64,000 nucleotides of DNA. Source: Rhodobacteraceae bacterium Alg238-R152. Its GTDB lineage: Bacteria; Pseudomonadota; Alphaproteobacteria; Rhodobacterales; Rhodobacteraceae. The translations under genes and the position numbers were made by a program. Where the stretch lies: contig UNRJ01000008.1 of the NCBI GenBank assembly GCA_900537125.1, positions 62,001 to 126,000 on the forward strand, in the 5' to 3' direction. Below, piece after piece: positions 1-64,000 of this stretch; position 1 is the stretch's first letter; the number at the start of each line of letters is the position of its first letter. The notes below the pieces were generated by a model. It was not told the origin of the DNA, made no database searches, and worked only from the letters and a program-made list of their open reading frames with translations.

Positions 1-915
1 GCGGCATTGGGCACGGTGAAAGCCTTGCGGGCTGGGCAATATGTGCGGCTGCATAATTTGGTCTCCGGGGAGGTCTGGCGCAGTTACACGGTGTCCGCCA
101 AAGCAGAGGGACAGCTGCGTATTTCGGTTAAGCGTGATCAGGGGCCGGGGTCACAGGCGGTTCATGCGCTGGCGGCGGGGGGGCAACTGGTGATGAGTGG
201 GCCTTTTGGCGCAGCCACGTTGCGACCGGAGGCATCTGCGGTCACGTTGGTGAGCGCGGGGATCGGGATTACGCCAACAGTCGCCAAGCTGCGCGAACTG
301 GAGGCAGAGGGATGGCAGAAGCCGGTACAGGTGGTGCACGTGGCACGCAGCCGTGAGGCGGCGGCGTTGTGGGCGGAATGTAAGACACTGGCCGCAGATC
401 TGCGACAGTCAACACTGACGTTGTACCTGTCGCAGGCGGAAATGCCGGTTGAAGGAGCCGTTACAGGGCGACCGGATTTGGTGGATTTGGCGACGTCTGT
501 CGCGGAGGCCGATGCAGATGTGCATGTCTGCGGGCCGACTAGGTTTGTGACTGACTTTGAGGCTCATTTGGCGGCGGCTGACGTGGCTGCGGAGCGGGTG
601 TTTGTCGACCGATTTGCCTCACCGGGGGCGGCTGCGGACATGCGCGATATTCCTGAGATTGCATCGGTGCAGGTTACGCTAGCGCGGTCCAATGTCAGTG
701 CAATCTGGACCCCGTCTGACGGGTCTTTGTTGGAGTTTGCCGAAAAACACGGCGTGTTGCCGTCGTCCCATTGTCGGGCAGGCCTGTGTGGCAGTTGCAA
801 ATGTGGCATCAAAGAAGGGCAAGCGACGCGGTTGGCTGGGCCGGAGGGAGAAGACAGCAAGCAGACGTTGATCTGTTCCTCGGTGCCTTCGGGGCCGCTG
901 GTTTTGGATTTGTGA
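1..915 (+). CDS. Flavin/2Fe-2S oxidoreductase, phthalate dioxygenase reductase-like (5' end cut by window)
   Basis: The reading frame is open to the first base, so the N-terminus lies outside the window. The visible 300 residues hold a flavin-binding reductase domain with an RSYTVSA motif near residue 25, an NAD(P)-binding domain with GIGITP near residue 85, and a C-terminal plant-type 2Fe-2S ferredoxin domain with HCRAGLCGSCKCG and a fourth cysteine in LICSS. The order flavin-NAD-ferredoxin is that of the PDR/VanB reductases, which pass electrons from NAD(P)H to a partner oxygenase. Some proteins of this kind carry an extra N-terminal MOSC domain, which cannot be judged here. No oxygenase partner gene is visible downstream; the next gene is convergent. 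The family assignment is firm and the substrate is unknown. Confidence 0.85.
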   Translation, partial: AALGTVKALRAGQYVRLHNLVSGEVWRSYTVSAKAEGQLRISVKRDQGPGSQAVHALAAGGQLVMSGPFGAATLRPEASAVTLVSAGIGITPTVAKLRELEAEGWQKPVQVVHVARSREAAALWAECKTLAADLRQSTLTLYLSQAEMPVEGAVTGRPDLVDLATSVAEADADVHVCGPTRFVTDFEAHLAAADVAAERVFVDRFASPGAAADMRDIPEIASVQVTLARSNVSAIWTPSDGSLLEFAEKHGVLPSSHCRAGLCGSCKCGIKEGQATRLAGPEGEDSKQTLICSSVPSGPLVLDL

Positions 916-942
916 GATCTGGGACGGGAGCCAGCCTAAGGT

Positions 943-2316
943 TCACACCACCTTGATCCAGGTGCGCATACCTGCGGCGGCGTGGGACAGCATGTGGCAA
1001 TGCATCAGCCATTTGCCCGGCGCGCCCGCGATGAAGGCGATCTCGCGGGTTTCGCGTGGTTGCATCAGGATGGTGTCTTTCAATGGGCCAAAGCTGCCGT
1101 CGGGCAGAACCTCCTGAAAATGGGTGCCGTGCAGGTGCATGGCGTGGGCAAAAGAGGTGTCGTTTTGCATCGGGATGCGCACGATCTGGCCTTGCGGGAC
1201 TTCTACCAGCGGCGAGTCGCTCAGCCCAGCCTGGCCATTGAAGGCCCAGACCTGGCCCTTGTCGACCAGGCTGCGCACGTCCAGTGTTTCTCCTTTGTAG
1301 GTGGCTTCGCGCAGGCCGCCCATGGCGCCGCCTTCCATATGCAGGGGTACGGTCAAGGCGTCCGTGAGATCGGTGAGGCGCGGCATTGGATTGGTAGGCA
1401 GAGGTTCAATCACGTCGCGGGCGGGTTGGGTGCCGGAGATGGGGATTTCTTTTAGAAGATAGCCTGTGTCGCCTTCGTGCAGGACAATTTGCAGCGCGTT
1501 GGCCTCGTTGGCTTGGGCGCTGATGATCACATCGGCGCGTTCGGCCGGGCCAAAGGGTATGGCGTCGAGCGGTTCAGGTGTAACCAGTGGCATGCCATCG
1601 CGGGCGACCAGCTTGCCGTCGCCGCCTTTCACGGAGACGGTGATGACGCGGTCGGTGGCGACGTTGACAAAGCGCAGTCGCAGGCGGGCGTTTTCCGGCA
1701 CAGAGGCTGGCTGTTCAGACAGCTGCGCGTGGATGTAGTTGCCAAGCCGGCCGGCGTGGGTCCAGTCGTGCATGGCGCCAAAATCGTCGGTGATTTGGGC
1801 TTCGTCACTCAACCGCCAGTCATCCAGCACCACCACAATGTCGTGATCGACGTCTGGCGCGTTGGTTTCCTCCACCACAACCACACCGTAAAGGCCACGG
1901 GCGACCTGTTCGGTGGATTGGTTGTGGGAGTGGTACCAGTAGGTGCCGGCGTCCTTGAGCGGGAACTCGTAGTGGAAGCGGTCGCCCGTTGACACCGCGT
2001 CTTGGGTCATGCCGGGCACCCCGTCCATGGCGTTGGGCACCCGGATGCCATGCCAGTGGATGGCGGTCGGGCTGGGCAGGCTGTTGAGCAGCTCTTGTTT
2101 GAGTGTGTCGCCTTGTTTGAAACGCAGGAGCGGGCCGGGTACAGAGCCGTTGTAGCCCCAGACCTCGGTTTGCGGATAGTCGCCAAACTCCGCATCAATC
2201 AGCTGCACGTGGCCTGTGGTGGCCTCGATCACCGGCGTGGTAGCCGCAAAACTGGCTTTGGGCGTCAGGGCCAGAGAGGCGGTGCTGGCGAGGAACTGGC
2301 GGCGGGTGAAAGGCAT
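943..2316 (-). CDS. Tat-exported multicopper oxidase
   Basis: This 457-residue protein starts with a twin-arginine signal (TRRQFLA) ending in an AFA-like cleavage region near residue 25. The copper ligands are complete: HWHG at residues 87-90, YWYHSHNQS around 127-134, HAMHLHGTHF near 393, and the C-terminal HCHMLSH block with Cys440 and a downstream Met450 suitable as type 1 copper axial ligand. It belongs to the three-domain laccase/CueO/CopA group, which oxidises cuprous ions, metals or phenolics in the periplasm and reduces oxygen to water. It is the last gene of a minus-strand group with a cytochrome c (49 bases upstream) and an L,D-transpeptidase. The cytochrome may be a redox partner, but this is inference. 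The substrate is not predictable from sequence alone. Confidence 0.9.
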   Translation of the reverse strand: MPFTRRQFLASTASLALTPKASFAATTPVIEATTGHVQLIDAEFGDYPQTEVWGYNGSVPGPLLRFKQGDTLKQELLNSLPSPTAIHWHGIRVPNAMDGVPGMTQDAVSTGDRFHYEFPLKDAGTYWYHSHNQSTEQVARGLYGVVVVEETNAPDVDHDIVVVLDDWRLSDEAQITDDFGAMHDWTHAGRLGNYIHAQLSEQPASVPENARLRLRFVNVATDRVITVSVKGGDGKLVARDGMPLVTPEPLDAIPFGPAERADVIISAQANEANALQIVLHEGDTGYLLKEIPISGTQPARDVIEPLPTNPMPRLTDLTDALTVPLHMEGGAMGGLREATYKGETLDVRSLVDKGQVWAFNGQAGLSDSPLVEVPQGQIVRIPMQNDTSFAHAMHLHGTHFQEVLPDGSFGPLKDTILMQPRETREIAFIAGAPGKWLMHCHMLSHAAAGMRTWIKVV

Positions 2317-2365
2317 GCGGGTACTCTTACAGGGTGGTTGATTGGGTGTTTTTCTGGTGGGACAC

Positions 2366-2812
2366 TTAGAAAATGCCGTTTTCGCGTTGCAGCTCGCGGA
2401 CGTAAGCCACGATGGCTTTCACATCCCCTTTGGTCAAGCCTGCCACCGGGGGCATGTTGCCAAAGGCCCAGTGGTGGGCGCGCACACCGTTGTCGACGGC
2501 CATGAAGTAGGCCATGTCGGAATGGTGGCCAGGCTCGTAGATCTTGTGCACCAGCGGCGGGGCAACGCCGTCTTGGCCAGCGGCATTGTCGCCGTGGCAG
2601 GTGGCGCAGGTGGCCTCAAAGGCTTGCTTGCCCATTTGCGCCAACTCGCTGTGGGCGGCCGGCTGTTTGACGGCGACCATGCCGGTTGAGCTGCTGAGGC
2701 TTGGGGCAGTTGCAGCGTTGGTCGTCTCCGGTGTGGAGCGCAGTTGATAGCTGGCGACGGCGGCGGCGCCGAGGGCCACAACGGCCCCGGCTTTGAGGAA
2801 TGTGTTGGTCAT
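2366..2812 (-). CDS. Membrane-anchored c-type cytochrome, class I
   Basis: The 148-residue protein has a hydrophobic N-terminal segment at residues 6-23 (signal or anchor), a low-complexity Ser/Thr/Ala linker, and a single heme c motif CATCH at residues 69-73. Met120 in FGNMPPV is a good candidate sixth ligand, as in class I cytochromes. The likely role is periplasmic electron transfer. It lies 7 bases downstream of the L,D-transpeptidase gene and 49 bases upstream of the multicopper oxidase, all on the minus strand, so the three are probably co-transcribed. The pairing with a multicopper oxidase suggests the two exchange electrons, which has not been shown. Confidence 0.85.
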   Translation of the reverse strand: MTNTFLKAGAVVALGAAAVASYQLRSTPETTNAATAPSLSSSTGMVAVKQPAAHSELAQMGKQAFEATCATCHGDNAAGQDGVAPPLVHKIYEPGHHSDMAYFMAVDNGVRAHHWAFGNMPPVAGLTKGDVKAIVAYVRELQRENGIF

Positions 2813-2819
2813 GTTTGGA

Positions 2820-3407
2820 TCAGATCAGTTTGACTTTGGTGCCAACTTTGGTGCGGTCAAACACCTCTTCGATGTGTTCATTGTAGAGGCCAATGCAGCC
2901 GTTGGAGGAGCGGCGCCCGATCTTGCGCGTGTCGTGGGTGCCGTGGATGCGGTAGTACTGCCACGACAGGTAAAGCGCGCGGGTGCCCAGCGGGTTGGAC
3001 GGATCGCCGCCCTGCACATAGGCGGGCCATTCGGGGTTGCGCTTGCGCATCGATGGCGTGGGCGCCCAGCCGGGGTTGGCGCGTTTTTCAGTGACTTCGG
3101 TATAGCCACGTTTTGTCAGCTCGTCGGTGAGCGGCACAGAGGTTGGGTAGATGCGCATGTCGCCATCGGCGGTCCAGTGCTGCAACACGCGTGTGGTGGT
3201 GTCGGAGATGATCAGGCCGACACCGAGTGCGTCAAAATGATCCTGCCAGTCATGCGTGCGGAAAGAAGAGACGTTGCGCTGTACGGATGGTTCCGGCGCG
3301 TCCTCGGTGAGTGCCAGCGCAGGGGTGGCGGCCACAAAGGGGCTAAGCGTGCTGCTGATCAGGAAGGACCGGCGGGTGAGCTGGGGAGATTTGGGGGTGT
3401 GTGCCAT
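2820..3407 (-). CDS. L,D-transpeptidase (YkuD family), Tat signal
   Basis: The 195-residue product begins with a twin-arginine signal (TRRSFLISS) and an ALA-type cleavage region. The YkuD catalytic signature is clear: His155 in HGTHDT and Cys171 in RRSSNGCIGLYN, the nucleophile that forms 3-3 peptidoglycan cross-links or attaches proteins to the wall. I chose the ATG at 3407 because the nine codons upstream lack signal character; an in-frame start at 3434 is possible. It is the first gene of a presumed three-gene operon with a cytochrome c and a multicopper oxidase. Most L,D-transpeptidases in this family use Sec export, so the twin-arginine signal is worth noting. The target in the wall is unknown. 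Confidence 0.88.
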   Translation of the reverse strand: MAHTPKSPQLTRRSFLISSTLSPFVAATPALALTEDAPEPSVQRNVSSFRTHDWQDHFDALGVGLIISDTTTRVLQHWTADGDMRIYPTSVPLTDELTKRGYTEVTEKRANPGWAPTPSMRKRNPEWPAYVQGGDPSNPLGTRALYLSWQYYRIHGTHDTRKIGRRSSNGCIGLYNEHIEEVFDRTKVGTKVKLI

Positions 3408-3778
3408 GCGCGCCTCGTGATTTTGTTTGTGCATGGTGTGACAGGTTCCAGTGGGGGGAGGTCAACACACATTGGGGTCACGAAGGCGTGAGGTGGGGGC
3501 TGTTGCCTGCAATGCGCAGAAAGCGGACTTTGCAAAGTATCTCGATGGGTCCACAACAGACTTCCGCACCAAATGGGGATACTGCGGCGCACGCCGTCAA
3601 ATCGGACTTTCACCCCAACCGGATGAACACGAATAAAGTTAGTCGAGTGATCCTGAGTGGAGAGACTTGCAATTCAGGGTGCGCTCACCAGTGGTCGGCT
3701 CTCGTGGGTTTCGGTCTTGCCAAAACGTGACACCCAATTTGAGGTCGCGTGGCAATTCGCTTGGACGATGCCAGTGTA
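3408..3778. other. Intergenic stretch without recognisable gene
   Basis: These 371 bases separate the L,D-transpeptidase gene from the end of the LysR gene. No open frame here has coding character or a convincing ribosome site. The stretch should carry the promoter of the L,D-transpeptidase operon near 3410-3500. Around 3505-3530 there is a segment with GCGCAGAAAGCGGACTTT that resembles the dispersed noncoding elements I associate with Roseobacter genomes; a related GTCCGCTTT string recurs near 6050. Confidence 0.4.
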
Positions 3779-4771
3779 TCATTCAGCGGCCTTTGCGGTG
3801 GTTCCGCCTAAGCCAATTGACGCGGGCAGCGGTTGGTCTACGTCGTTCAGATGGCGAAGAAGATTGGCAATTTCGCCGCGCAGCCAACGGTGGGCGGGCT
3901 CATCTGTTTGCCAACGGTTCCACGCCACCCACAACAATGCAGGCTCCATCGGGAAAGGCATCGGATGTAACGCCAGACCAAACCGATCGGCGACCGCACG
4001 TGCAAGCGTGCCGGGCAGGACCGCTAGCAAATCGCTTCCGGCCACGGTTTCATAAAGATCTCGAAAACTGCCAACCGCCAAGGCTACACGTCTTGAACGT
4101 CCAAGCGTTGACAGGACCTGATCCTCATAGCTGGAGTGAAGTCCTTCCGAGGAAAAGACAACGTGGTCCATGTCGCAATAGAGGTCGATGGGGATGTTGC
4201 CCCCATCACCAATGCCTGCGCGGGCCAATCTGGGATGGCCGGTTCTGGATACTATTTGCCACGCCGACCAGAACATGGGCTCCGCGACGATATTCGCCGG
4301 GATGTCATGGATGCACGGAAGGGCAATATCTACGTCCATACGCCCCATTTCGTGCAGATTGCCGGGGTGAATTAGGTCGACGAAACTCAACTTGACCTTT
4401 GGTGCTGTACTACCCAGCCGCTGCATCAGCATAGGAAGCAGCATGACGGAGAAATAGTCGGATCCGGAAATCCGGAACGAGGCGTCGCAATCGGCGGGGT
4501 CGAAGGGTCCCGCGCCAGCCAGAGTTTGCTCCAGCCCGCTTAAATGTGCGCGGATCGGTTCGCGCAGCGAAGAGGCGAAATCTGTTGGCCGCAAAGCCGT
4601 GCCATCGCGCACAAAAAGAGGATCGTCCAAAGCCACGCGAAGCCGCCCCAAGGCCGCCGAGACCGCCGGTTGTGACAGACCAACGCGCGCGGCGGCCCGC
4701 GTTGTCGACCCCTCGATCAACAGGGCATCAAGCACTTTCAGAAGATTGAGATCAAAGGCTGCAAGGTTCAC
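3779..4771 (-). CDS. LysR-family transcriptional regulator
   Basis: The 330-residue protein has an N-terminal winged helix-turn-helix at residues 5-65 (TTRAAARVGLSQPAVSAAL), followed by a LysR substrate-binding domain of the NodD/SyrM-like type. I chose the GTG at 4771, giving a product that begins VNLAAFDLNLLK, because an AGGAGG sits seven bases upstream; a longer frame to 4810 lacks such a site. It lies on the same strand as, and 123 bases downstream of, the small heme-copper-like gene and the cupin gene. It is therefore a candidate regulator of that pair, but no ligand or operator can be named. Confidence 0.88.
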   Translation of the reverse strand: MNLAAFDLNLLKVLDALLIEGSTTRAAARVGLSQPAVSAALGRLRVALDDPLFVRDGTALRPTDFASSLREPIRAHLSGLEQTLAGAGPFDPADCDASFRISGSDYFSVMLLPMLMQRLGSTAPKVKLSFVDLIHPGNLHEMGRMDVDIALPCIHDIPANIVAEPMFWSAWQIVSRTGHPRLARAGIGDGGNIPIDLYCDMDHVVFSSEGLHSSYEDQVLSTLGRSRRVALAVGSFRDLYETVAGSDLLAVLPGTLARAVADRFGLALHPMPFPMEPALLWVAWNRWQTDEPAHRWLRGEIANLLRHLNDVDQPLPASIGLGGTTAKAAE

Positions 4772-4894
4772 GATGGCCCCTCCTGATTGCCATAATGGAC
4801 GCGGGGACATCTTTTGTCACGCCGACCAACGACCCCAGCAAATGCCGCTGGCCTGACAGCGCCCGATCCGTTTCAGAAGACAGATCAAAGCACG

Positions 4895-5317
4895 TCATTT
4901 TCCCGCGGGCTGCCGGTGAGCATCAGGGCTTTGGCCCGCGGTATTCACCTGTTCTATGCCGTGACGGAAAATGACAACAGCAAACAGGACCATCGATAGC
5001 AAGGCCAGAACAGAGCCGAATTTGGCAAGGGTTTCACCGCTTTCAGAGATGGCCAGAGCGATGCCGGGTGTCAGGACAAGGACGGACGCAATTGCAATCA
5101 CAAAATGCACATTTGCCAGTCGGCTTGCCGCAGCTTTCGGGCTGAGAGCGTAATAGGTCCCAAAGACCGACATCGCGACAAAGCCAATCAGGTTAAGATG
5201 CCCATGCGCCGGTGACAGTGTGTGGTCATGACTGGCGGACATCTGGATCCCCCAAATCATGCCGATCAAACCGCAAAGGGCGGCTGTGAAAAAGAAGCGC
5301 GTTGCCAAGTTGGTCAT
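4895..5317 (-). CDS. Small four-helix membrane protein resembling a fragment of heme-copper oxidase subunit I
   Basis: The 140-residue protein has four predicted membrane helices (about 7-27, 40-57, 68-90 and 98-117). The segment HGHLNLIGFVAMSVFGTYYAL around residues 38-58 is strongly reminiscent of a NorB or cbb3 subunit I helix, in which histidines ligate heme. His38 and His40 are candidate ligands. Full subunit I proteins are three to four times longer, so this is a mini-protein rather than an oxidase. Its start overlaps the stop of the upstream cupin gene by four bases, which indicates translational coupling. The function is unknown; heme binding or oxygen sensing is only a hypothesis. 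Confidence 0.7.
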   Translation of the reverse strand: MTNLATRFFFTAALCGLIGMIWGIQMSASHDHTLSPAHGHLNLIGFVAMSVFGTYYALSPKAAASRLANVHFVIAIASVLVLTPGIALAISESGETLAKFGSVLALLSMVLFAVVIFRHGIEQVNTAGQSPDAHRQPAGK

Positions 5318-5781
5318 TGTCCCGTCTCCTTGCTGTCGTCTTCAAGTGGTGGGCCGGTAAAGCTCATGTTGTGGCGCGCGGCACTTTCATTTATGGCGGC
5401 CATATCTGCCGGAATGGCTAAATTTGCGGCGGCCATTTCGGCAAAGAACCCTTCGAACCCGCCGGGGGTCAGGATCACCAAGTGTCGGCATGGCAGGTCA
5501 CCGACGATGCGAAAAGTGTGTTCGGTTTCGCGGGGGATGAAGACGGTTTCCCCCGGTCCGCGAGTGAACCTTTCTCCGGCCAGCCAGAACTCTGCATCCC
5601 CGGTCAGGATCACAAAAGCTTCGTCGGCATTGTGGTGAATATGGCGCGGCGGCCCTGACCCCGCGGGAGAGACCGAGTCGGTGATCGACATCGCCCCTTT
5701 GGTTTCGACCGTTGTCAGTGTGGTTCGATAGTGGGTGCCAAGCCATTCAACGGCTCCCGGTCCCAAAACTGTATCTTTCAT
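5314..5781 (-). CDS. Cupin-domain protein
   Basis: A single cupin barrel fills most of the 155 residues. The first metal motif is seen as HIHHNADEAF (His47, His49/50 and Glu54) and the second as the block around His88 in PRETEHTF, so a mononuclear metal site is likely. The family covers quercetinase-like dioxygenases, isomerases and small-molecule binding proteins, and the sequence does not separate these. It is the first gene of a coupled pair with the small heme-copper-like membrane protein, and the LysR regulator follows on the same strand. No signal peptide is seen, so it is cytosolic. Confidence 0.8.
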   Translation of the reverse strand: MKDTVLGPGAVEWLGTHYRTTLTTVETKGAMSITDSVSPAGSGPPRHIHHNADEAFVILTGDAEFWLAGERFTRGPGETVFIPRETEHTFRIVGDLPCRHLVILTPGGFEGFFAEMAAANLAIPADMAAINESAARHNMSFTGPPLEDDSKETGQ

Positions 5782-6113
5782 CGCTTCCTCCAGAATGGTG
5801 TTGGAAACGAAGGCGCCTTCGATACACCGACTGTAGTGCCGTGGTGCCTATATGATAAATCGATAGTTTGTATGCGCTGGATAAGCGTCGTTAATAACCT
5901 CGCGCTTTACCCATCGCAAACCCCCGAAACTGGCTGTTCCCGAAAGTATTTTCGACTGATCCTAATCTGTGCGAATGAAGACAACCGGGGGGAATTAGCA
6001 TCTGAAAGTTTGGGGCTCTTAACGGCTCTGCGCCGCGGTCGGAACAAGTGTCCGCTTTGGGCTGGAAGCAGCCATTTAAGCAGCTTTGGCACGCAGCGGG
6101 CCAAGGGAAGCCC
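5782..6113. other. Intergenic stretch: promoter side of the cupin gene and region beyond the eno terminator
   Basis: The 332 bases between the cupin start and the eno terminator contain no convincing gene. The part next to 5782 must hold the cupin promoter; an AT-rich stretch at about 5848-5880 would suit a regulator site. The segment from about 6045 to 6105 has a GTCCGCTTT string and short inverted elements similar to the noncoding stretch near 3510. Confidence 0.4.
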
Positions 6114-6149
6114 CACAAAAAAAGCCCCCGAACTAACGTTCGGGGGCTT
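6114..6149 (-). terminator. Rho-independent terminator of eno
   Basis: A 12-base-pair perfect stem (arms 6122-6133 and 6138-6149, four-base loop) is followed on the minus strand by a run of seven T. It lies 24 bases beyond the eno stop codon. Confidence 0.92.
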
Positions 6150-6172
6150 CCAATTTCACCTATCACCACAGC

Positions 6173-7468
<1,296 letters not shown>

Positions 7469-7595
7469 CTACAAATGTCGGGCGCAGCTATAGCAGGGCG
7501 GGGGCAAAAGTAAACGCTGTTTGATAGCGCTAACGGTGGTTTTTCCACAGGTTAGGGCTAACAGTGACAGGAGGACGCTGTTTTGCTGGAATTCC

Positions 7596-8480
7596 TTAGG
7601 CTTGGGCCGGGGTGGCGGCTTTGGCGAGGCGGTGTTCCCGCATGAAGGTGAAGAGGCCGGAGCCGATGATCAGCGTGGCGCCCAGCATGGTGGGCAGGTC
7701 GGGACGTTCGCCAAAAGCCACCATGCCAACCAGGATTGAGAACAGCAGGCGGGAGTAGCGGAAGGGGGCGACAACGGAGGCTTCGCCAAGGCGCAGCGCG
7801 GTGACCACACCCCAGTAGCCTGCGGCACCAAAGGCCACAGCGCCTGCCATCATGGTGAGGTGGGAGGTGGTAACTGATGCGTAGTCTGCCGCGTTGAAGA
7901 GCATCAATAGAGGACCTGCGAGTACCAGCGAGGCGAAGCTCTGGAAAGAGACTACAAAGGACGACACGGAGGCGTCGATGGTGCGGGTGATCAGATCACG
8001 CACGGCCACAGCGAGAACCGCGCCGAGCACCAGAAGGGCGTTGGGGTCAAAGGCGTCAGTGCCCGGGCGGATGATCAGCAAGACACCGGTGAAGCCGACC
8101 AAGATGGCGGTGAGGCGCCGCCAGCCAACCTGTTCGCCTAAGAAAAGTGCAGCGCCCAAGGTGATGACCAGCGGCAGAGTTTGGAATACAGCAGCGACGG
8201 TGGAAAGGTCGACGCGGGAAAGGGCGGTGGCAAAGAGTACAGCGCCACCTGCTTCACAGGCGGTGCGCAACAACATGCGTGGAGACCAAGCTGAGGGGGC
8301 AAAGAGATTGTCGCCGCGCATGATGGCCAGCACGGCAAAGACCGCGCCAGAGCCCAGTCCCAAGGCCATCAGGATCTGGCCGACAGGAAGCGTCACAGAG
8401 AGCGACTTGATGAACATGTCCTCAAGGGTGAAGCCAAGCATGGCTGCCACAAGGATCAGAATACCGTGTACGTTTTGCAT
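7596..8480 (-). CDS. EamA/DMT-family membrane transporter
   Basis: The 294-residue protein consists of two EamA repeats with about ten membrane helices, the hallmark of the drug/metabolite transporter superfamily (RhaT/RarD/YdcZ-like permeases). The second repeat begins near residue 145. Many members export amino acids or metabolites, but the substrate cannot be inferred. The gene stands alone between eno and the CorC-like gene, both on the same strand and separated by more than 100 bases, so it probably has its own promoter. Confidence 0.85.
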   Translation of the reverse strand: MQNVHGILILVAAMLGFTLEDMFIKSLSVTLPVGQILMALGLGSGAVFAVLAIMRGDNLFAPSAWSPRMLLRTACEAGGAVLFATALSRVDLSTVAAVFQTLPLVITLGAALFLGEQVGWRRLTAILVGFTGVLLIIRPGTDAFDPNALLVLGAVLAVAVRDLITRTIDASVSSFVVSFQSFASLVLAGPLLMLFNAADYASVTTSHLTMMAGAVAFGAAGYWGVVTALRLGEASVVAPFRYSRLLFSILVGMVAFGERPDLPTMLGATLIIGSGLFTFMREHRLAKAATPAQA

Positions 8481-8625
8481 AATGTTACCCGCGCGTCAGA
8501 TGGTTCACAGGTGAACAGCAAAGCACGACATGGCAAGTCTGTTTCCGACAATCGGCACCAAAGGTGCATTCAATTTGGTGATGTGGCCCATCACGTGCCG
8601 TGCAGGGATGGGCCAGTTGGTCGGT

Positions 8626-9930
8626 TTAGAGCGGACGGATTTTTAAATCGGTGATCCGGTTGGCTTCGCGGCCGGTGACTTCAAAACGGAAGCCGTGGAA
8701 GGAGAACACTTGCCCCACGGTCGGGATCATCTGTGCCTCGTGGATCACCAGACCCGCGATGGTGTTGGCTTCGTCATCCGGCAGGTTCCAATCGGTGGCC
8801 CGGTTGAGATCGCGGATGGTCATCGCGCCTTCGATCAAAAACTGACCGTCCTCGGATTTGCGGATCGGATGGTCGGTGTCTTCGTCAAATTCGTCTGTGA
8901 TCTCGCCGACAATCTCTTCGAGAATGTCCTCAAGTGTGATTAGGCCTTGTAAGGAGCCATATTCATCCACCACCAGTGCAAAATGGGCATGGCGGCGCAG
9001 AAACTCGCGCATCTGGTCGTCCAGCGCGGTGGTTTCGGGCACGAAGTAAGGTTCTTTCGCCACCTCAGTCAGATCAAAGGCCAAGAGATCACGGGCGTTG
9101 GTCTCTTCTTGCACGGCGCGGGTGTACATGCTGCGGAACAGGTCTTTGGCATGCACCACACCAATGATGTTCTCTTGATCATTTTTATACACCGGCAGGC
9201 GCGTATGATTGCTTTCCAGACATTGTTTCAGGATGTCAGCGGGGGCATCGTCTGCGTTGAGCATTTCGATACCAGAGCGGTGCAACATGATTTCTTCGAC
9301 CACGCGGTCAGAGAGGTCGAGCGCGCCCAGGATTCGGTCGCGGTCTTCTTTTTCGACGATGCCTTCGGAGTGGCCGAGTTGGATGGCACCGGCGATCTCC
9401 TCGCGCATGGCAAGCACCTGGCTGTCTGGGTCGGTTTCCACGCCAAACAGGCGCAACACACCGCGCACCAGTACGCGCACAGCAGCTACGATGGGCGAGA
9501 AAAGTGTGACAATCACGCTGATCGGGCTGGCCACGGTGGCCGCGGCATCTTCGGGCCGGGTGATCGCGTAGGTTTTGGGAAGGACTTCCGCAAAGATCAA
9601 AACCAAAAGGGTCATGACCAGTGTGGCGAGCGCCACGCCGCCTTCGCCAAAGGCGCGGGTGAAGAGCGCGGTGGCCAAAGATGTGGCGAGGATGTTCACG
9701 AGGTTGTTGCCCAGCAGCACGGAGCCGATCAGCCGTTCACTGTCCTCTGTCACGTTTAGGGCGCGTTGGGCACCGCGATTGCCTTTGTCCGCCTGTGCGC
9801 GCAGTTTGCCGCGGGAGGCTGCCGTGAGGGCCGTTTCGGAGCCGGAAAAGAAGGCAGACATCATCAGCAAGAAAAAGATCACGCCAGCGGTGATCCAAAA
9901 TGCGGTGTCAAAAGTTGTGGTGGGCTCCAT
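8626..9930 (-). CDS. CNNM/CorC-HlyC family membrane protein with CBS domains
   Basis: The 434-residue protein has an N-terminal DUF21 (CNNM) membrane domain of three to four helices with the SGSETALTAASRGKLR motif, a pair of CBS domains in the middle, and a C-terminal CorC_HlyC domain. Such proteins take part in magnesium or cobalt efflux or its control. I chose the ATG at 9930 (MEPTTTFD), which has AGAGGA six bases upstream; a GTG eight codons earlier is weaker. It is monocistronic by spacing. Despite the HlyC label, no hemolysin role is expected. Confidence 0.88.
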   Translation of the reverse strand: MEPTTTFDTAFWITAGVIFFLLMMSAFFSGSETALTAASRGKLRAQADKGNRGAQRALNVTEDSERLIGSVLLGNNLVNILATSLATALFTRAFGEGGVALATLVMTLLVLIFAEVLPKTYAITRPEDAAATVASPISVIVTLFSPIVAAVRVLVRGVLRLFGVETDPDSQVLAMREEIAGAIQLGHSEGIVEKEDRDRILGALDLSDRVVEEIMLHRSGIEMLNADDAPADILKQCLESNHTRLPVYKNDQENIIGVVHAKDLFRSMYTRAVQEETNARDLLAFDLTEVAKEPYFVPETTALDDQMREFLRRHAHFALVVDEYGSLQGLITLEDILEEIVGEITDEFDEDTDHPIRKSEDGQFLIEGAMTIRDLNRATDWNLPDDEANTIAGLVIHEAQMIPTVGQVFSFHGFRFEVTGREANRITDLKIRPL

Positions 9931-10070
9931 GGGGTCCTCTGAAATCTCAATCACTTAGGTTTATGGGGGCGCAATGGGGCCGGATCAAGAGGGGGCAGTG
10001 CGCTTAAGCCTTCTTTAGGTGGTTTGATCTAAGGGGGCGCCCAGTTCAAACACAAATGGAGTGGGATCCA

Positions 10071-10772
10071 ATGAAATCTTTTGTATTTGCCGCCCTCGCG
10101 CTGCCAACCGTTGCTCTGGCCGATGGGGCCAGCGTGTCTTTCCTGACCGAGGACTATGCGCCGTATTCCTGGATGGAAGATGGCCAGGCCAAAGGGCACG
10201 CGATTGACTTGATCAATGAAGTGGCGGCGCGCGCGGCGTTGTCGCATTCGGTAGAGATCACCAAATGGACCCGCGCGATTGCGCTGGCCGAGAAAGACGC
10301 AAGCACCTGTGTGTTCTCTACCGCACGCACAGCCGAGCGCGAGAACAAGTTCCAGTGGGCAGGTCCGATGTATATCGAAGGTATGTATTTGATCCAGAAA
10401 TCCGGTGCCAACGCAGAGGTTGGATCATTGGAGCAAGCGTTGACCAAATCGATTGGCACGCAGGTTGGTGATTTTACTGTCGATCTGCTGGCAGATTTGG
10501 GAGCCTCCAAGGTGGATGCGGCGCCAGATTTGGATAAGACAATGAAGAAGCTGGCGGCAGGGCGGCTGGATTATGTGATCCTTGGCCAGGGAAGTGCCGA
10601 AACGCTGACTGCAGAGGATGCGGGGCTGGAGATCGCGATGGAAGTGTCTCGGGATGAGTACTACATCGCCTGTTCGCATGACACGCCAGCCACCGTTGTG
10701 GCCGAAATTGACGCTGCGATGGATTCTCTGATGACGGACGGCACACAGGCAGAGATTGTATCGCGTTACTGA
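10071..10772 (+). CDS. Periplasmic solute-binding protein family 3, first of a tandem pair
   Basis: The 233-residue product has an 18-20 residue signal peptide ending in ALA and a family 3 (PBPb) amino-acid-binding fold beginning with SFLTEDYAPYSW. I chose the ATG at 10071 because it starts the signal peptide and has GGAGTGGG upstream. It is the same length as, and clearly paralogous to, the next gene, with shared blocks such as AGPMY and the TARTxER stretch. No ABC permease or ATPase gene is adjacent, so it is an orphan binding protein, perhaps used by a distant transporter or a sensor. A near-match to a CtrA box (TTAA-N7-TTAG) lies at 10004-10018 but is weak. Confidence 0.85.
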   Translation: MKSFVFAALALPTVALADGASVSFLTEDYAPYSWMEDGQAKGHAIDLINEVAARAALSHSVEITKWTRAIALAEKDASTCVFSTARTAERENKFQWAGPMYIEGMYLIQKSGANAEVGSLEQALTKSIGTQVGDFTVDLLADLGASKVDAAPDLDKTMKKLAAGRLDYVILGQGSAETLTAEDAGLEIAMEVSRDEYYIACSHDTPATVVAEIDAAMDSLMTDGTQAEIVSRY

Positions 10773-10803
10773 TGCAATCTCACCGCGAGAAGATTGTGGC
10801 AAA

Positions 10804-10830
10804 GCTGGGGCAAACGCCCCGGCTTTTTTT
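10804..10830 (+). terminator. Rho-independent terminator after the first solute-binding protein gene
   Basis: An eight-pair stem (10804-10811 with 10816-10823, one G-T pair) and a four-base loop are followed by seven T. It separates the two paralogous genes, so they are probably independent transcripts. Confidence 0.85.
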
Positions 10831-10944
10831 ATGGGGTTTCAGCGGGTTGTAATTTTGTCCGTGCGGTTATGTCACATGTTAACTTTGCCTTCAGGCATCG
10901 GAACCAGAACCAGTCGCAGAGATATACAACAAGGAAATCTACCT

Positions 10945-11646
10945 ATGAAAACTCTTGCACTCTGCGCATTGGCCCTGTCCACCGCAACCGTTGCTCAGGC
11001 CGCGGACGTGAAGTTTTTTACAGAAGACTATGCCCCATACAATTACGTCGACAAGGGCGAGCTGACCGGCCACGGTGTGGACATCATCAATGAGGCGCTG
11101 TCGCGCTCTGGTGTGTCCGCAGAGATGGAAGTGACCAAATGGTCACGTGCCATCACATTGGCTGAGCAGGACGCCAACACCTGTGTGTTCACCACCGCTC
11201 GTACACCTGAGCGGGAGGACCGGTTCAACTGGGCGGGTCCAATGTATTCTGAGGCGATCTATCTGATCCAGAAACCTGGCGCAAATGGCGACGTGAGCTC
11301 AGTGGAGCAGGCGTTGTCCAAGAAGGTTGGCACGCAGACTGGTGACTTTGCCGTCGCCCTGCTGGACCGTCTGGGCGCAAGCGACATTGACTTGGCACCG
11401 GATGCGGAAATGACCCTGAAGAAGCTGGGCGCGGGCCGTGTGGATTACATGGTGGCGCTGGAATCTGCTGCGGCAGTGGCGATCGAAGATGGCAGCTTTG
11501 AGATTGCCATGGAGATTTCCCGCAACGAATTTTTCCTCGCGTGCTCCAAGACCACAGACGAATCTGTGATTGCACGTATGGATGACGCGATTGACTCGAT
11601 CCTCGCTGACGGCACCCAAGAAGCCCTCGTAGCGAAGTACGACTAA
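10945..11646 (+). CDS. Periplasmic solute-binding protein family 3, second of a tandem pair
   Basis: The 233-residue protein has a signal peptide ending in AQA at about residue 20 and the same family 3 fold as its upstream neighbour (FFTEDYAPYNY, AGPMYSEAIYLIQKPGAN). By eye about half the positions are identical between the two, and the lengths are equal, which indicates a local gene duplication. The start at 10945 has AAGGAA upstream. Terminators lie before and after the gene. As with its twin, no permease is nearby and the ligand is unknown; amino acids are typical for the family. Confidence 0.85.
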   Translation: MKTLALCALALSTATVAQAADVKFFTEDYAPYNYVDKGELTGHGVDIINEALSRSGVSAEMEVTKWSRAITLAEQDANTCVFTTARTPEREDRFNWAGPMYSEAIYLIQKPGANGDVSSVEQALSKKVGTQTGDFAVALLDRLGASDIDLAPDAEMTLKKLGAGRVDYMVALESAAAVAIEDGSFEIAMEISRNEFFLACSKTTDESVIARMDDAIDSILADGTQEALVAKYD

Positions 11647-11669
11647 GTCTCACCTGAGATGATGTCGGG

Positions 11670-11699
11670 AAGGTCGGGCTTTTGTGTCCGGCCTTTTTA
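11670..11699 (+). terminator. Rho-independent terminator after the second solute-binding protein gene
   Basis: Arms AAGGTCGG (11670-11677) and CCGGCCTT (11688-11695) enclose a ten-base loop and are followed by a T run. It ends the second solute-binding protein transcript. Confidence 0.82.
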
Positions 11700-11776
11700 T
11701 ATGCATGACGGTCATGTGATTGGCGGTTTTCTGGGAAGGCCGTAAACCTGCGGCAAAGACGTGGCGGAGGCGGGCA

Positions 11777-12595
11777 GTGCGACATCAGGATTTGGGCGAA
11801 TTGGCAGGACCAGTGCTGCTGTTTGGCGGGGCGTATTCCAATTTGCAGGCAACAGAGGCGGTTCTGGCGCAGGCTGAAGCGATTGGGTTGCCAACGGGAA
11901 ATGTGATCTGCACCGGCGATGTCGTGGCATATTGTGCGCAACCGGCGGAGACGGTGGCGGCGGTACGTGCGGCGCAGGCTGTTGTGATCGCGGGGAACTG
12001 TGAGAAGCAGTTGGCGGACAATGCGCTGGATTGTGGATGCGGATTTGAGCTGGGCACCACCTGTGACCTGTTGTCAGCGGGATGGTATGCCCAAGCAGAT
12101 GCAAACATAGATGACGAGGCACGCGACTGGATGGCGGCTTTGCCAGATGTGGTGACGTTTCAGCACGCAGGTAAGCGCGCAGCTGTTATCCATGGTGGGG
12201 TCACGGATGTGGCGCGGTTTTTGTTTTCTGTGTCGTCGGAGGAGGCGTTCGCCGAAGAGATTGCTGCACTTGAGGCTTTGGTTGGGGCGGTTGAATTGGT
12301 GTTTGCAGGACATTCGGGGATTGCGTTTGAGCGCCAGATTGGGGCCGTCACTTGGGTCAATGCCGGAGCAATTGGCATGCCGCAGCATGACGGGCAGCGG
12401 GAGACTCGGTTTGCGATTTTAGAAGACGGTACACCGGAAATCAGAACGTTGACCTACGATGCACAGACCGCGCATGCGGAGATGATATCGGCGGGGCTGA
12501 CACAAGGTTATGATCGGGCGTTGTTGAGCGGGCATTGGCCCTCAGAAGATGTGTTGCCTCAGGAACTGCGTTTGGGGGTTTTGGCCAGCGGGTGA
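11777..12595 (+). CDS. Metallophosphoesterase-like protein with a degenerate first motif
   Basis: The 272-residue protein follows the YfcE/MJ0936 calcineurin-like pattern: TGDVVAYC (motif II), AGNCEK (motif III), VIHGG and FAGHSG (motifs IV and V). The first motif, normally DxH in SDIHGN, reads GGAYSN here, so the Asp and His metal ligands are missing. I chose the GTG at 11777 because GGAGG lies six bases before it; a TTG at 11720 opens a longer frame without such a site. The 3' end overlaps the convergent xerD gene by 37 bases. It may be a one-metal enzyme or a non-catalytic relative; the substrate is unknown. Confidence 0.7.
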   Translation: MRHQDLGELAGPVLLFGGAYSNLQATEAVLAQAEAIGLPTGNVICTGDVVAYCAQPAETVAAVRAAQAVVIAGNCEKQLADNALDCGCGFELGTTCDLLSAGWYAQADANIDDEARDWMAALPDVVTFQHAGKRAAVIHGGVTDVARFLFSVSSEEAFAEEIAALEALVGAVELVFAGHSGIAFERQIGAVTWVNAGAIGMPQHDGQRETRFAILEDGTPEIRTLTYDAQTAHAEMISAGLTQGYDRALLSGHWPSEDVLPQELRLGVLASG

Positions 12596-13512
12596 TGGGT
12601 TGTGACCAGTTCGCGCAGACGCTCGTCCAGCACGTGGGTGTAAATCTCGGTGGTGGCCACGTCTGCGTGGCCCAGAAGCGTTTGGATCACCCGTAGGTCG
12701 GCGCCGTTGGCCAGAAGGTGTGTTGCAAAGGCGTGGCGCAGGGTGTGCGGCGTGACCTTGGCTGGAGACACGCCAGCCGCAACCGCGAGGTCTTTGATCA
12801 GCATGTAAAACCGGTGTCGAGTCAGATGGCCAGAGGCACCACGTGACGCGAAGAGGAAACGCGAGGGTTGTTTGCCTTTGGACTGGGCAATGTCTTCGCC
12901 AGCGTCGCGACAGATGAGCCAAGCAGCGAGGGCATCACGCGCCGGTGGAGACAACGGCACCATACGTTCTTTGCCACCTTTGCCCATTACCAACAGCATT
13001 TGTGGATCGCCACGGGCGGCGGAGACCGGCAGGCTGACCAGCTCGGTCACGCGCATTCCTGTGGCGTATAGCAGTTCCATGAGACAGGTGTTGCGTAGAC
13101 GATCATCCGTGGTGCGCCCATGGGTGCGGGCGGCGGCAAGCAATCTGTCAACCTCGATGACCTCCAGCGTTTTTGGCAGGCGTTTCGCGCGGCCGGGGCC
13201 TTTGATCTGAATGGCGGGATTGTCGCCGCGCCAGCTTTCTTCAAAGGCAAAGCGGAAGAGTTGCTTGATGGCCGACAAGCGCCGCGCTCGGGTGGATTGA
13301 GCGAGGCCCTGGGCGTCACAGAACAGAAGATAGTCTTCGATGTCTGGCTGTGTGAGTGTGGCCAAGGCGTGGTTTTTGCCGCTGGCCCACCCGGTGAAAT
13401 CACGCAGATCGCGGGCATAGGCGGCTTGAGTGTTGGGGGAGGCCCCGAGTTCGGCAGCTTGCGCTTCCAGAAAGGTTGAAATCCATTGCAGAGTCTCAGC
13501 AGGTGCGCTCAT
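12559..13512 (-). CDS. xerD: Site-specific tyrosine recombinase XerD
   Basis: XerD acts with XerC at dif to resolve chromosome dimers at division. The 317-residue protein has an N-terminal SAM-like core-binding domain (to about residue 105) and a C-terminal catalytic domain with the complete RKHRHY set: Arg in ATGMRVTEL, Lys in GKGGKER, HTLRH, the GH of LGHADVATT, and Tyr in EIYTHV. The length and the lack of flanking repeats or cargo fit a housekeeping recombinase rather than a mobile element integrase. It follows the 505-residue exported protein gene by four bases, so the two are probably co-transcribed. XerC rather than XerD cannot be strictly excluded by eye. Confidence 0.9.
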   Translation of the reverse strand: MSAPAETLQWISTFLEAQAAELGASPNTQAAYARDLRDFTGWASGKNHALATLTQPDIEDYLLFCDAQGLAQSTRARRLSAIKQLFRFAFEESWRGDNPAIQIKGPGRAKRLPKTLEVIEVDRLLAAARTHGRTTDDRLRNTCLMELLYATGMRVTELVSLPVSAARGDPQMLLVMGKGGKERMVPLSPPARDALAAWLICRDAGEDIAQSKGKQPSRFLFASRGASGHLTRHRFYMLIKDLAVAAGVSPAKVTPHTLRHAFATHLLANGADLRVIQTLLGHADVATTEIYTHVLDERLRELVTTHHPLAKTPKRSS

Positions 13513-13516
13513 GACA

Positions 13517-15034
13517 TCATCCGCGTGTATCGAGCAGGGCCACTTGCAAAGCGGCCCGCCGGGCGGTGTCTTCCAAACCCACGGCGCGGAACGTGGCCAA
13601 CGCTTCGGTCAAGGCCACCAAATTGCCTGCGGCGCCATCGTCCATAAGCTCCATGGCGGTCAGCAGGCTTTCCCCAAGTTGTCCCCGCGCAAGCATGGTG
13701 GAGATTTCTTGTGGCACACCAGCGTCGTGAAAGGCATCGGCAATAGCGCGGTGCACCGGATCCGTGGGTTTGCGCGGAGGTGTGCCAAGGGCTAGGCCTG
13801 CGAGGAAATCCCGTGGGCCAGACCGGGCGGCGTGCTCGTAATCTGAGGAGAGCAGCGCAATGTCACGTGCCAAGCGGGCGGTCACCCCTTGCAGCGGCAA
13901 TTGCAGCAATTGCGGGCCATAGAGGCGGGCAAAGGGAACTTCGAGGTGGACCTGCTGCATGGCGGCCCAGGCTTGTGGCAAAGTATCAGCCACATCCCGC
14001 AAGTCTTGCGTCGTGATCGCGCGATCAAAGGCTTGCAGCGCGGCAACACGGTCCCAGATCATGCCTGAGGCCGACGGAGAGCCCTCGGTGTAGATGCCAA
14101 GCAAAGCATTCTCATGCAATGCAGAAGTGCGCGCGAGGCGTTCGGCGGCTTCAAGCTGCGCTTTCCATCCAGCAGTGTCACGCAGATCTGCATGCGCATA
14201 GGCGCGTGGCAGGCGTGCGGCAGTTTGGCCTTCGCCAATGGCCTCATAGAGACGGAACTTCAGCGGTGACGGCCCGTTGGCGGCGACAAGAAGCGGCTCA
14301 CCTTCAAAAAGTTCGGGGTCAAGGAAGCGCAGCAGCAGGGCGTCAATTTCCTCGGAAATCAAGCCCAGGGCTTTGGCGGTGTCCAACGTGAGCGCGGCTG
14401 CGCGCCAATCTCCTGCGCGGGCGGTGCAAAAAATCCGAGAGGCATAGTCCGGTGCGAGGTGCGGCGCGGCTGCAAGCGCCTCGCAGGCACGGGTTTCCTG
14501 CCCCATGAGCAAGGTTACGTCAAACCAGCGTTGGAACAGGGAGGGCGATGTCGGACCAGCGCGCTCGAGCAAGGCTTCGGCCTGTTCGAGTGCGCCCATG
14601 TCCACCAGTTTGTCGACGCGGGCCAACAGCAATTCATTGGTCACGCCAGTTTCGCGCGGGGCATCTGCCTCAGCCAGGAGGAGCGTATAGAGCAAGGCCT
14701 GCATTGCGGGCAGCACTTCGGGGCGTTGGGCGGTGACCAAGTCGCTGAGCGTGTCGGCCTCCGAGAAGGACCAAAGCGTCGCCGGAAGCCCGGTTACATT
14801 TGAGGGCAGCAGACCAACGGCGTCTTGTGTTGTTTCGGATAGGGGGCTGACATTGATCGCGGGGGTGGCGACTCCTTGGCTGACGGGCGCTTCGTTGGTG
14901 GGCAAGCCTATGTCCAAAGTCACGGTGGGTGTGTGATCAAGCCAATCGATTGCAGAGAGAGGCGTGTTTTGCGCGCTGAGCAAAGTGCTGCTCAACAAGG
15001 CTGTGGCCAGGCCGCTGAAGAGAGGGCGGATCAC
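13517..15034 (-). CDS. Exported helical-repeat protein of unknown function
   Basis: The 505-residue protein has a signal peptide of about 21 residues (ATALLSSTLLSAQ) and is otherwise rich in Ala and Leu with a regular helical pattern (for example LDRFLDPE-like and LEAAERLARTS segments) that suggests an alpha-solenoid or TPR-like fold. I do not recognise a named domain. It is placed one base after the 49-residue membrane protein gene and four bases before xerD on the minus strand, so the three form an operon divergent from aroK-aroB. A periplasmic role is likely. Nothing more specific can be claimed. Confidence 0.7.
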   Translation of the reverse strand: MIRPLFSGLATALLSSTLLSAQNTPLSAIDWLDHTPTVTLDIGLPTNEAPVSQGVATPAINVSPLSETTQDAVGLLPSNVTGLPATLWSFSEADTLSDLVTAQRPEVLPAMQALLYTLLLAEADAPRETGVTNELLLARVDKLVDMGALEQAEALLERAGPTSPSLFQRWFDVTLLMGQETRACEALAAAPHLAPDYASRIFCTARAGDWRAAALTLDTAKALGLISEEIDALLLRFLDPELFEGEPLLVAANGPSPLKFRLYEAIGEGQTAARLPRAYAHADLRDTAGWKAQLEAAERLARTSALHENALLGIYTEGSPSASGMIWDRVAALQAFDRAITTQDLRDVADTLPQAWAAMQQVHLEVPFARLYGPQLLQLPLQGVTARLARDIALLSSDYEHAARSGPRDFLAGLALGTPPRKPTDPVHRAIADAFHDAGVPQEISTMLARGQLGESLLTAMELMDDGAAGNLVALTEALATFRAVGLEDTARRAALQVALLDTRG

Positions 15035-15035
15035 C

Positions 15036-15185
15036 TTATTGCCCAGTCAATTCCAGAGGGATGCGCACCTCTGTTTGAGGCGCGGAGAAATCCGCGCCAA
15101 ATATTGGTCCAAGATAGGCGTATGCCACCAGTGCGATGGCGGCCAATACCACCAGAAACAATAAGGCCCGAATGAGTCTGCCCAT
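15036..15185 (-). CDS. 49-residue single-span membrane protein
   Basis: The small protein starts at the ATG at 15185, with CGAGGG four to five bases upstream, and reads MGRLIRALLFLVVLAA, a single membrane helix, followed by a short periplasmic tail with QTEVRIPLELTGQ. It is the first gene of the group with the 505-residue exported protein and xerD. The spacing to the next gene is one base. Its function is unknown; the tight arrangement suggests a partner of the exported protein. Confidence 0.65.
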   Translation of the reverse strand: MGRLIRALLFLVVLAAIALVAYAYLGPIFGADFSAPQTEVRIPLELTGQ

Positions 15186-15304
15186 AATACCCTCGATTAT
15201 CCTGCCTGTTTTTTTCAACTTATAACTGGCCTTTTGAGCAAGATCACGTCATTCAATGCCGAAAGCTAACATTTGGGCAAGGCTTGGCCGATTGCGGACG
15301 TTTG

Positions 15305-15853
15305 ATGAGCTATGAATTAAAAAAGACCGTTGTGTTTGTAGGCATGATGGGAGCTGGAAAAACCGCTGTTGGCAGAGCGTTAGCGGCTAAACTTGATGTG
15401 CCTTTCATTGATTCCGATGCGGAAATTGTGAAGGCGGCGAATATGAGCATTGCCGAGATTTTTGAGCGAGACGGAGAAGCATTCTTCCGCTTAAAGGAGA
15501 GTCAGGTGATTGCGCGGCTTCTGGAAGAAGAGCGCTGCATCTTGTCGACCGGTGGTGGTGCTTATTTGGCAGAAGGCAACCGAGCGGAGATTTCTGCACG
15601 TGGTGTAGCGGTTTGGTTGGACGCCGACGTGGAGCTTCTGTGGAACCGGGTGAAACACAAGGACACCCGGCCGCTGTTGCGCACAGAAAACCCACGCAAA
15701 ACGCTGGAGGAGATCTATGACGCGCGCGTGCCGCTTTACAGCCTTGCAGACATGCCGGTGAAGGCGGGCGCAGGATTGAGTATTGAAGAAATGGCAGATC
15801 GGGTGGCGCAGGCGTTGTTGGACGCGCGCCCCGATGTTTTGGCGGAGACGTAA
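15305..15853 (+). CDS. aroK: Shikimate kinase
   Basis: Shikimate kinase phosphorylates shikimate in the chorismate pathway. The 182-residue protein has the P-loop GMMGAGKTAVGR, the shikimate-binding DSDAEIVKAA segment with the conserved Asp, FRLKESQV, and a TGGGAY motif near residue 82. I use the ATG at 15305; an in-frame start at 15284 adds seven residues without support. It is followed by aroB after three bases, the usual aroKB arrangement. Confidence 0.96.
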   Translation: MSYELKKTVVFVGMMGAGKTAVGRALAAKLDVPFIDSDAEIVKAANMSIAEIFERDGEAFFRLKESQVIARLLEEERCILSTGGGAYLAEGNRAEISARGVAVWLDADVELLWNRVKHKDTRPLLRTENPRKTLEEIYDARVPLYSLADMPVKAGAGLSIEEMADRVAQALLDARPDVLAET

Positions 15854-15856
15854 ACC

Positions 15857-16969
15857 GTGATGGAAACTGTACATGTGGGTCTTGAGGGCCGAGAATATGA
15901 CATTCACATCGGGCCGGGGTTGCTGGCAAAATCTGGCGCGCTGATTGGACCAATGCTGGCGCGCAAACAGGTCTGCGTGGTGACGGATGAAAACGTCGCG
16001 GCGCTGCATCTGGAGACTCTGCGTGAGGGCTTGGCGGCGGACGGTATTGCCATGGAAGCGTTGGTGCTGCCTGCGGGTGAGAGCACCAAAAGCTGGGCTT
16101 ATCTGGAGCAAACCGTTGAGTGGCTGTTGGCACAACGAGTGGAGCGCAAAGACGTTGTGGTGGCGCTTGGCGGTGGGGTGATTGGTGATCTAACTGGGTT
16201 TGCGGCAGCTGTGTTGCGCCGTGGCGTTGGCTTTCTGCAAATCCCAACCAGCCTGTTGGCGCAGGTGGACAGCTCGGTCGGCGGCAAGACCGGCATCAAC
16301 AGTCCGCTGGGCAAGAACCTTGTGGGGGCCTTTCATCAACCGCGTTTGGTGCTGGCGGATATTGATGTGTTGGGCACGCTGACGCCGCGTGATTTCCTCG
16401 CTGGCTACGGCGAAGTGGTGAAATACGGCATGCTCGGCGATGCCAATTTCTTTGAGTGGTTGGAGGCGCAGGGACCGGCATTGGCAACAGGGGATGAGGA
16501 GGCGCGGATTGCGGCGGTAAAACGTTCCTGTGAGATGAAAGCCGAGATTGTGGTGCGCGATGAGACCGAGCAGGGAGATCGCGCCTTGCTCAATCTGGGG
16601 CACACTTTTTGCCACGCGTTGGAAGCGGCCACGGGCTATGGTGATCGGTTGTTGCATGGAGAAGGCGTGGCTGTAGGCTGCGCGCTGGCGTTTGAATTGT
16701 CGATGCGTCTGGGGCTGTGTGCGCAGGAAGCGCCGAGCCGGGTACGCGAGCATCTGCGTGCCATGGGCATGAAGGTGGACTTGAAAGACATCGAGGGCGA
16801 GCTGCCAGATGCCGATGGGCTGCTGGATCTGATGGGGCAGGACAAAAAGGTTGTGGATGGCCAGCTGCGCTTCATACTGGCGCACGGGATTGGCGAGGCC
16901 TTTGTGACCGCTGACGTGCCGCGCGATATGGTGCGTCAGCTGCTGGTGGAAGAGCTGTCGCGGCGATGA
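15857..16969 (+). CDS. aroB: 3-dehydroquinate synthase
   Basis: AroB converts DAHP to 3-dehydroquinate, the second step of the shikimate pathway, using NAD and a divalent metal. The 370-residue length is typical. The NAD-binding GGGVIGDLTGFAAA, the IPTSLLAQVDSSVGGKTGIN block, and the metal ligands in the GYGEVVKYG and LNLGHTFCHALE regions are all present. A GTG at 15857 and an ATG at 15860 are adjacent possible starts. It is translationally close to aroK (three bases), consistent with one transcript. Confidence 0.97.
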   Translation: MMETVHVGLEGREYDIHIGPGLLAKSGALIGPMLARKQVCVVTDENVAALHLETLREGLAADGIAMEALVLPAGESTKSWAYLEQTVEWLLAQRVERKDVVVALGGGVIGDLTGFAAAVLRRGVGFLQIPTSLLAQVDSSVGGKTGINSPLGKNLVGAFHQPRLVLADIDVLGTLTPRDFLAGYGEVVKYGMLGDANFFEWLEAQGPALATGDEEARIAAVKRSCEMKAEIVVRDETEQGDRALLNLGHTFCHALEAATGYGDRLLHGEGVAVGCALAFELSMRLGLCAQEAPSRVREHLRAMGMKVDLKDIEGELPDADGLLDLMGQDKKVVDGQLRFILAHGIGEAFVTADVPRDMVRQLLVEELSRR

Positions 16970-17058
16970 TTTTGAGGGCGCGGCAAAGCGACGCTTGACG
17001 AAAAGGTTACAAAGCGGACAGGGTCATCCTCGGAACAGTAACCAGAGGATCCCCGCTG

Positions 17059-18267
17059 ATGTCATCGTATTTGAAAGACACCCCAACCCGTGACGGCTTT
17101 TTTGGCGAGTACGGCGGCGCGCAGTTGCCGCCTGTGCTAGAACCGCACTTTAAAGAAATTGCACAAGCGTATGATAATATTTCAAAATCTGCCGACTACA
17201 TTCGTGACTTACGGTACATACGTAAACATTTTCAAGGGCGCCCAACTCCGGTTTCGCACCTGAAAAACCTCTCCGACATCTGCGGGGGCGCGCAGATTTA
17301 CGCTAAGCGCGAAGACCTGAACCACACGGGTGCACACAAGTTAAACCACTGTATGGCCGAAGGTCTTCTGGCTAAACATATGGGCAAAACCAAGCTGATG
17401 GCCGAAACCGGCGCGGGGCAGCATGGCGTGGCGCTGGCGACAGCGGCGGCCTATTTTGGCATGGAGTGCGAGATCCACATGGGGGAGATCGACATTGCCA
17501 AAGAAGCGCCCAATGTGACGCGTATGAAACTGTTGGGTGCTGAGGTTGTGCCGGTTGGATTTGGCGGGCGCTCACTCAAAGAAGCAGTGGACAGTGCGTT
17601 TGAGAGCTATGTGCCACAGGCGGATACCGCGCTGTTTGCGATTGGCTCCGTTGTTGGGCCACACCCATTCCCGATGATGGTGCGAGACTTCCAGCACATT
17701 GTCGGCATTGAGGCGCGTGAGCAGTTTTTGGAGATGACCGGGAATCTGCCCGATATGGTTGCGGCCTGCGTGGGTGGCGGGTCGAACGCGATGGGCATGT
17801 TCGCCGGATTCATCGAGGACAAGGCGGTGGCGCTCTACGGTGTTGAGCCGATGGGCACGTCGTCAAAGCTGGGGGAGCATGCGGCGACGATCACCTATGG
17901 TGAGGACGGAGACATCCACGGGTTCCGCACCATGCTTTTGAAAGATGAGAACGGCGAGCCTGCGCCGGTACACACCGTGGCGTCTGGTTTGGATTATCCG
18001 GGTGTTGGGCCCGAGCATGCGCATTTGTATCGCACCGGGCGGGCCAACTACACGGCGGCAAATGACAAAGAGGCGCTGGATGCGTTTTACAAACTGAGCC
18101 GTCACGAGGGCATTATTCCGGCGTTGGAAAGCGCGCATGCGGTGGCATTTGCCATGCGGGAAGCGGCCAACAACCCTGGCAAATCAATCCTGCTCAACCT
18201 GTCCGGTCGGGGTGATAAAGACATTGACTATGTGACTGAGACCTATGGGTTTAGCGTCGACAATTGA
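17059..18267 (+). CDS. trpB: Tryptophan synthase beta chain homologue, divergent subfamily, without trpA
   Basis: The 402-residue protein has the full PLP enzyme pattern: [16 protein letters not shown] with the Schiff-base Lys94, ETGAGQHGV, the phosphate-binding GGGSNAMG, and the serine-binding ALESAHA. The N-terminal signature [12 protein letters not shown] and the [14 protein letters not shown] stretch differ from the FGGRFVSETLMP and YMGxxDxxRQAPNV forms I associate with the usual Rhodobacterales TrpB. They are closer to a second subfamily that I recall from gammaproteobacteria such as Acinetobacter. No trpA or trpF is adjacent, and the first 200 bases are more AT-rich than the neighbouring aroB. 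It may be an acquired stand-alone enzyme. The fold assignment is firm and its role as the main tryptophan synthase is not. Confidence 0.85.
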
Positions 18268-18292
18268 TCCGATTGTCTAGGTCGAAAAAGAC

Positions 18293-18323
18293 AGCGCCCG
18301 AGGGAGACCTCGGGCGCTTTTTG
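18293..18323 (+). terminator. Bidirectional rho-independent terminator between trpB and pepT
   Basis: An 11-pair perfect stem (18293-18303 with 18308-18318) with a GAGA loop is followed by TTTTT on the plus strand. On the minus strand the stem is followed by a T-rich stretch, but it lies beyond the pepT stop, so it may serve both genes. Confidence 0.92.
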
Positions 18324-18324
18324 G

Positions 18325-19569
18325 TTATTTGGCGGCGATTTGCACGAGGTTGGAAATCATGCGTGTGGCACTGGCCATGTCCTGCACTGAAACCCATTCC
18401 AGCGGGCCGTGGATTTCCATCATGCCGGTGAAGAGATTGGGACAAGGTACGCCCAATTCGGTCAGGCGGGAGCCGTCGGTGCCGCCACGGATGGGCGCGG
18501 ATTCGGGATCAAAGCCTTCGGTGCGGATGGCCTCGCGGGCAAGCTCCACTGGGGTCATGTCGTTTTCCAGCCAATAGCGCATGTTGCGGTATTGTTTGCT
18601 GATCTCGCAGGAGACTTTGGAGCCTGGGAAATCCGCTTCGGCTTTGGCGCAGGCGGCTTTCAGGCGGGTGGCCTGCGCCTCTAGGTCGTCCATTTCAAAG
18701 GCGCGCAGGATAAAGCGTAAGGTGACCGCACTGCTGCCGCCTTCCTGGGCGTAGACATGCGTAAAACTTTCGCGGCCTGAGGTGGTCTCTGGTGTGGTGC
18801 CGGGCTCGTCTAGCTCAGAGACAATCTGCGCCGCCACGTGCAGGGCGTTGGTCATCTTGTCTTTGGCATAGCCGGGGTGGGCGGAGGTGCCGGTGATGGT
18901 GACCACGGCGCCGTCAGCGGAGAAGGTTTCATGCTCCATGGTGCCGCGTTTGGCGCCGTCCAGCGTATAGGCGAAGTCCACGCCAAAATCGGCGGGCAGG
19001 TCGGGATGCACGCCTTTGCCGATTTCTTCGTCCGGGGTGAAGGCGAGGCGGACTTTGCCGTGCTTCAAGCCCGGCGTGGTGAGCAGATGCTCGGCCATGG
19101 TCATGATAATCGCAATGCCAGCTTTGTCGTCTGCGCCCAAAAGGGTGAGGCCTGAGGCGGTGATGATGTCCTCGCCTTCTTTGCCTGTCAGATAGGCCGA
19201 GGTGGTGGGGTTGAGCACCAGATCGGGGTTGTCGGGATAGGTGATGTCACTGCCGTCCCAGTTGGTAATCACGCGCGGTTTCACGGCGGTGGCGTTGAAC
19301 TGTGGTGCAGTGTCGACATGGGCGCAGAAGCCGATGGTTGGTGCGCTGTTGACGGTGGCAGGTACCGTGGCAAGGACCACGCCATAGGACGTCAGCTGCA
19401 CATCAGATGCCCCGATGCGGTCCAGCTCTGCCACCAGATGGCGTGAAACATCAAGTTGAATGTCGGTCGATGGGGTGCTGGTGGCGTGTTCGTCAGATTG
19501 GCTGTCGATGGCGCAATAGGCGACCAAGCGGTCCGTGAGTTGTTGATGGTACTGGGTAGGGTCGCTCAT
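18325..19569 (-). CDS. pepT: Peptidase T (tripeptide aminopeptidase)
   Basis: PepT is a zinc-dependent M20B exopeptidase that removes the N-terminal residue of tripeptides in the cytosol. The 414-residue protein has the FCAHVDTAP metal motif, LLGADDKAGIA with the bridging Asp, and TPDEEIGKG with the catalytic Glu. I chose the ATG at 19569 (MSDPTQ); the frame extends nine codons further upstream to 19596. The gene stands alone between trpB, which is convergent, and ssb. Confidence 0.94.
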   Translation of the reverse strand: MSDPTQYHQQLTDRLVAYCAIDSQSDEHATSTPSTDIQLDVSRHLVAELDRIGASDVQLTSYGVVLATVPATVNSAPTIGFCAHVDTAPQFNATAVKPRVITNWDGSDITYPDNPDLVLNPTTSAYLTGKEGEDIITASGLTLLGADDKAGIAIIMTMAEHLLTTPGLKHGKVRLAFTPDEEIGKGVHPDLPADFGVDFAYTLDGAKRGTMEHETFSADGAVVTITGTSAHPGYAKDKMTNALHVAAQIVSELDEPGTTPETTSGRESFTHVYAQEGGSSAVTLRFILRAFEMDDLEAQATRLKAACAKAEADFPGSKVSCEISKQYRNMRYWLENDMTPVELAREAIRTEGFDPESAPIRGGTDGSRLTELGVPCPNLFTGMMEIHGPLEWVSVQDMASATRMISNLVQIAAK

Positions 19570-19654
19570 GTCGGGCCTCGCTGAATGATCGTTCACTTGT
19601 GCAAGACATTGGGAGAACTTGGCGACGGTGTAAAGGCTGGCCTATCGAGGCGAA

Positions 19655-19686
19655 CAAAAAAGAGGCCGCCAAGTTGGCGACCTCTT
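19655..19686 (-). terminator. Rho-independent terminator of ssb
   Basis: A 12-pair stem (19660-19671 with 19675-19686, one G-T pair) with a three-base loop is followed on the minus strand by a T run. It lies 20 bases beyond the ssb stop. Confidence 0.9.
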
Positions 19687-19706
19687 CTTTGATTTGAATT
19701 TGCGAT

Positions 19707-20225
19707 TTAGAACGGAATTTCGTCATCCATGTCGCGGCTAGGTGCTGGACCACCTTGGTTGCCGCCACCGCCGCCGCCAAAGTTGCCGCCGCCACCTTGA
19801 TCATAGCCACCGCCGCCTTGGTCGTAGCCTCCGCCACCGCCACCAAAGCCGCCGCCGCCGTCACCACCGCCGGAACGGCCGTCGAGCATGGTGAGAACGC
19901 CGTCAAAACCTTGCAACACCACTTCGGTGGAGTAACGGTCTTGGCCGGACTGATCTTGCCATTTGCGGGTTTGCAATTTGCCTTCAACGTAGACCTTGGA
20001 GCCTTTGCGCAGATATTGTTCGGCAATACGTACGAGGCCTTCTTGGAAGATGGCAACCGAGTGCCATTCCGTGCGCTCTTTGCGCTCGCCAGTATTGCGG
20101 TCTTTCCAGGTCTCTGACGTGGCGATACGCAGGTTGCACACCTTGCCGCCATTCTGGAAGGAGCGCACCTCAGGGTCGCGTCCCAGGTTGCCAATGATAA
20201 TTACTTTGTTCACCGATCCGGCCAT
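19707..20225 (-). CDS. ssb: Single-stranded DNA-binding protein
   Basis: SSB coats single-stranded DNA in replication, recombination and repair. The 172-residue protein has the N-terminal OB fold ([19 protein letters not shown]), a long glycine-rich linker from about residue 118 with repeated DQGGGG-like units, and the acidic C-terminal tip MDDEIPF that binds partner proteins. No LexA-like box was seen in the short upstream region, although ssb is SOS-controlled in some bacteria. The glycine linker is longer than in E. coli but normal for alphaproteobacteria. Confidence 0.97.
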
Positions 20226-20430
20226 GCGCCTATGTCTCCCACGGATTCTTTCTTACGATTTGGGGCACCATACACCACTGCGGGGGCTGAATGGGAAGCG
20301 GATTCTTGTGGATAACCTGTGGTTGGAAAGAAGCGTATCACGCGGGATTTTGCCAAGGGTCGTTCTCGGGTCTGGAAAATACGCTGCAATTTGATATAGA
20401 AGACGCAAAAGCAGGGTGGAGCAGGCGCAT

Positions 20431-21015
20431 ATGTCGCGCAGGATTTTGGGACTAGTGATTGGATTGGCCTTGGTTTCTGGGCCGGTGGCGGCGCAAAATC
20501 TGTCGACCAAGTCCAATGCGCGGTTGTTCAAGAACCAGACAAAAGTGCTGGATGGCCGGGCATCTGAGCAATATCGCAACTCTGTGCGGCTCAAGCCAAA
20601 GCCTGTGATCACCCCGTCCAAATGGGGTTCCGGCAGCTATAACGGAAAGTATCGTGGCCCTTATCTGGTAATGGCGCAGGAAGCGGCGTTGTTGCATGGC
20701 GTGCCGGTGGATTTGTTCCTGAAACTTGTACAGCAAGAGAGCAACTGGAATGCCACTGCCAAATCCCACAAAGGCGCGTTGGGGCTGGCACAGTTGATGC
20801 CGCAGACAGCCCGGGTGTTGCGCGTGGATCCGCTTGATCCGCAGCAAAATCTGGAAGGGGGCGCGCGGTATCTGAAGCAGCAGTATCAAAAATTTGGTAG
20901 CTGGCGCTTGGCTTTGGCGGCTTATAATGCCGGGCCGGGTGCCGTTGAGAAATACGGTGGCGTACCACCCTATGCAGAAACGCGCAATTATGTGCGGGTC
21001 ATCTGGGGCAGCTGA
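20431..21015 (+). CDS. Lytic murein transglycosylase (SLT family)
   Basis: The 194-residue protein has a signal peptide ending near residue 21 (GPVAAQ) and a C-terminal SLT domain with the catalytic Glu in VQQESNWN, followed by [13 protein letters not shown] and [15 protein letters not shown]. These enzymes cleave the glycan strand of peptidoglycan and make 1,6-anhydromuramic ends. I chose the ATG at 20431; the frame opens at a GTG five codons earlier. It is a short stand-alone form similar to those used in cell-wall turnover or secretion. It is convergent with the AraC-family gene. Confidence 0.9.
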
Positions 21016-21033
21016 TCTTCAGGTCTTGAAACC

Positions 21034-21921
21034 CTATCGAGCACGAGCTTGTTTGCGCACTTGGCTTGGCGCAGCGCCGAAGTGCTGTTGGCAGAAACGC
21101 GTGAAATAGGCGGCGCTGCCAAACCCAAGGGACTCGGCCACACGGTTGATTGGCAAATCGCTGTCCAAAAGCAGGCTGCGCGCGCGGTGTTGGGTCATCT
21201 GTGACAGCATTTCAGCAGCGGTCAGCCCGGCAGCCTGACGGCAGACACGGGTCAGATGCGTGGGGGTGATGTCGAGGCGATCCGCATACCAGGCCATGGG
21301 ATGGCCATTGGTGTATTCGGACGCAAGGATGTCACAGAAACGGCGCACAATACGCTCTGATGCGCGCGTGGGTGGCGGCGGGGCTGCCTCTTGAAGATCG
21401 CGACGCAGGGCCACAGAGAGCAGGCGGGCGTGAGCATTTAAGGCTTCCGCCATCAAGGGGCGCTCTTCGCGAAGTTCGCGGCGCAGCGCGTCCAAAATGG
21501 CGGTGAATTCAGCCTGTTCGGTCCCGTCCTGTAGGCGTAAATGCTGCGCACGATCGGGTAAAGTCACACGGCCGTCATTGGGGATCAGAGTCGCAACGCC
21601 TTGAACTTGAAGGCCCAGCTCGAAAGACAGAAGTTTTCCGGCGGGAATGAAAATAGCATTGTGTGCGCCAAAGCCACGGCGCAACCCGTGCAGAAGCACA
21701 CGCCCCTGACCTCGGGTGGTCCAAAGCAGTATGTGATGTGATCGCACGTGTAATTGTTCGAGCAACCATGGGGCACCTTTGGTCAAGCCGGCCAGTGTTT
21801 CGACGCGGATTTGCGGCAACGGCTGGTCTGGTGCGATCGGGCGTGGCGGTGGTGATGTTTCGTTTTGCGCGGCAAGCTTAGGAGCTGCTGCGGACATGCC
21901 TCCCATCCCGGGACGAGTCAT
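21034..21921 (-). CDS. AraC-family transcriptional regulator
   Basis: The protein has an N-terminal cupin-like sensor region (with HILLWTTRGQGRVLLHG near residue 65) and a C-terminal AraC/XylS double helix-turn-helix domain that includes LDITPTHLTRVCRQAAGLT and SLGFGSAAYFTRFCQQHFG. The start is uncertain: an ATG at 21921 gives 295 residues, the frame extends to 21993, and a further ATG at 21897 has a close GGGAGG. The gene is monocistronic, convergent with the transglycosylase gene. The regulated genes and ligand are unknown. Confidence 0.85.
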   Translation of the reverse strand: MTRPGMGGMSAAAPKLAAQNETSPPPRPIAPDQPLPQIRVETLAGLTKGAPWLLEQLHVRSHHILLWTTRGQGRVLLHGLRRGFGAHNAIFIPAGKLLSFELGLQVQGVATLIPNDGRVTLPDRAQHLRLQDGTEQAEFTAILDALRRELREERPLMAEALNAHARLLSVALRRDLQEAAPPPPTRASERIVRRFCDILASEYTNGHPMAWYADRLDITPTHLTRVCRQAAGLTAAEMLSQMTQHRARSLLLDSDLPINRVAESLGFGSAAYFTRFCQQHFGAAPSQVRKQARAR

Positions 21922-22043
21922 AAATGACGGGATATGTAAATTTTTATCGGTCACCTTGTGGCGGATTAAGCGGGGGATGTGCGATTCGGGCAAGTGGGGA
22001 CTTGCATTCTTTTGTCATAAGTTGGCGTAAAACCGCGCGGTGC

Positions 22044-22925
22044 TCAGAGGTTTGCAGGTGCGTGATGGTGCCAGTTGGCCATTTTGGAGCGGAACCAGGT
22101 GCGTTGGCGTTTGGCAAATTGGCGGGTGGCGATGGTGGCACGTTCGCGGGCAGTTGGGAGGTCAATCTCGCCACGTAGATGGGCGATGAGTTCCGGTGCG
22201 CCGATGGCTTTGGCAGATAGATGCGTGGGATCGAACGTTGTCAGATTGGCTTCGGCTTCTTCCAGCGCACCCTGTTCCAGCATCAGATCAAAGCGTTGGG
22301 CGATGCGTGTGTTGAGCCAATCTTTGGGTACGTCAAACACAATTGGAACGGTGTCACTCAAAGGGAGAAGCGGAGGAGGGGTGTTGTCCTGCCAATCTGC
22401 GAGAGGTCGGCCTGTGGCGGTGAGCACTTCCCAGGCTCGCTGCACCCGCATTGGGTTTTGCGTGTCGATACGGGCGGTGGTTTCAGCGTCGAGTTCGGCC
22501 AGTAAGGTTTCGAATCCCTCGGCTGCCACGCGGGCATTGGTGTCCTCGCGCAATTGCGCCGGTGTGGCGGGGATGTCAGCCAAACCTTGAGTGAGCGCGG
22601 TGAAATATAGGCCGGTGCCACCAACAATAATTGGGCGGGGACCAGCGGTGAGCAGCGGGGCCACATCGCGTAGCCAATGACCAACAGAATATTCTGCATC
22701 AAAGGGAATATGACCATAGAGCAGGTGCGGCGCAGCTGTGGTGTCCGCTTCTGAGGGGCGGGCGGTCAGCACTCGCCAGTTGTCAAACACTTGAATCGCA
22801 TCAGCATTAATAATCACGCCGCCATGTTTTTGGGTAATCTCTAGGGCAAGCGCACTTTTACCACTGGCGGTGGGGCCTGCGATCAGGACTGGCTGGTGTG
22901 AGGCGATGGGCGGCAGTTTTGACAT
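22044..22925 (-). CDS. miaA: tRNA dimethylallyltransferase
   Basis: MiaA adds a dimethylallyl group to adenosine 37 of tRNAs that read codons beginning with U. The 293-residue protein has the P-loop GPTASGKS at the N-terminus, the substrate-binding [12 protein letters not shown] region, and the [14 protein letters not shown] block. I chose the ATG at 22925 (MSKLPP), because the 26 residues upstream do not resemble the family. It is divergent from the pyrH operon, with about 120 bases between the starts. Confidence 0.95.
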
Positions 22926-23044
22926 GAAGGAGACCTGACTTTGCGCTGACTTTTGTCGGTTATGCCCAACTCTCGCATTGAACCTGCGCGCGTTTTCCGA
23001 CATTTTGCGTGCAATCCTAAAACGATGCGCAGATGGAGTGCAAC

Positions 23045-23779
23045 ATGAGCGACGACACCGTCCCCGGCGACGCCACCTTTAACCGTGTGATGTTGAAGAT
23101 TTCGGGGGAGGCGTTGATGGGAGACCAAGGCTACGGCCTGCACCCGCCGACAATTGCGCGTCTCGCCAAAGAAGTGAAATCGGTTCACGACATGGGCGTA
23201 GAGATCTGCATGGTGATTGGCGGCGGCAATGTGTTCCGCGGTCTGTCCGGCGCGGCACAAGGTATGGAACGCACGACAGCTGACTACATGGGTATGTTGG
23301 CCACTGTGATGAACGCACTGGCAATGCAGAGCGCATTGGAAGAACTTGGCGTGTTTACGCGCGTGATCAGCGCCATCCGTATGGATGAAGTGGCTGAGCC
23401 TTACATCCGTCGCCGCGCCGTGCGCCATCTTGAGAAAAAACGCGTGTGCATTTTTGCTGCTGGGACAGGTAACCCGTATTTCACCACTGATACAGCCGCG
23501 ACCTTGCGCGCCAATGAGATGGCGTGTGAAGCGATCTTTATGGGCAAAAACGGTGTGGACGGCATTTACGACAAAGATCCGGCGGAGCATGACGACGCGG
23601 TGCGTTTTGATGAAATCACTTATGATGAAGTTCTGACAAAACGCCTGCGGGTGATGGACGCGAGTGCGATTGCATTGGCGCGAGACAACAATCTGCCTCT
23701 GATTGTGTTCCCGCTGGATGAGCCTGGTGGGTTCAAGGGTATTCTGGCTGGCAAGGGCACCTATACAAAGGTTGTCTGA
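23045..23779 (+). CDS. pyrH: UMP kinase
   Basis: PyrH phosphorylates UMP to UDP and belongs to the amino-acid kinase fold, with hexameric regulation by GTP and UTP. The 244-residue protein has the [14 protein letters not shown] start, the [10 protein letters not shown] motif, and the [16 protein letters not shown]-terminal block. I chose the ATG at 23045, which has TGGAG upstream. It is followed by frr after 97 bases, as in many alphaproteobacteria, and heads the envelope gene cluster. The rpsB-tsf pair that often precedes pyrH is absent; miaA lies there instead. Confidence 0.97.
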
Positions 23780-23876
23780 TCCCGTTAAAGTGATTGAGAC
23801 TGCGTGAGGCGGTGCCAGTGGCGCCGCAACGCGCGCAAAAGACAAAAGAAAATACACAGAAGAAGAGAGCAATCTC

Positions 23877-24440
23877 ATGTCCGAAGAGTTCGAACTTGAT
23901 ACCAACGACCTGACCCGCCGCATGGATGGCGCGATGGGCGCGTTGAAAACTGAATTTGCCTCACTGCGTACAGGTCGCGCGTCGGCAAGTATTCTGGAGC
24001 CGGTGATGGTGGAGGCCTATGGGTCCAAAACACCGATCAACCAAGTGGGCACCGTAAACGTGCCAGAGCCGCGTATGGTAACCATCAACGTTTGGGACAA
24101 ATCGATGGTCAGCGCTGTAGAAAAGGCGATCATGAATTCCGGTCTCGGTATCAATCCACAGACAAACGGCACCATTGTGATGCTGCCGATTCCGGAACTC
24201 AATGAAGAGCGCCGCACCGAATTGACCCGCGTTGCTGCGCAATATGCCGAGCATGCCCGCGTATCGATCCGCAACTTGCGTCGTGATGGCATGGATAAAA
24301 TTAAGAAAGCCAAAAACGATGGTCTGTCCGAGGATGATCAGAAGATTTGGGAATCTGAAGTTCAGGAATTGACGGACAGCTACATCAAGCAGATTGATGG
24401 GGCACTTGAGAATAAGCAAAAAGAGATCATGCAGGTCTAA
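23877..24440 (+). CDS. frr: Ribosome recycling factor
   Basis: RRF splits the post-termination ribosome together with EF-G. The 187-residue protein has the three-helix-bundle signature: [13 protein letters not shown] near residue 27, the [13 protein letters not shown] stretch in the middle, and [11 protein letters not shown] with [16 protein letters not shown] at the C-terminal part. Length and order are normal. It is the second gene of the pyrH cluster and is followed by uppS after five bases. Confidence 0.97.
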
Positions 24441-24445
24441 ATCAA

Positions 24446-25168
24446 ATGGGTGACGAAACTCCCTCAACCGGTCCTCGGCATGTGGCCATTATTATGGATG
24501 GCAACGGCCGGTGGGCACAGGCCCGCGGTCGTCCGCGGTTATTTGGGCACCACGCCGGGGCCAAGCGCGTCAAAGAGATTGTGCGCGCTTGCCGTCCTTT
24601 GGGCGTTGAGTATTTGACGATTTTTGGGTTTTCAACCGAGAATTGGAAACGCACGCAGGCGGAGGTGGCGGGCCTTATGAGCCTGTTTCGTCAGTATATT
24701 CGTAAGGAGGCCCGTGGGCTGAAGGCGGAAGGTGTGCGGGTGCGGTTTATTGGCGATCGGCCCCGGCTGGATGCCAAGCTGCGCGCGTTGATGGATGAGC
24801 TGGAAGAGCTCACCGCTGAGAATGATGGCGTGAATTTGACCATTGCGTTGAACTATGGTGGTCGGGACGAAGTGGCCCGCGCCACACAACGACTAGCGCA
24901 GGATGTGGCGGATGGTTCGTTGGCGCCGGAAGATGTGAATGAAGAGACTTTACCAAAATATCTGGACACCCATGTATTGCCTGATCCCGATCTGGTTATT
25001 CGTACCAGTGGCGAAGCGCGGATTTCCAATTTCCTTCTGTGGCAGTCAGCATATGCCGAATATGAATTTATCGACACGCTTTGGCCAGACTTCTCCAAAG
25101 AGGAGTTCCGCAAGCTGGTGGATGCCTATGCGCGACGTGACCGCCGTTTTGGCACGGTGACAGTGTGA
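24446..25168 (+). CDS. uppS: Isoprenyl (undecaprenyl) diphosphate synthase
   Basis: UppS makes the C55 lipid carrier for peptidoglycan and lipopolysaccharide units by adding isopentenyl units in cis. The 240-residue protein has the signature HVAIIMDGNGRWAQARG at the N-terminus with the catalytic Asp, LTIFGFSTENWKR, and RTSGEARISNFLLWQSAY. It overlaps the downstream cdsA by four bases (start GTG at 25165), which indicates coupling. Confidence 0.97.
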   Translation: MGDETPSTGPRHVAIIMDGNGRWAQARGRPRLFGHHAGAKRVKEIVRACRPLGVEYLTIFGFSTENWKRTQAEVAGLMSLFRQYIRKEARGLKAEGVRVRFIGDRPRLDAKLRALMDELEELTAENDGVNLTIALNYGGRDEVARATQRLAQDVADGSLAPEDVNEETLPKYLDTHVLPDPDLVIRTSGEARISNFLLWQSAYAEYEFIDTLWPDFSKEEFRKLVDAYARRDRRFGTVTV

Positions 25169-25938
25169 GCAGCGTGACCGGCAAGTGGGGCGATTTGTTG
25201 CCCCGCACTCTTTCAGCCGTTGTGCTGCTTGGAGTGGGTGGACTGGCGATCTGGCAGGGCGGCTTTCTGTTCCACGAATTTGTTGTGCTGATCTGTGGTG
25301 GTATGGTTTGGGAATTGAGCCGGATGATGTCCGGTGGGGACCAGAAAATCTCGCTTTCCATGGGCGCGTTGGCAGCTGTGGTTCTGTTTCTGACTGATTT
25401 TGTCCCTGGACAGGCGATCTTGCCGATGTTGCTCGCCGTGCCTTTGGCTGGAGCAGGGCAACTTAAGAAAGATCGTGGAATCTACGTAGCTTATGCGGCT
25501 GGATTGATGTTGGCTTGCTATGGGCTGATTGTGCTGCGAGACGTGCGTGGGGCCTATTGGGTGATTTGGCTGGTGTCGGTTGTGGTGGCAACTGATGTGG
25601 CTGGGTATTTCGCGGGGCGTTTGCTTGGCGGGCCCAAGTTTTGGCCCAAAGTCAGCCCAAAGAAAACCTGGTCGGGCACGATGGCGGGCTGGGTGGCAGC
25701 GGCCTGCGTTGGTGTGGCTTTTGGTGGTACGCCGTTGATTATCCTGTCGGTGTTGACGGCTTTTGCTTCGCAGATGGGCGATGCAGCCGAGAGTGCCATC
25801 AAGCGGCGGACAGGCATCAAAGACAGCTCCAATCTCATTCCCGGTCACGGTGGATTGCTGGACCGGTTTGATGCAATGTTGGGCGCTGCGCTTATGGTGC
25901 TGGTGTTGGGAGCCGTGTTGGGGCTGCCGGCGACATGA
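25165..25938 (+). CDS. cdsA: Phosphatidate cytidylyltransferase
   Basis: CdsA forms CDP-diacylglycerol, the precursor of all phospholipids. The 257-residue protein has about eight membrane helices and the C-terminal signature block SQMGDAAESAIKRRTGIKDSS with the metal-binding Asp, followed by LIPGHGGLLDRFD. The start is a GTG that overlaps the uppS stop. It overlaps dxr by four bases as well (ATGA). Confidence 0.96.
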   Translation: MSSVTGKWGDLLPRTLSAVVLLGVGGLAIWQGGFLFHEFVVLICGGMVWELSRMMSGGDQKISLSMGALAAVVLFLTDFVPGQAILPMLLAVPLAGAGQLKKDRGIYVAYAAGLMLACYGLIVLRDVRGAYWVIWLVSVVVATDVAGYFAGRLLGGPKFWPKVSPKKTWSGTMAGWVAAACVGVAFGGTPLIILSVLTAFASQMGDAAESAIKRRTGIKDSSNLIPGHGGLLDRFDAMLGAALMVLVLGAVLGLPAT

Positions 25939-27104
25939 GAAAAATATCCATTTTTGGGGCAACCGGGTCGATTGGGCAAAACACCATTGACCTGATCAGA
26001 CGCGATCCCGCGAGCTATGACGTGGTGGCGTTAAGCGGCGGTCAGAATATTGCCCAATTGGCGGCGGACGCACGCGAATTGAACGCGGATATCGCAGTGA
26101 CGGCCGATGAGGCGCGGTTGGATGAGTTGCGCGAGGCGCTACTTGGAAGTGGTGTTGAGGCGGCGGCTGGTGCGGCGGCGATCCGCGAGGCGGCTGCGCG
26201 GCCGGCGGATTGGGTGATGAGCGCGATTGTTGGCGCGGCGGGGCTGGCCCCGGGATTGGTGGCGCTGGAGCAAGGTGCAACCTTGGCATTGGCCAACAAG
26301 GAATCGCTGGTGACGGCGGGGCAGCTGATTATGGGCACGGCAGCGAAACACAATGCGCGTATCCTGCCAGTGGACAGCGAACATTCCGCTATTTTCCAAG
26401 GTCTGATTGGAGAAGATATGGCGGCTGTGGAGCGGATCATCATCACCGCCAGCGGCGGTGCGTTTCGCGACTGGACACTGGAAGATATGGCGCGTGCGAC
26501 GCCGGAGCAGGCCAGCAGCCATCCCAACTGGAATATGGGGCAGCGGATCACTGTGGACAGTGCTTCGATGTTCAACAAGGCGCTGGAGGTCATTGAAACC
26601 AAAGAATTTTTTGGATGTGCACATGAGCAGATAGAGGTGCTGGTGCATCCGGAATCGCTGGTGCATGCTTTGGTGGGGTTCAATGACGGCGCGCTGATGG
26701 CGCATGTTGGGCCGCCGGATATGCGCCATGCGATTGGTTTTGCACTGCATTGGCCGGAGCGAAAAACGCTGCCAGTGGACCGGCTGGATCTGGCCAAGAT
26801 TGGCGCGCTGCATTTTCGCGAACCGGATTTGCAAAGGTATCCGGCGCTGCGCTTGGCACATGAGGTGATGGAACTGGGCGGACACGCAGGGGCGATTTTC
26901 AACGCCGCCAAAGAGCGGGCCTTGGATGGGTTTCTTGATCACCGCATTGGGTTTTTGCAGATGGCGGAGGTGGTCGAAGAGGTTTTGACACAGCTTTCTC
27001 CATCACATTGCCGCAAGAATGCCGAAATGACCCTTGATACGGTCATGGAAACCGACCATTTGGCCCGCATAACGGCCGACCAGGTCATGAATAAATTGGC
27101 ATAG
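25935..27104 (+). CDS. dxr: 1-deoxy-D-xylulose 5-phosphate reductoisomerase
   Basis: Dxr catalyses the committed step of the MEP isoprenoid pathway, converting DXP to MEP with NADPH. The 389-residue protein has the N-terminal nucleotide fold with IFGATGSIGQNT, the LANKESLV motif, the metal-binding PVDSEHSAIFQ, and NWNMGQRITVDSASMFNK. The start overlaps the cdsA stop by four bases. The adjacency of uppS, cdsA and dxr groups isoprenoid and lipid synthesis in one transcript. Confidence 0.97.
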   Translation: MRKISIFGATGSIGQNTIDLIRRDPASYDVVALSGGQNIAQLAADARELNADIAVTADEARLDELREALLGSGVEAAAGAAAIREAAARPADWVMSAIVGAAGLAPGLVALEQGATLALANKESLVTAGQLIMGTAAKHNARILPVDSEHSAIFQGLIGEDMAAVERIIITASGGAFRDWTLEDMARATPEQASSHPNWNMGQRITVDSASMFNKALEVIETKEFFGCAHEQIEVLVHPESLVHALVGFNDGALMAHVGPPDMRHAIGFALHWPERKTLPVDRLDLAKIGALHFREPDLQRYPALRLAHEVMELGGHAGAIFNAAKERALDGFLDHRIGFLQMAEVVEEVLTQLSPSHCRKNAEMTLDTVMETDHLARITADQVMNKLA

Positions 27105-27128
27105 TGCCCCTGAAAGAGGACAACCCCT

Positions 27129-28475
27129 TTGGATATTTCATCGCTGATTTCCGGTATTGGTGGCGGCGGGCTGACCGTGTTGTGGTTTGTGGTGGCCCTG
27201 TCGATCATCGTCGCGATCCATGAATATGGGCACTATATTGTGGGCCGTTGGAGCGGAATTGGCGCGGATGTGTTTAGCCTGGGCTTTGGTCCGGTGATTT
27301 ACTCGCGCTATGACAAACGCGGCACCAAATGGCAGATCGCCGCGATCCCGCTTGGTGGCTACGTAAAGTTCAAGGGTGATGCCAATGCCGCAAGCGGCAA
27401 AGACGGCGAAGCCATGGAAGAGATGTCGGATGAAGAACGCCGTCACACCATGCATGGTGCGCCGTTGTGGGCGCGGGCGGCGACGGTTTTGGCCGGGCCT
27501 GTGTTCAACTTCATTCTGTCGATCATCATTTTCACGGGAGTGATGGTGTTTAACGGTCAGATTGGCAGTAAGTTGATCGTAGGGGAAATCTGGGATCTGC
27601 CAGAAGCGCCGTATGAATTGCAGCAAGGCGATGTTGTGACCGCTATTGCTGGGGTGGAGATTCCGTCGTTTGATGATCCAGTTGCCTTTGATGAATTTGC
27701 CAAAGCGATGCCAAAAGAGGCTGTGCTGAGCTATTCTGTGGAGCGCGGTGGTGAGGCCCTAGAGGTGTCCGGTCCGTATCTTTACCCGCCGATGGTGCAG
27801 TCTTTGGCGCCACGCTCAGCGGCCTATAACGCCGGACTAGAAGTCGGAGATGTATTCGCCGCGATTGATGGAAAACCCATTGTGGCGTTTTCTCAGCTCA
27901 AAGAAGCGGTTGAGGGCGGTGAGGGCAGCACCTTGGCACTGACGGTGCACCGTGCGGGTGTGATGGATCAGTTTGATCTGACTCCACGTCGTGTGGATGA
28001 GCCGCAAAATGACGGTGGCTTTGTCACGTATTGGCGGATTGGTATTGGGGGCGGCTTTGCGTTTGAACCGGCAACCGAGCAATTGCCGGTAGGCAAGGCC
28101 TTTATGGCAGGTGTGCGCCAAACCGGGCGGATCATGGAAGGTTCCGTAAGCGGGCTCTATCATATGATCACCGGCGCGATCAGCAGCTGCAACTTGTCTG
28201 GCCCGGTGGGGATTGCGCAGACTTCAAGCGCCATGGCGAGCCAAGGCGCGCAGAGCTTCATTTGGTTCATTGCGGTGCTGTCGACAGCGATTGGCCTGCT
28301 CAATCTGTTCCCAATTCCAATGCTGGATGGCGGGCATCTGGTGTTTTACGCCTATGAAGCTGTCACCGGTAAACCGCCAGCGGACGGTGTGCTGCGCATC
28401 CTGATGACGGCGGGCTTGATGCTGGTCTTGAGCATGATGGTGTTTGGCCTGACCAACGATTTGTTCTGCCCATAA
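27129..28475 (+). CDS. rseP: Site-2 intramembrane metalloprotease RseP
   Basis: RseP cleaves membrane anti-sigma factors and signal peptide remnants inside the membrane. The 448-residue protein has the HEYGH zinc motif in the first helix (near residue 31), a central periplasmic region with PDZ domain(s), and the second zinc motif NLFPIPMLDGGH in the C-terminal part. The start is a TTG at 27129, preceded by a GAGGA; no ATG in the frame suits the family's N-terminus better. A terminator stands just after the stop. Confidence 0.95.
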   Translation: MDISSLISGIGGGGLTVLWFVVALSIIVAIHEYGHYIVGRWSGIGADVFSLGFGPVIYSRYDKRGTKWQIAAIPLGGYVKFKGDANAASGKDGEAMEEMSDEERRHTMHGAPLWARAATVLAGPVFNFILSIIIFTGVMVFNGQIGSKLIVGEIWDLPEAPYELQQGDVVTAIAGVEIPSFDDPVAFDEFAKAMPKEAVLSYSVERGGEALEVSGPYLYPPMVQSLAPRSAAYNAGLEVGDVFAAIDGKPIVAFSQLKEAVEGGEGSTLALTVHRAGVMDQFDLTPRRVDEPQNDGGFVTYWRIGIGGGFAFEPATEQLPVGKAFMAGVRQTGRIMEGSVSGLYHMITGAISSCNLSGPVGIAQTSSAMASQGAQSFIWFIAVLSTAIGLLNLFPIPMLDGGHLVFYAYEAVTGKPPADGVLRILMTAGLMLVLSMMVFGLTNDLFCP

Positions 28476-28481
28476 ACGGAT

Positions 28482-28513
28482 TTGGGCGCGGTTTTTGGAG
28501 CGCGCCCAATTTT
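28482..28513 (+). terminator. Rho-independent terminator or attenuator after rseP
   Basis: Nine perfect pairs (28482-28490 with 28501-28509) around a ten-base loop are followed by TTTT. It splits the envelope cluster, so bamA is probably also transcribed from its own promoter further down. Confidence 0.82.
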
Positions 28514-28566
28514 CGCCCAATTCTTACTGTATCGTTACTTTGTAGGTTAGAATTGGGTTTGGAACT

Positions 28567-28713
28567 ATGCACACAATCGAAAACGGATACCGAGCAGTTG
28601 GCCTGTTGATTGATATCAACTGGGAACGTTTGTTGTTTCCTGCAGCGATCATCGCGGGATTGTGGATGGGCTCCTACATTGGCACCCTGATCTTGAACAG
28701 CGGTCTGCACTAA
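28567..28713 (+). CDS. 48-residue predicted membrane peptide
   Basis: This small open frame begins at the ATG at 28567 and reads MHTIENGYRAVGLLID, then a hydrophobic helix LLFPAAIIAGLWMGSYIGTLIL and a short tail. The amphipathic start plus single membrane helix, and the sense-strand position in the bamA leader, suggest a real gene. The ribosome site is poor. It is too short to be called in routine searches. The function is unknown. It could also be leader sequence that happens to be open. Confidence 0.45.
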   Translation: MHTIENGYRAVGLLIDINWERLLFPAAIIAGLWMGSYIGTLILNSGLH

Positions 28714-28891
28714 AACCATGTGAGTGGCTGATGGTTTGTGCACCATATTGTGTGGTGTTCACAGGCTAGCCCTCTAGGGATGCCGAAATGGCGCTGGCTG
28801 ATTCTCTTTGAGCCGAGGCCAATGCTGTTTTGACATCAGCCCTCAGACCCGATAGTCACAATCCAACTGGGATGTACTGCGGAGTTTGGGA
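28714..28891 (+). promoter_or_regulatory. Leader and promoter region of bamA
   Basis: This 178-base stretch lies between the small open frame and bamA, downstream of the rseP terminator. The bamA transcript that starts here or in the preceding 60 bases must use a promoter in this area. No clear -10/-35 pair or envelope-stress sigma factor motif was identified by eye. Confidence 0.4.
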
Positions 28892-31249
28892 ATGACCAAA
28901 CAATCTAGGGCTTTGGCCATGGCCAAAGACGGGGGAGAGGTGCGGTGTCGGCGCCTCCTAACAACATTTTTCTTTGTTGTTTTTGCACTTTTGCTGGCGT
29001 TGCCGACGTTTGTCCAAGCGCAGACGTATAACTTCAGTTCGATCCGGGTTGAGGGCAACCAGCGTATCGAATCTGCGGCCGTAGCGAACTACGCGGCTAT
29101 CCCGCGCGGAACTGCGGTCTCTGCCGGACAGGTGAATGCAGCCTATCAAAGGGTGTTGGCGAGTGGCTTGTTTGAAACCGTGGAAATGGTGCCAAGTGGC
29201 GGCACGCTTGTGATCAAAGTCACAGAATATCCAACCATCAACCGCATCAGCTTTGAGGGCAACAAGCGTATCAAAGATGAAGCGTTGCAGCAGATGGTGG
29301 AATCAGAAACCCGTCGCGTGCTGAACCCGACTGTTGCGGAGCGCGATGCCGCGCGCATCACGCAGGCCTACTCTGAGGCAGGCCGTCTGGCTGCCCGAGT
29401 CAACACCCGTATCATTCGCCGTAGCGACAACCGCGCAGACCTCATTTTTGAGGTATTTGAAGGTGGTGTTGTGGAAATCGAGCGCATTGGGTTTGTTGGC
29501 AACCGCAACTTTAGCGACAATCGTTTGCGTCGCGTCCTGGGGACAAAACAAGCTGGCCTGCTACGAGTTTTCTTTAAGCAGGACACTTTTGTGAATGACC
29601 GCATTGAGTTTGACAAACAGGTACTGCGGGATTTTTACCTATCGCGCGGGTACGTTGATTTTCGCACTTTGGGCGTGAATGCCGAACTGGCTCGAGAGCG
29701 AGACGGCTATTTCTTGACGTTCAATGTCGAGGAAGGCCAACAGTTCAAGTTTGGCAACATCACCGCGTCAAGCGAAATTGATGGTGTTAATGCACAAGAA
29801 TATTTGGATACGCTTCGACTGAAGCCAGGGGTGGTTTACTCTCCATCGCTGGTGGAAAACTCAATTTCACGGCTTGAACGGTATGGTCTGAAACAGGGGC
29901 AGGACTTTCTGCGCGTTGATCCGCGGATTTCGCGCAACGACCGTGATCTGACCCTTGATGTGGAGTTTGTGCTGTCCAAAGGTCCTAAGATCTTTGTTGA
30001 GCGGATTGACATTGAAGGCAACACAACAACCTTGGACAAAGTGATCCGCAACCAGTTCCGAATTGCTGAGGGTGACCCGTTTAACCCGCGTGAAATTCGC
30101 GAGAGTGCGGAACGCATTCGGGCGCTTGGGTTCTTCACCGTCGCAGATGTGAATGCGCGTGAAGGCAGCACGCCGAGCCATGTGGTTGTGGATGTGGATG
30201 TGGAAGAACAACCCACTGGGTCTTTGGCGCTTGGCGGTACATTCTCGACCAATGACGGTCTTGGTCTTGTTGTGCGCTTCAGTGAAAGCAATTTCTTGGG
30301 GCGCGGTCAAAGCCTTGGCGTGTCGTTTTCCACGTCGTCCGACATCAAAGACTATAGTCTTTCGTTTGCGGAGCCTGCGTTCCTTGGACGAAATTTGACC
30401 GCCGGATTTGGATTCTTTTACAAAGAGTTTGAGCCCAGTGAAGCGCGATTTACCAATACTGTTGGAGAGTTTTCCCCATACCTTGGGTTCGAGTTGGGCG
30501 AATATTCCAACATGCAGTTGCGCTACAAATTGGAGCGGTCTGACATTTCGGTAGACAGCGCCAACGCAGTTCCTGGGTCGATCATTGACAACGAATCCTC
30601 TCGGGGGGAGATCTACAAAAGCTCAGTTGGCTATACGTATCGGTATGACACCCGCAAGGGCGGCCTTGATCCGACCCGTGGATACCTCGTTGAGTTTGGG
30701 CAGGACTTTGGTGGACTTGGAGGGGATTATACCTTTGTGTCGACGACGGCGCGAGCCGTGGCGGAATCCAAAGTGTGGAATGAAGAGGTTACCTTGCGGG
30801 CCACATTGCAGGGTGGGGCCTTGTATTCACCTGATGGCGACAGCCGTATTGATGACCGCTACATCGTGTCCAATCGTAACATTCGCGGCTTTGAACCTTA
30901 CGGGATTGGCCCGCGGGAGCGCTCCGCTGATGGCTCATTGGATGATGCTTTGGGAGGCAAATACTACGCTGCGGCGCGGTTTGAGGCAGAGTTCCCTTTG
31001 GGTCTGCCCGAGGAGCTCGGAATCACCGGTGGTCTGTTCTACGACGTTGGTTCGTTGTGGGGCTTGGACAACACCAGTGGTGTTGGGACCGTGTATTATG
31101 AAGACTTCTCGTTGCGCCATGTGATTGGTGCGTCGATCTTCTGGACAACACCTATTGGTCCGCTGCGGTTCAACTTCACCAAAGCGCTTCAGAAAGAAGA
31201 GTTCGACCGCGATCAGAGCTTTGATTTTACAATCAGTGCACAGTTCTGA
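28892..31249 (+). CDS. bamA: Outer membrane protein assembly factor BamA
   Basis: BamA inserts beta-barrel proteins into the outer membrane. The 785-residue product has an N-terminal signal peptide ending in VQAQ, five POTRA repeats to about residue 430, and a C-terminal Omp85 barrel ending in Phe. Barrel segments such as VGYTYRYDTRKGGLDPTRG and GPLRFNFTKAL are typical. The start at 28892 has GGAG seven bases upstream; a TTG two codons earlier is also in frame. It is followed by the skp gene after six bases. Confidence 0.97.
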   Translation: MTKQSRALAMAKDGGEVRCRRLLTTFFFVVFALLLALPTFVQAQTYNFSSIRVEGNQRIESAAVANYAAIPRGTAVSAGQVNAAYQRVLASGLFETVEMVPSGGTLVIKVTEYPTINRISFEGNKRIKDEALQQMVESETRRVLNPTVAERDAARITQAYSEAGRLAARVNTRIIRRSDNRADLIFEVFEGGVVEIERIGFVGNRNFSDNRLRRVLGTKQAGLLRVFFKQDTFVNDRIEFDKQVLRDFYLSRGYVDFRTLGVNAELARERDGYFLTFNVEEGQQFKFGNITASSEIDGVNAQEYLDTLRLKPGVVYSPSLVENSISRLERYGLKQGQDFLRVDPRISRNDRDLTLDVEFVLSKGPKIFVERIDIEGNTTTLDKVIRNQFRIAEGDPFNPREIRESAERIRALGFFTVADVNAREGSTPSHVVVDVDVEEQPTGSLALGGTFSTNDGLGLVVRFSESNFLGRGQSLGVSFSTSSDIKDYSLSFAEPAFLGRNLTAGFGFFYKEFEPSEARFTNTVGEFSPYLGFELGEYSNMQLRYKLERSDISVDSANAVPGSIIDNESSRGEIYKSSVGYTYRYDTRKGGLDPTRGYLVEFGQDFGGLGGDYTFVSTTARAVAESKVWNEEVTLRATLQGGALYSPDGDSRIDDRYIVSNRNIRGFEPYGIGPRERSADGSLDDALGGKYYAAARFEAEFPLGLPEELGITGGLFYDVGSLWGLDNTSGVGTVYYEDFSLRHVIGASIFWTTPIGPLRFNFTKALQKEEFDRDQSFDFTISAQF

Positions 31250-31255
31250 TCTGAG

Positions 31256-31822
31256 ATGGCGCGGTTTGCTCTCAGTATAGCAGTGATTGCCGGGGCGCTT
31301 CTCAGCGCCCCGTTTGCCTTTGCACAAGACGCGGTGTTGCCGCAGTCTCAAGTATTGACCGTCGACAGTGACATGATGTTCAGTCAGTCGCTGTTTGGCG
31401 TTCGCGTTGCGCAGGAACTTGCGGCGGATGAATCACTCTTGCTGGCGGAAAACCGGCGTATTCAGGCGGAGTTGACTGCAGAAGAGAAAGCCCTCACCGA
31501 AAAGCGCAGCGAAATGAGTGCAGATGCGTTTCGGGCCGTGGCTGAGGCCTTTGACGCGCGGGTGGTTCAAATCCGCAACGAACAAGACCAGAAAGCAGCC
31601 AATCTTGAAGCGCGGCGGCAGCGGGAGCAGGAGGCCTTTATTCGGGTCGCCAGTCCAATTTTGACAACATTGATGCAAGACGCAGGCGCAAGTGTGATCT
31701 TGGAACGCCGCAATGTGCTACTTCCTGATCCCGCGGTAGACATTACCTTGTTTGCGATTGAACGTCTTAATCAGACGCTGGGTAATGGCCTGGTGCAACG
31801 TGACAGAGCTCCGGACGAGTAG
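31256..31822 (+). CDS. OmpH/Skp-like periplasmic chaperone
   Basis: The 188-residue protein has a signal peptide ending near AFA, and then a helical coiled-coil body with many Glu, Lys and Arg and the EEKALTEKRSEMSADAFR stretch, as in Skp/OmpH chaperones that guide outer membrane proteins. Its position right after bamA is the canonical one. The sequence is only loosely conserved, as usual for this family. Confidence 0.85.
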   Translation: MARFALSIAVIAGALLSAPFAFAQDAVLPQSQVLTVDSDMMFSQSLFGVRVAQELAADESLLLAENRRIQAELTAEEKALTEKRSEMSADAFRAVAEAFDARVVQIRNEQDQKAANLEARRQREQEAFIRVASPILTTLMQDAGASVILERRNVLLPDPAVDITLFAIERLNQTLGNGLVQRDRAPDE

Positions 31823-31938
31823 CTTTTACGGGATTTGTCGTGTCGTCGTAAGTCATTGATTGTTGGCTGGTGCTTGCTCCTCGCGCCGGGGATTGTTAGG
31901 GCTAAGATCAAATTCTTAGGCCGCATGAGGAGCAAAAT

Positions 31939-32403
31939 ATGTCCGAAGATCTCAAGAGCGCCGATATTGAACTGATCCAACGGCTCATTCCGCATCGCTA
32001 CCCTTTTCTGCTGGTCGACAAAGTTGTTGATATTGATGGGTATCAATCGGCCAAAGGCATTAAAAATGTCACTATGAATGAGCCACATTTCCAGGGCCAT
32101 TTCCCCAAAAAGCCGATTATGCCGGGGGTGACCATTGTCGAAGCGATGGCGCAGACGTCGGCGATCATGGTTGGGGTTGCATTGGATTTGGCAGACAAAG
32201 ACCTGCTGGTGTATTTCATGGGCATCGACAAATGTAAATTCCGCCGGATGGTGGTGCCGGGCGATGTGCTTGAGTTGAAGGTGGAAACCACGCGCGGCAA
32301 GCCGGGCGGCAAGGTTTGGAAGTTTGCAGGCACCGCGACGGTAGAAGGTGAACTCGCCTGTGAAGTTGAATTTACCGCAATGATGGACCTGCCGAAGGAG
32401 TAA
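31939..32403 (+). CDS. fabZ: 3-hydroxyacyl-ACP dehydratase FabZ
   Basis: FabZ dehydrates beta-hydroxyacyl-ACP in fatty acid elongation. The 154-residue hot-dog fold protein has [14 protein letters not shown] near residue 15, the catalytic His in [12 protein letters not shown], and EAMAQTSAI with the catalytic Glu. It follows skp after 116 bases with a GAGGAG ribosome site and precedes lpxA by five bases. The lpxD gene, which commonly stands between skp and fabZ, is not here. Confidence 0.97.
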
Positions 32404-32408
32404 CGCTG

Positions 32409-33206
32409 ATGGCTATTTCTGCAAAAGCAGAGGTGCATGCCTCAGCGGTGATCGAAGACGGTGCAGAGATCTCTGATGAGTGCGTCGTTGGTCCGTTTTG
32501 TGTGGTTGGTTCAAAAGTTGTTTTGCGCTCTGGGGTCGAGTTGAAGTCCCACGTTGTGGTGACCGGAGACACCGAAGTTGGCGCAGACACGGTGGTGTTC
32601 AGTTTTTCGGTGATCGGGGAAGTGCCTCAGGATCTGAAATTTGCTGGGGAAGATACACGCCTGGTCATCGGCGAACGTAACCGCATCCGTGAGCATGTGA
32701 CCATGAACGCGGGCACCGAAGGTGGGGGTGGTGTCACCCGTGTGGGCGACGATGGGTTGTTCATGGCGGGCTGCCACATCGCGCATGATGCGCAGATCGG
32801 CAACAACGTGATTGTGGTGAACTCCGCTGCTGTGGCTGGGCATTGTATCATTGAGGATGACGTGATCATCGGTGGACTGTGTGGCATTCACCAATGGGTG
32901 CGCATTGGACGTGGGGCTATCATTGGCGCTGTCAGCATGGTGACCAATGACGTGATCCCCTACGGGCTTGTTCAAGGCCCTCGTGGTGAGCTGGATGGGT
33001 TGAACCTTGTGGGTTTGAAGCGTCGCGGTGTTGCCAGGTCCGACATCACCGCTTTGCGTGCGGCGTTTCAGATGCTGGCGCAGGGCGAGGGCGCCTTTCA
33101 GGCGCGCGCCAAGCGTTTGGGCGACGAGACCGACAGCAAATATGTGGAAGAGATTGTTGCTTTTATAATGGGTGACACGGACCGTTCTTTTTTGACGCCG
33201 AGGTAG
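32409..33206 (+). CDS. lpxA: UDP-N-acetylglucosamine acyltransferase
   Basis: LpxA adds a 3-hydroxyacyl chain to UDP-GlcNAc, the first step of lipid A synthesis. The 265-residue protein is a left-handed beta-helix of hexapeptide repeats, with the HIAHDAQIGNNVI region holding the catalytic His, and a C-terminal helical tail. It is preceded by AAGGAG with good spacing. The order fabZ-lpxA-lpxI-lpxB is the alphaproteobacterial variant. Confidence 0.97.
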   Translation: MAISAKAEVHASAVIEDGAEISDECVVGPFCVVGSKVVLRSGVELKSHVVVTGDTEVGADTVVFSFSVIGEVPQDLKFAGEDTRLVIGERNRIREHVTMNAGTEGGGGVTRVGDDGLFMAGCHIAHDAQIGNNVIVVNSAAVAGHCIIEDDVIIGGLCGIHQWVRIGRGAIIGAVSMVTNDVIPYGLVQGPRGELDGLNLVGLKRRGVARSDITALRAAFQMLAQGEGAFQARAKRLGDETDSKYVEEIVAFIMGDTDRSFLTPR

Positions 33207-33210
33207 AGCA

Positions 33211-34011
33211 ATGAGCAGGCTGGCTATTCTTTGTGGGGGCGGCGCCTTGCCTGTCGCGCTGGCGACGGCGCATCCTGACGCGATGTGTGTTGTGTTTGAG
33301 GGCGTGGCCCACAACATGCCCGGTCACGTACATTCGCATCGCTTTGAGAAAATGGGCGGATTGTTTGAGGCTTTGAAAGCTGGCGGAGTAACGCGGCTTG
33401 TGATGGCTGGGGGGCTTGGCCGCCCGCCGCTGAATCCTGCTGAGTTTGATGCCGGGATGATGGCCATTGCACCGCGCCTGTTGCCGGCTTTGCAAGGCGG
33501 AGATGATGCGATCCTGCGGTTGATCATTGCGGTGTTTGAGGAACAGGGTTTTGAAGTTGTTGGTGCACATGAACTGCTGGACGGGCTGACTGCCGAAGAC
33601 GGCTTGCTTGCGGGGCCGGAACCGTCGGAACAAGCTTTGCAGGACGCAAGCCGGGCAGCTGACATCCTGTTGGCGTTGTCGCCGCTTGATGTGGGGCAGG
33701 GCGCTGTTGTGGCCGCAGGGCTCACGCTTGGCATCGAGACGTTGCAGGGCACCGACGCAATGTTGCGGTTTGTGTCTGAGACACCTGAGCATTTACGTCG
33801 TGGCAAAGGTGTTTTTCTGAAAGCGCCCAAGCGTGGGCAGGACCTGCGGGTGGATATGCCTGCAATTGGGCCAGAGACCGTGCGAGCAGCTGCCAGAGCG
33901 GGCGTGGAAGGTATCGTGGTGTCAGCGGGGCAGGTTGTCATTTTGGATCGGCCCCAAACCTTGGCTGCTCTGGAAGAGACAGGGCAGTTTCTGTTGTCTC
34001 GGGTGATCTGA
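33211..34011 (+). CDS. lpxI: UDP-2,3-diacylglucosamine diphosphatase LpxI (DUF1009)
   Basis: LpxI hydrolyses UDP-2,3-diacylglucosamine to lipid X plus UMP. It is the alphaproteobacterial replacement for LpxH, to which it is unrelated. The 266-residue protein has the family N-terminal LAILCGGGALPVALA, GGLGRPPLNPAEFD in the middle, and the GQGAVVAAG and DLRVDMPAIGPETV stretches of the C-terminal DUF1009 domain. It shares a base with the lpxB start (TGATG). Confidence 0.95.
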   Translation: MSRLAILCGGGALPVALATAHPDAMCVVFEGVAHNMPGHVHSHRFEKMGGLFEALKAGGVTRLVMAGGLGRPPLNPAEFDAGMMAIAPRLLPALQGGDDAILRLIIAVFEEQGFEVVGAHELLDGLTAEDGLLAGPEPSEQALQDASRAADILLALSPLDVGQGAVVAAGLTLGIETLQGTDAMLRFVSETPEHLRRGKGVFLKAPKRGQDLRVDMPAIGPETVRAAARAGVEGIVVSAGQVVILDRPQTLAALEETGQFLLSRVI

Positions 34012-35168
34012 TGAAAGTATTTCTGGTCGCAGGCGAATTGTCGGGCGACCGGCTTGGCGGGGCACTGATGGACGGGCTGCGCCAGCTGATTCCGAATGTG
34101 GAGTTTGCCGGTGTTGGCGGACCCATGATGGCCGAACAGGGGCTTGAGAGCCCGTTTCCAATGGATGAGTTGAGTGTGATGGGCATTGCAGAGGTGCTGC
34201 CTAAGTATCGTCATTTGGTGAAACGTATGCATCAAACTGCGGACGCGGCGTTGGAATGGCAGCCGGATGTGATGGTCACAATTGACAGTCCGGATTTCTG
34301 CCTGCGCGTGGCACGGGAAGTGAAAACGAAAAGCGACCTGCGTTGTGTGCACTATGTGGCACCGTCGGTTTGGGCCTGGCGTCCTAAGCGGGCACAGAAG
34401 ATGGCGAAACATGTCGATCAGGTCTTGGCACTGCTGCCGTTTGAACCGTCGTACATGGAAGCGGCTGGGTTGAGGTGCGACTTTGTTGGGCATCCGGTGG
34501 TGACCGAGCCAGTTGCGACAGATGAAGAAGTGTCGGCATTTCGTGCGCGGCACAATATTGGCGCGGCACCTTTGTTGCTGGTTTTGCCGGGCTCTCGTCG
34601 GGGGGAAGTTGGGCGACTGACACCGACGTTTGGTGAAGTGGTTGCGCGGCTGGTACAACAGAAACCTGATCTGAAGGTGGTTGTGCCAGCTGCAGCGCCT
34701 GTTGCCTCGTTGGTCAAAGAGTTGGTCGCAGATTGGAAGGTTACTCCAATTGTGCTTGATCCCAATGTTGTGGCCTCTGATGAGGCGCAGGCCCAAAAAC
34801 GTGCTGCTTTTAAGGCGGCCAACGTCGCTTTGGCCGCGTCGGGGACCGTCTCCTTGGAGTTGGCTGCAAACGACACACCGATGGTGATTGGCTATGATAT
34901 GAACTGGCTCAGCTGGCAGATTATCAGTCGCCTGTTGCTGGTCGATACGGGCACGTTGGTGAATTTGGTTGCGGAGAGCCGAACGGTTCAGGAATTTATG
35001 GGCCCGGCGTTTAAGGCGGAAGATATTGCGCCTGCCATCCTGCGCGTGCTCGAAGATTCTGCGGCGCAAAAAGAGGCCATGTCGCTGACCATGGAGCGAT
35101 TGGGGCGTGGCCAAGCGTTCCCAGGGGTGCGCGCGGCGCAAGCAGTGCTGGATGGGCTTAAGGCATGA
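34011..35168 (+). CDS. lpxB: Lipid-A-disaccharide synthase
   Basis: LpxB joins lipid X and UDP-diacylglucosamine to form the lipid A disaccharide. The 385-residue protein is a GT-B inverting glycosyltransferase (family 19) with the N-terminal LVAGELSGDRLGG, a central FVGHPVV, LLVLPGSRRGEV, and the nucleotide-binding stretch ALAASGTVSLELAANDTPMV. It overlaps lpxI at one base and the next gene by four. Confidence 0.97.
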   Translation: MKVFLVAGELSGDRLGGALMDGLRQLIPNVEFAGVGGPMMAEQGLESPFPMDELSVMGIAEVLPKYRHLVKRMHQTADAALEWQPDVMVTIDSPDFCLRVAREVKTKSDLRCVHYVAPSVWAWRPKRAQKMAKHVDQVLALLPFEPSYMEAAGLRCDFVGHPVVTEPVATDEEVSAFRARHNIGAAPLLLVLPGSRRGEVGRLTPTFGEVVARLVQQKPDLKVVVPAAAPVASLVKELVADWKVTPIVLDPNVVASDEAQAQKRAAFKAANVALAASGTVSLELAANDTPMVIGYDMNWLSWQIISRLLLVDTGTLVNLVAESRTVQEFMGPAFKAEDIAPAILRVLEDSAAQKEAMSLTMERLGRGQAFPGVRAAQAVLDGLKA

Positions 35169-35743
35169 TGGACGAATTTGGTATTGCGCTGTCCTCGGTG
35201 ACGGCGCATCTGGCCACCAACTTGGACAACCTGGCCATCATGGTAGGGCTGATCTTGACCGTTGGGCAATTGCGCACTGTGGGCGCCTATCTGATAGCGC
35301 AGGTGGTGATGCTGACTGCTGCGTATTACGTGTCTGCAGGCATTGAGGCGGAATTGCCGCATCAAGTGGGATACCTTGGTTTTGTGCCAATTGGCCTCGG
35401 GGTTTATGCCCTGTTGAGCCGGTTTTTCACGGCGCAGGAGACAGCCACGGACCCCATGACCAAGTCACATATATTGGCAATTGCGGCGCTGTTCTTAAGC
35501 GTGTCATTTGACAGCTTTGCCGTGTTCACGCCTTTGCTCGCCGATTCTGGGCCAAGCTACACAATGCCCATTTTGTTGGGCGCATCTGTTTCGGCATTGG
35601 TTCTGGCTGCTGGTGGCGCGGCGCTGGCATCAATGGCACCAGCGCGCGTAGCTCGTTTGGAGCGGTTAGAATGGCTGGCGCCCTACGTGATGATCGCCAT
35701 TGGTCTTTATGTTGTGATCAACACCGGCACCGACATCACGTAA
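35165..35743 (+). CDS. Integral membrane protein, CadD/LysE-like
   Basis: The 192-residue protein has six predicted helices and the early motif HLATNLDNLAIMVGL, a pattern of the LysE/CadD transporter superfamily, which places conserved Asn and Asp residues in the first helix. Its ATG overlaps the lpxB stop by four bases, so it is coupled to the lipid A operon. Cadmium or ion transport would be inferred only from family name; the position suggests an envelope role. It is convergent with mnmA. Confidence 0.7.
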   Translation: MMDEFGIALSSVTAHLATNLDNLAIMVGLILTVGQLRTVGAYLIAQVVMLTAAYYVSAGIEAELPHQVGYLGFVPIGLGVYALLSRFFTAQETATDPMTKSHILAIAALFLSVSFDSFAVFTPLLADSGPSYTMPILLGASVSALVLAAGGAALASMAPARVARLERLEWLAPYVMIAIGLYVVINTGTDIT

Positions 35744-35755
35744 CAAGGACGCGAT

Positions 35756-36901
35756 TTAGTAGCCGCGCCAGACCCAGCCACCGCCGTAGATGCGCGAGCT
35801 GTCGTTGTCGTAAAACACGCAAGCCTGTCCAGGGGCGACGCCTTCTTCTGGTGTCAGCAATTCCACCTCTGCAGTGTCCGGTCCGGTTGGCCGTAAGATG
35901 GCCTCGCGTGGCGGGCGCGTGGACCGCACTTTTACGGAAAAATGCCATTCCTTACGGCTTTCAAAAGGCTCATCGCCAAGCCAGTTGATCTCGCGCACAG
36001 GCACAATACGGGTCGACAACATTTCTTTCGGGCCGACAATGACCTGCTTTTTCTCCACGTCGAGCTTCACCACATAGAGCGGCGTGCTCAGGCCACCAAT
36101 GCCCAGCCCCCGGCGTTGGCCGATGGTGTAGTGGATAACCCCACCGTGGGTGCCCAGCACATTGCCTTCGTTGTCAACGATCTCACCGGGCTCCGCCGCA
36201 CCAGGGCGCAGTTTTTCGATCACGCTGGCGTAGTCGCCGTTGGGCACAAAGCAGATGTCTTGGCTGTCCGGCTTGTCTGCAACTGCAAGGCCGTATTCGG
36301 CGGCCAAGGCGCGGGTGGCGTCTTTGTTGGGCAAGTGACCCAGTGGAAAGCGTAAGTAGTCAAGCTGTTCTGGCGTGGTGGAGAACAGGAAGTAGCTTTG
36401 ATCACGATTGGCGTCAGCAGCGGAATGCAGCTCCGGGCCCAGTTTGCCGACTTTGCGCTGAATGTAGTGGCCCGTGGCCATACAGTCAGCTTCTAGGTCT
36501 TTGGCGGTTTCCAAGAGATCTTTGAATTTCACCCGTTCGTTGCAGCGAATGCAAGGCACAGGTGTGGCACCTCCCAGATAGCTGTCAGCAAATTCATCAA
36601 TCACCGCGTCCTGAAAAATGTTCTCGTAATCCAATACGTAGTGGGGAAAATTTTTCTCCTCAGCCACGCGGCGCGCGTCGTGAATGTCGATGCCAGCGCA
36701 ACAGGCACCTTTTTTGGCCAAGGCCGCGCCGTGGTCATAAAGCTGCAAAGTGACGCCGACCACGTCATAGCCTTCATCTGCCAATTGGGCGGCGACCACA
36801 GAACTGTCGACGCCGCCAGACATTGCGACAACCACGCGGGTCTCTGAAGGGTGCTTGGCAAAACCTAGCGAATTAAGGGGTGTGTCGCCATCAAGCGGCA
36901 T
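35756..36901 (-). CDS. mnmA: tRNA-specific 2-thiouridylase
   Basis: MnmA thiolates U34 of tRNA Lys, Glu and Gln. The 381-residue protein has the PP-loop [16 protein letters not shown], the [15 protein letters not shown] block, and a first catalytic Cys in [12 protein letters not shown] with the second Cys in DICFVPNG. The start at 36901 has GGAGAG upstream on the minus strand. It stands alone between the convergent CadD-like gene and the divergent sciP gene. Confidence 0.97.
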
Positions 36902-37025
36902 GGTGAGTCTCTCCGGGTCAGAAGTCCAAGAGAATATAGGAAAATCTTAGACACTCTCAAGGGCTGCTTTAGGGCCTCGTTAAGTCTCATAGGCGAATAT
37001 TTCCTCACTCAAGAGGACGAGCGAG

Positions 37026-37298
37026 ATGTTTTTGAAAAAAGTTGAAGGCCCGCGGTGTGTGACACTGACCGATGGTCAGGTGATGACACGCGCGGATTTG
37101 CCCCCAACCAAAACCAAACGATGGGTGGCGTCCCGCAAGGCTGCGGTAGTGCGCGGTGTGGCGTATGGGCTGATTTCTAAGCGGGAAGCGCTTGAAATGT
37201 ATAGCTTAAGTGAAGATGAGTTTAATGAGTGGGTGACGGCGGTCTCAACCCACGGGCAGGACGCACTTAAAGCGACTGCGGTTCAAAAGTATCGCTAA
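37026..37298 (+). CDS. sciP: CtrA inhibitor SciP (DUF1153)
   Basis: SciP is a small DNA-binding protein of alphaproteobacteria that binds CtrA and prevents it from activating transcription. The 90-residue protein matches the DUF1153 pattern: PPTKTKRWVASRKAAVV, GLISKREALEMYSLSEDEFNEW with the helix-turn-helix core. It lies 102 bases upstream of ctrA and is transcribed in the same direction, a tight pairing of the regulator with its inhibitor. Its promoter has only a single TTAA half-site. Confidence 0.92.
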   Translation: MFLKKVEGPRCVTLTDGQVMTRADLPPTKTKRWVASRKAAVVRGVAYGLISKREALEMYSLSEDEFNEWVTAVSTHGQDALKATAVQKYR

Positions 37299-37330
37299 AT
37301 CTAGCAATCTCTGTTAACCTTCCTAAATCG

Positions 37331-37346
37331 GTAATCAGTCGTTAAC
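37331..37346 (+). promoter_or_regulatory. Near-consensus CtrA box upstream of ctrA
   Basis: The 16 bases read GTAA-N7-TTAAC, one base from the CtrA consensus TTAA-N7-TTAAC. It lies 55 bases upstream of the ctrA start, and several further TTAA half-sites follow at 37356 and 37362. This fits the well-known autoregulation of ctrA in Caulobacter. Confidence 0.6.
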
Positions 37347-37400
37347 CTTTATTCGTTAAGGTTAACGACAGTAACCCTCCAAAGTAAGGAAGCCGACAAA

Positions 37401-38117
37401 ATGAGAGTGCTGCTGGTCGAAGACGATCCTACAACATCAAAAAGCATCGAAATGATGCTGACTCACGCAAACCTGAATGTCTACGCCACTGATTTGGGCG
37501 AAGAAGGCATCGATTTGGCGAAGCTTTACGATTACGACCTTATTTTGCTGGACCTGGGCCTGCCGGATATGACTGGCCACGAAGTCCTGCGTCAGTTGCG
37601 CACCTCGCGCATCGACACCCCGATCCTGATCTTATCTGGTGCAGACGATACCGAAAGCAAGCTTAAGGGCTTTGGCTACGGTGCCGACGATTACCTAACC
37701 AAACCGTTCCATCGCGAAGAGCTGGTGGCGCGTATTCATGCGATTATCCGTCGATCCAAAGGCCATTCCCAGTCAATTATTAAGACCGGCCAGATTAACG
37801 TGAACCTAGACGCAAAGACCGTAGAGGTCGAAAACAAGCCTGTGCACCTGACCGGCAAAGAGTACCAGATGCTAGAGCTGCTGTCCCTGCGCAAGGGTAC
37901 TACGCTGACCAAAGAGATGTTCCTGAATCACCTCTACGGTGGCATGGATGAGCCCGAACTGAAAATCATCGACGTCTTTATCTGTAAGCTGCGCAAGAAG
38001 CTGTCAGAGGCGACCGGTGGAGATAATTACATCGAGACCGTTTGGGGGCGTGGCTATGTGCTGCGCGATCCGGAGCCGGTTGCTGGTTCTGATGACCCAG
38101 TAGCGATGCGCGCCTAA
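37401..38117 (+). CDS. ctrA: Cell-cycle response regulator CtrA
   Basis: CtrA is the OmpR-type master regulator of alphaproteobacterial development; in Rhodobacterales it controls motility, gene transfer agents and related traits. The 238-residue protein has a receiver domain with the phospho-accepting Asp51 ([11 protein letters not shown]), a conserved Lys in [15 protein letters not shown], and a C-terminal winged helix with [17 protein letters not shown] and [11 protein letters not shown]. The start at 37401 has AAGGA upstream. It is preceded by a CtrA-like box and sciP. Its phosphorelay partners (CckA, ChpT) are not in the window. Confidence 0.98.
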
Positions 38118-38173
38118 GGCGCCTGCGACCTCTGGACGTTGACGGTTGTCAGCCCTATTGCTTGGGAGGGTAG

Positions 38174-42555
<4,382 letters not shown>

Positions 42556-42594
42556 ACCCACCTGGAGATCGAAATTCCCTTAATGTTCCCAAAT

Positions 42595-42609
42595 GTTCTC
42601 AAAAAGTTC
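42595..42609 (+). promoter_or_regulatory. LexA (SOS) box of the alphaproteobacterial type
   Basis: The 15 bases read GTTC-N7-GTTC exactly, the consensus LexA site of Rhodobacter, Rhizobium and Caulobacter. A third GTTC lies six bases upstream (42585-42588). It is placed 64 bases before the start of the 40-residue membrane peptide gene and 40 bases after the recG stop. By simple base frequencies one or two chance matches per window are expected, so context carries much of the weight. Confidence 0.55.
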
Positions 42610-42672
42610 TTTACTCGACTCGCTAACCGTGAGAACAAAAGGGCAACAAAAATGAAAGGAAGGAGAACCACC

Positions 42673-42795
42673 ATGATGCAGCAAATCAAATCCGTTGTTC
42701 GTAATTCTGGAGACACGCTCTTGCAGGATGCTGCTGGTGGGTTGGCCTTGGTGATCATGCTGGTGCTTGCACTACATGTTCCCGGTTTTGTTTGA
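42673..42795 (+). CDS. 40-residue single-span membrane peptide, probably SOS-regulated
   Basis: The peptide starts at 42673 behind a strong GGAAGGAGA ribosome site six bases away; a tandem ATG follows. It has a polar N-terminal half (MMQQIKSVVRNSGDTLLQD) and then one membrane helix, AAGGLALVIMLVLALHVPG. The ribosome site and helix make it a credible gene despite the length. It follows a GTTC-N7-GTTC LexA-like box and recG. SidA of Caulobacter is a 29-residue SOS-induced membrane peptide that inhibits division, so a similar role is a reasonable hypothesis, without sequence similarity being shown. Confidence 0.65.
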   Translation: MMQQIKSVVRNSGDTLLQDAAGGLALVIMLVLALHVPGFV

Positions 42796-42983
42796 GTTTG
42801 AGTTCTTTGAAATAAGTGAGGAGTGCCTGTTCTAATTCTGCCTGCGAAGTTCGTGCCGGTCTGTCCGCGCATCTGTCCCCAATTGATGCGTCCCGACTGA
42901 AACTGCCTGTTCATAGTCCTCTTGGGGGTCTGCCTCCCTCTAAGTCGGACGGCCCGGGTCCCACGCGATACCGCTTGCGCTTG
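42796..42983 (+). ncRNA. Noncoding tail between the small peptide gene and its terminator, possible small RNA
   Basis: These 188 bases have no coding frame of note, but are bounded by a gene and a strong terminator on the same strand, so they are transcribed. A small hairpin in 42920-42945 exposes CCUCCC, a string used for anti-Shine-Dalgarno pairing by some Rhodobacter small RNAs. This could equally be a long 3' untranslated region. I find no match to the SRP RNA or 6S core sequences. Confidence 0.3.
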
Positions 42984-43020
42984 CCGCCGCCTTCCTTTGG
43001 GAAGTGCGGCGGTTTTTTTT
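42984..43020 (+). terminator. Rho-independent terminator after the small peptide gene
   Basis: Arms CCGCCGC-CTTCC and GGGAAG-T-GCGGCGG form a 12-pair stem with a TTT loop, one bulged T, and eight T behind. It ends the recG/small peptide transcription unit. Confidence 0.9.
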
Positions 43021-43047
43021 ATGGATTATGGAGGAAAAATTGTGCGG

Positions 43048-43079
43048 AAAAGCAAAAGCCGCGCCGGATGGCGCGGCTT
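43048..43079 (-). terminator. Rho-independent terminator of the NifU-like gene
   Basis: A ten-pair perfect stem (43056-43065 with 43070-43079) with a GGAT loop is followed on the minus strand by TTGCTTTT. It faces the plus-strand terminator at 42984-43020. Confidence 0.85.
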
Positions 43080-43108
43080 GGATGGTTATCTGAAGATTGG
43101 CAATGCCT

Positions 43109-43561
43109 TTAGGCGCAATTGGCTTGTTCTGCGGCCTCAAAGGCCTCTGCGGTGGCATCCAGCGCCAACATGATCGAGGCGTGACGGTTTTTGTAGTCAC
43201 GTGCGGGGCGCAAGACTTCCAAACCCTCAAATGGGGCAGGGGGCGTTGGGCCATCTTCTTTGAGCATGGCTTTCAGCGCAGCGCGGGCGGCCTCGATGTC
43301 TTCGCGTGTGCGCCCAACTACGTTTGCGCCCACAACCGAAGCAGCCGCTTGTCCCAGAGCACAAGCCTTTACATCCTGACCAAAATCACTGATCCGGCCA
43401 TCGACGATTTTGAGGTCGACGGTCACGGTGCTTCCGCACAGCGGAGACCGTTTTTTGACGGTTGCGGCAGGGTTGTTGAGCCGGTCTGTATGCGGGATCG
43501 CCGCTGCCAATTGCAGGATCTGGCCAGAATAGAGCTTGATCAAGTCGGTTTCGCCGGACAT
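43109..43561 (-). CDS. NifU/IscU-like iron-sulfur cluster assembly scaffold protein
   Basis: The 150-residue protein has the IscU/NifU N-terminal fold with conserved cysteines in SPLCGSTVTVDL and DVKACALGQAAASV, and HxRY-like tail residues. This points to iron-sulfur cluster or related transfer. I chose the ATG at 43561, which has AAGGAA with good spacing; the frame extends upstream to 43645 without support. It is divergent from hisI. The canonical IscU spacing of three cysteines is not fully present, so an atypical member is possible. Confidence 0.8.
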   Translation of the reverse strand: MSGETDLIKLYSGQILQLAAAIPHTDRLNNPAATVKKRSPLCGSTVTVDLKIVDGRISDFGQDVKACALGQAAASVVGANVVGRTREDIEAARAALKAMLKEDGPTPPAPFEGLEVLRPARDYKNRHASIMLALDATAEAFEAAEQANCA

Positions 43562-43629
43562 CGCGGTTTCCTTTTTTACGTCTATCCTAGATAGAGAGGA
43601 AAATCGCGGATGCAAAGAGGGACGATGGT

Positions 43630-43992
43630 ATGGAATTTGATCCAATGCTGCTGAAGTATAACGAGGCGGGCCTGATCCCTGCTATTGCACAGGACAGCGA
43701 GAGCGGTGAAGTGCTGATGATGGCGTGGATGAACGCCGAGTCGGTGGCCAAGACGCTTGCGACTCAAAAGGTCACCTATTGGAGCCGGTCACGCCAGTCG
43801 TTTTGGATCAAAGGCGAGACCTCCGGTCACGTGCAAGAATTGGTCGACTTTCGGTACGACTGCGATCAGGATTGCATTTTGGTGCTGGTGAAACAGACCG
43901 GGGCCGCCTGTCACACCAACCGGCGCACATGTTTTTATACGTCAGTACGCGATGGTGAGACCGTGGAATTGATGAAGCCTTTGGACACTTAA
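43630..43992 (+). CDS. hisI: Phosphoribosyl-AMP cyclohydrolase
   Basis: HisI opens the purine ring of phosphoribosyl-AMP in histidine synthesis and needs zinc and magnesium. The 120-residue protein has WSRSRQSFWIKGETSGH near residue 50, the metal-binding DCDQDC stretch, and GAACHTNRRTCFY with the zinc cysteines. It is the stand-alone form without the HisE phosphatase domain, as in other alphaproteobacteria. The stop overlaps the convergent gluQRS by four bases. Confidence 0.96.
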   Translation: MEFDPMLLKYNEAGLIPAIAQDSESGEVLMMAWMNAESVAKTLATQKVTYWSRSRQSFWIKGETSGHVQELVDFRYDCDQDCILVLVKQTGAACHTNRRTCFYTSVRDGETVELMKPLDT

Positions 43993-44843
43993 AGGCCGAC
44001 CATTGCGCGGATGTCGGTTGGAGTTGCACCGTCTTCCCGGAATTTTGCAATAGCGCGGGCGTCGTCGCGTTTGGCAAGACGTTTGCCACGTTCATCACGG
44101 ATCAGTTTGTGGTGATTGTAGCGCGGCGTGGGTAGGTTGAGCAGTTTTTGCAGCAACACATGGATGGCTGTGGCCTCAAACAGGTCGGCGCCTCGAATGA
44201 TATCGGTTACGCCAGTGGCTGCGTCATCGAGGACCACAGACAGATGATAGGATGCGGCCATGTTGGGGCGGGCCAACACGACGTCGCCGATGGTTGAGAC
44301 CATTGTTTCGACGTCTAACGCTTGTTTGCCGTGGTGGTCGGGGCCGTTTTCCTCAAAGGATGCTGGTATAGCGTGTTCACAGGCGACGCGCATGTTGAGG
44401 CGGATGCATTTTGCATCTGCGAATGCGTGCGCTGCGTTTCGGCATGTGCCGGGGTAGATGCGCCCGTCTGGACCAAATTGCGGTCCGCCTTCTTGCGGGG
44501 CATTGGCGGCGGCTTCGATGTCACGGCGTGTACAAGTGCAGACGTAGGTGAGGTCCATCTCCGACAGTTTGTGCAGTGCTTTGTCATAGTCTGAGAAGTG
44601 GTCGGACTGGCGGCGAACTGGAGTCTCCCATTTGAGACCTAGCCAAGCGAGATCATCGTAGATTTGTGTCTCCCAGTGATCGCGCGCGCGAGACTGATCG
44701 AGATCATCGATGCGCAGGAGAAACTTGCCGTCAGCGGTTTGCGCCATGTCATGCGCCAGCATCGCCGAATAAGCATGCCCCAAATGCAACGGGCCGGTTG
44801 GGGAGGGGGCGAAGCGGGTGGTAAAGGGCACAGTTTCAATCAC
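43989..44843 (-). CDS. gluQ: Glutamyl-Q tRNA(Asp) synthetase
   Basis: GluQRS attaches glutamate to queuosine in the anticodon of tRNA Asp. It resembles the catalytic half of glutamyl-tRNA synthetase. The 284-residue protein has APSPTGPLHLGHAY with the HIGH-like element, the zinc cysteines in YVCTCTRRDI with a third in GTCRN, and a KMSKS-like GKRLAKRDDA. The start is a GTG. It follows the trmFO terminator on the same strand, so it is a separate transcript. Confidence 0.94.
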   Translation of the reverse strand: MIETVPFTTRFAPSPTGPLHLGHAYSAMLAHDMAQTADGKFLLRIDDLDQSRARDHWETQIYDDLAWLGLKWETPVRRQSDHFSDYDKALHKLSEMDLTYVCTCTRRDIEAAANAPQEGGPQFGPDGRIYPGTCRNAAHAFADAKCIRLNMRVACEHAIPASFEENGPDHHGKQALDVETMVSTIGDVVLARPNMAASYHLSVVLDDAATGVTDIIRGADLFEATAIHVLLQKLLNLPTPRYNHHKLIRDERGKRLAKRDDARAIAKFREDGATPTDIRAMVGL

Positions 44844-44861
44844 TTATCGAGGGGTCTTCAC

Positions 44862-44890
44862 AAAAAAGAGCGGGTCCGATTGGCCCGCTC
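44862..44890 (-). terminator. Rho-independent terminator of trmFO
   Basis: Seven perfect pairs (44868-44874 with 44884-44890) and a nine-base loop are followed on the minus strand by six T. It lies 37 bases beyond the trmFO stop. Confidence 0.82.
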
Positions 44891-44926
44891 CTTGAGAGAT
44901 TATGTGATGTGGTGTCAGTCGTCCAG

Positions 44927-46270
44927 TCAGGCTTGTGCATCGACCCAGGCCTGCCAATCCGCTTTGGCGCGGTCGGTGTAGGCTTTGTAGCGATCTTTGC
45001 GGCCGCGACGCCCCCCTTTGAGACCTTCGACCGGTTGGAACAGGCCGAAATTCACATTCATTGGCTGGAAGGTTTTGGCATCCGCACCACCTGTGATGTG
45101 GTGGACCAGCGCCCCCATAGCGGTGTTCAGAGGTGCAGTATCTTGAGCTTTGCCAAGAATCTCAGCTGCGGCCAAACGGCCCGCGAGCAGGCCCATGGCG
45201 GCGCTTTCCACGTAACCTTCCACACCCGTGACCTGACCGGCAAAGCGGATGTTGGGGCGGGACTTCAGACGCATCTGGTCGTCCAACAATGTGGGCGAGT
45301 TGATGAATGTGTTGCGGTGGATGCCACCCAGACGCGCAAAGGAAGCGTTCTCCAGGCCGGGGATCATCTTGAGAACTTCAGCTTGTGCGCGGTATTTCAT
45401 TTTGGTCTGGAAGCCGACGATGTTTAGAAGTGTGCCCAAAGCATTGTCGCGACGTAGTTGCACCACAGCGTAGGCTTTCTCATCTGGTTTGTGCGCGTTG
45501 GTCAGGCCAACGGGTTTCATAGGGCCAAAACGCAAGGTTTCGCGGCCACGCTCGGCCATCACTTCGATGGGCAGACAACCGTCAAAGTAGCCAGCAGTTT
45601 CGCCTTCGTGGAACTCGGTTTTGTCCGCCGCCAAAAGCGCGTCGATGAAAGCCTCATACTGGTCTTTGGTCATCGGGCAGTTGAGGTAAGCCTTCTGCTC
45701 TTCTTCGGTGTCCCCTTTGTCGTAGCGGGACTGTAACCAGGCTACATCCATGTCGATGCTCTCGGCATAAACAATAGGCGCAATGGCGTCGAAGAAGGCA
45801 AGGCGGTCCGCACCGGTTTCATCTTGGATGGCTGTGCCAAGCGCAGTGGAGGTCAAAGGACCGGTTGCGAAGATCCAGTGACCGTCAGCTGGCAACTCGG
45901 AGATTTCACCGTATTCCACGGAGACATTGGGGTGATCCATCAACGCAGCGGTCACGGATTCTGCAAAGGGATCTCGATCGACGGCCAAGGCACCGCCAGC
46001 CGGAAGGCGGTGTTTGTCAGCGGTGGCCATGATCAAGCCGTTGGCGGCGCGCATTTCCCAGTGCAGTAGGCCAACCGCGTTTTGTTCGTCGTCATCGGAG
46101 CGGAAAGAGTTGGAACAGACCATCTCAGCCAAATGCCCGGTGCGATGCGCAAAAGTTTCGACCTTGGGCCGCATTTCGTGAATCACCACGTTTACGCCCA
46201 TGTTAGCGGCCTGCCATGCGGCCTCGGACCCGGCCATGCCGCCGCCCACAATATGCAATGTCTCTGTCAT
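44927..46270 (-). CDS. trmFO: Folate-dependent tRNA (uracil-54-C5-)-methyltransferase
   Basis: TrmFO makes ribothymidine at position 54 of tRNA, with methylenetetrahydrofolate and FADH2. The 447-residue protein has the FAD motif [14 protein letters not shown] at the N-terminus, [17 protein letters not shown], and the C-terminal GGVHRNTFIN-like and [16 protein letters not shown] blocks. I chose the ATG at 46270 (MTETLH), seven codons inside the open frame. TrmFO replaces the SAM-dependent TrmA in many alphaproteobacteria and Firmicutes. Confidence 0.95.
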
Positions 46271-46516
46271 GGGGCGGACATAGGCCAGCATCGGCCAATT
46301 TGAAAGAGCAAAGCGGGAAAAGAGGTGTTCGCCTCATAGGCCGTAGGTAAGCAATACAAGGGGACCAATGAGGCGATCCGTAGTTCGCGTCGGTACCCAA
46401 GTTGGGCCGCTTAGCGACCCAATGCTGGGGCTGTGCATGGTTCGGCTAGTCCCCACGTTGCATTTGTTTCGACACAGTTTTTGTTGGTGAAATACCTTTT
46501 GGGGAATGGAGACCAG

Positions 46517-47302
46517 TCACTGGTCCCACTTGGGCGTTTGTTTGTTAAGGAAAGCTTTGATGCCGGCCTCGGTTTGAGCAAAGAGCATATTTTCCACCAT
46601 GACGTTTCCTGCGTGGTCGTAAGCCTGATCCAGTGGCATTTGTAGCTGTTCATAAAATGTCTGCTTGCCAAGCTTCACTGCGGAGGAGAGCTTTTGTGCA
46701 ATAGTTTCGGCAAGTTTTGTAGTCTCAGACTGCAACTCGGCCTCGGGGACAACACGGTTTATCAGTCCGAGGTTTTGGGCGTGGTCGGCATCGATGAACT
46801 GTCCAGTGGTGAGCATTTCAAAGGCCTGTTTGCGCGGAATGTTGCGGGTCAGTGCCACCATGGGGGTGGAGCAGAATAGACCAATGTTCACGCCATTTAC
46901 CCCAAATCGGGTGCCTTCAGCAGCCACAGCCATGTCGCAGCTTGCGACCAACTGGCAACCGGCGGCGGTGGCGATGCCGTGCACCTGTGCGATGACAGGC
47001 TGGGGCAGCTGTTGAATGGTCTGCATCATGGTGGCGCAACGGTCAAAGAGGTCTGCAAAATAAGCGCGCCCGCCGTCCTCTGCCTGTCGCCCGGCAGTCA
47101 TTTGCTTGAGATCGTGGCCTGCGCAAAAGGCCTTGCCGTTGCCAGATAGGCAAATGGCGCGGATGGAGGCGTCGTCTTTGAGGATGTCAAATTCCATTTG
47201 CAGGGCGGACAGCATCTCGTCCGATAGAGCGTTCAAGCGTTCCGGCGCGTTCATCGTGAGATGCGCCACTGCATTTGTGTCGCGACGTTCCAAAAGTGTC
47301 AT
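46517..47302 (-). CDS. Crotonase-fold (enoyl-CoA hydratase-like) protein lacking the catalytic glutamates
   Basis: The 261-residue protein has the crotonase fold, with the oxyanion-hole CoA region GNGKAFCAGHDLKQM and TAAGCQLVASCDM. In crotonase the catalytic Glu residues sit in the GGCELA and PEI(N)LG contexts; here these read GCQL and NGVNIG, that is Gln and Asn. It is therefore unlikely to be a classical hydratase and more like the ECHDC3 group. The start has GAGGAGAG upstream and it is divergent from the thioesterase gene. A different reaction or a non-catalytic role is possible. Confidence 0.82.
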   Translation of the reverse strand: MTLLERRDTNAVAHLTMNAPERLNALSDEMLSALQMEFDILKDDASIRAICLSGNGKAFCAGHDLKQMTAGRQAEDGGRAYFADLFDRCATMMQTIQQLPQPVIAQVHGIATAAGCQLVASCDMAVAAEGTRFGVNGVNIGLFCSTPMVALTRNIPRKQAFEMLTTGQFIDADHAQNLGLINRVVPEAELQSETTKLAETIAQKLSSAVKLGKQTFYEQLQMPLDQAYDHAGNVMVENMLFAQTEAGIKAFLNKQTPKWDQ

Positions 47303-47358
47303 CTTGCTCTCCTCTCAAGTTGGCGCGAGGGTAGCGCGGGGAGAGACGGAGGAAAAGC

Positions 47359-47784
47359 ATGCAGGCAGTGATGAGTGCAGAAGAAATGAGCGCTTGGCTC
47401 GAGCAGGTGTTCCCGCAGGTCAAGAACGATTTTGTGGTGGAGCACATCGATGGGGTGAACACTGTGATGCGGATGAAGGTGCAAGAGCGCCATCTGCGAC
47501 CGGGGGGGACTGTGTCTGGACCGTCGATGTTTGCCTTGGCGGATGTGTCGGCTTACGTGGCGACCATGGCCGTCATTGGCAAAGAGGCGTTGACCGTAAC
47601 CACCAATTGCTCGCTGGATTTTATGCGTAAACCGGAAGCGGGCAGGGATCTGATTGCCAAGGCGCAGCTATTGAAATTGGGCCGAACGCTGTCGGTGACC
47701 AATGTGTTGCTTTACTCAGACGGCTCCGAAGCTCCGGTGGCACGCGCCAATATGACCTACGCGATTCCGCCGCGCAAAATCTGA
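47359..47784 (+). CDS. PaaI-family acyl-CoA thioesterase (hot-dog fold)
   Basis: The 141-residue protein has a hot-dog fold with the PaaI signature HLRPGGTVSGPSMFALAD and TTNCSLDFMRKP. PaaI thioesterases hydrolyse acyl or phenylacetyl-CoA esters. It has GGAGGA five bases before the start. It is divergent from the crotonase-like gene with 56 bases between the starts, so the two may share regulation and handle the same acyl-CoA, which is an inference. Confidence 0.88.
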   Translation: MQAVMSAEEMSAWLEQVFPQVKNDFVVEHIDGVNTVMRMKVQERHLRPGGTVSGPSMFALADVSAYVATMAVIGKEALTVTTNCSLDFMRKPEAGRDLIAKAQLLKLGRTLSVTNVLLYSDGSEAPVARANMTYAIPPRKI

Positions 47785-47790
47785 CCAAAC

Positions 47791-47817
47791 AAAAAAGGGT
47801 CGGGAAAATCCCGACCC
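47791..47817 (-). terminator. Rho-independent terminator of the DUF1127 gene
   Basis: Eight perfect pairs (47797-47804 with 47810-47817) are followed on the minus strand by six T. It lies 24 bases beyond the DUF1127 stop. Confidence 0.88.
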
Positions 47818-47841
47818 AGTGGAAGAGGCATCTGACGTGGA

Positions 47842-48072
47842 TCAGAACTGCCACATCCTTTTGCGCGCCTCGACGCGGGCGTCGCGCAACGTCAATCCAA
47901 CATCGTTCAGCTGTGTGGTGCTCAGCTTTGCAAGCGCGCGCCGAGTGCGGGCACGCTTATCCCACTCAGTGACCACAGCCGCAAACGACAGAGCCGCACG
48001 AGCAGCAACCGGGAGTTGTGCATTTGCGTTGTGGTTTGTCAGGATTTGCAAGTTTGTTGTGGTCATTGTCAT
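47842..48072 (-). CDS. DUF1127 (YjiS-like) small basic protein
   Basis: The 76-residue protein ends in the DUF1127 motif with RRALAKLSTTQLNDVGLTL and RDARVEARKRMW, preceded by a helical N-terminal part. Three in-frame ATGs follow a GGAG: 48078, 48072 and 48066. I chose 48072 because its spacing of six is best. DUF1127 proteins are linked to stress responses, phosphate or carbon signalling, and small RNAs in Rhodobacter. The gene is divergent from a MocR-type regulator and shares its operator region with ATACAAT repeats, so it is the probable target of that regulator. Confidence 0.88.
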   Translation of the reverse strand: MTMTTTNLQILTNHNANAQLPVAARAALSFAAVVTEWDKRARTRRALAKLSTTQLNDVGLTLRDARVEARKRMWQF

Positions 48073-48085
48073 GGTCATCTCCAAT

Positions 48086-48101
48086 ATTGTATTGATACAA
48101 T
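48086..48101. promoter_or_regulatory. Palindromic operator ATTGTAT-TG-ATACAAT
   Basis: The 16 bases are a perfect inverted repeat of two seven-base arms with a two-base centre, just upstream of the DUF1127 ribosome site. Related sites follow: a half-site at 48139-48146 (GATACAAT), an imperfect pair ATTGT...ACAAT at 48159-48175 over the MocR start codon, and a one-mismatch copy at 48216-48231 inside the MocR coding sequence. This arrangement suits an autoregulated MocR protein. Confidence 0.75.
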
Positions 48102-48158
48102 CCTCAAGTTTGTTACAAGGTTGATGTAGCAACGCTGTGATACAATTGCGAGGAAAAC

Positions 48159-48175
48159 ATTGTGATTGATACAAT
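48159..48175. promoter_or_regulatory. Imperfect operator copy overlapping the MocR start codon
   Basis: ATTGT and ACAAT flank seven bases (48159-48175) and the GTG start at 48162 lies inside. Spacing is one base longer than in the perfect copy at 48086. Binding here would directly block translation start or transcription. Confidence 0.55.
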
Positions 48176-49556
48176 ATGGCCACCGAAGTTTGAGGGTGGG
48201 CCCGATCCGAAGTACATTGTACTGATACAATCTCTTCGTGGTGCAGTGCGGAGCGGTCAATTGCCTGTGGGTGAGAAGCTTCCACCTGTACGGGAGCTGG
48301 CTTGGCAATTGGGAATCACGCCAGGCACGGTTGCGCGTGCGTATAAGCTGGCAGTGGAAGAGGGACTGCTGGAGACCACTGTTGGGCGTGGTACGTTTGT
48401 GGCTGATGGCCGCCCGGAGGCTGTATTGCCAGCCGAGCCATTGTTGTCGGTCATACAATCTGAAGATCTGGACATGCGGGCCGTGCGGGTGCCGGATGTC
48501 GGGCAGGACCAAGTGATCCGGAGCGTGATGGCAGCTGTGGCGGCGGAAAGTGGCCCGTCGTATTTGTCTTGCCCAAATTCGGCAACGGATCTGCCCGCGC
48601 GTCAGGCGGTGGTGAACTGGATTGGGGATGATCTCGCCGGGCGTTTCGGCGCGGATGATGTGGTTTTGACTATGGGTGCGCAAAATGCTGCCGTCACGGC
48701 GCTTCAGTGTTGTCTGCACGGCGCACATCCGGTCATTTTGACGGAAGCGGTGACATTTCCTGGCGTGCGTCATGCTGGTCGTTTGTTGCGAGCAGAGGTC
48801 GTCGGCGTCGAGATGGACGCACATGGGATGAAGCCGGAAAAGCTGGAAGAGGCTTTGCGACGGCATGGCGGGCAGGTGTTGGTAACGTCAGCGCAAGCGC
48901 ATAGCCCCACGGCAATTCATGTGCCGTTGGATCGGCGGCAGGAGATTGCCTCTTTGGCACGGCGGTACAATTTGCAAATCATCGAGGATGATTGCCACGC
49001 GCTGGGGCCTGCGGACACACCGTCGTATCGTGCATTGTGCCCGGATCGGGCGTGGTACGTCGGGTCGTTGACCAAGTCGGTCTCTGCGGCCCTGCGTTTC
49101 GGATATTTGGTGGCGCCGGATGGCAGCGCACAGACTGCGCGTCACGTGGCGCAATCGATGTTCTATGGGCTTCCGCAGCCGATGTTGGATCTATGCGCGG
49201 AGCTCATCCAAAGCGGGCAAGCGCAGCAAATTCGTGATCGGATCGCGGGTTTCACACAGAAGCGCGTGCAAATGGCCGTCAATGTGTTGGGCAGCTGGGA
49301 TATTCGCTGGCGCCCACATGTGCCTTTCATTTGGCTAAAGTTGCCGCAAGGTTGGAGAGGCTCCACATTTGTAAGGGCGTGTGACGCCGAAGGCATTCGC
49401 ATAAAGTCTGCGGATGAGTATGTTCTTGCGGATGGGCAGGCGCCCAATGCAGTGAGGATCGCCCTTGCACCAGAAGTTTCTGACGCAGATCTTCTGGGCG
49501 CGCTAGAGACAATGTCAGATTTGTTGGCCAAACCACTCCAACATTCGGTGGTTTGA
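48162..49556 (+). CDS. MocR/PdxR-type regulator: GntR helix-turn-helix with aminotransferase-like domain
   Basis: The 464-residue protein has an N-terminal GntR winged helix (LPPVRELAWQLGITPGTVARAY, about residues 45-70) and a C-terminal fold-type I aminotransferase domain with the PLP Lys in YVGSLTKSVSAALRFG. MocR proteins sense PLP or amino compounds and control nearby genes. The GTG start at 48162 has AGGA seven bases upstream. The ATTGTAC-TG-ATACAAT operator copy at 48216-48231 lies inside its own codons 19-23. The divergent neighbour is the DUF1127 gene. Confidence 0.93.
   Translation: MIDTIWPPKFEGGPDPKYIVLIQSLRGAVRSGQLPVGEKLPPVRELAWQLGITPGTVARAYKLAVEEGLLETTVGRGTFVADGRPEAVLPAEPLLSVIQSEDLDMRAVRVPDVGQDQVIRSVMAAVAAESGPSYLSCPNSATDLPARQAVVNWIGDDLAGRFGADDVVLTMGAQNAAVTALQCCLHGAHPVILTEAVTFPGVRHAGRLLRAEVVGVEMDAHGMKPEKLEEALRRHGGQVLVTSAQAHSPTAIHVPLDRRQEIASLARRYNLQIIEDDCHALGPADTPSYRALCPDRAWYVGSLTKSVSAALRFGYLVAPDGSAQTARHVAQSMFYGLPQPMLDLCAELIQSGQAQQIRDRIAGFTQKRVQMAVNVLGSWDIRWRPHVPFIWLKLPQGWRGSTFVRACDAEGIRIKSADEYVLADGQAPNAVRIALAPEVSDADLLGALETMSDLLAKPLQHSVV
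48216..48231. promoter_or_regulatory. Operator copy within the MocR coding sequence
   Basis: ATTGTAC-TG-ATACAAT differs from the perfect palindrome at 48086 by one base. It is in frame to encode part of IVLIQS, so sequence conservation for coding could also explain it; the repetition argues for a binding site. Confidence 0.55.
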
Positions 49557-49621
49557 TGGGGTAATATGGTACCTAATTTTTAAGCGATTGAAAATACACA
49601 ATTATTTTGACTTTGAGCTGC

Positions 49622-49649
49622 TTGACGTTGCAAAGAGGTGCTTTATAAC
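49622..49649 (+). promoter_or_regulatory. Housekeeping sigma factor promoter of rplM-rpsI
   Basis: TTGACG at 49622-49627 and TATAAC at 49644-49649 are separated by 16 bases. They lie about 67 bases before the rplM start in an otherwise AT-rich region. Confidence 0.7.
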
Positions 49650-49715
49650 CCGCCCATCACATTCTGATGTGTCGGGCATCCGATATATCTGTCAACCAAT
49701 CATGGAAGACCTAAC

Positions 49716-50177
49716 ATGAAAACCTTCTCTGCTACTCCGGCAGACATCGAGAAGAAATGGATCATCATCGACGCCGAAGGCGTGGTGCTGGGCCGTCTCG
49801 CGTCGATCGTCGCCATGCGCCTGCGCGGCAAGCACAAGGCCACCTTTACTCCGAACATGGATACCGGTGACAATGTCATCGTGATCAATGCGGATAAGAT
49901 CCAATTGACCGGCAAAAAACGCGCGGACAAAACCTACTACTGGCACACTGGCCACCCGGGCGGTATCAAATCTCGCACCGCAGGTCAGATCCTAGAAGGT
50001 GCGCACCCAGAGCGCGTCGTGACCAAAGCGGTTCAGCGCATGTTGCCTGGCAACCGCCTGTCGCGTCAGATCATGACCAACCTGCGTGTCTACGCCGGTG
50101 CGGAACATCCGCATGAGGCGCAAGCCCCAGAAGTGCTGGACGTTAAGTCCATGAACAGCAAAAACACCCGGAGCTAA
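49716..50177 (+). CDS. rplM: 50S ribosomal protein L13
   Basis: L13 is an early assembly protein of the large ribosomal subunit. The 153-residue protein has [17 protein letters not shown] at the N-terminus, the conserved [13 protein letters not shown] near residue 70 and the [13 protein letters not shown] block. It is followed by rpsI after three bases, the conserved L13-S9 operon, and preceded by a clear promoter. Confidence 0.98.
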
Positions 50178-50180
50178 TCA

Positions 50181-50666
50181 ATGGCTGATCAAATCAACTC
50201 GCTTGAAGAGCTGAACGCCGTTGCCGGTGAAGAAGCTGTCGTTGTCGAAGCCGTACTGCGTGAGCCTGTGCGTGACGAATTGGGCCGCGCCTATGCGACC
50301 GGTAAACGTAAAGACGCTGTTGCCCGCGTTTGGATCAAGCCGGGTTCCGGCAAGGTCATCGTGAACGGCAAAGACCAGGACAAGTATTTTGCGCGTCCGG
50401 TTCTGCAGCTGATCCTGCGTCAGCCAATGCAGGTTGCTGGCGTTGAAGGTGAATTCGACGTTTACGCCACCGTCAAAGGCGGCGGTCTGACCGGTCAAGC
50501 TGGTGCGGTTAAGCACGGTATTTCTAAAGCTCTGCAGCTTTATGAACCCTCCCTGCGCGCACCACTGAAAGCCGCAGGCTTCCTGACACGCGACAGCCGT
50601 GTCGTGGAACGTAAGAAATACGGTAAGCGCAAAGCGCGTCGTTCGTTCCAGTTCTCCAAGCGTTAA
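50181..50666 (+). CDS. rpsI: 30S ribosomal protein S9
   Basis: S9 binds the head of the small subunit; its C-terminal tail contacts the P-site tRNA. The 161-residue protein has an acidic N-terminal extension of about 30 residues typical of alphaproteobacteria, then [14 protein letters not shown], and the C-terminal [18 protein letters not shown] tail. It ends the operon at a strong terminator. Confidence 0.98.
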
Positions 50667-50689
50667 TCGCTGGATTACTTTGGTTTTGG

Positions 50690-50718
50690 AAAGGCCGCTC
50701 CTCAGGAGCGGCCTTTTT
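50690..50718 (+). terminator. Rho-independent terminator of rplM-rpsI
   Basis: A 13-pair perfect stem with a CA centre (AAAGGCCGCTCCT / GGAGCGGCCTTT) is followed by TTTTT, 24 bases beyond the rpsI stop. Confidence 0.93.
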
Positions 50719-50829
50719 GCATTTGGAGTTGGTGGAGTTTTTCGATTTTGACGATATTTCCGCCTGCTCAATGCAAAGGGTTTCCTATAAACGGTCAGTA
50801 GCCAAGCCGCTGATCTGAAAGGAAAGACT

Positions 50830-51993
50830 GTGAACAATGCAATGTGGACATACCCTTGGGATGTCGCCGATATTGGACAGGAAGCCGTTTCAAAAGAGCT
50901 ACAAGATCTCGGATTTGATACAATCAGTTTGGCTACGGTTTACCACGCGGGACGGTTCTTGCAGGTACGCAGTCCTAAGCGGCGGGCGTATTTCCCAGAA
51001 GACGGCACGCTCTATTTTCGCCCTGATCCCGCAATCTGGAAAGGGCAGGCTGTGCAGCCGCTGGTTTCATCTCTGGCGCAAGAACAGGATGTGTTGCGTG
51101 GCATGATTGACGCCCGAGACAAAGGGGGATTGGACGTGTCCTGTTGGACGGTGTGCCTGCACAACTCGGCCCTTGGGTTTGCCAATCCCGACCTTGTGAC
51201 GCGGAATGCTTTTGGGGATGCCAACTCCTACAATCTCTGCCCAGCAAATCCAAAGGCACAGGCCTATGTGGGAAATTTGGTCAGCGATATTTCGCAGAAC
51301 TACCAACCAAACCGGATTGAGTTGGAGAGCCCCAATTTTCTCGGATTTGCGCATGATTACCACCATGAGAAAGACATGGTTGGATTGCCGCTCGAAGGTG
51401 ATTTCCTGATGGCATTGTGTTTCTGTGAGCATTGCCGGGCAGCAGGGCAAACTGCTGGGTTGGATATCGCTGCGTTGCAAACTCGCGTGAGAGCCATGAT
51501 TGATCAGATGTGTGCCGCAGATACGCCGCAACGACTGTGCCCGGATTTCCCCGACAAAGGACTGGACGCATTTGATTTTGACGCGGAGTTGCGCAGCTAT
51601 CTTGAGCTGCGGTTTATCCATGTAAACGCAGTGCTAGGACAAGCAAAATCCACCTGTGCAACTTCTACGGAGTTGATGTTAATTGATGGGCAAGCAGGTT
51701 GGCTTGGTGGAGTGGATCACGTAGCCGCGGCAGAGATTGGACTGAAGATTATGCTCTGCGCCTATGACATGGGGGCGAATGCGGCGCAGGAATTGGCGGC
51801 ATACGCGATGTCTTTGCCAAAGGACGCGGGTGGACAGGTTGGTTTGCGTTTGGGGTATCCGGAATTTTCCGGTCAAGAGGCGTTTGGCGAGCGTGTAAGC
51901 TTGTTGCGTCAAAAGGGTATGACAGGGCTCAACCTCTACAATTTTGGTTTGGTGCCAAAGGCACGGCTCGATTGGGTGCGCGGGGCACTGTAA
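50830..51993 (+). CDS. Unknown protein, probable TIM-barrel (glycoside-hydrolase-like)
   Basis: The 387-residue cytosolic protein reads MNNAMWTYPWDVADIGQEAV and continues with alternating strands and helices that suggest a (beta/alpha)8 barrel. Candidate active-site acids sit in RIELESPNFLGF and YPEFSG. A Cys-rich stretch, ALCFCEHCRAAG near residue 200, may bind a metal or stabilise the loop. The start is a GTG with AAGGAAA upstream. It stands alone after rpsI. I do not recognise the family by name; similarity to alpha-amylase-like or fucosidase-like barrels is only an impression. Confidence 0.6.
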   Translation: MNNAMWTYPWDVADIGQEAVSKELQDLGFDTISLATVYHAGRFLQVRSPKRRAYFPEDGTLYFRPDPAIWKGQAVQPLVSSLAQEQDVLRGMIDARDKGGLDVSCWTVCLHNSALGFANPDLVTRNAFGDANSYNLCPANPKAQAYVGNLVSDISQNYQPNRIELESPNFLGFAHDYHHEKDMVGLPLEGDFLMALCFCEHCRAAGQTAGLDIAALQTRVRAMIDQMCAADTPQRLCPDFPDKGLDAFDFDAELRSYLELRFIHVNAVLGQAKSTCATSTELMLIDGQAGWLGGVDHVAAAEIGLKIMLCAYDMGANAAQELAAYAMSLPKDAGGQVGLRLGYPEFSGQEAFGERVSLLRQKGMTGLNLYNFGLVPKARLDWVRGAL

Positions 51994-52083
51994 GCTAGGA
52001 TTATCTGCAGGCTTTGATCCAGTAAAAACTACGGAAGGGTGTTTGGAAGAGAACAGCCTCCCGTTAACGAGCCCCTGACTCAA

Positions 52084-52099
52084 TTAACGATTGATTAAC
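52084..52099 (+). promoter_or_regulatory. Perfect CtrA box upstream of the multiheme cytochrome operon
   Basis: The 16 bases read TTAA-N7-TTAAC, the full CtrA consensus. It lies 57 bases before the first cytochrome gene. A rough base-frequency estimate gives less than one chance match per window for TTAA-N7-TTAA. Confidence 0.65.
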
Positions 52100-52155
52100 C
52101 AATATCCGTAAAACTCTTTACGTGATTAATTTGTATTTTTGTTTTGGAGGGTCGC

Positions 52156-52830
52156 ATGGCATTGCCATCTGCCCGAAGTGTACGTCTTTGGGCTGTGTTG
52201 GCTTTTTTGCCCACCGCTGTTTGGGCAGGGTTTGCTTTGACGCATACGGAAACTCAAACATCAATTGCTCACGGACCTCTGATTGAAGCGCACGCAGGTG
52301 TTGCGTGCGCAGAGTGCCACGTCAAGACGGCTGGTACGGTGCGTCAGCAAATTCAAGCGCAGATTCGATACTTGGTTGGGGTGAGAGAGACACCAGTGGA
52401 TTTTGGCTATGCTGAGGTGCAGTCAGCGCAATGTTTGGCTTGCCATTCGCGTCCAAATGAGCGCCACCCAATTTATCGGTTCCGAGAACCGCGCTTTGTT
52501 AAAGCCGTAACAGATGTGGATGCACGTAGTTGTTTGGGGTGTCATTCGGAGCACATCCCTCAGATTGTGACGGAGATGCCAACGCTGTGTCAGGCCTGTC
52601 ACGGTGACCTGACGTTGAAGAATGACCCCGTTGATGTCTCGCATGAAGACCTCATTGCGCAGAGAAACTGGGAAAGTTGTTTGGGGTGCCATGACTTCCA
52701 TGGCAACCATCCTTTCCAAACACCAACCACACTAACGGACAGGGTGGCCGAAGTTGCGATCTGGGCGTATTTCCAAGGAGGGGAAGATCCCTTTGGCGGC
52801 CCCAAATTTTATAAGGGCAAAGCGCCATGA
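52156..52830 (+). CDS. Pentaheme c-type cytochrome, membrane-anchored
   Basis: The 224-residue protein has an N-terminal hydrophobic segment at residues 9-28 and five heme c motifs: CAECH (51-55), CLACH (93-97), CLGCH (126-130), CQACH (145-149) and CLGCH (175-179). Many extra His residues (39, 46, 104, 133, 163, 182, 185) can act as second ligands. The pattern resembles NapC/NrfB-type electron transfer proteins but is not a close match to either. I chose the ATG at 52156, five bases after GGAGG. Its stop overlaps the next gene by four bases, and a CtrA box precedes it. Confidence 0.85.
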   Translation: MALPSARSVRLWAVLAFLPTAVWAGFALTHTETQTSIAHGPLIEAHAGVACAECHVKTAGTVRQQIQAQIRYLVGVRETPVDFGYAEVQSAQCLACHSRPNERHPIYRFREPRFVKAVTDVDARSCLGCHSEHIPQIVTEMPTLCQACHGDLTLKNDPVDVSHEDLIAQRNWESCLGCHDFHGNHPFQTPTTLTDRVAEVAIWAYFQGGEDPFGGPKFYKGKAP

Positions 52831-53699
52831 CACTGACGCGTATCATGTTTGTTGGTGGCTTTGCCTGTCTAGCAATATATCTACTAGTGTCCGCCCCTGA
52901 GCCTTTGCCGGATGGGGACATGCGCGCCGCTGGATGTCGCCACCCCGTGAACGCGATGTTTGATGGGGTGAATGCCATCAACCAGGTTGCGCGGGGGATT
53001 TACACCAAGAGGATTGTTGGTGGAGGCCTGGCTGCGGGGCTGAAATTCGGGGAAGATTGGCAAGAGCCAGGTGTGGAGCAAGGGCCATTGCCGGCGCTGT
53101 TTCTCCGGGCGACAGCGGCGCATTTGGAAACATTACCGCCACGGTTGGGATTGTTCCTTGGCTCAGATGCGCCAATCAACAAATCCAATTTGATTGGTGA
53201 AGCACAAAAGGCCGTATTTTCGGAGGTAAAATCCACCCGTGTGGCGGCGTATTCCGAAGATACACAGATTGGTTTTGTCGCGATGTATCCGGATGTTGCG
53301 GGTGTTGCGCCCTGTGTGACTTGTCATAATGACCACGTCGATAGTCCCAAAAAGGACTGGAAACTCAATGATGTGATGGGAGCAACCACCTGGACGTACC
53401 CGGAGGCCGAGGTCTCAGCGGATCAGTTTTTTGCAGTGGTGGATGCGGTGTACACTTCGGTTGCGCATACCTATGGTGCATACCTCGATAAAACCGCTGA
53501 TTTTGCACAACCCGTGGCAATTGGCGATGCGTGGCCCAGCACAACCCAACGTGTGCTCCCCACCACAGAAGCATTTTTGGAAGAAGTCAGACAGCAGGCG
53601 GCACCCGCCTTGGTGCAGGCAATGATGCATGATCGCCAACCACCTTCTAGCCAAATGGCTGTGCAAGCCTCTCGAGGAGATGTGTCATGCGGGTTCTGA
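52827..53699 (+). CDS. Tll0287-like (DUF3365) monoheme cytochrome c
   Basis: The 290-residue protein has a short N-terminal hydrophobic segment and the Tll0287-like pattern: LPALFLRATA, LFLGSDAPINKSN and the heme site CVTCHNDHVDSPKKDW (residues 163-178), a sequence characteristic of DUF3365, often used as a periplasmic heme sensor domain. Here it stands without an output domain. It overlaps the pentaheme gene by four bases and the membrane gene by 13, so translation of the three is coupled. Confidence 0.85.
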   Translation: MTLTRIMFVGGFACLAIYLLVSAPEPLPDGDMRAAGCRHPVNAMFDGVNAINQVARGIYTKRIVGGGLAAGLKFGEDWQEPGVEQGPLPALFLRATAAHLETLPPRLGLFLGSDAPINKSNLIGEAQKAVFSEVKSTRVAAYSEDTQIGFVAMYPDVAGVAPCVTCHNDHVDSPKKDWKLNDVMGATTWTYPEAEVSADQFFAVVDAVYTSVAHTYGAYLDKTADFAQPVAIGDAWPSTTQRVLPTTEAFLEEVRQQAAPALVQAMMHDRQPPSSQMAVQASRGDVSCGF

Positions 53700-54175
53700 A
53701 GGCAACGCTGCAACGCTCCCCTTATGTTTTGCCCATTGTCCTGTGTGTCTTACTTGGGGCGACCTTTTTGGCCCTCGAAATACGGCCAGTGGCAAGGCAG
53801 CTTACCGGGTTTGCGCAGCAGGTGATCACGGGCCTTATACTACTGGTTTTTCTTGGCTACCAATGGGTGCTATTTTTCATGCGCGTCACAAAACAAACAG
53901 GAAATGCGCGGAAAGCCCTTGTGCGACATCGATGGGTCGGCGTGGCGGTCACGTTTGTGTTTGCCGTTCATGCCGTACGCTTTGGTCATATTTGGATGAG
54001 CACGTTGAGTGCTGTGGTGTTTTTGATTGCGGTGACTGGGGTGCTTAACCGTGAAGTGCTGCGGTATCGCAGCAATGCAATTTATCTGTGTTGGCTGGTT
54101 TTACACATCGGCTCTTCCGCAGCCTTGGTGCCTTTGGTGGCAGTGCACATCTGGGTGGCACTCGCCTACCAATAG
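53687..54175 (+). CDS. Membrane diheme cytochrome b, ferric reductase-like transmembrane domain
   Basis: The 162-residue protein has five predicted helices. Two histidine pairs spaced exactly 13 apart are seen, His81-His95 and His140-His154, the arrangement that binds two stacked hemes in ferric reductase and NADPH oxidase type proteins. No flavin or NADPH domain is present, so the electron donor or acceptor must be a partner, most simply the two heme c proteins encoded in the same operon. The protein could carry electrons across the inner membrane. Confidence 0.75.
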   Translation: MRVLKATLQRSPYVLPIVLCVLLGATFLALEIRPVARQLTGFAQQVITGLILLVFLGYQWVLFFMRVTKQTGNARKALVRHRWVGVAVTFVFAVHAVRFGHIWMSTLSAVVFLIAVTGVLNREVLRYRSNAIYLCWLVLHIGSSAALVPLVAVHIWVALAYQ

Positions 54176-54183
54176 GCGTGATG

Positions 54184-54759
54184 TTATTGCGCAATCGCCG
54201 CGTAGGCGGACCAGACATTTTCCAACAATGCGGGATCCGCACCTTTGGCTTCTGCGGCCTGCAGCAGGTTTTTGGCAGCCTCCATATCACGTGGCATGTG
54301 AATACCGGTGACTAGCTCACCTGCCAACATGGCGCCGGCATCGCCAAACCCGCCTTCAAGTGCCAAAACCAAGAGGCCTGCGCCAGAGTCGGTGTTTTGC
54401 GGAAGGCCCAGGCCCCGGATCATGCGCACTCCGCCGTAGGCCAGCGCCACGGGGTAGCCTTCTTGGGCTGCGCGCAGGTAGAAATAGGATATCTGTTCAT
54501 CATCGCCGGTGTAATAGGCGCAGTTTTGGGAAGCGACCAGCCAAGCCAAAGCGGATAACGCCGCTGGGTTGCCTTGTTTTTCAGGGTCTGCAGCAGCGAT
54601 CAAGCGGCCAAAAGCGTCTGCGTCACCTGCACAAGCGAGGTCGCTTTCAGCAGTGTATTTGGCGCGGTCCTCTTCAAACTCGGCTATAGGGCGCACGTCT
54701 TGGGCGGTTGCGATGGATGCGCAAGCCATCAATATGGCAGGAAGAATTACGTGTTTCAC
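54184..54759 (-). CDS. Exported Sel1-like repeat protein
   Basis: The 191-residue protein starts at a GTG at 54759, with GAGGA seven bases upstream, and has a signal peptide ending in ATAQ. The rest has helical repeats with patterns of the Sel1/TPR type (ALAYGGVRMIRGLGLPQN and AGAMLAGELVTG). Sel1-like proteins mediate protein-protein contacts. It is the last of a minus-strand run after tetR, ppk2 and metA, with 13 bases to tetR. Confidence 0.75.
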   Translation of the reverse strand: MKHVILPAILMACASIATAQDVRPIAEFEEDRAKYTAESDLACAGDADAFGRLIAAADPEKQGNPAALSALAWLVASQNCAYYTGDDEQISYFYLRAAQEGYPVALAYGGVRMIRGLGLPQNTDSGAGLLVLALEGGFGDAGAMLAGELVTGIHMPRDMEAAKNLLQAAEAKGADPALLENVWSAYAAIAQ

Positions 54760-54772
54760 TTCGGGTCCTCGT

Positions 54773-55390
54773 TCATTGGTCCGGCGCAATCAACCCAAGC
54801 CCGCGTAGGTAGACACCGATGCCGCTTTCCAGCAGGTCTTCGGGGGCAAACGGGCTTTGGGTTCCGGGGGAGTTTCGCGCGTATAGTTCGACCACGCCGT
54901 GGCTCATCGCCCAGATATGGGCGGAAAACATGCTGGCGGGGGGGCGTTTTTCCGGCGGAATGTGTTTGGAGAGCTCAGCGGCGGCGTGTTCCATAACGCC
55001 GCGCGCACGGGTGGCCACGGCGGCGAGTTCTGGCGTACGGTTTACGGAGATGCCGCTTTCAAACATCGCAATGTAGTGTCCGGGGTATTTGCGGGCAAAG
55101 GCGAGGTAGGCGCGTCCTGTGGCTTCAAAGGAGGCCAAAGCGGAGGGCTGGCCCTTGTCAAAAGCAAACTGCATCAAATCAGCAAAGATTTCATAGCCTT
55201 GGCGGGCAGCTTCGGCGATCAGGTCCTCGCGGCCTTCAAAATGGCGATAGACTGCCGCAGGGGTCACACCTGCTGTTTTGGCCGCCTCCGATAGGGTAAA
55301 GCCGGTTGGGCCCTTGGCCTCGATCAGGCTGAGAGCGGCTTCAACCAAAGCCTGGCGCAGATTGCCGTGATGATAGCCGCGTTTAGGCAT
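54773..55390 (-). CDS. TetR/AcrR-family transcriptional regulator
   Basis: The 205-residue protein has an N-terminal helix-turn-helix ([28 protein letters not shown] near residues 35-60) and an all-helical ligand-binding domain with the TetR_C_33-like pattern. The start at 55390 ([10 protein letters not shown]) overlaps the ppk2 stop by eight bases, so it is translationally coupled to ppk2. It is likely to control this gene group or a nearby efflux or metabolic gene; the ligand is unknown. Confidence 0.88.
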
Positions 55391-56252
55391 TCCAAATGTC
55401 CGGTCCACCACAGATTTTTGTGTCAATTTCTCCGATGGCGTTGACGCTCTTGCGGTCGTAGGGCAACGCATGCAGCACCGTTCGAATGGCATTCAGGCGC
55501 GCTCGGCGTTTGTCGTCTGAGCGGACAATTGTCCATGGTGCCGCGTCGGTGTGGGTCCGGCGCAGCGTCTCGCCAATTGCGTCAGTGTACGCGTCCCACC
55601 GCTTGAGGCCTTCAACGTCAATCCAGCTTAGCTTCCATTGTTTAAGAGGGTCGGTTTCCCGGCTCAGGAAGCGACGCAGCTGTTCCGCGCGGCCGACGTT
55701 GAGCCAGAACTTAAACAAGTAAATTCCGTCGTTTACGAGTGTTTCTTCGAGGTTGGGCGCCTGGTGGAAGAAACGTTCACGCTCGTAATGCTCGCAGAAT
55801 CTAAAGACCTTTTCGACCACGCCACGATTGTACCAACTGCGGTCGAAGAGCACCAATTCGCCGCCAGATGGCAGGTGGTCGAAGTAGCGTTGGAAATACC
55901 ACTGGCTGCGCTCGGCGTCGGTGGGTTTGGAGAGCGCCACAATGCGGGCGCCGCGCGGGTTCAGATTCTCGCGGAACCGCTTGATGGTGCCGCCTTTGCC
56001 AGCGGCATCGCGGCCTTCAAATACGCACGCGATGCGGGCGCCGCTTTCCTTGGCCCAGTGCTGCATTTTAACCAGTTCGATCTGCAAGGCTTCAAGTTCG
56101 GCCTCGTAGGTTTTGCGGCCCAAGCGGTCCTTGTGCGGGTAACTGTTGGAGAGGATGTCATTCTTGCCAGCGTCTAGGATAGCCGCGCGCACCTTGGCAG
56201 GGGCCTCGTTTTCAAAGTAGGCGCTGATCGCACCGTCAAAGGGCAAGTCCAT
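55383..56252 (-). CDS. ppk2: Polyphosphate kinase 2
   Basis: PPK2 uses polyphosphate to phosphorylate nucleotides (GDP or ADP). The 289-residue class I protein has Walker [24 protein letters not shown] with Walker B-like acids, and [15 protein letters not shown] in the lid region. The start at 56252 has GGAG seven bases before it. It is followed by tetR with an eight-base overlap and preceded by metA with about 70 bases. Confidence 0.93.
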
Positions 56253-56323
56253 GAAAGCTCTCCGTTTTCCCCAATATGGGGCGTCCTGCACGTCAGTGCA
56301 ATCAGGATGGCGGCGCGCCGACG

Positions 56324-57268
56324 TTAGGCGCGCAGGTCGGTGATTTCATGGCCAATGCGGGACATGTCAAACGGCGTGGTTTGGTAGATCTCGGACACCC
56401 AATTGCCGTAGAGCAAATGTGCGTGGCTGCGCCAGCGGTTCTGCGGTGGGTTGGAGGGGTTGTCGGCCGGGTAATAATTGGACGGCACATTGATGGTCGT
56501 ACCCTCAGAAACGTCGCGATCGTATTCTTGTTTCAACGTGTCACTATCGTATTCGAAGTGATTGAAAATAAACAGATCTCTTGTCTTTGGCGCTTCGATC
56601 AAGCATGGGCCGACGTCTTCGGAATGCAACAGCGTGCGAAGCTCTGGACGGGCATCAACCTCGTCTTGCCGGATTTCGGTCCAACGGCTCACCGGGATCA
56701 CACAGTCGTCTGAAAATCCGCGCAAATACGGGGAGGAATGGGCCAGGTTTTGATGGCGGAAGCAGCCAAAAGCCTTGTGGTCGATGATGTGTTTCTGCAC
56801 GCCGTGGAAATAGTTGATCATTGCCATACCTCCCCAACACACACCAAAGGTGGAGTGCACATGGGAGCGAGTCCAGTCAAAGACTTCGCAGAGCTCGTCC
56901 CAATAGGTGACCTCCTCAAATGGCAGGTGTTCAATAGGCGCGCCGGTGATGATGAGGCCGTCAAATTTCTCACCAGAGGCTTTAACCTCTTGGAATGGCC
57001 GATAAAATTCCGCCATGTGCTCGGCGGCAGTGTTGCGGGTTTTGTGCTCTGACATACGGATGAGCGACAACTCCAACTGCAAGGGGGTCGCACCGATCAG
57101 ACGGGCAAATTGGTTCTCAGTCTGAATTTTCTTCGGCATCAGGTTAAGAAGTCCAATCCGCATCGGGCGGATGTCCTGACGCGATGCTTGATCCGCGGCC
57201 ATGACCATGACGCCTTCGTGCTTGAGCACGTCAAAGGCGGGTAGGTCGGCGGGGATCTTGATGGGCAT
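56324..57268 (-). CDS. metA: Homoserine O-acyltransferase MetA, predicted acetyl-CoA specific
   Basis: MetA activates homoserine for methionine synthesis. The 314-residue protein has the catalytic Cys144 in FGVCWGG, and His/Glu in FNHFEYDS. In this family a Glu at the acyl-CoA specificity position, as in the Bacillus cereus enzyme, favours acetyl-CoA, while the Gly of E. coli gives succinyl-CoA. Here [13 protein letters not shown] places Glu113 at that position, so homoserine O-acetyltransferase activity is predicted. No SAM-II riboswitch is seen in the short 48-base upstream gap. Confidence 0.9.
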
Positions 57269-57316
57269 GTCAGTCTCTTTATCTGTCAGGTGTTTGATTA
57301 GGCGTGAGGGCCATAG

Positions 57317-58186
57317 TTAGGCGGGGAGGGACGGATGCTCAAGGGCTGCGGCAATCACGTCGACGAAATCGTTAGCCGTGGTGACCTGTGAGACGGCTTC
57401 GGCGGTCACAGTGACACCCCAGCGGGCCATGGCCTCATAGCGCGGTTGCCGATGGGCCAGCGCACGGGCGTAGGTCCAGCGCACAAAGGCGTCCGGGTCA
57501 ACGGCGGTCTCGTCCTGGCCGCTTTCCTCCAGAAAGGCGTGCCAGCACTCTAGTAGGAATTCCGGTTGGTAATACATCGGTTTAGGGGATTTGTCGAAAC
57601 GGCGTACTAACTCTTCGGTATGCGCATCAGAACCCTTGATCCAGACCATCAGGGTGTTCTGAGAAAGGGACGTCAGGATCGGATCTTTGGGGTCTCCCGC
57701 ATCGACAACCTCGCAGATGGAGCCGCCGGTATCGCAGACAAAATGGTCATAGCCGTAGAGATCATGGGCGCGGGATATGAAAGGGGTCGTGTCCATCAAC
57801 GACGCCATTTCAGCGGTGCGATGCTGTCGTTGGCGCTGCATGTATTCGGCAAAGGGCAGGCCGCCTTTTTCGGGGTTGCCTGGCTTGCCTAGGTAGGTGG
57901 AGAGGGGGGCGAGGTTGTTGAAGGTAATGTTGGAACCGATATAGATGCTGTCGGTCATCAACAACTCGCGCAGAAACGGGACTTTCATCGCCTCGCGTTT
58001 GGCGTTGTCGGTGATGTGCTCGCCCATGTAACGGGTGCCAATGCGGTAGTCGACAGAGTAATGAAACCAATCCCCATTGTCACGCAAGGTATTGGAAATG
58101 TGCGTTTTTCCCAATCCAGACATGCCAAAGAGCAGTACTTTTTTCTGCTCTGCGTTGCGCCAATCTTGCGCAGATTTGTAGATCAT
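57317..58186 (-). CDS. P-loop ATPase/kinase-like protein of unknown function
   Basis: The 289-residue cytosolic protein has a Walker A motif FGMSGLGKTHISN near residue 20 and acidic segments further on (HFVCDTGGSICEVVD). It resembles kinases of small molecules or adenylate kinase-like proteins but belongs to no family I can name. It heads the minus-strand group with metA, ppk2, tetR and the Sel1-like gene. Its stop is only 48 bases from the metA start. Confidence 0.65.
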   Translation of the reverse strand: MIYKSAQDWRNAEQKKVLLFGMSGLGKTHISNTLRDNGDWFHYSVDYRIGTRYMGEHITDNAKREAMKVPFLRELLMTDSIYIGSNITFNNLAPLSTYLGKPGNPEKGGLPFAEYMQRQRQHRTAEMASLMDTTPFISRAHDLYGYDHFVCDTGGSICEVVDAGDPKDPILTSLSQNTLMVWIKGSDAHTEELVRRFDKSPKPMYYQPEFLLECWHAFLEESGQDETAVDPDAFVRWTYARALAHRQPRYEAMARWGVTVTAEAVSQVTTANDFVDVIAAALEHPSLPA

Positions 58187-58394
58187 GGCCCCATGCCCTT
58201 TTGTCGGTGTTGCGCATTTTGGTACTGCGCGGCGCAGAGCGGGTCAAACGCAATCGGGAGAGGCTGTGTTAACCCACCAAATCCGTGTCGGTATTACGTC
58301 TGTTTCACAACTGTTTTGCGGAGGTGGGGAGTTTTGCGCCGGGTCAAGATTTAACCAATCGGTCGTTGCGTGCGGCCAGGTCAGCGGCGTGTGG

Positions 58395-58667
58395 CTATCC
58401 TTTGCAGCCCGTCTTTGAGAGTTTGATGCCAGCGATGCTGTGATCCGCAAGCCAGTCTTTTTTGTCCCAGTCGCGGATAATGTCGCGGGTTTGGGCTGGC
58501 ATGAGACCATATCTGGGCAAGATTTCCACTGCTTCGACTGCGGTCATTCGACAGCCATTGTCGCGGATTAGTTGCAGCAGTGTGTCAGAGGCATCTTCAC
58601 TGGCCATGGCAGGGAAGGCGGAGAAGAATAAAGTGGTGACAGCGGCAATTCGCGTGGAAATGGTCAT
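58395..58667 (-). CDS. Small exported protein of unknown function
   Basis: The 90-residue product has a signal peptide ending in AMASE, followed by a compact helical region with two Cys (DNGCRMTAVEAVE and SKTGCKG) that could form a disulfide. I chose the ATG at 58667, with GAGGG upstream. Between it and the ATPase gene lie 208 bases without a gene. It is hypothetical. Confidence 0.6.
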   Translation of the reverse strand: MTISTRIAAVTTLFFSAFPAMASEDASDTLLQLIRDNGCRMTAVEAVEILPRYGLMPAQTRDIIRDWDKKDWLADHSIAGIKLSKTGCKG

Positions 58668-58872
58668 TTTGGACACCCTCAATATTCTAAACAATTGAGG
58701 GGGAGTTTCGGTTTGAATTGACTGTTTGGTCAAGCAAAGCTTACGGGGAGAATTTGCCGAAGCATGTCAAAAATGAGGTGGGCTTACGCACGAGATTTTC
58801 CGCTCGGAACAGGGTGACTTTCATTCACTTTGAATATTGTTGGCTGGAAGAAGTGGGGACGTGCGCAAACAC

Positions 58873-58902
58873 AAAAAAGGCGCGCCCGAAAGCGCGCCTT
58901 TT
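58873..58902 (-). terminator. Rho-independent terminator of pyrG
   Basis: An 11-pair stem (AAAAGGCGCGC / GCGCGCCTTTT on the minus strand) with a six-base loop is followed by a T run, 19 bases beyond the pyrG stop. Confidence 0.9.
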
Positions 58903-58920
58903 GAATTGCGTTGGGCAGGG

Positions 58921-60564
58921 TTAGACCAACCGGCTGTTGTCTTTTGCCGCGCGTACAAAATCGCGGAACAGCGGGTGTGGGTCAAACGGCTTGGATTTTA
59001 GTTCCGGGTGGAACTGCACGCCAATGAACCACGGGTGATCTTCCCATTCCACAATTTCCGGCAGGCGGCCATCTGGGCTCATGCCCGAGAAACGCAGACC
59101 ACAGGCTTCGAGCTGCTCACGGTATTTGATGTCGACTTCATAGCGGTGGCGGTGGCGCTCTTCGATGGCATTTGCGCCGTAAGCTGTCGCCACTTTGGAG
59201 CCTTCGGTCAGGGTCGCATCATAGGCGCCAAGACGCATGGTGCCGCCTTTGGCGTCTGTGGATTTGCGTGTGACCTTTGCGTTGCCCTGCACCCATTCTT
59301 TGAGGTGGTACACAACTGGCTCAAAGCGGGTTTCACCAGCTTCGTGGTCAAATTCTTCGGAGCCTGCGTCCGTGATGCCAGCTTTGTTGCGGGCGGCTTC
59401 AATCACGGCCATTTGCATGCCAAGGCAGATGCCGAGGTAGGGCACTTTGTGCTCGCGTGCAAATTGGGCGGCTTTGATTTTACCTTCAGTGCCGCGCTCG
59501 CCAAAGCCACCTGGAACGAGAATGGCGTCATAGCCTTCCAGGAATGGGGCCGCATCGTCTTTGTCAAAGAGTTCCGCATCAACCCAGCTGACGTTGACTT
59601 TGACCCGGTTGGCCATGCCGCCGTGGGTGAGCGCCTCTTTGATGGACTTATAGGCGTCCTCAAGCTGAGTGTATTTGCCCACGATGGCGACGTTGATTTT
59701 GCCATCGGTGTTGTGGATGCGGTCGTTCACATCTTCCCAGACACGTAGGTCAGGGCGTGGGGCAGGAGCGATGCCAAAGGCGTCGAGCACAGCCTGGTCG
59801 AGACCTTCGCGGTGATAGGCCAGAGGTGCTTCATAGATCGATTTCAGGTCGTAGGCGGCCACCACGTGCTCTTTGCGTACATTACAGAACAGGGCGATTT
59901 TCTGACGCTCTTTCTCTGGAATCGGCTGCTCAGAACGACAGACCAGAATGTCAGGTGCGATACCGATGGATTGCAGCTCTTTCACGGAGTGTTGCGTTGG
60001 CTTGGTTTTCAGCTCACCGGAAGCGGCCAGATATGGCAGCAGGGTGAGGTGCATGAAGATCACATCACCCCGGGGCTTATCGTGGGAAAACTGACGGATG
60101 GCCTCAAAGAAGGGCAGGCCTTCGATATCGCCCACGGTGCCGCCAATTTCGCACAGCATGAAATCAACTTCGTCGTCGCCGACATGCAGGAAATCTTTGA
60201 TCTCATTGGTGACGTGTGGAACGACTTGAATGGTTTTGCCGAGGTAGTCGCCACGGCGCTCTTTTTCCAGAACGGTGGAGTAGATCCGCCCTGAAGACAC
60301 AGAGTCTGTCATGCGAGCAGGCACACCGGTGAATCGCTCATAGTGGCCAAGATCGAGGTCGGTTTCGGCGCCATCGTCGGTCACGAACACTTCGCCGTGT
60401 TCAAACGGGGACATGGTGCCCGGATCCACGTTCAGATAGGGGTCCAATTTGCGCAGGCGCACGGTATAGCCCCGCGCTTGCAGAAGCGCACCCAAGGCGG
60501 CAGACGCAAGGCCTTTGCCCAACGATGAAACAACCCCACCTGTAACGAAAATATAGCGTGCCAT
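58921..60564 (-). CDS. pyrG: CTP synthase
   Basis: PyrG aminates UTP to CTP with glutamine. The 547-residue protein has the N-terminal synthase domain with [18 protein letters not shown] and the metal-binding [14 protein letters not shown], and the C-terminal class I glutaminase domain with the nucleophile in [12 protein letters not shown] chose the ATG at 60564 (MARYIF); the frame extends 35 codons upstream without support. It follows secG by about 260 bases on the same strand. Confidence 0.98.
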
Positions 60565-60774
60565 GTGCGTGGCATCCCCCGTGATTGTCGACCCATTGGT
60601 CGGACGTGTTTTCGATGTAGCAGCGCCCAAGTCAATGCAGATTTCCCTGCAAATTTGACCCAGCATCACGGGACTTAAGTCATATAGGATTCGCAGACAA
60701 AAGGCAACCGGACCGCAAGATGCTGTTGCGGTTGGCTTTCAGGCCTCAAACTGTGGTGGATGCCCAAGCGGGCA

Positions 60775-60803
60775 AAAAATCAGGCGGTCCCGAGGGACCG
60801 CCG
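60775..60803 (-). terminator. Rho-independent terminator of secG
   Basis: Eight pairs (60783-60790 with 60795-60802) with a four-base loop are followed on the minus strand by TGATTTTTT. It lies 23 bases beyond the secG stop. Confidence 0.88.
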
Positions 60804-60825
60804 AAATTTGTAAAGATGCGCGGTG

Positions 60826-61188
60826 TTAGTCAGCGCGCGGCACCAACGGTGCGTCGTCACCTTCAGATGGCGGCAGCAGAGAGTCGCCTGCGCCCGGCAG
60901 GGCTGGTGTGGTTTCTTCCGCAACCGGTGCGGAGGTGCCCAGACGGTCAAACACCGAGCTGGAGGCAGAATTCTTTGCGGCGATCACGGTCAAGGCGATC
61001 GAGGTCACGATAAACGCGCCGGCCAAGATCCAAGTGACGCGGGTCAGCGCAGTGGCTGCTGCACGGCCGGACACGGCACCGCCGCCACCGCCCATTCCAA
61101 GGCCACCGCCTTCGGAGCGCTGCACCAATACGACGCCAATCAGCGCCAAAGCCAGAAGAAGGTGGATGATGAGGACAACGTTTTCCAT
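60826..61188 (-). CDS. secG: Protein translocase subunit SecG
   Basis: SecG is the accessory subunit of the SecYEG channel. The 120-residue protein has two membrane helices (residues 3-20 and about 55-75), the SecG motif VLVQRSEGGGLGMGGGGG between them, and a hydrophilic C-terminal tail rich in Pro, Ser and acidic residues. It lies upstream of pyrG on the same strand, an arrangement common in Rhodobacterales. Confidence 0.93.
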   Translation of the reverse strand: MENVVLIIHLLLALALIGVVLVQRSEGGGLGMGGGGGAVSGRAAATALTRVTWILAGAFIVTSIALTVIAAKNSASSSVFDRLGTSAPVAEETTPALPGAGDSLLPPSEGDDAPLVPRAD

Positions 61189-61341
61189 TGGGACCTGTAA
61201 AGCGAGCGTTCAGATTGTTAGCGCGGTATGTAGGCAAGTTTGCGGCGGGGGGCAAGGTGGATTTGTGAAGTTGATCGCTCTGTGGGGCAGAAGTGGTTTT
61301 GAGGATGGACGCAGGCGGGGGGTTCTGGCAGGATTTTGTAT

Positions 61342-61956
61342 ATGCCACATGATCATGACCACCCGCATTCCCACTTGCCTTCGGACCCCGCATTGCGGGT
61401 CAAGGCGCTTGAAACCTTGTTGACTGACAAAGGCTTGGTTGATCCGACCGCCTTGGACGAGATCATCGATCTATATCAGAATAAGATTGGTCCGCAAAAT
61501 GGTGCCAGAGTGGTGGCTAAGATGTGGAGCGATCCGGCGTTTCATAAGATGATGCTGAATGACCCGATGTCAACCTTGCAGGACATGGGGCTTTATGGGC
61601 GTCAGGGCGAGCATATAGTGTTTGTTGAGAACTCCAATGACGTGCACAACATGGTCGTCTGTACCCTGTGCAGTTGCTACCCATGGCCGCTTTTGGGCAT
61701 TCCGCCGGGGTGGTATAAGTCAGACGCCTACAGGGCGCGCTCGGTGCGGGAGCCACGTGCGGTTTTAGCCGAGTTTGGTGTGGCGTTGCCTGAGGGCAAG
61801 AAGGTGCGGGTGTGGGACAGCACAGCTGAGGTGCGCTATTTGGTGGTGCCGCAGCGACCCGCAGGGACGGAAGGCTTTTCCCAAGAGGCTCTGGCGGCAT
61901 TGGTCACCCGCGATAGCATGATTGGCACCGCTTTGGCACAGGAGCCAAGGGCATGA
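61342..61956 (+). CDS. nthA: Nitrile hydratase alpha subunit, cobalt type
   Basis: The alpha subunit of nitrile hydratase binds the metal that hydrates nitriles to amides. The 204-residue protein has VCTLCSC at residues 106-112, with Cys107, Cys110, Ser111 and Cys112 as ligands. The Thr at 108 marks the cobalt type, while Fe enzymes have VCSLCSC. An N-terminal His-rich stretch (DHDHPHSH) may help metal handling. The ATG at 61342 has AGGA upstream; a TTG two codons earlier is weaker. It overlaps the beta gene by four bases. Confidence 0.93.
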   Translation: MPHDHDHPHSHLPSDPALRVKALETLLTDKGLVDPTALDEIIDLYQNKIGPQNGARVVAKMWSDPAFHKMMLNDPMSTLQDMGLYGRQGEHIVFVENSNDVHNMVVCTLCSCYPWPLLGIPPGWYKSDAYRARSVREPRAVLAEFGVALPEGKKVRVWDSTAEVRYLVVPQRPAGTEGFSQEALAALVTRDSMIGTALAQEPRA

Positions 61957-62630
61957 GCCGTATTCACGATATGGGCGGACGTTTGGGCACTGGGCCGGTG
62001 GACCCGCAGGATGGCTACGCGTTTGGTGAGGCCAAAGATTGGCACAAGCGGGCATTGGCGCTCAATGTGGCCTGCGGCTTTTTGGGTCAGTGGAATATTG
62101 ATGCATCACGTCATGCGCGGGAGTTGCTGGACCCGAAGGATTATATGTCTTTCAGCTACTATGAGAAATGGATGGGCGGACTGGCGGACCTGATGGTGGA
62201 GCACGGTGTTGTGACCGGTGAGGAACTGGCCAGCGGGCAGGCCGCAGGTGTGTCGCCGATTGCAGAGAAGGCGGCGAAGCCGGAGATGGTTGAAGCGGTG
62301 TTGATGAACGGAAGCCCCTATACGCGGGAGGCGGATGCTCCAAAGTTTACGGTTGGAACCAAGGTGAAAACCCGTCGGATTACGCGCAATGTTGCGGTGC
62401 CAGATGGACATACACGTTTGCCCGCCTACGCGGCGGGGGCTGTTGGCGAGGTTGTGCTGCAGCATGGTGCCCATGTGTTTCCCGACAGCAACGCGCATTT
62501 CAAAGGCGAGGCGGCAGAACCGTTGTATGCGGTACAGTTTTCTGCGCAGGAATTGTGGGGCGGCGAGGCTGATCCGCGAGATGAGGTCGTGCTGGACCTG
62601 TGGCAGAGTTATTTGGAGCCTGCGCAATGA
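61953..62630 (+). CDS. nthB: Nitrile hydratase beta subunit
   Basis: The beta subunit pairs with alpha to form the active site. The 225-residue protein has the family start SRIHDMGGRLGTGPV, a helical middle with FSYYEKWMGGLADLMVE, and a C-terminal SH3-like beta-barrel with HTRLPAYAAGAVGEVV and YAVQFSAQELWGGEA. Start and stop both overlap neighbouring genes by four bases, so the three genes are one operon. The order alpha-beta is the usual one for low-molecular-weight cobalt enzymes or their relatives. Confidence 0.93.
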   Translation: MSRIHDMGGRLGTGPVDPQDGYAFGEAKDWHKRALALNVACGFLGQWNIDASRHARELLDPKDYMSFSYYEKWMGGLADLMVEHGVVTGEELASGQAAGVSPIAEKAAKPEMVEAVLMNGSPYTREADAPKFTVGTKVKTRRITRNVAVPDGHTRLPAYAAGAVGEVVLQHGAHVFPDSNAHFKGEAAEPLYAVQFSAQELWGGEADPRDEVVLDLWQSYLEPAQ

Positions 62631-62959
62631 CCCGGTGTGGTGACAAGCCAGAACCAGCGTTTTCCGAGCCTTGGCATGCACAGGTGTTTGCGATCACTGT
62701 GGCCTTAAACGAGGCGGGGCATTTTGCCTGGAGCGATTGGGCAGAGCGGTTTGGGGCAACTTTGAAGACGCATGGTCTTTCAAAAGAGTTGGACGGCGGG
62801 GAGGACTACTTCAACGCGTGGCTGGAAACGCTGGAGGGGTTTCTGGCGGAGACAGGGCTGGCCGAGGCTGGCGCAATGCGGCAATTAAAAACGGCGTGGA
62901 CAGAGGCTTATCTCTCCACGCCGCATGGGATGCCGGTCAGGTTGGCAGAAGTGGGCTAG
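62627..62959 (+). CDS. Nitrile hydratase accessory/activator protein (P14K-like)
   Basis: The 110-residue protein has the accessory-protein pattern: FSEPWHAQVFAITVALNEAG at the N-terminus (a beta-subunit-like helical part) and WSDWAERFG further on. Such proteins shuttle the cobalt-bearing alpha subunit into the enzyme. The ATG overlaps the nthB stop by four bases. Its stop overlaps the convergent lipoprotein gene by four bases. No separate cobalt transporter is in the window. Confidence 0.85.
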   Translation: MTRCGDKPEPAFSEPWHAQVFAITVALNEAGHFAWSDWAERFGATLKTHGLSKELDGGEDYFNAWLETLEGFLAETGLAEAGAMRQLKTAWTEAYLSTPHGMPVRLAEVG

Positions 62960-63840
62960 CGTTTGGCACCGAAGGAGCCGATGTAATTGCCACCTTGGAC
63001 GGGAAGCTCGAAAGTGCCGCCTACTTCGGCCGCGTCATTTCCATAAAAGTTACCGTCAACCGTGCCTGTTGCATAACTACTGTCTTCAGCAGTTACGTTT
63101 GCCGAAAAACTTGTGCCTTCAATGGTACCAGTTCCAGAGAAATCAAACGCACTACTGGTGCGTGTACCACGTGCACCAGAGAGATTGGTGCCTCTCGTAT
63201 TGCTGCTGGAAATAGAAATATTCTCGAAGTCGCTGGTTGAGAGTTCGATGTCAGACTCTGTTGCATAATAGTGTCGTCCACTGATCCTTGCGAGACCAAT
63301 TGATTTGCCTGTGTATCGCGCGGAACCACTGGTTGGCATATCGTTTGCGGATGTTTTTGTTCCATATACAGCAGCGGTAGATCTGCCAGAAGTTGCGCCA
63401 TCAAAATCCATCCATGCGCCGTAGACCGTGTGGTCCAAGTTGGTTGCATCTGAATTTGAAAGAACGGCCAAAGACTGGTCGCTAGGGCTAACAAATATCG
63501 AGCGATACGTTTCGTTGATCACCTCATCGCCTGCATCAGTGTCGGCCTTAAAGCTAGAATTGTCAGCAGATCCGGACGCCGCGACCACATCTTTGTCCCG
63601 AAATTTGGCGGAAAGCGTGCTGTTTGATCGGCTCGTATCCCCTGACGTAAGGATATACCCACTGTCTGTTCGCCGCTCAAAGTTGGTGGTAACGGCATCA
63701 CCAGTTGCGGTCACTTCTCCATCGTCAGGCAGTTCTGAAATGCTGGTAAATGGGACCGCAGAGGTAGACCCGCCCCCACATGCAGAAAGTGTCGAGAGAA
63801 GTAGCGCCGTTGGGGCGAAATTTTTGTGCAGAGACAGCAT
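62956..63840 (-). CDS. TbpB-like surface lipoprotein
   Basis: The 294-residue protein has a lipoprotein signal with lipobox LSAC near residue 21, followed by a Ser/Thr/Gly-rich beta-strand region. The last 80 residues have the transferrin-binding-protein-like barrel pattern (GTIEGTSFSANV, VDGNFYGNDAAEVGGTF and the final GSFGAKR). Such TbpB-like proteins, also called Slam substrates or HupL-like, bind or transport metals or act at the surface. A perfect CtrA box lies 69 bases upstream of the start. It is convergent with the nitrile hydratase operon. Confidence 0.8.
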   Translation of the reverse strand: MLSLHKNFAPTALLLSTLSACGGGSTSAVPFTSISELPDDGEVTATGDAVTTNFERRTDSGYILTSGDTSRSNSTLSAKFRDKDVVAASGSADNSSFKADTDAGDEVINETYRSIFVSPSDQSLAVLSNSDATNLDHTVYGAWMDFDGATSGRSTAAVYGTKTSANDMPTSGSARYTGKSIGLARISGRHYYATESDIELSTSDFENISISSSNTRGTNLSGARGTRTSSAFDFSGTGTIEGTSFSANVTAEDSSYATGTVDGNFYGNDAAEVGGTFELPVQGGNYIGSFGAKR

Positions 63841-63908
63841 GGTGATTCCAAAATTAGTAAATTCCGGATGCAGCCTTAGCGTGTATTGTTTGCAAGTGCA
63901 CGAGGCAG

Positions 63909-63923
63909 TTAATGAATGGTTAA
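63909..63923. promoter_or_regulatory. Perfect CtrA box between the lipoprotein gene and the right-edge frame
   Basis: The 15 bases read TTAA-N7-TTAA. The site is 69 bases upstream of the lipoprotein start (minus strand) and 24 bases before a possible plus-strand start at 63947, so it could regulate either. Confidence 0.6.
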
Positions 63924-63946
63924 TTTTGACATTGGAGAGGCATGAG

Positions 63947-64000
63947 GTGGAGATTGAGACAAGTTTTGGCTCACGCCTCTACATCATCCACATCGACTTG
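63947..64000 (+). CDS. Possible start of a further gene (3' end cut by window)
   Basis: A GTG at 63947 has GGAGAGG six bases upstream and opens 18 codons to the window edge (starting VEIETSFGSRLYIIHI). This looks coding, but it is very short. A competing minus-strand reading would end at a stop at 63971 with the last residues QVDVDDVEA. The plus reading has the better ribosome site, so it is reported at low confidence. Confidence 0.35.
   Translation, partial: MEIETSFGSRLYIIHIDL

Follow-up and report, generated by a model that had tools for sequence, protein, structure and literature searches.

Three overlapping genes in the 64 000-nucleotide stretch of the Rhodobacteraceae bacterium Alg238-R152 genome analysed here (the window) encode a membrane-anchored pentaheme cytochrome c (P0001), a stand-alone monoheme c protein of the sCache_heme type (P0002) and a five-transmembrane (5-TM) protein of diheme-b type (P0003). 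We estimate at about 50 per cent the probability that this trio is a minimal electron relay across the inner membrane, which ends at the sCache_heme protein, serves the handling of NO or other nitrogen oxides and is regulated by CtrA. According to PMC12889525, nearly half of the heme-Cache domains stand alone and their role is open. In the conserved operon, one such subfamily is linked with a membrane diheme b protein, and in relatives also with NAD(P)H reductases. This provides the subfamily with a definite electron source that experiments can address and suggests a class of substrates, the latter based on the relatives' operons, which often lie beside globins and sometimes beside nitrate genes.

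Organization and distribution of the operon

The features of the locus are reported in table 1. The preliminary description, a CtrA-type box followed by three genes overlapping by 4 bases (P0001/P0002) and 13 bases (P0002/P0003), agrees with our re-derived coordinates.

Table 1. Features of the operon and its presumed regulator gene in the window.
Feature	Position	Strand	Description
CtrA-type box	52084..52099	+	TTAACGATTGATTAAC, exact match to TTAA-N7-TTAAC, its first base 72 bp before the start codon of the pentaheme gene
Pentaheme cytochrome c gene (P0001)	52156..52830	+	224 aa, membrane-anchored, cytochrome c3/c7-like
sCache_heme monoheme c gene (P0002)	52827..53699	+	290 aa, membrane-anchored, stand-alone
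5-TM diheme-b-type protein gene (P0003)	53687..54175	+	162 aa
ctrA (presumed regulator of the box, outside the operon)	37401..38117	+	NF045991, 428.6 bits (cut-off 350); frame of 238 aa

The trio is rare in the family of the window (7 of 394 genomes). Its synteny is conserved in 14 of 14 loci and in five further Rhodobacteraceae genomes. Among the carriers is Shimia sagamensis DSM 29734 (L005). The window and loci L001–L006 are close relatives and are not independent; the pentaheme proteins of L007–L012 and L022–L026 share about 50–56% identity with P0001.

The flanking genes of the Rhodobacteraceae loci (rplM–rpsI, tetR/ppk2/metA) were discarded as a clue to function, as they look like mere synteny, and the flanks of the distant loci scanned are unrelated and suggest no function. 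The proteins that accompany the operon in relatives (globin, reductase, NrtA, NirB and hemerythrin; see below) had no tblastn match in 19 loci of Rhodobacteraceae and Granulosicoccaceae, nor less than 50 kb from the trio of the window; the sole matches in the window are two of FNR type in its first 840 bases. The genome of the window has a single-domain globin, unlinked to the trio, and no Cu nitrite reductase above the profile cut-off.

Conservation of the CtrA-type box

The perfect TTAA-N7-TTAAC box reported previously was verified as an exact match, and it corresponds to the direct repeat given as the CtrA consensus in PMC4046655. The window contains two exact boxes against 0.14 expected from shuffles. 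Over the whole genome, however, the motif shows no enrichment (24 strand hits, compared with 33 for a reversed control pattern), so that a single box proves nothing; these statistics were dropped as evidence and conservation was used instead. Of the 18 loci of the family, 16 have an exact TTAA-N7-TTAA in the 260 bp that precede the pentaheme gene, and the remaining two, L011 and L023, carry the box with one mismatch. The 292 867 bases of the family loci contain 18 exact boxes, only two of them outside the pentaheme upstream regions, and in an alignment of 13 upstream sequences no column is invariant except those of TTAAC and of three bases in the second half-site. Judged by this conservation rather than by chance statistics, the box is real.

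We consider it improbable that the box is a chance motif or the site of another regulator, a question separate from that of function. The lack of genome-wide enrichment speaks for such a motif, and PMC7232146 describes the CtrA half-sites as common to Dnr/Fnr sites. Against this, the position is kept in all 18 loci at no more than one mismatch, the spacing is that of the direct repeat, and ctrA itself is present (table 1). The operon has the conserved upstream site of TTAA-N7-TTAAC type by which members of the CtrA regulon are recognized, and in the family of the window it is probably regulated directly by CtrA. The CtrA link proposed earlier gains support from this phylogenetic footprint. The 'cell-cycle control' proposed with it does not follow, because the CtrA regulon of Rhodobacterales as described in PMC7232146 is too broad, covering motility, gene transfer agent (GTA), quorum sensing, c-di-GMP and an H-NOX NO sensor, among others, besides cell-cycle control.

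The heme proteins and their relatives

P0001 contains five CXXCH motifs and, at its N terminus, a hydrophobic segment, as expected of the anchored pentaheme cytochrome initially described. Five further His residues (46, 104, 133, 163 and 182) are conserved without exception in an alignment of 12 sequences and again in a second set of nine, which includes L013, L014, L093, L094 and Flammeovirga; all five hemes can thus be bis-His, as far as the alignments indicate. Identification as NrfB was rejected (equivalog score of 21.3 bits against a cut-off of 166.6), and the matches to NrfB, HmcA, ExtN/ExtO and flavodoxin profiles are all far below their cut-offs. No nrfA was seen among the scanned neighbours in the window, and a PDB sequence search with P0001 returned nothing useful.

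P0002 matches PF11845 (DUF3365/sCache_heme) with 32.9 bits (gathering score 24.1) and no other Pfam domain, in keeping with the earlier view of a DUF3365/Tll0287-like monoheme protein without an output domain. In its single CXXCH motif, CVTCH, neither the two Cys nor the His vary across 16 sequences, and the protein carries an N-terminal anchor and a C-terminal extension of nearly 100 residues. The best Foldseek match of the P0002 model is Tll0287 (5B82, E = 5.2e-3), none reaching 1e-3; PDB sequence searches with P0002, A3 and the G511 sCache_heme gave nothing useful. The axial Cys of the Tll0287-type subgroup was not recovered, since no Cys outside CXXCH is invariant in the aligned sets; a Cys of the A[IV]xVC type is present in L049, L054 and L055, its equivalence in position being judged by eye. 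No conserved Cys, Met or His sixth ligand was recognized in the P0002 alignments. All 36 rows of trio-linked sCache_heme proteins group in a single clade (100/99), and the 14 rows of other DUF3365 proteins fall outside it. In PMC12889525, one Cys-less, HAMP-linked sCache_heme that was assayed bound NO tightly, and one stand-alone protein bound it weakly; since the C59A substitution, which removes the axial Cys of the latter, did not make binding tight, the lack of an axial Cys is insufficient to predict NO binding. GSU0582 and GSU0935 bind NO and CO (PMC8396549).

P0003 carries H81 and H95 on TM3 and H140 and H154 on TM5, all four invariant in 12 aligned sequences. The positions given in the preliminary description were correct; the members of each pair, said to be spaced 13 apart, are 14 apart, with 13 residues between them. 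Two such H-X13-H pairs, the pattern of a diheme b protein, are a hallmark of ferric reductases. The AlphaFold2 model (mean pLDDT 74.9, moderate) has five long helices, as previously proposed, and a short N-terminal one; Foldseek found no significant match to it in the PDB, Escherichia coli superoxide oxidase (5OC0) appearing only at E = 5.5. P0003 scores 14.3 bits with DUF4405 (cut-off 26.7) and has no Ferric_reduct row, and its family gives weak matches to DUF420 (8 of 12 members), DUF4405 (7 of 12, best 3.4e-7) and Ferric_reduct (6 of 12, best 0.0063). The H-X13-H pattern alone is unspecific, having also matched three chance open reading frames in the relatives' loci, and homology was therefore checked separately. 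P0003 matches the membrane domain of the BFD-FAD-NAD fusion of L093 (BLASTP E = 1e-13, 31% identity). With hhalign, A1 matches the same domain, Flammeovirga P0004 and L094 at probabilities of 97.3–98.0%, and an alignment of ten fusion domains (nine of Pyr_redox type and one of FNR type) at 62.9% (E = 7e-5), with the four His aligned. On these alignments, P0003 is a homologue of the membrane domain that forms the C-terminal part of reductase fusions found elsewhere.

Relatives were compared in 21 loci of the class of G511 (probably Gammaproteobacteria). These loci were chosen by their sCache_heme, so that the linkage of the other parts is shown but not their necessity. All 21 combine an sCache_heme of the same subfamily with a multiheme c. 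The diheme-b domain is present in 20 of them and fused to an NAD(P)H-flavin-[2Fe-2S] reductase in 18; it is a separate gene in L094 and a contig-end fragment in L101, and L105 stops before the expected position of the gene. As raw counts with no random-operon baseline, a globin or truncated globin occurs in 14 of the 21 loci (the truncated-haemoglobin identity being confirmed by Pfam) and an NrtA-like gene in seven; class I cytochrome c is found in 10. L100 has genes for NapF, a NapD-like protein and NapA (partial), and L097 for NarG (partial) and NirB; a gene named 'NasT-like' by eye was not confirmed. The best NCBIfam match of the L065 reductase is the flavohemoprotein model (128.7 bits, cut-off 432). 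In Flammeovirga the gene row is hemA-globin-sCache_heme-diheme b-FNR/Fer2-pentaheme.

Proposed function and comparison with known systems

In the proposed relay, electrons would enter P0003 from the cytoplasmic side, donated in relatives by NAD(P)H through the fused FAD and [2Fe-2S] domains and, in the genome of the window, presumably by the quinol pool or an unlinked reductase. They would cross the membrane through putative b hemes at H81/H140 and H95/H154, and probably pass to the bis-His pentaheme P0001 at the periplasmic face and then to P0002. Chemistry or ligand binding would probably occur at the P0002 heme, whose sixth position may be open, because it is the only heme of the set with no recognizable conserved protein sixth ligand. 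The globin and nitrate-gene neighbours in relatives point to nitrogen-oxide handling as a possible role, and NO or a related nitrogen oxide would be the likeliest small molecule; the globins could also reflect O2 rather than NO chemistry. Several results count against this role: the relatives' partner genes are absent beside the trio of the window, the globin of its genome is unlinked, no Cu nitrite reductase reaches its cut-off, the stand-alone sCache_heme assayed in PMC12889525 binds NO weakly, and a search for FNR/DNR-type sites upstream of 17 operons gave nothing consistent, with one-mismatch sites in two of them (L106 and L107). By keeping the P0002 heme in the reduced state, the relay may allow it to scavenge or reduce NO; alternatively, P0002 may be a periplasmic sensor of NO or redox whose redox state the relay sets. 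No catalytic site for the end reaction was identified in the trio. The transmembrane conduit of the preliminary description gains support by inference, because the diheme-b relatives form part of fusion proteins with NAD(P)H-flavin-[2Fe-2S] reductases beside multiheme c and sCache_heme, and because all five P0001 hemes can be bis-His.

The relay might instead export electrons to a metal, an electrode-like acceptor or a periplasmic enzyme in the manner of CbcL, with the sCache_heme as one more carrier. This is possible, if clearly less probable than nitrogen-oxide handling: an inner-membrane multiheme c with diheme b is the plan of CbcL (PMC9129911), redox roles have been proposed for stand-alone sCache_heme (PMC12889525), the decaheme forms in relatives match c3/MtrC-like Pfam models (DmsE-family decaheme models staying below cut-off), and a gene resembling an outer-membrane barrel lies near 3 of the 21 operons (Alginate_exp; next to the operon in L095, homologous genes occurring in L097 and L098), but the globin and nitrate neighbours point elsewhere. 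A sensor relay, also envisaged earlier, in which the sCache_heme senses NO or redox state, the diheme-b and pentaheme proteins report or reset it and an unlinked kinase or cyclase provides the output, appears unlikely. In fusions with output domains, members of this fold family act as sensors (PMC12889525), CtrA regulons include c-di-GMP and H-NOX genes (PMC7232146), a HNOBA-GGDEF-EAL gene lies upstream in one Granulosicoccaceae locus, and the lack of a recognized conserved Cys, Met or His sixth ligand in P0002 suits this role. The loci examined nevertheless show neither an output domain nor a conserved signalling partner, and the NAD(P)H reductase fusions suggest flux over signalling. Least probable is import of periplasmic or quinol electrons to a cytoplasmic globin or a nitrite-assimilation flavoprotein. 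Globins and NirB-like domains, cytoplasmic by nature, do adjoin the operon or are fused in relatives; the reductases there already hold NAD(P)H-binding domains, no conserved periplasmic donor enzyme was seen, and such partners are absent beside the trio in the family of the window.

A broader and tentative extension, which we doubt more than we favour, is that the trio is the core of widespread undescribed redox machines, the heme-Cache being a periplasmic NO reductase or scavenger, captured by CtrA in Shimia-type Rhodobacteraceae. Such machines would drive electrons from NAD(P)H or quinol through a diheme b protein and a multiheme c wire to the heme-Cache, so that a sensor fold would serve as an enzyme or descend from one.

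In agreement with the preliminary description, no named system with this composition was found in the open-access literature searched, in which the relay is undescribed. P0002 shares its domain, its CXXCH and its best PDB match (5B82) with Tll0287, GSU0582/GSU0935 and other PF11845 proteins. It differs from them in that the axial Cys of Tll0287 is not conserved, the trio-linked proteins form a clade of their own, the protein has an N-terminal anchor and is extended at length at the C terminus, and its gene belongs to a conserved operon that also encodes a multiheme c and a diheme b protein. Like NrfB-like pentahemes and cytochromes c3/c7, P0001 has five c hemes, possibly all bis-His, and resembles a small periplasmic wire, distinguished from NrfB by its score, its membrane anchor and neighbours in which nrfA was not seen. 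P0003 shares two H-X13-H pairs with ferric reductases/NADPH oxidases, DUF4405 and DUF420, and in relatives a flavin reductase is fused or adjacent; unlike that superfamily, it falls under the DUF4405 cut-off, has no flavin domain of its own and presumably passes electrons to c hemes. Relatives carry globin and FAD/NAD reductase side by side, as do flavohemoglobin and globin-reductase NO dioxygenases, but the globin is separate, is absent beside the trio of the window, and a periplasmic heme chain is added. By composition, Geobacter CbcL is also similar, with a diheme b membrane part and a multiheme c part described as all bis-His (PMC9129911); compared with it, the trio consists of separate small genes, has five rather than six transmembrane helices and adds an sCache_heme, and its relatives carry fused NAD(P)H reductases.

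The three-gene module, its spread and its CtrA-type box

The preliminary description placed a CtrA-type box before three genes, for a pentaheme cytochrome c (P0001), a monoheme c protein of the sCache_heme family (P0002; DUF3365/Tll0287) and a five-helix diheme-b-type membrane protein (P0003). This arrangement is confirmed, with gene overlaps of 4 and 13 bases. The synteny that it proposed to check holds as well: the order of the three genes is identical in all 14 loci found with P0003 in the genome_contigs search. These loci belong to Shimia, Thalassobius, other Rhodobacteraceae (labelled Roseobacteraceae or Paracoccaceae in the sCache_heme tree) and two metagenome bins of Granulosicoccaceae. 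P0003 is present in seven of the 394 sampled genomes of Rhodobacteraceae, the window's genome counted, and the other six (one of them, G230, taken as the same genome as locus L012) all carry the complete trio. In a Pfam scan with E up to 1, the 12 members of the P0003 family match DUF420 (8 of 12, best 0.0012), DUF4405 (7 of 12, best 3.4e-7) and Ferric_reduct (6 of 12, best 0.0063). An ORF lying between rpsI and the trio recurs in five of the 14 related loci; it matches no family of Pfam or NCBIfam except GHL10, and that only at chance level.

Feature locations in the window and in related loci
Feature	Location (strand)	Basis or context
CtrA-type box of the trio, TTAACGATTGATTAAC	window 52084-52099	pattern match
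pentaheme cytochrome gene (P0001, 224 aa)	window 52156-52830	five CXXCH motifs
sCache_heme gene (P0002, 290 aa)	window 52827-53699	PF11845, 32.9 bits (cut-off 24.1)
diheme-b-type gene (P0003, 162 aa)	window 53687-54175	DUF4405, sub-threshold only
ORF, 387 aa	window 50830-51993 (+)	
ctrA	window 37401-38117	NF045991, 428.6 bits (cut-off 350)
second exact CtrA-type box, TTAACCATTCATTAAC	window 63908-63923 (-)	83 bp upstream of the 294-aa ORF
ORF, 294 aa	window 62956-63840 (-)	lipoprotein-like start
FNR-type reductase relative	window 16-840 (+)	33.7% identity over 184 residues to L065 domain
single-domain globin, window genome	G000:C1:11025-11435 (L114:5025-5435)	unlinked to the trio
HNOBA-GGDEF-EAL gene, Granulosicoccaceae	L013:1571-3454 (-)	divergent gene upstream of the trio
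Alginate_exp outer-membrane-barrel-like genes	L095:2278-3516, L097:7545-8750, L098:13666-14874	near 3 of 21 operons
response-regulator-like genes	L098:15186-15776, L100:5395-5976	two of those near 7 of 21 operons

The sCache_heme proteins linked to the trio make up a single clade with a support of 100/99, which takes in 36 of the 50 rows; the other 14 rows, of further DUF3365 proteins, lie outside it and include flagged long branches; the tree leaves out L002, L004, L006, L101, L103, L105, L106 and other extracted DUF3365 domains. The Granulosicoccaceae rows (L013, L014) branch amid those of Rhodobacteraceae, which hints at lateral transfer; their node with L025 has a support of 93/82, below the mark for firm support.

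Across the whole genome, the exact box pattern shows no excess (24 strand hits against 33 for the reversed control). In the 292,867 bases of 18 family loci (the window, L001-L012 and L022-L026) there are 18 TTAA-N7-TTAA boxes, 16 of them in the 260 bp that precede the pentaheme gene; L011 and L023, which have no exact box, carry a one-mismatch box at the equivalent place. For 15 of the 16 exact boxes, the distance from the anchor (for L023-L026, the first aligned residue) is 65-110 bp; that of L026, 220, becomes 136 bp if an upstream ATG is the start. In an upstream alignment of 13 loci, all invariant columns lie inside the box. CtrA sites of Dinoroseobacter shibae were located with the consensus TTAA-N7-TTAAC, according to the available part of PMC4046655, and the box of the trio is a putative CtrA site. 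Counted from its first base to the start codon, the second exact box of the window lies 83 bp from its ORF; at the trio this distance is 72 bp. The Granulosicoccaceae loci do not share the family's box: L014 has none upstream of the trio, and the only one of L013 is 173 bp ahead of the aligned start. This is expected, as these bacteria are not known to have CtrA.

Related operons with reductase fusions

Profile A3 (sCache_heme) matched six of 398 genomes of the phylum; two of these, G511 and G529, have sCache_heme genes that adjoin multiheme genes. The decaheme cytochrome of G511 is adjoined by a flavoprotein with BFD [2Fe-2S] and Pyr_redox domains, the undecaheme cytochrome of G529 by one with BFD [2Fe-2S] and FAD_binding_6/NAD_binding_1 domains; both flavoproteins have a C-terminal membrane domain in which the two H-X13-H pairs of P0003 recur. 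The class of G511 is taken to be Gammaproteobacteria. There, a second sCache_heme profile (A5) had matches with E up to 1e-14 in 43 of 274 genomes; the strongest 26, spread over 24 genomes, reach 2.1e-50 or lower, and the weaker ones lie mostly in long frames. We examined 21 of these 26 loci (L093-L112 and L066, leaving out G927, G949, both G943 matches and the second G823 match).

The sCache_heme gene, which was the search bait, and a multiheme c gene are present in 21 of 21 loci. The latter has ten CXXCH motifs in 18 loci, five in L093 and L094, and six in L105, where the ORF is short and the contig ends 273 bases away. A diheme-b ORF is found in 20 loci, the contig of L105 ending before this gene. 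In 18 it forms a fusion with a reductase (17 NirB/Pyr_redox-like and one BFD-FAD-NAD, L093); it stands separate in L094 and is a contig-end fragment in L101; the Pfam domains of the fusions were checked directly in L066, L093, L100 and L110, and through BLAST or phmmer in the others. Plasmid p1 of Flammeovirga kamogawensis carries a row of hemA, globin, sCache_heme, diheme b (158 aa), ferredoxin-NADP reductase and pentaheme cytochrome genes.

P0003 and the membrane domain at the end of the L093 fusion share 31% identity (E 1e-13). With hhalign, its family profile (A1) matches the domains of L093, Flammeovirga and L094 with probabilities of 97.3, 97.7 and 98.0%, and ten fusion-type domains with 62.9% (E 7e-5), the four His being in register. 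The pentaheme profile matches the G511 decaheme protein (98.5%) and the sCache_heme profile its G511 counterpart (98.8%).

Predicted electron route and end reaction

Beyond the five CXXCH His, residues His 46, 104, 133, 163 and 182 of P0001 are invariant among 12 pentaheme proteins and likewise throughout another set of nine (including L013, L014, L093, L094 and Flammeovirga). All five hemes can thus be bis-His, which argues for a wire and not an enzyme. The four His of the P0003 pairs are invariant in 12 sequences and sit, in a structure model, on helices three and five of five long predicted helices. Since the loops 66-82 and 122-128 and the N-terminus are positive, the sequence suggests an N-in, C-out topology that puts H81/H140 towards the cytoplasm and H95/H154 towards the periplasm. 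In 16 aligned P0002 sequences, the only invariant Cys, Met or His outside CXXCH is H170, three residues past the heme His, while Met184 comes close to invariance. The sixth ligand site of the heme thus seems vacant or only loosely occupied.

Because an NAD(P)H-flavin-[2Fe-2S] module lies on the same chain as diheme b in the fusions (Rosetta stone), electrons would most likely enter diheme b from the cytoplasm through such a module, and most likely pass on through the multiheme c to the sCache_heme protein in the periplasm. By tblastn of 19 loci and the window, the flanks in the window's family and the two Granulosicoccaceae hold no reductase, globin, NrtA or NirB relative; for the window's family we therefore assume a quinol or a separate reductase as donor. 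The exception is two FNR-type matches in the window, both in its first 840 bases and more than 50 kb from the trio; the one at 16-840 may be either a donor encoded apart from the trio or a reductase that has nothing to do with it.

The least secure step of this mechanism is the end reaction. Some sCache_heme domains have affinity for NO, which suggests that nitrogen oxides are involved, as do the gene neighbourhood in the class of G511 and the HNOBA (heme-NO-binding associated) gene of one Granulosicoccaceae locus. Globin-type genes adjoin 14 of the 21 operons (12 globin, 2 truncated), a raw count to which chance adjacency may contribute, and NrtA-like, nitrate-transport-like genes lie near seven. 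Against this reading, such globin, NrtA and NirB neighbours are missing from the flanks in the window's family, and FNR/DNR-type sites are inconsistent (one-mismatch sites in 2 of 17 operons). Another point against it is the weak NO binding of the single stand-alone domain, with Cys, assayed in the available part of the preprint PMC12889525. There the single Cys-less, HAMP-linked sCache_heme assayed binds NO tightly, but replacing the Cys of the stand-alone domain by Ala does not bring about tight binding, so a missing Cys does not by itself predict that NO is bound.

Among the other neighbours in this class, a class I cytochrome c lies near ten of the 21 operons. In L099 the ATPase scores above the cut-off for a nitrate ABC transporter (352.4 vs 291.8 bits) and the permease below (166.8 vs 209.05); the two NrtA-like proteins that were scanned have no match beyond the general NMT1_2 family. 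L100 has NapF above and NapD below cut-off, with NapA cut by the locus end, and L097 a full NirB and a cut NarG. The name 'NasT-like', given by eye to the recurring response-regulator-like gene, was not confirmed by NCBIfam. The window genome has one stand-alone globin, resembling those of the relatives' operons, and two H-NOX (HNOB) genes elsewhere.

Comparison with described systems

The preliminary description knew of no named system of this composition, and our searches of the open-access library, outside which most subscription papers lie, likewise turned up none. They gave no paper joining decaheme, globin and NirB in an operon, or cytochrome c3 family, globin and FAD-dependent oxidoreductase. 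As far as the available parts of the sources go, PMC3770913 handles globins and cytochromes apart, DUF3365/Tll0287 appears in chemoreceptors (PMC8396549), a table entry (PMC9230427) and a histidine kinase (PMC7726332), and PMC12889525 mentions no operon, multiheme, genomic context, globin or cytochrome b, 'gene neighborhood' occurring in a reference only. The parts of the system are of known kinds. In the portions available, the heme of GSU0935 has a labile Met60 (PMC8396549) and that of Tll0287 an axial Cys (PMC12889525), whereas the P0002 family has no invariant Cys outside CXXCH.
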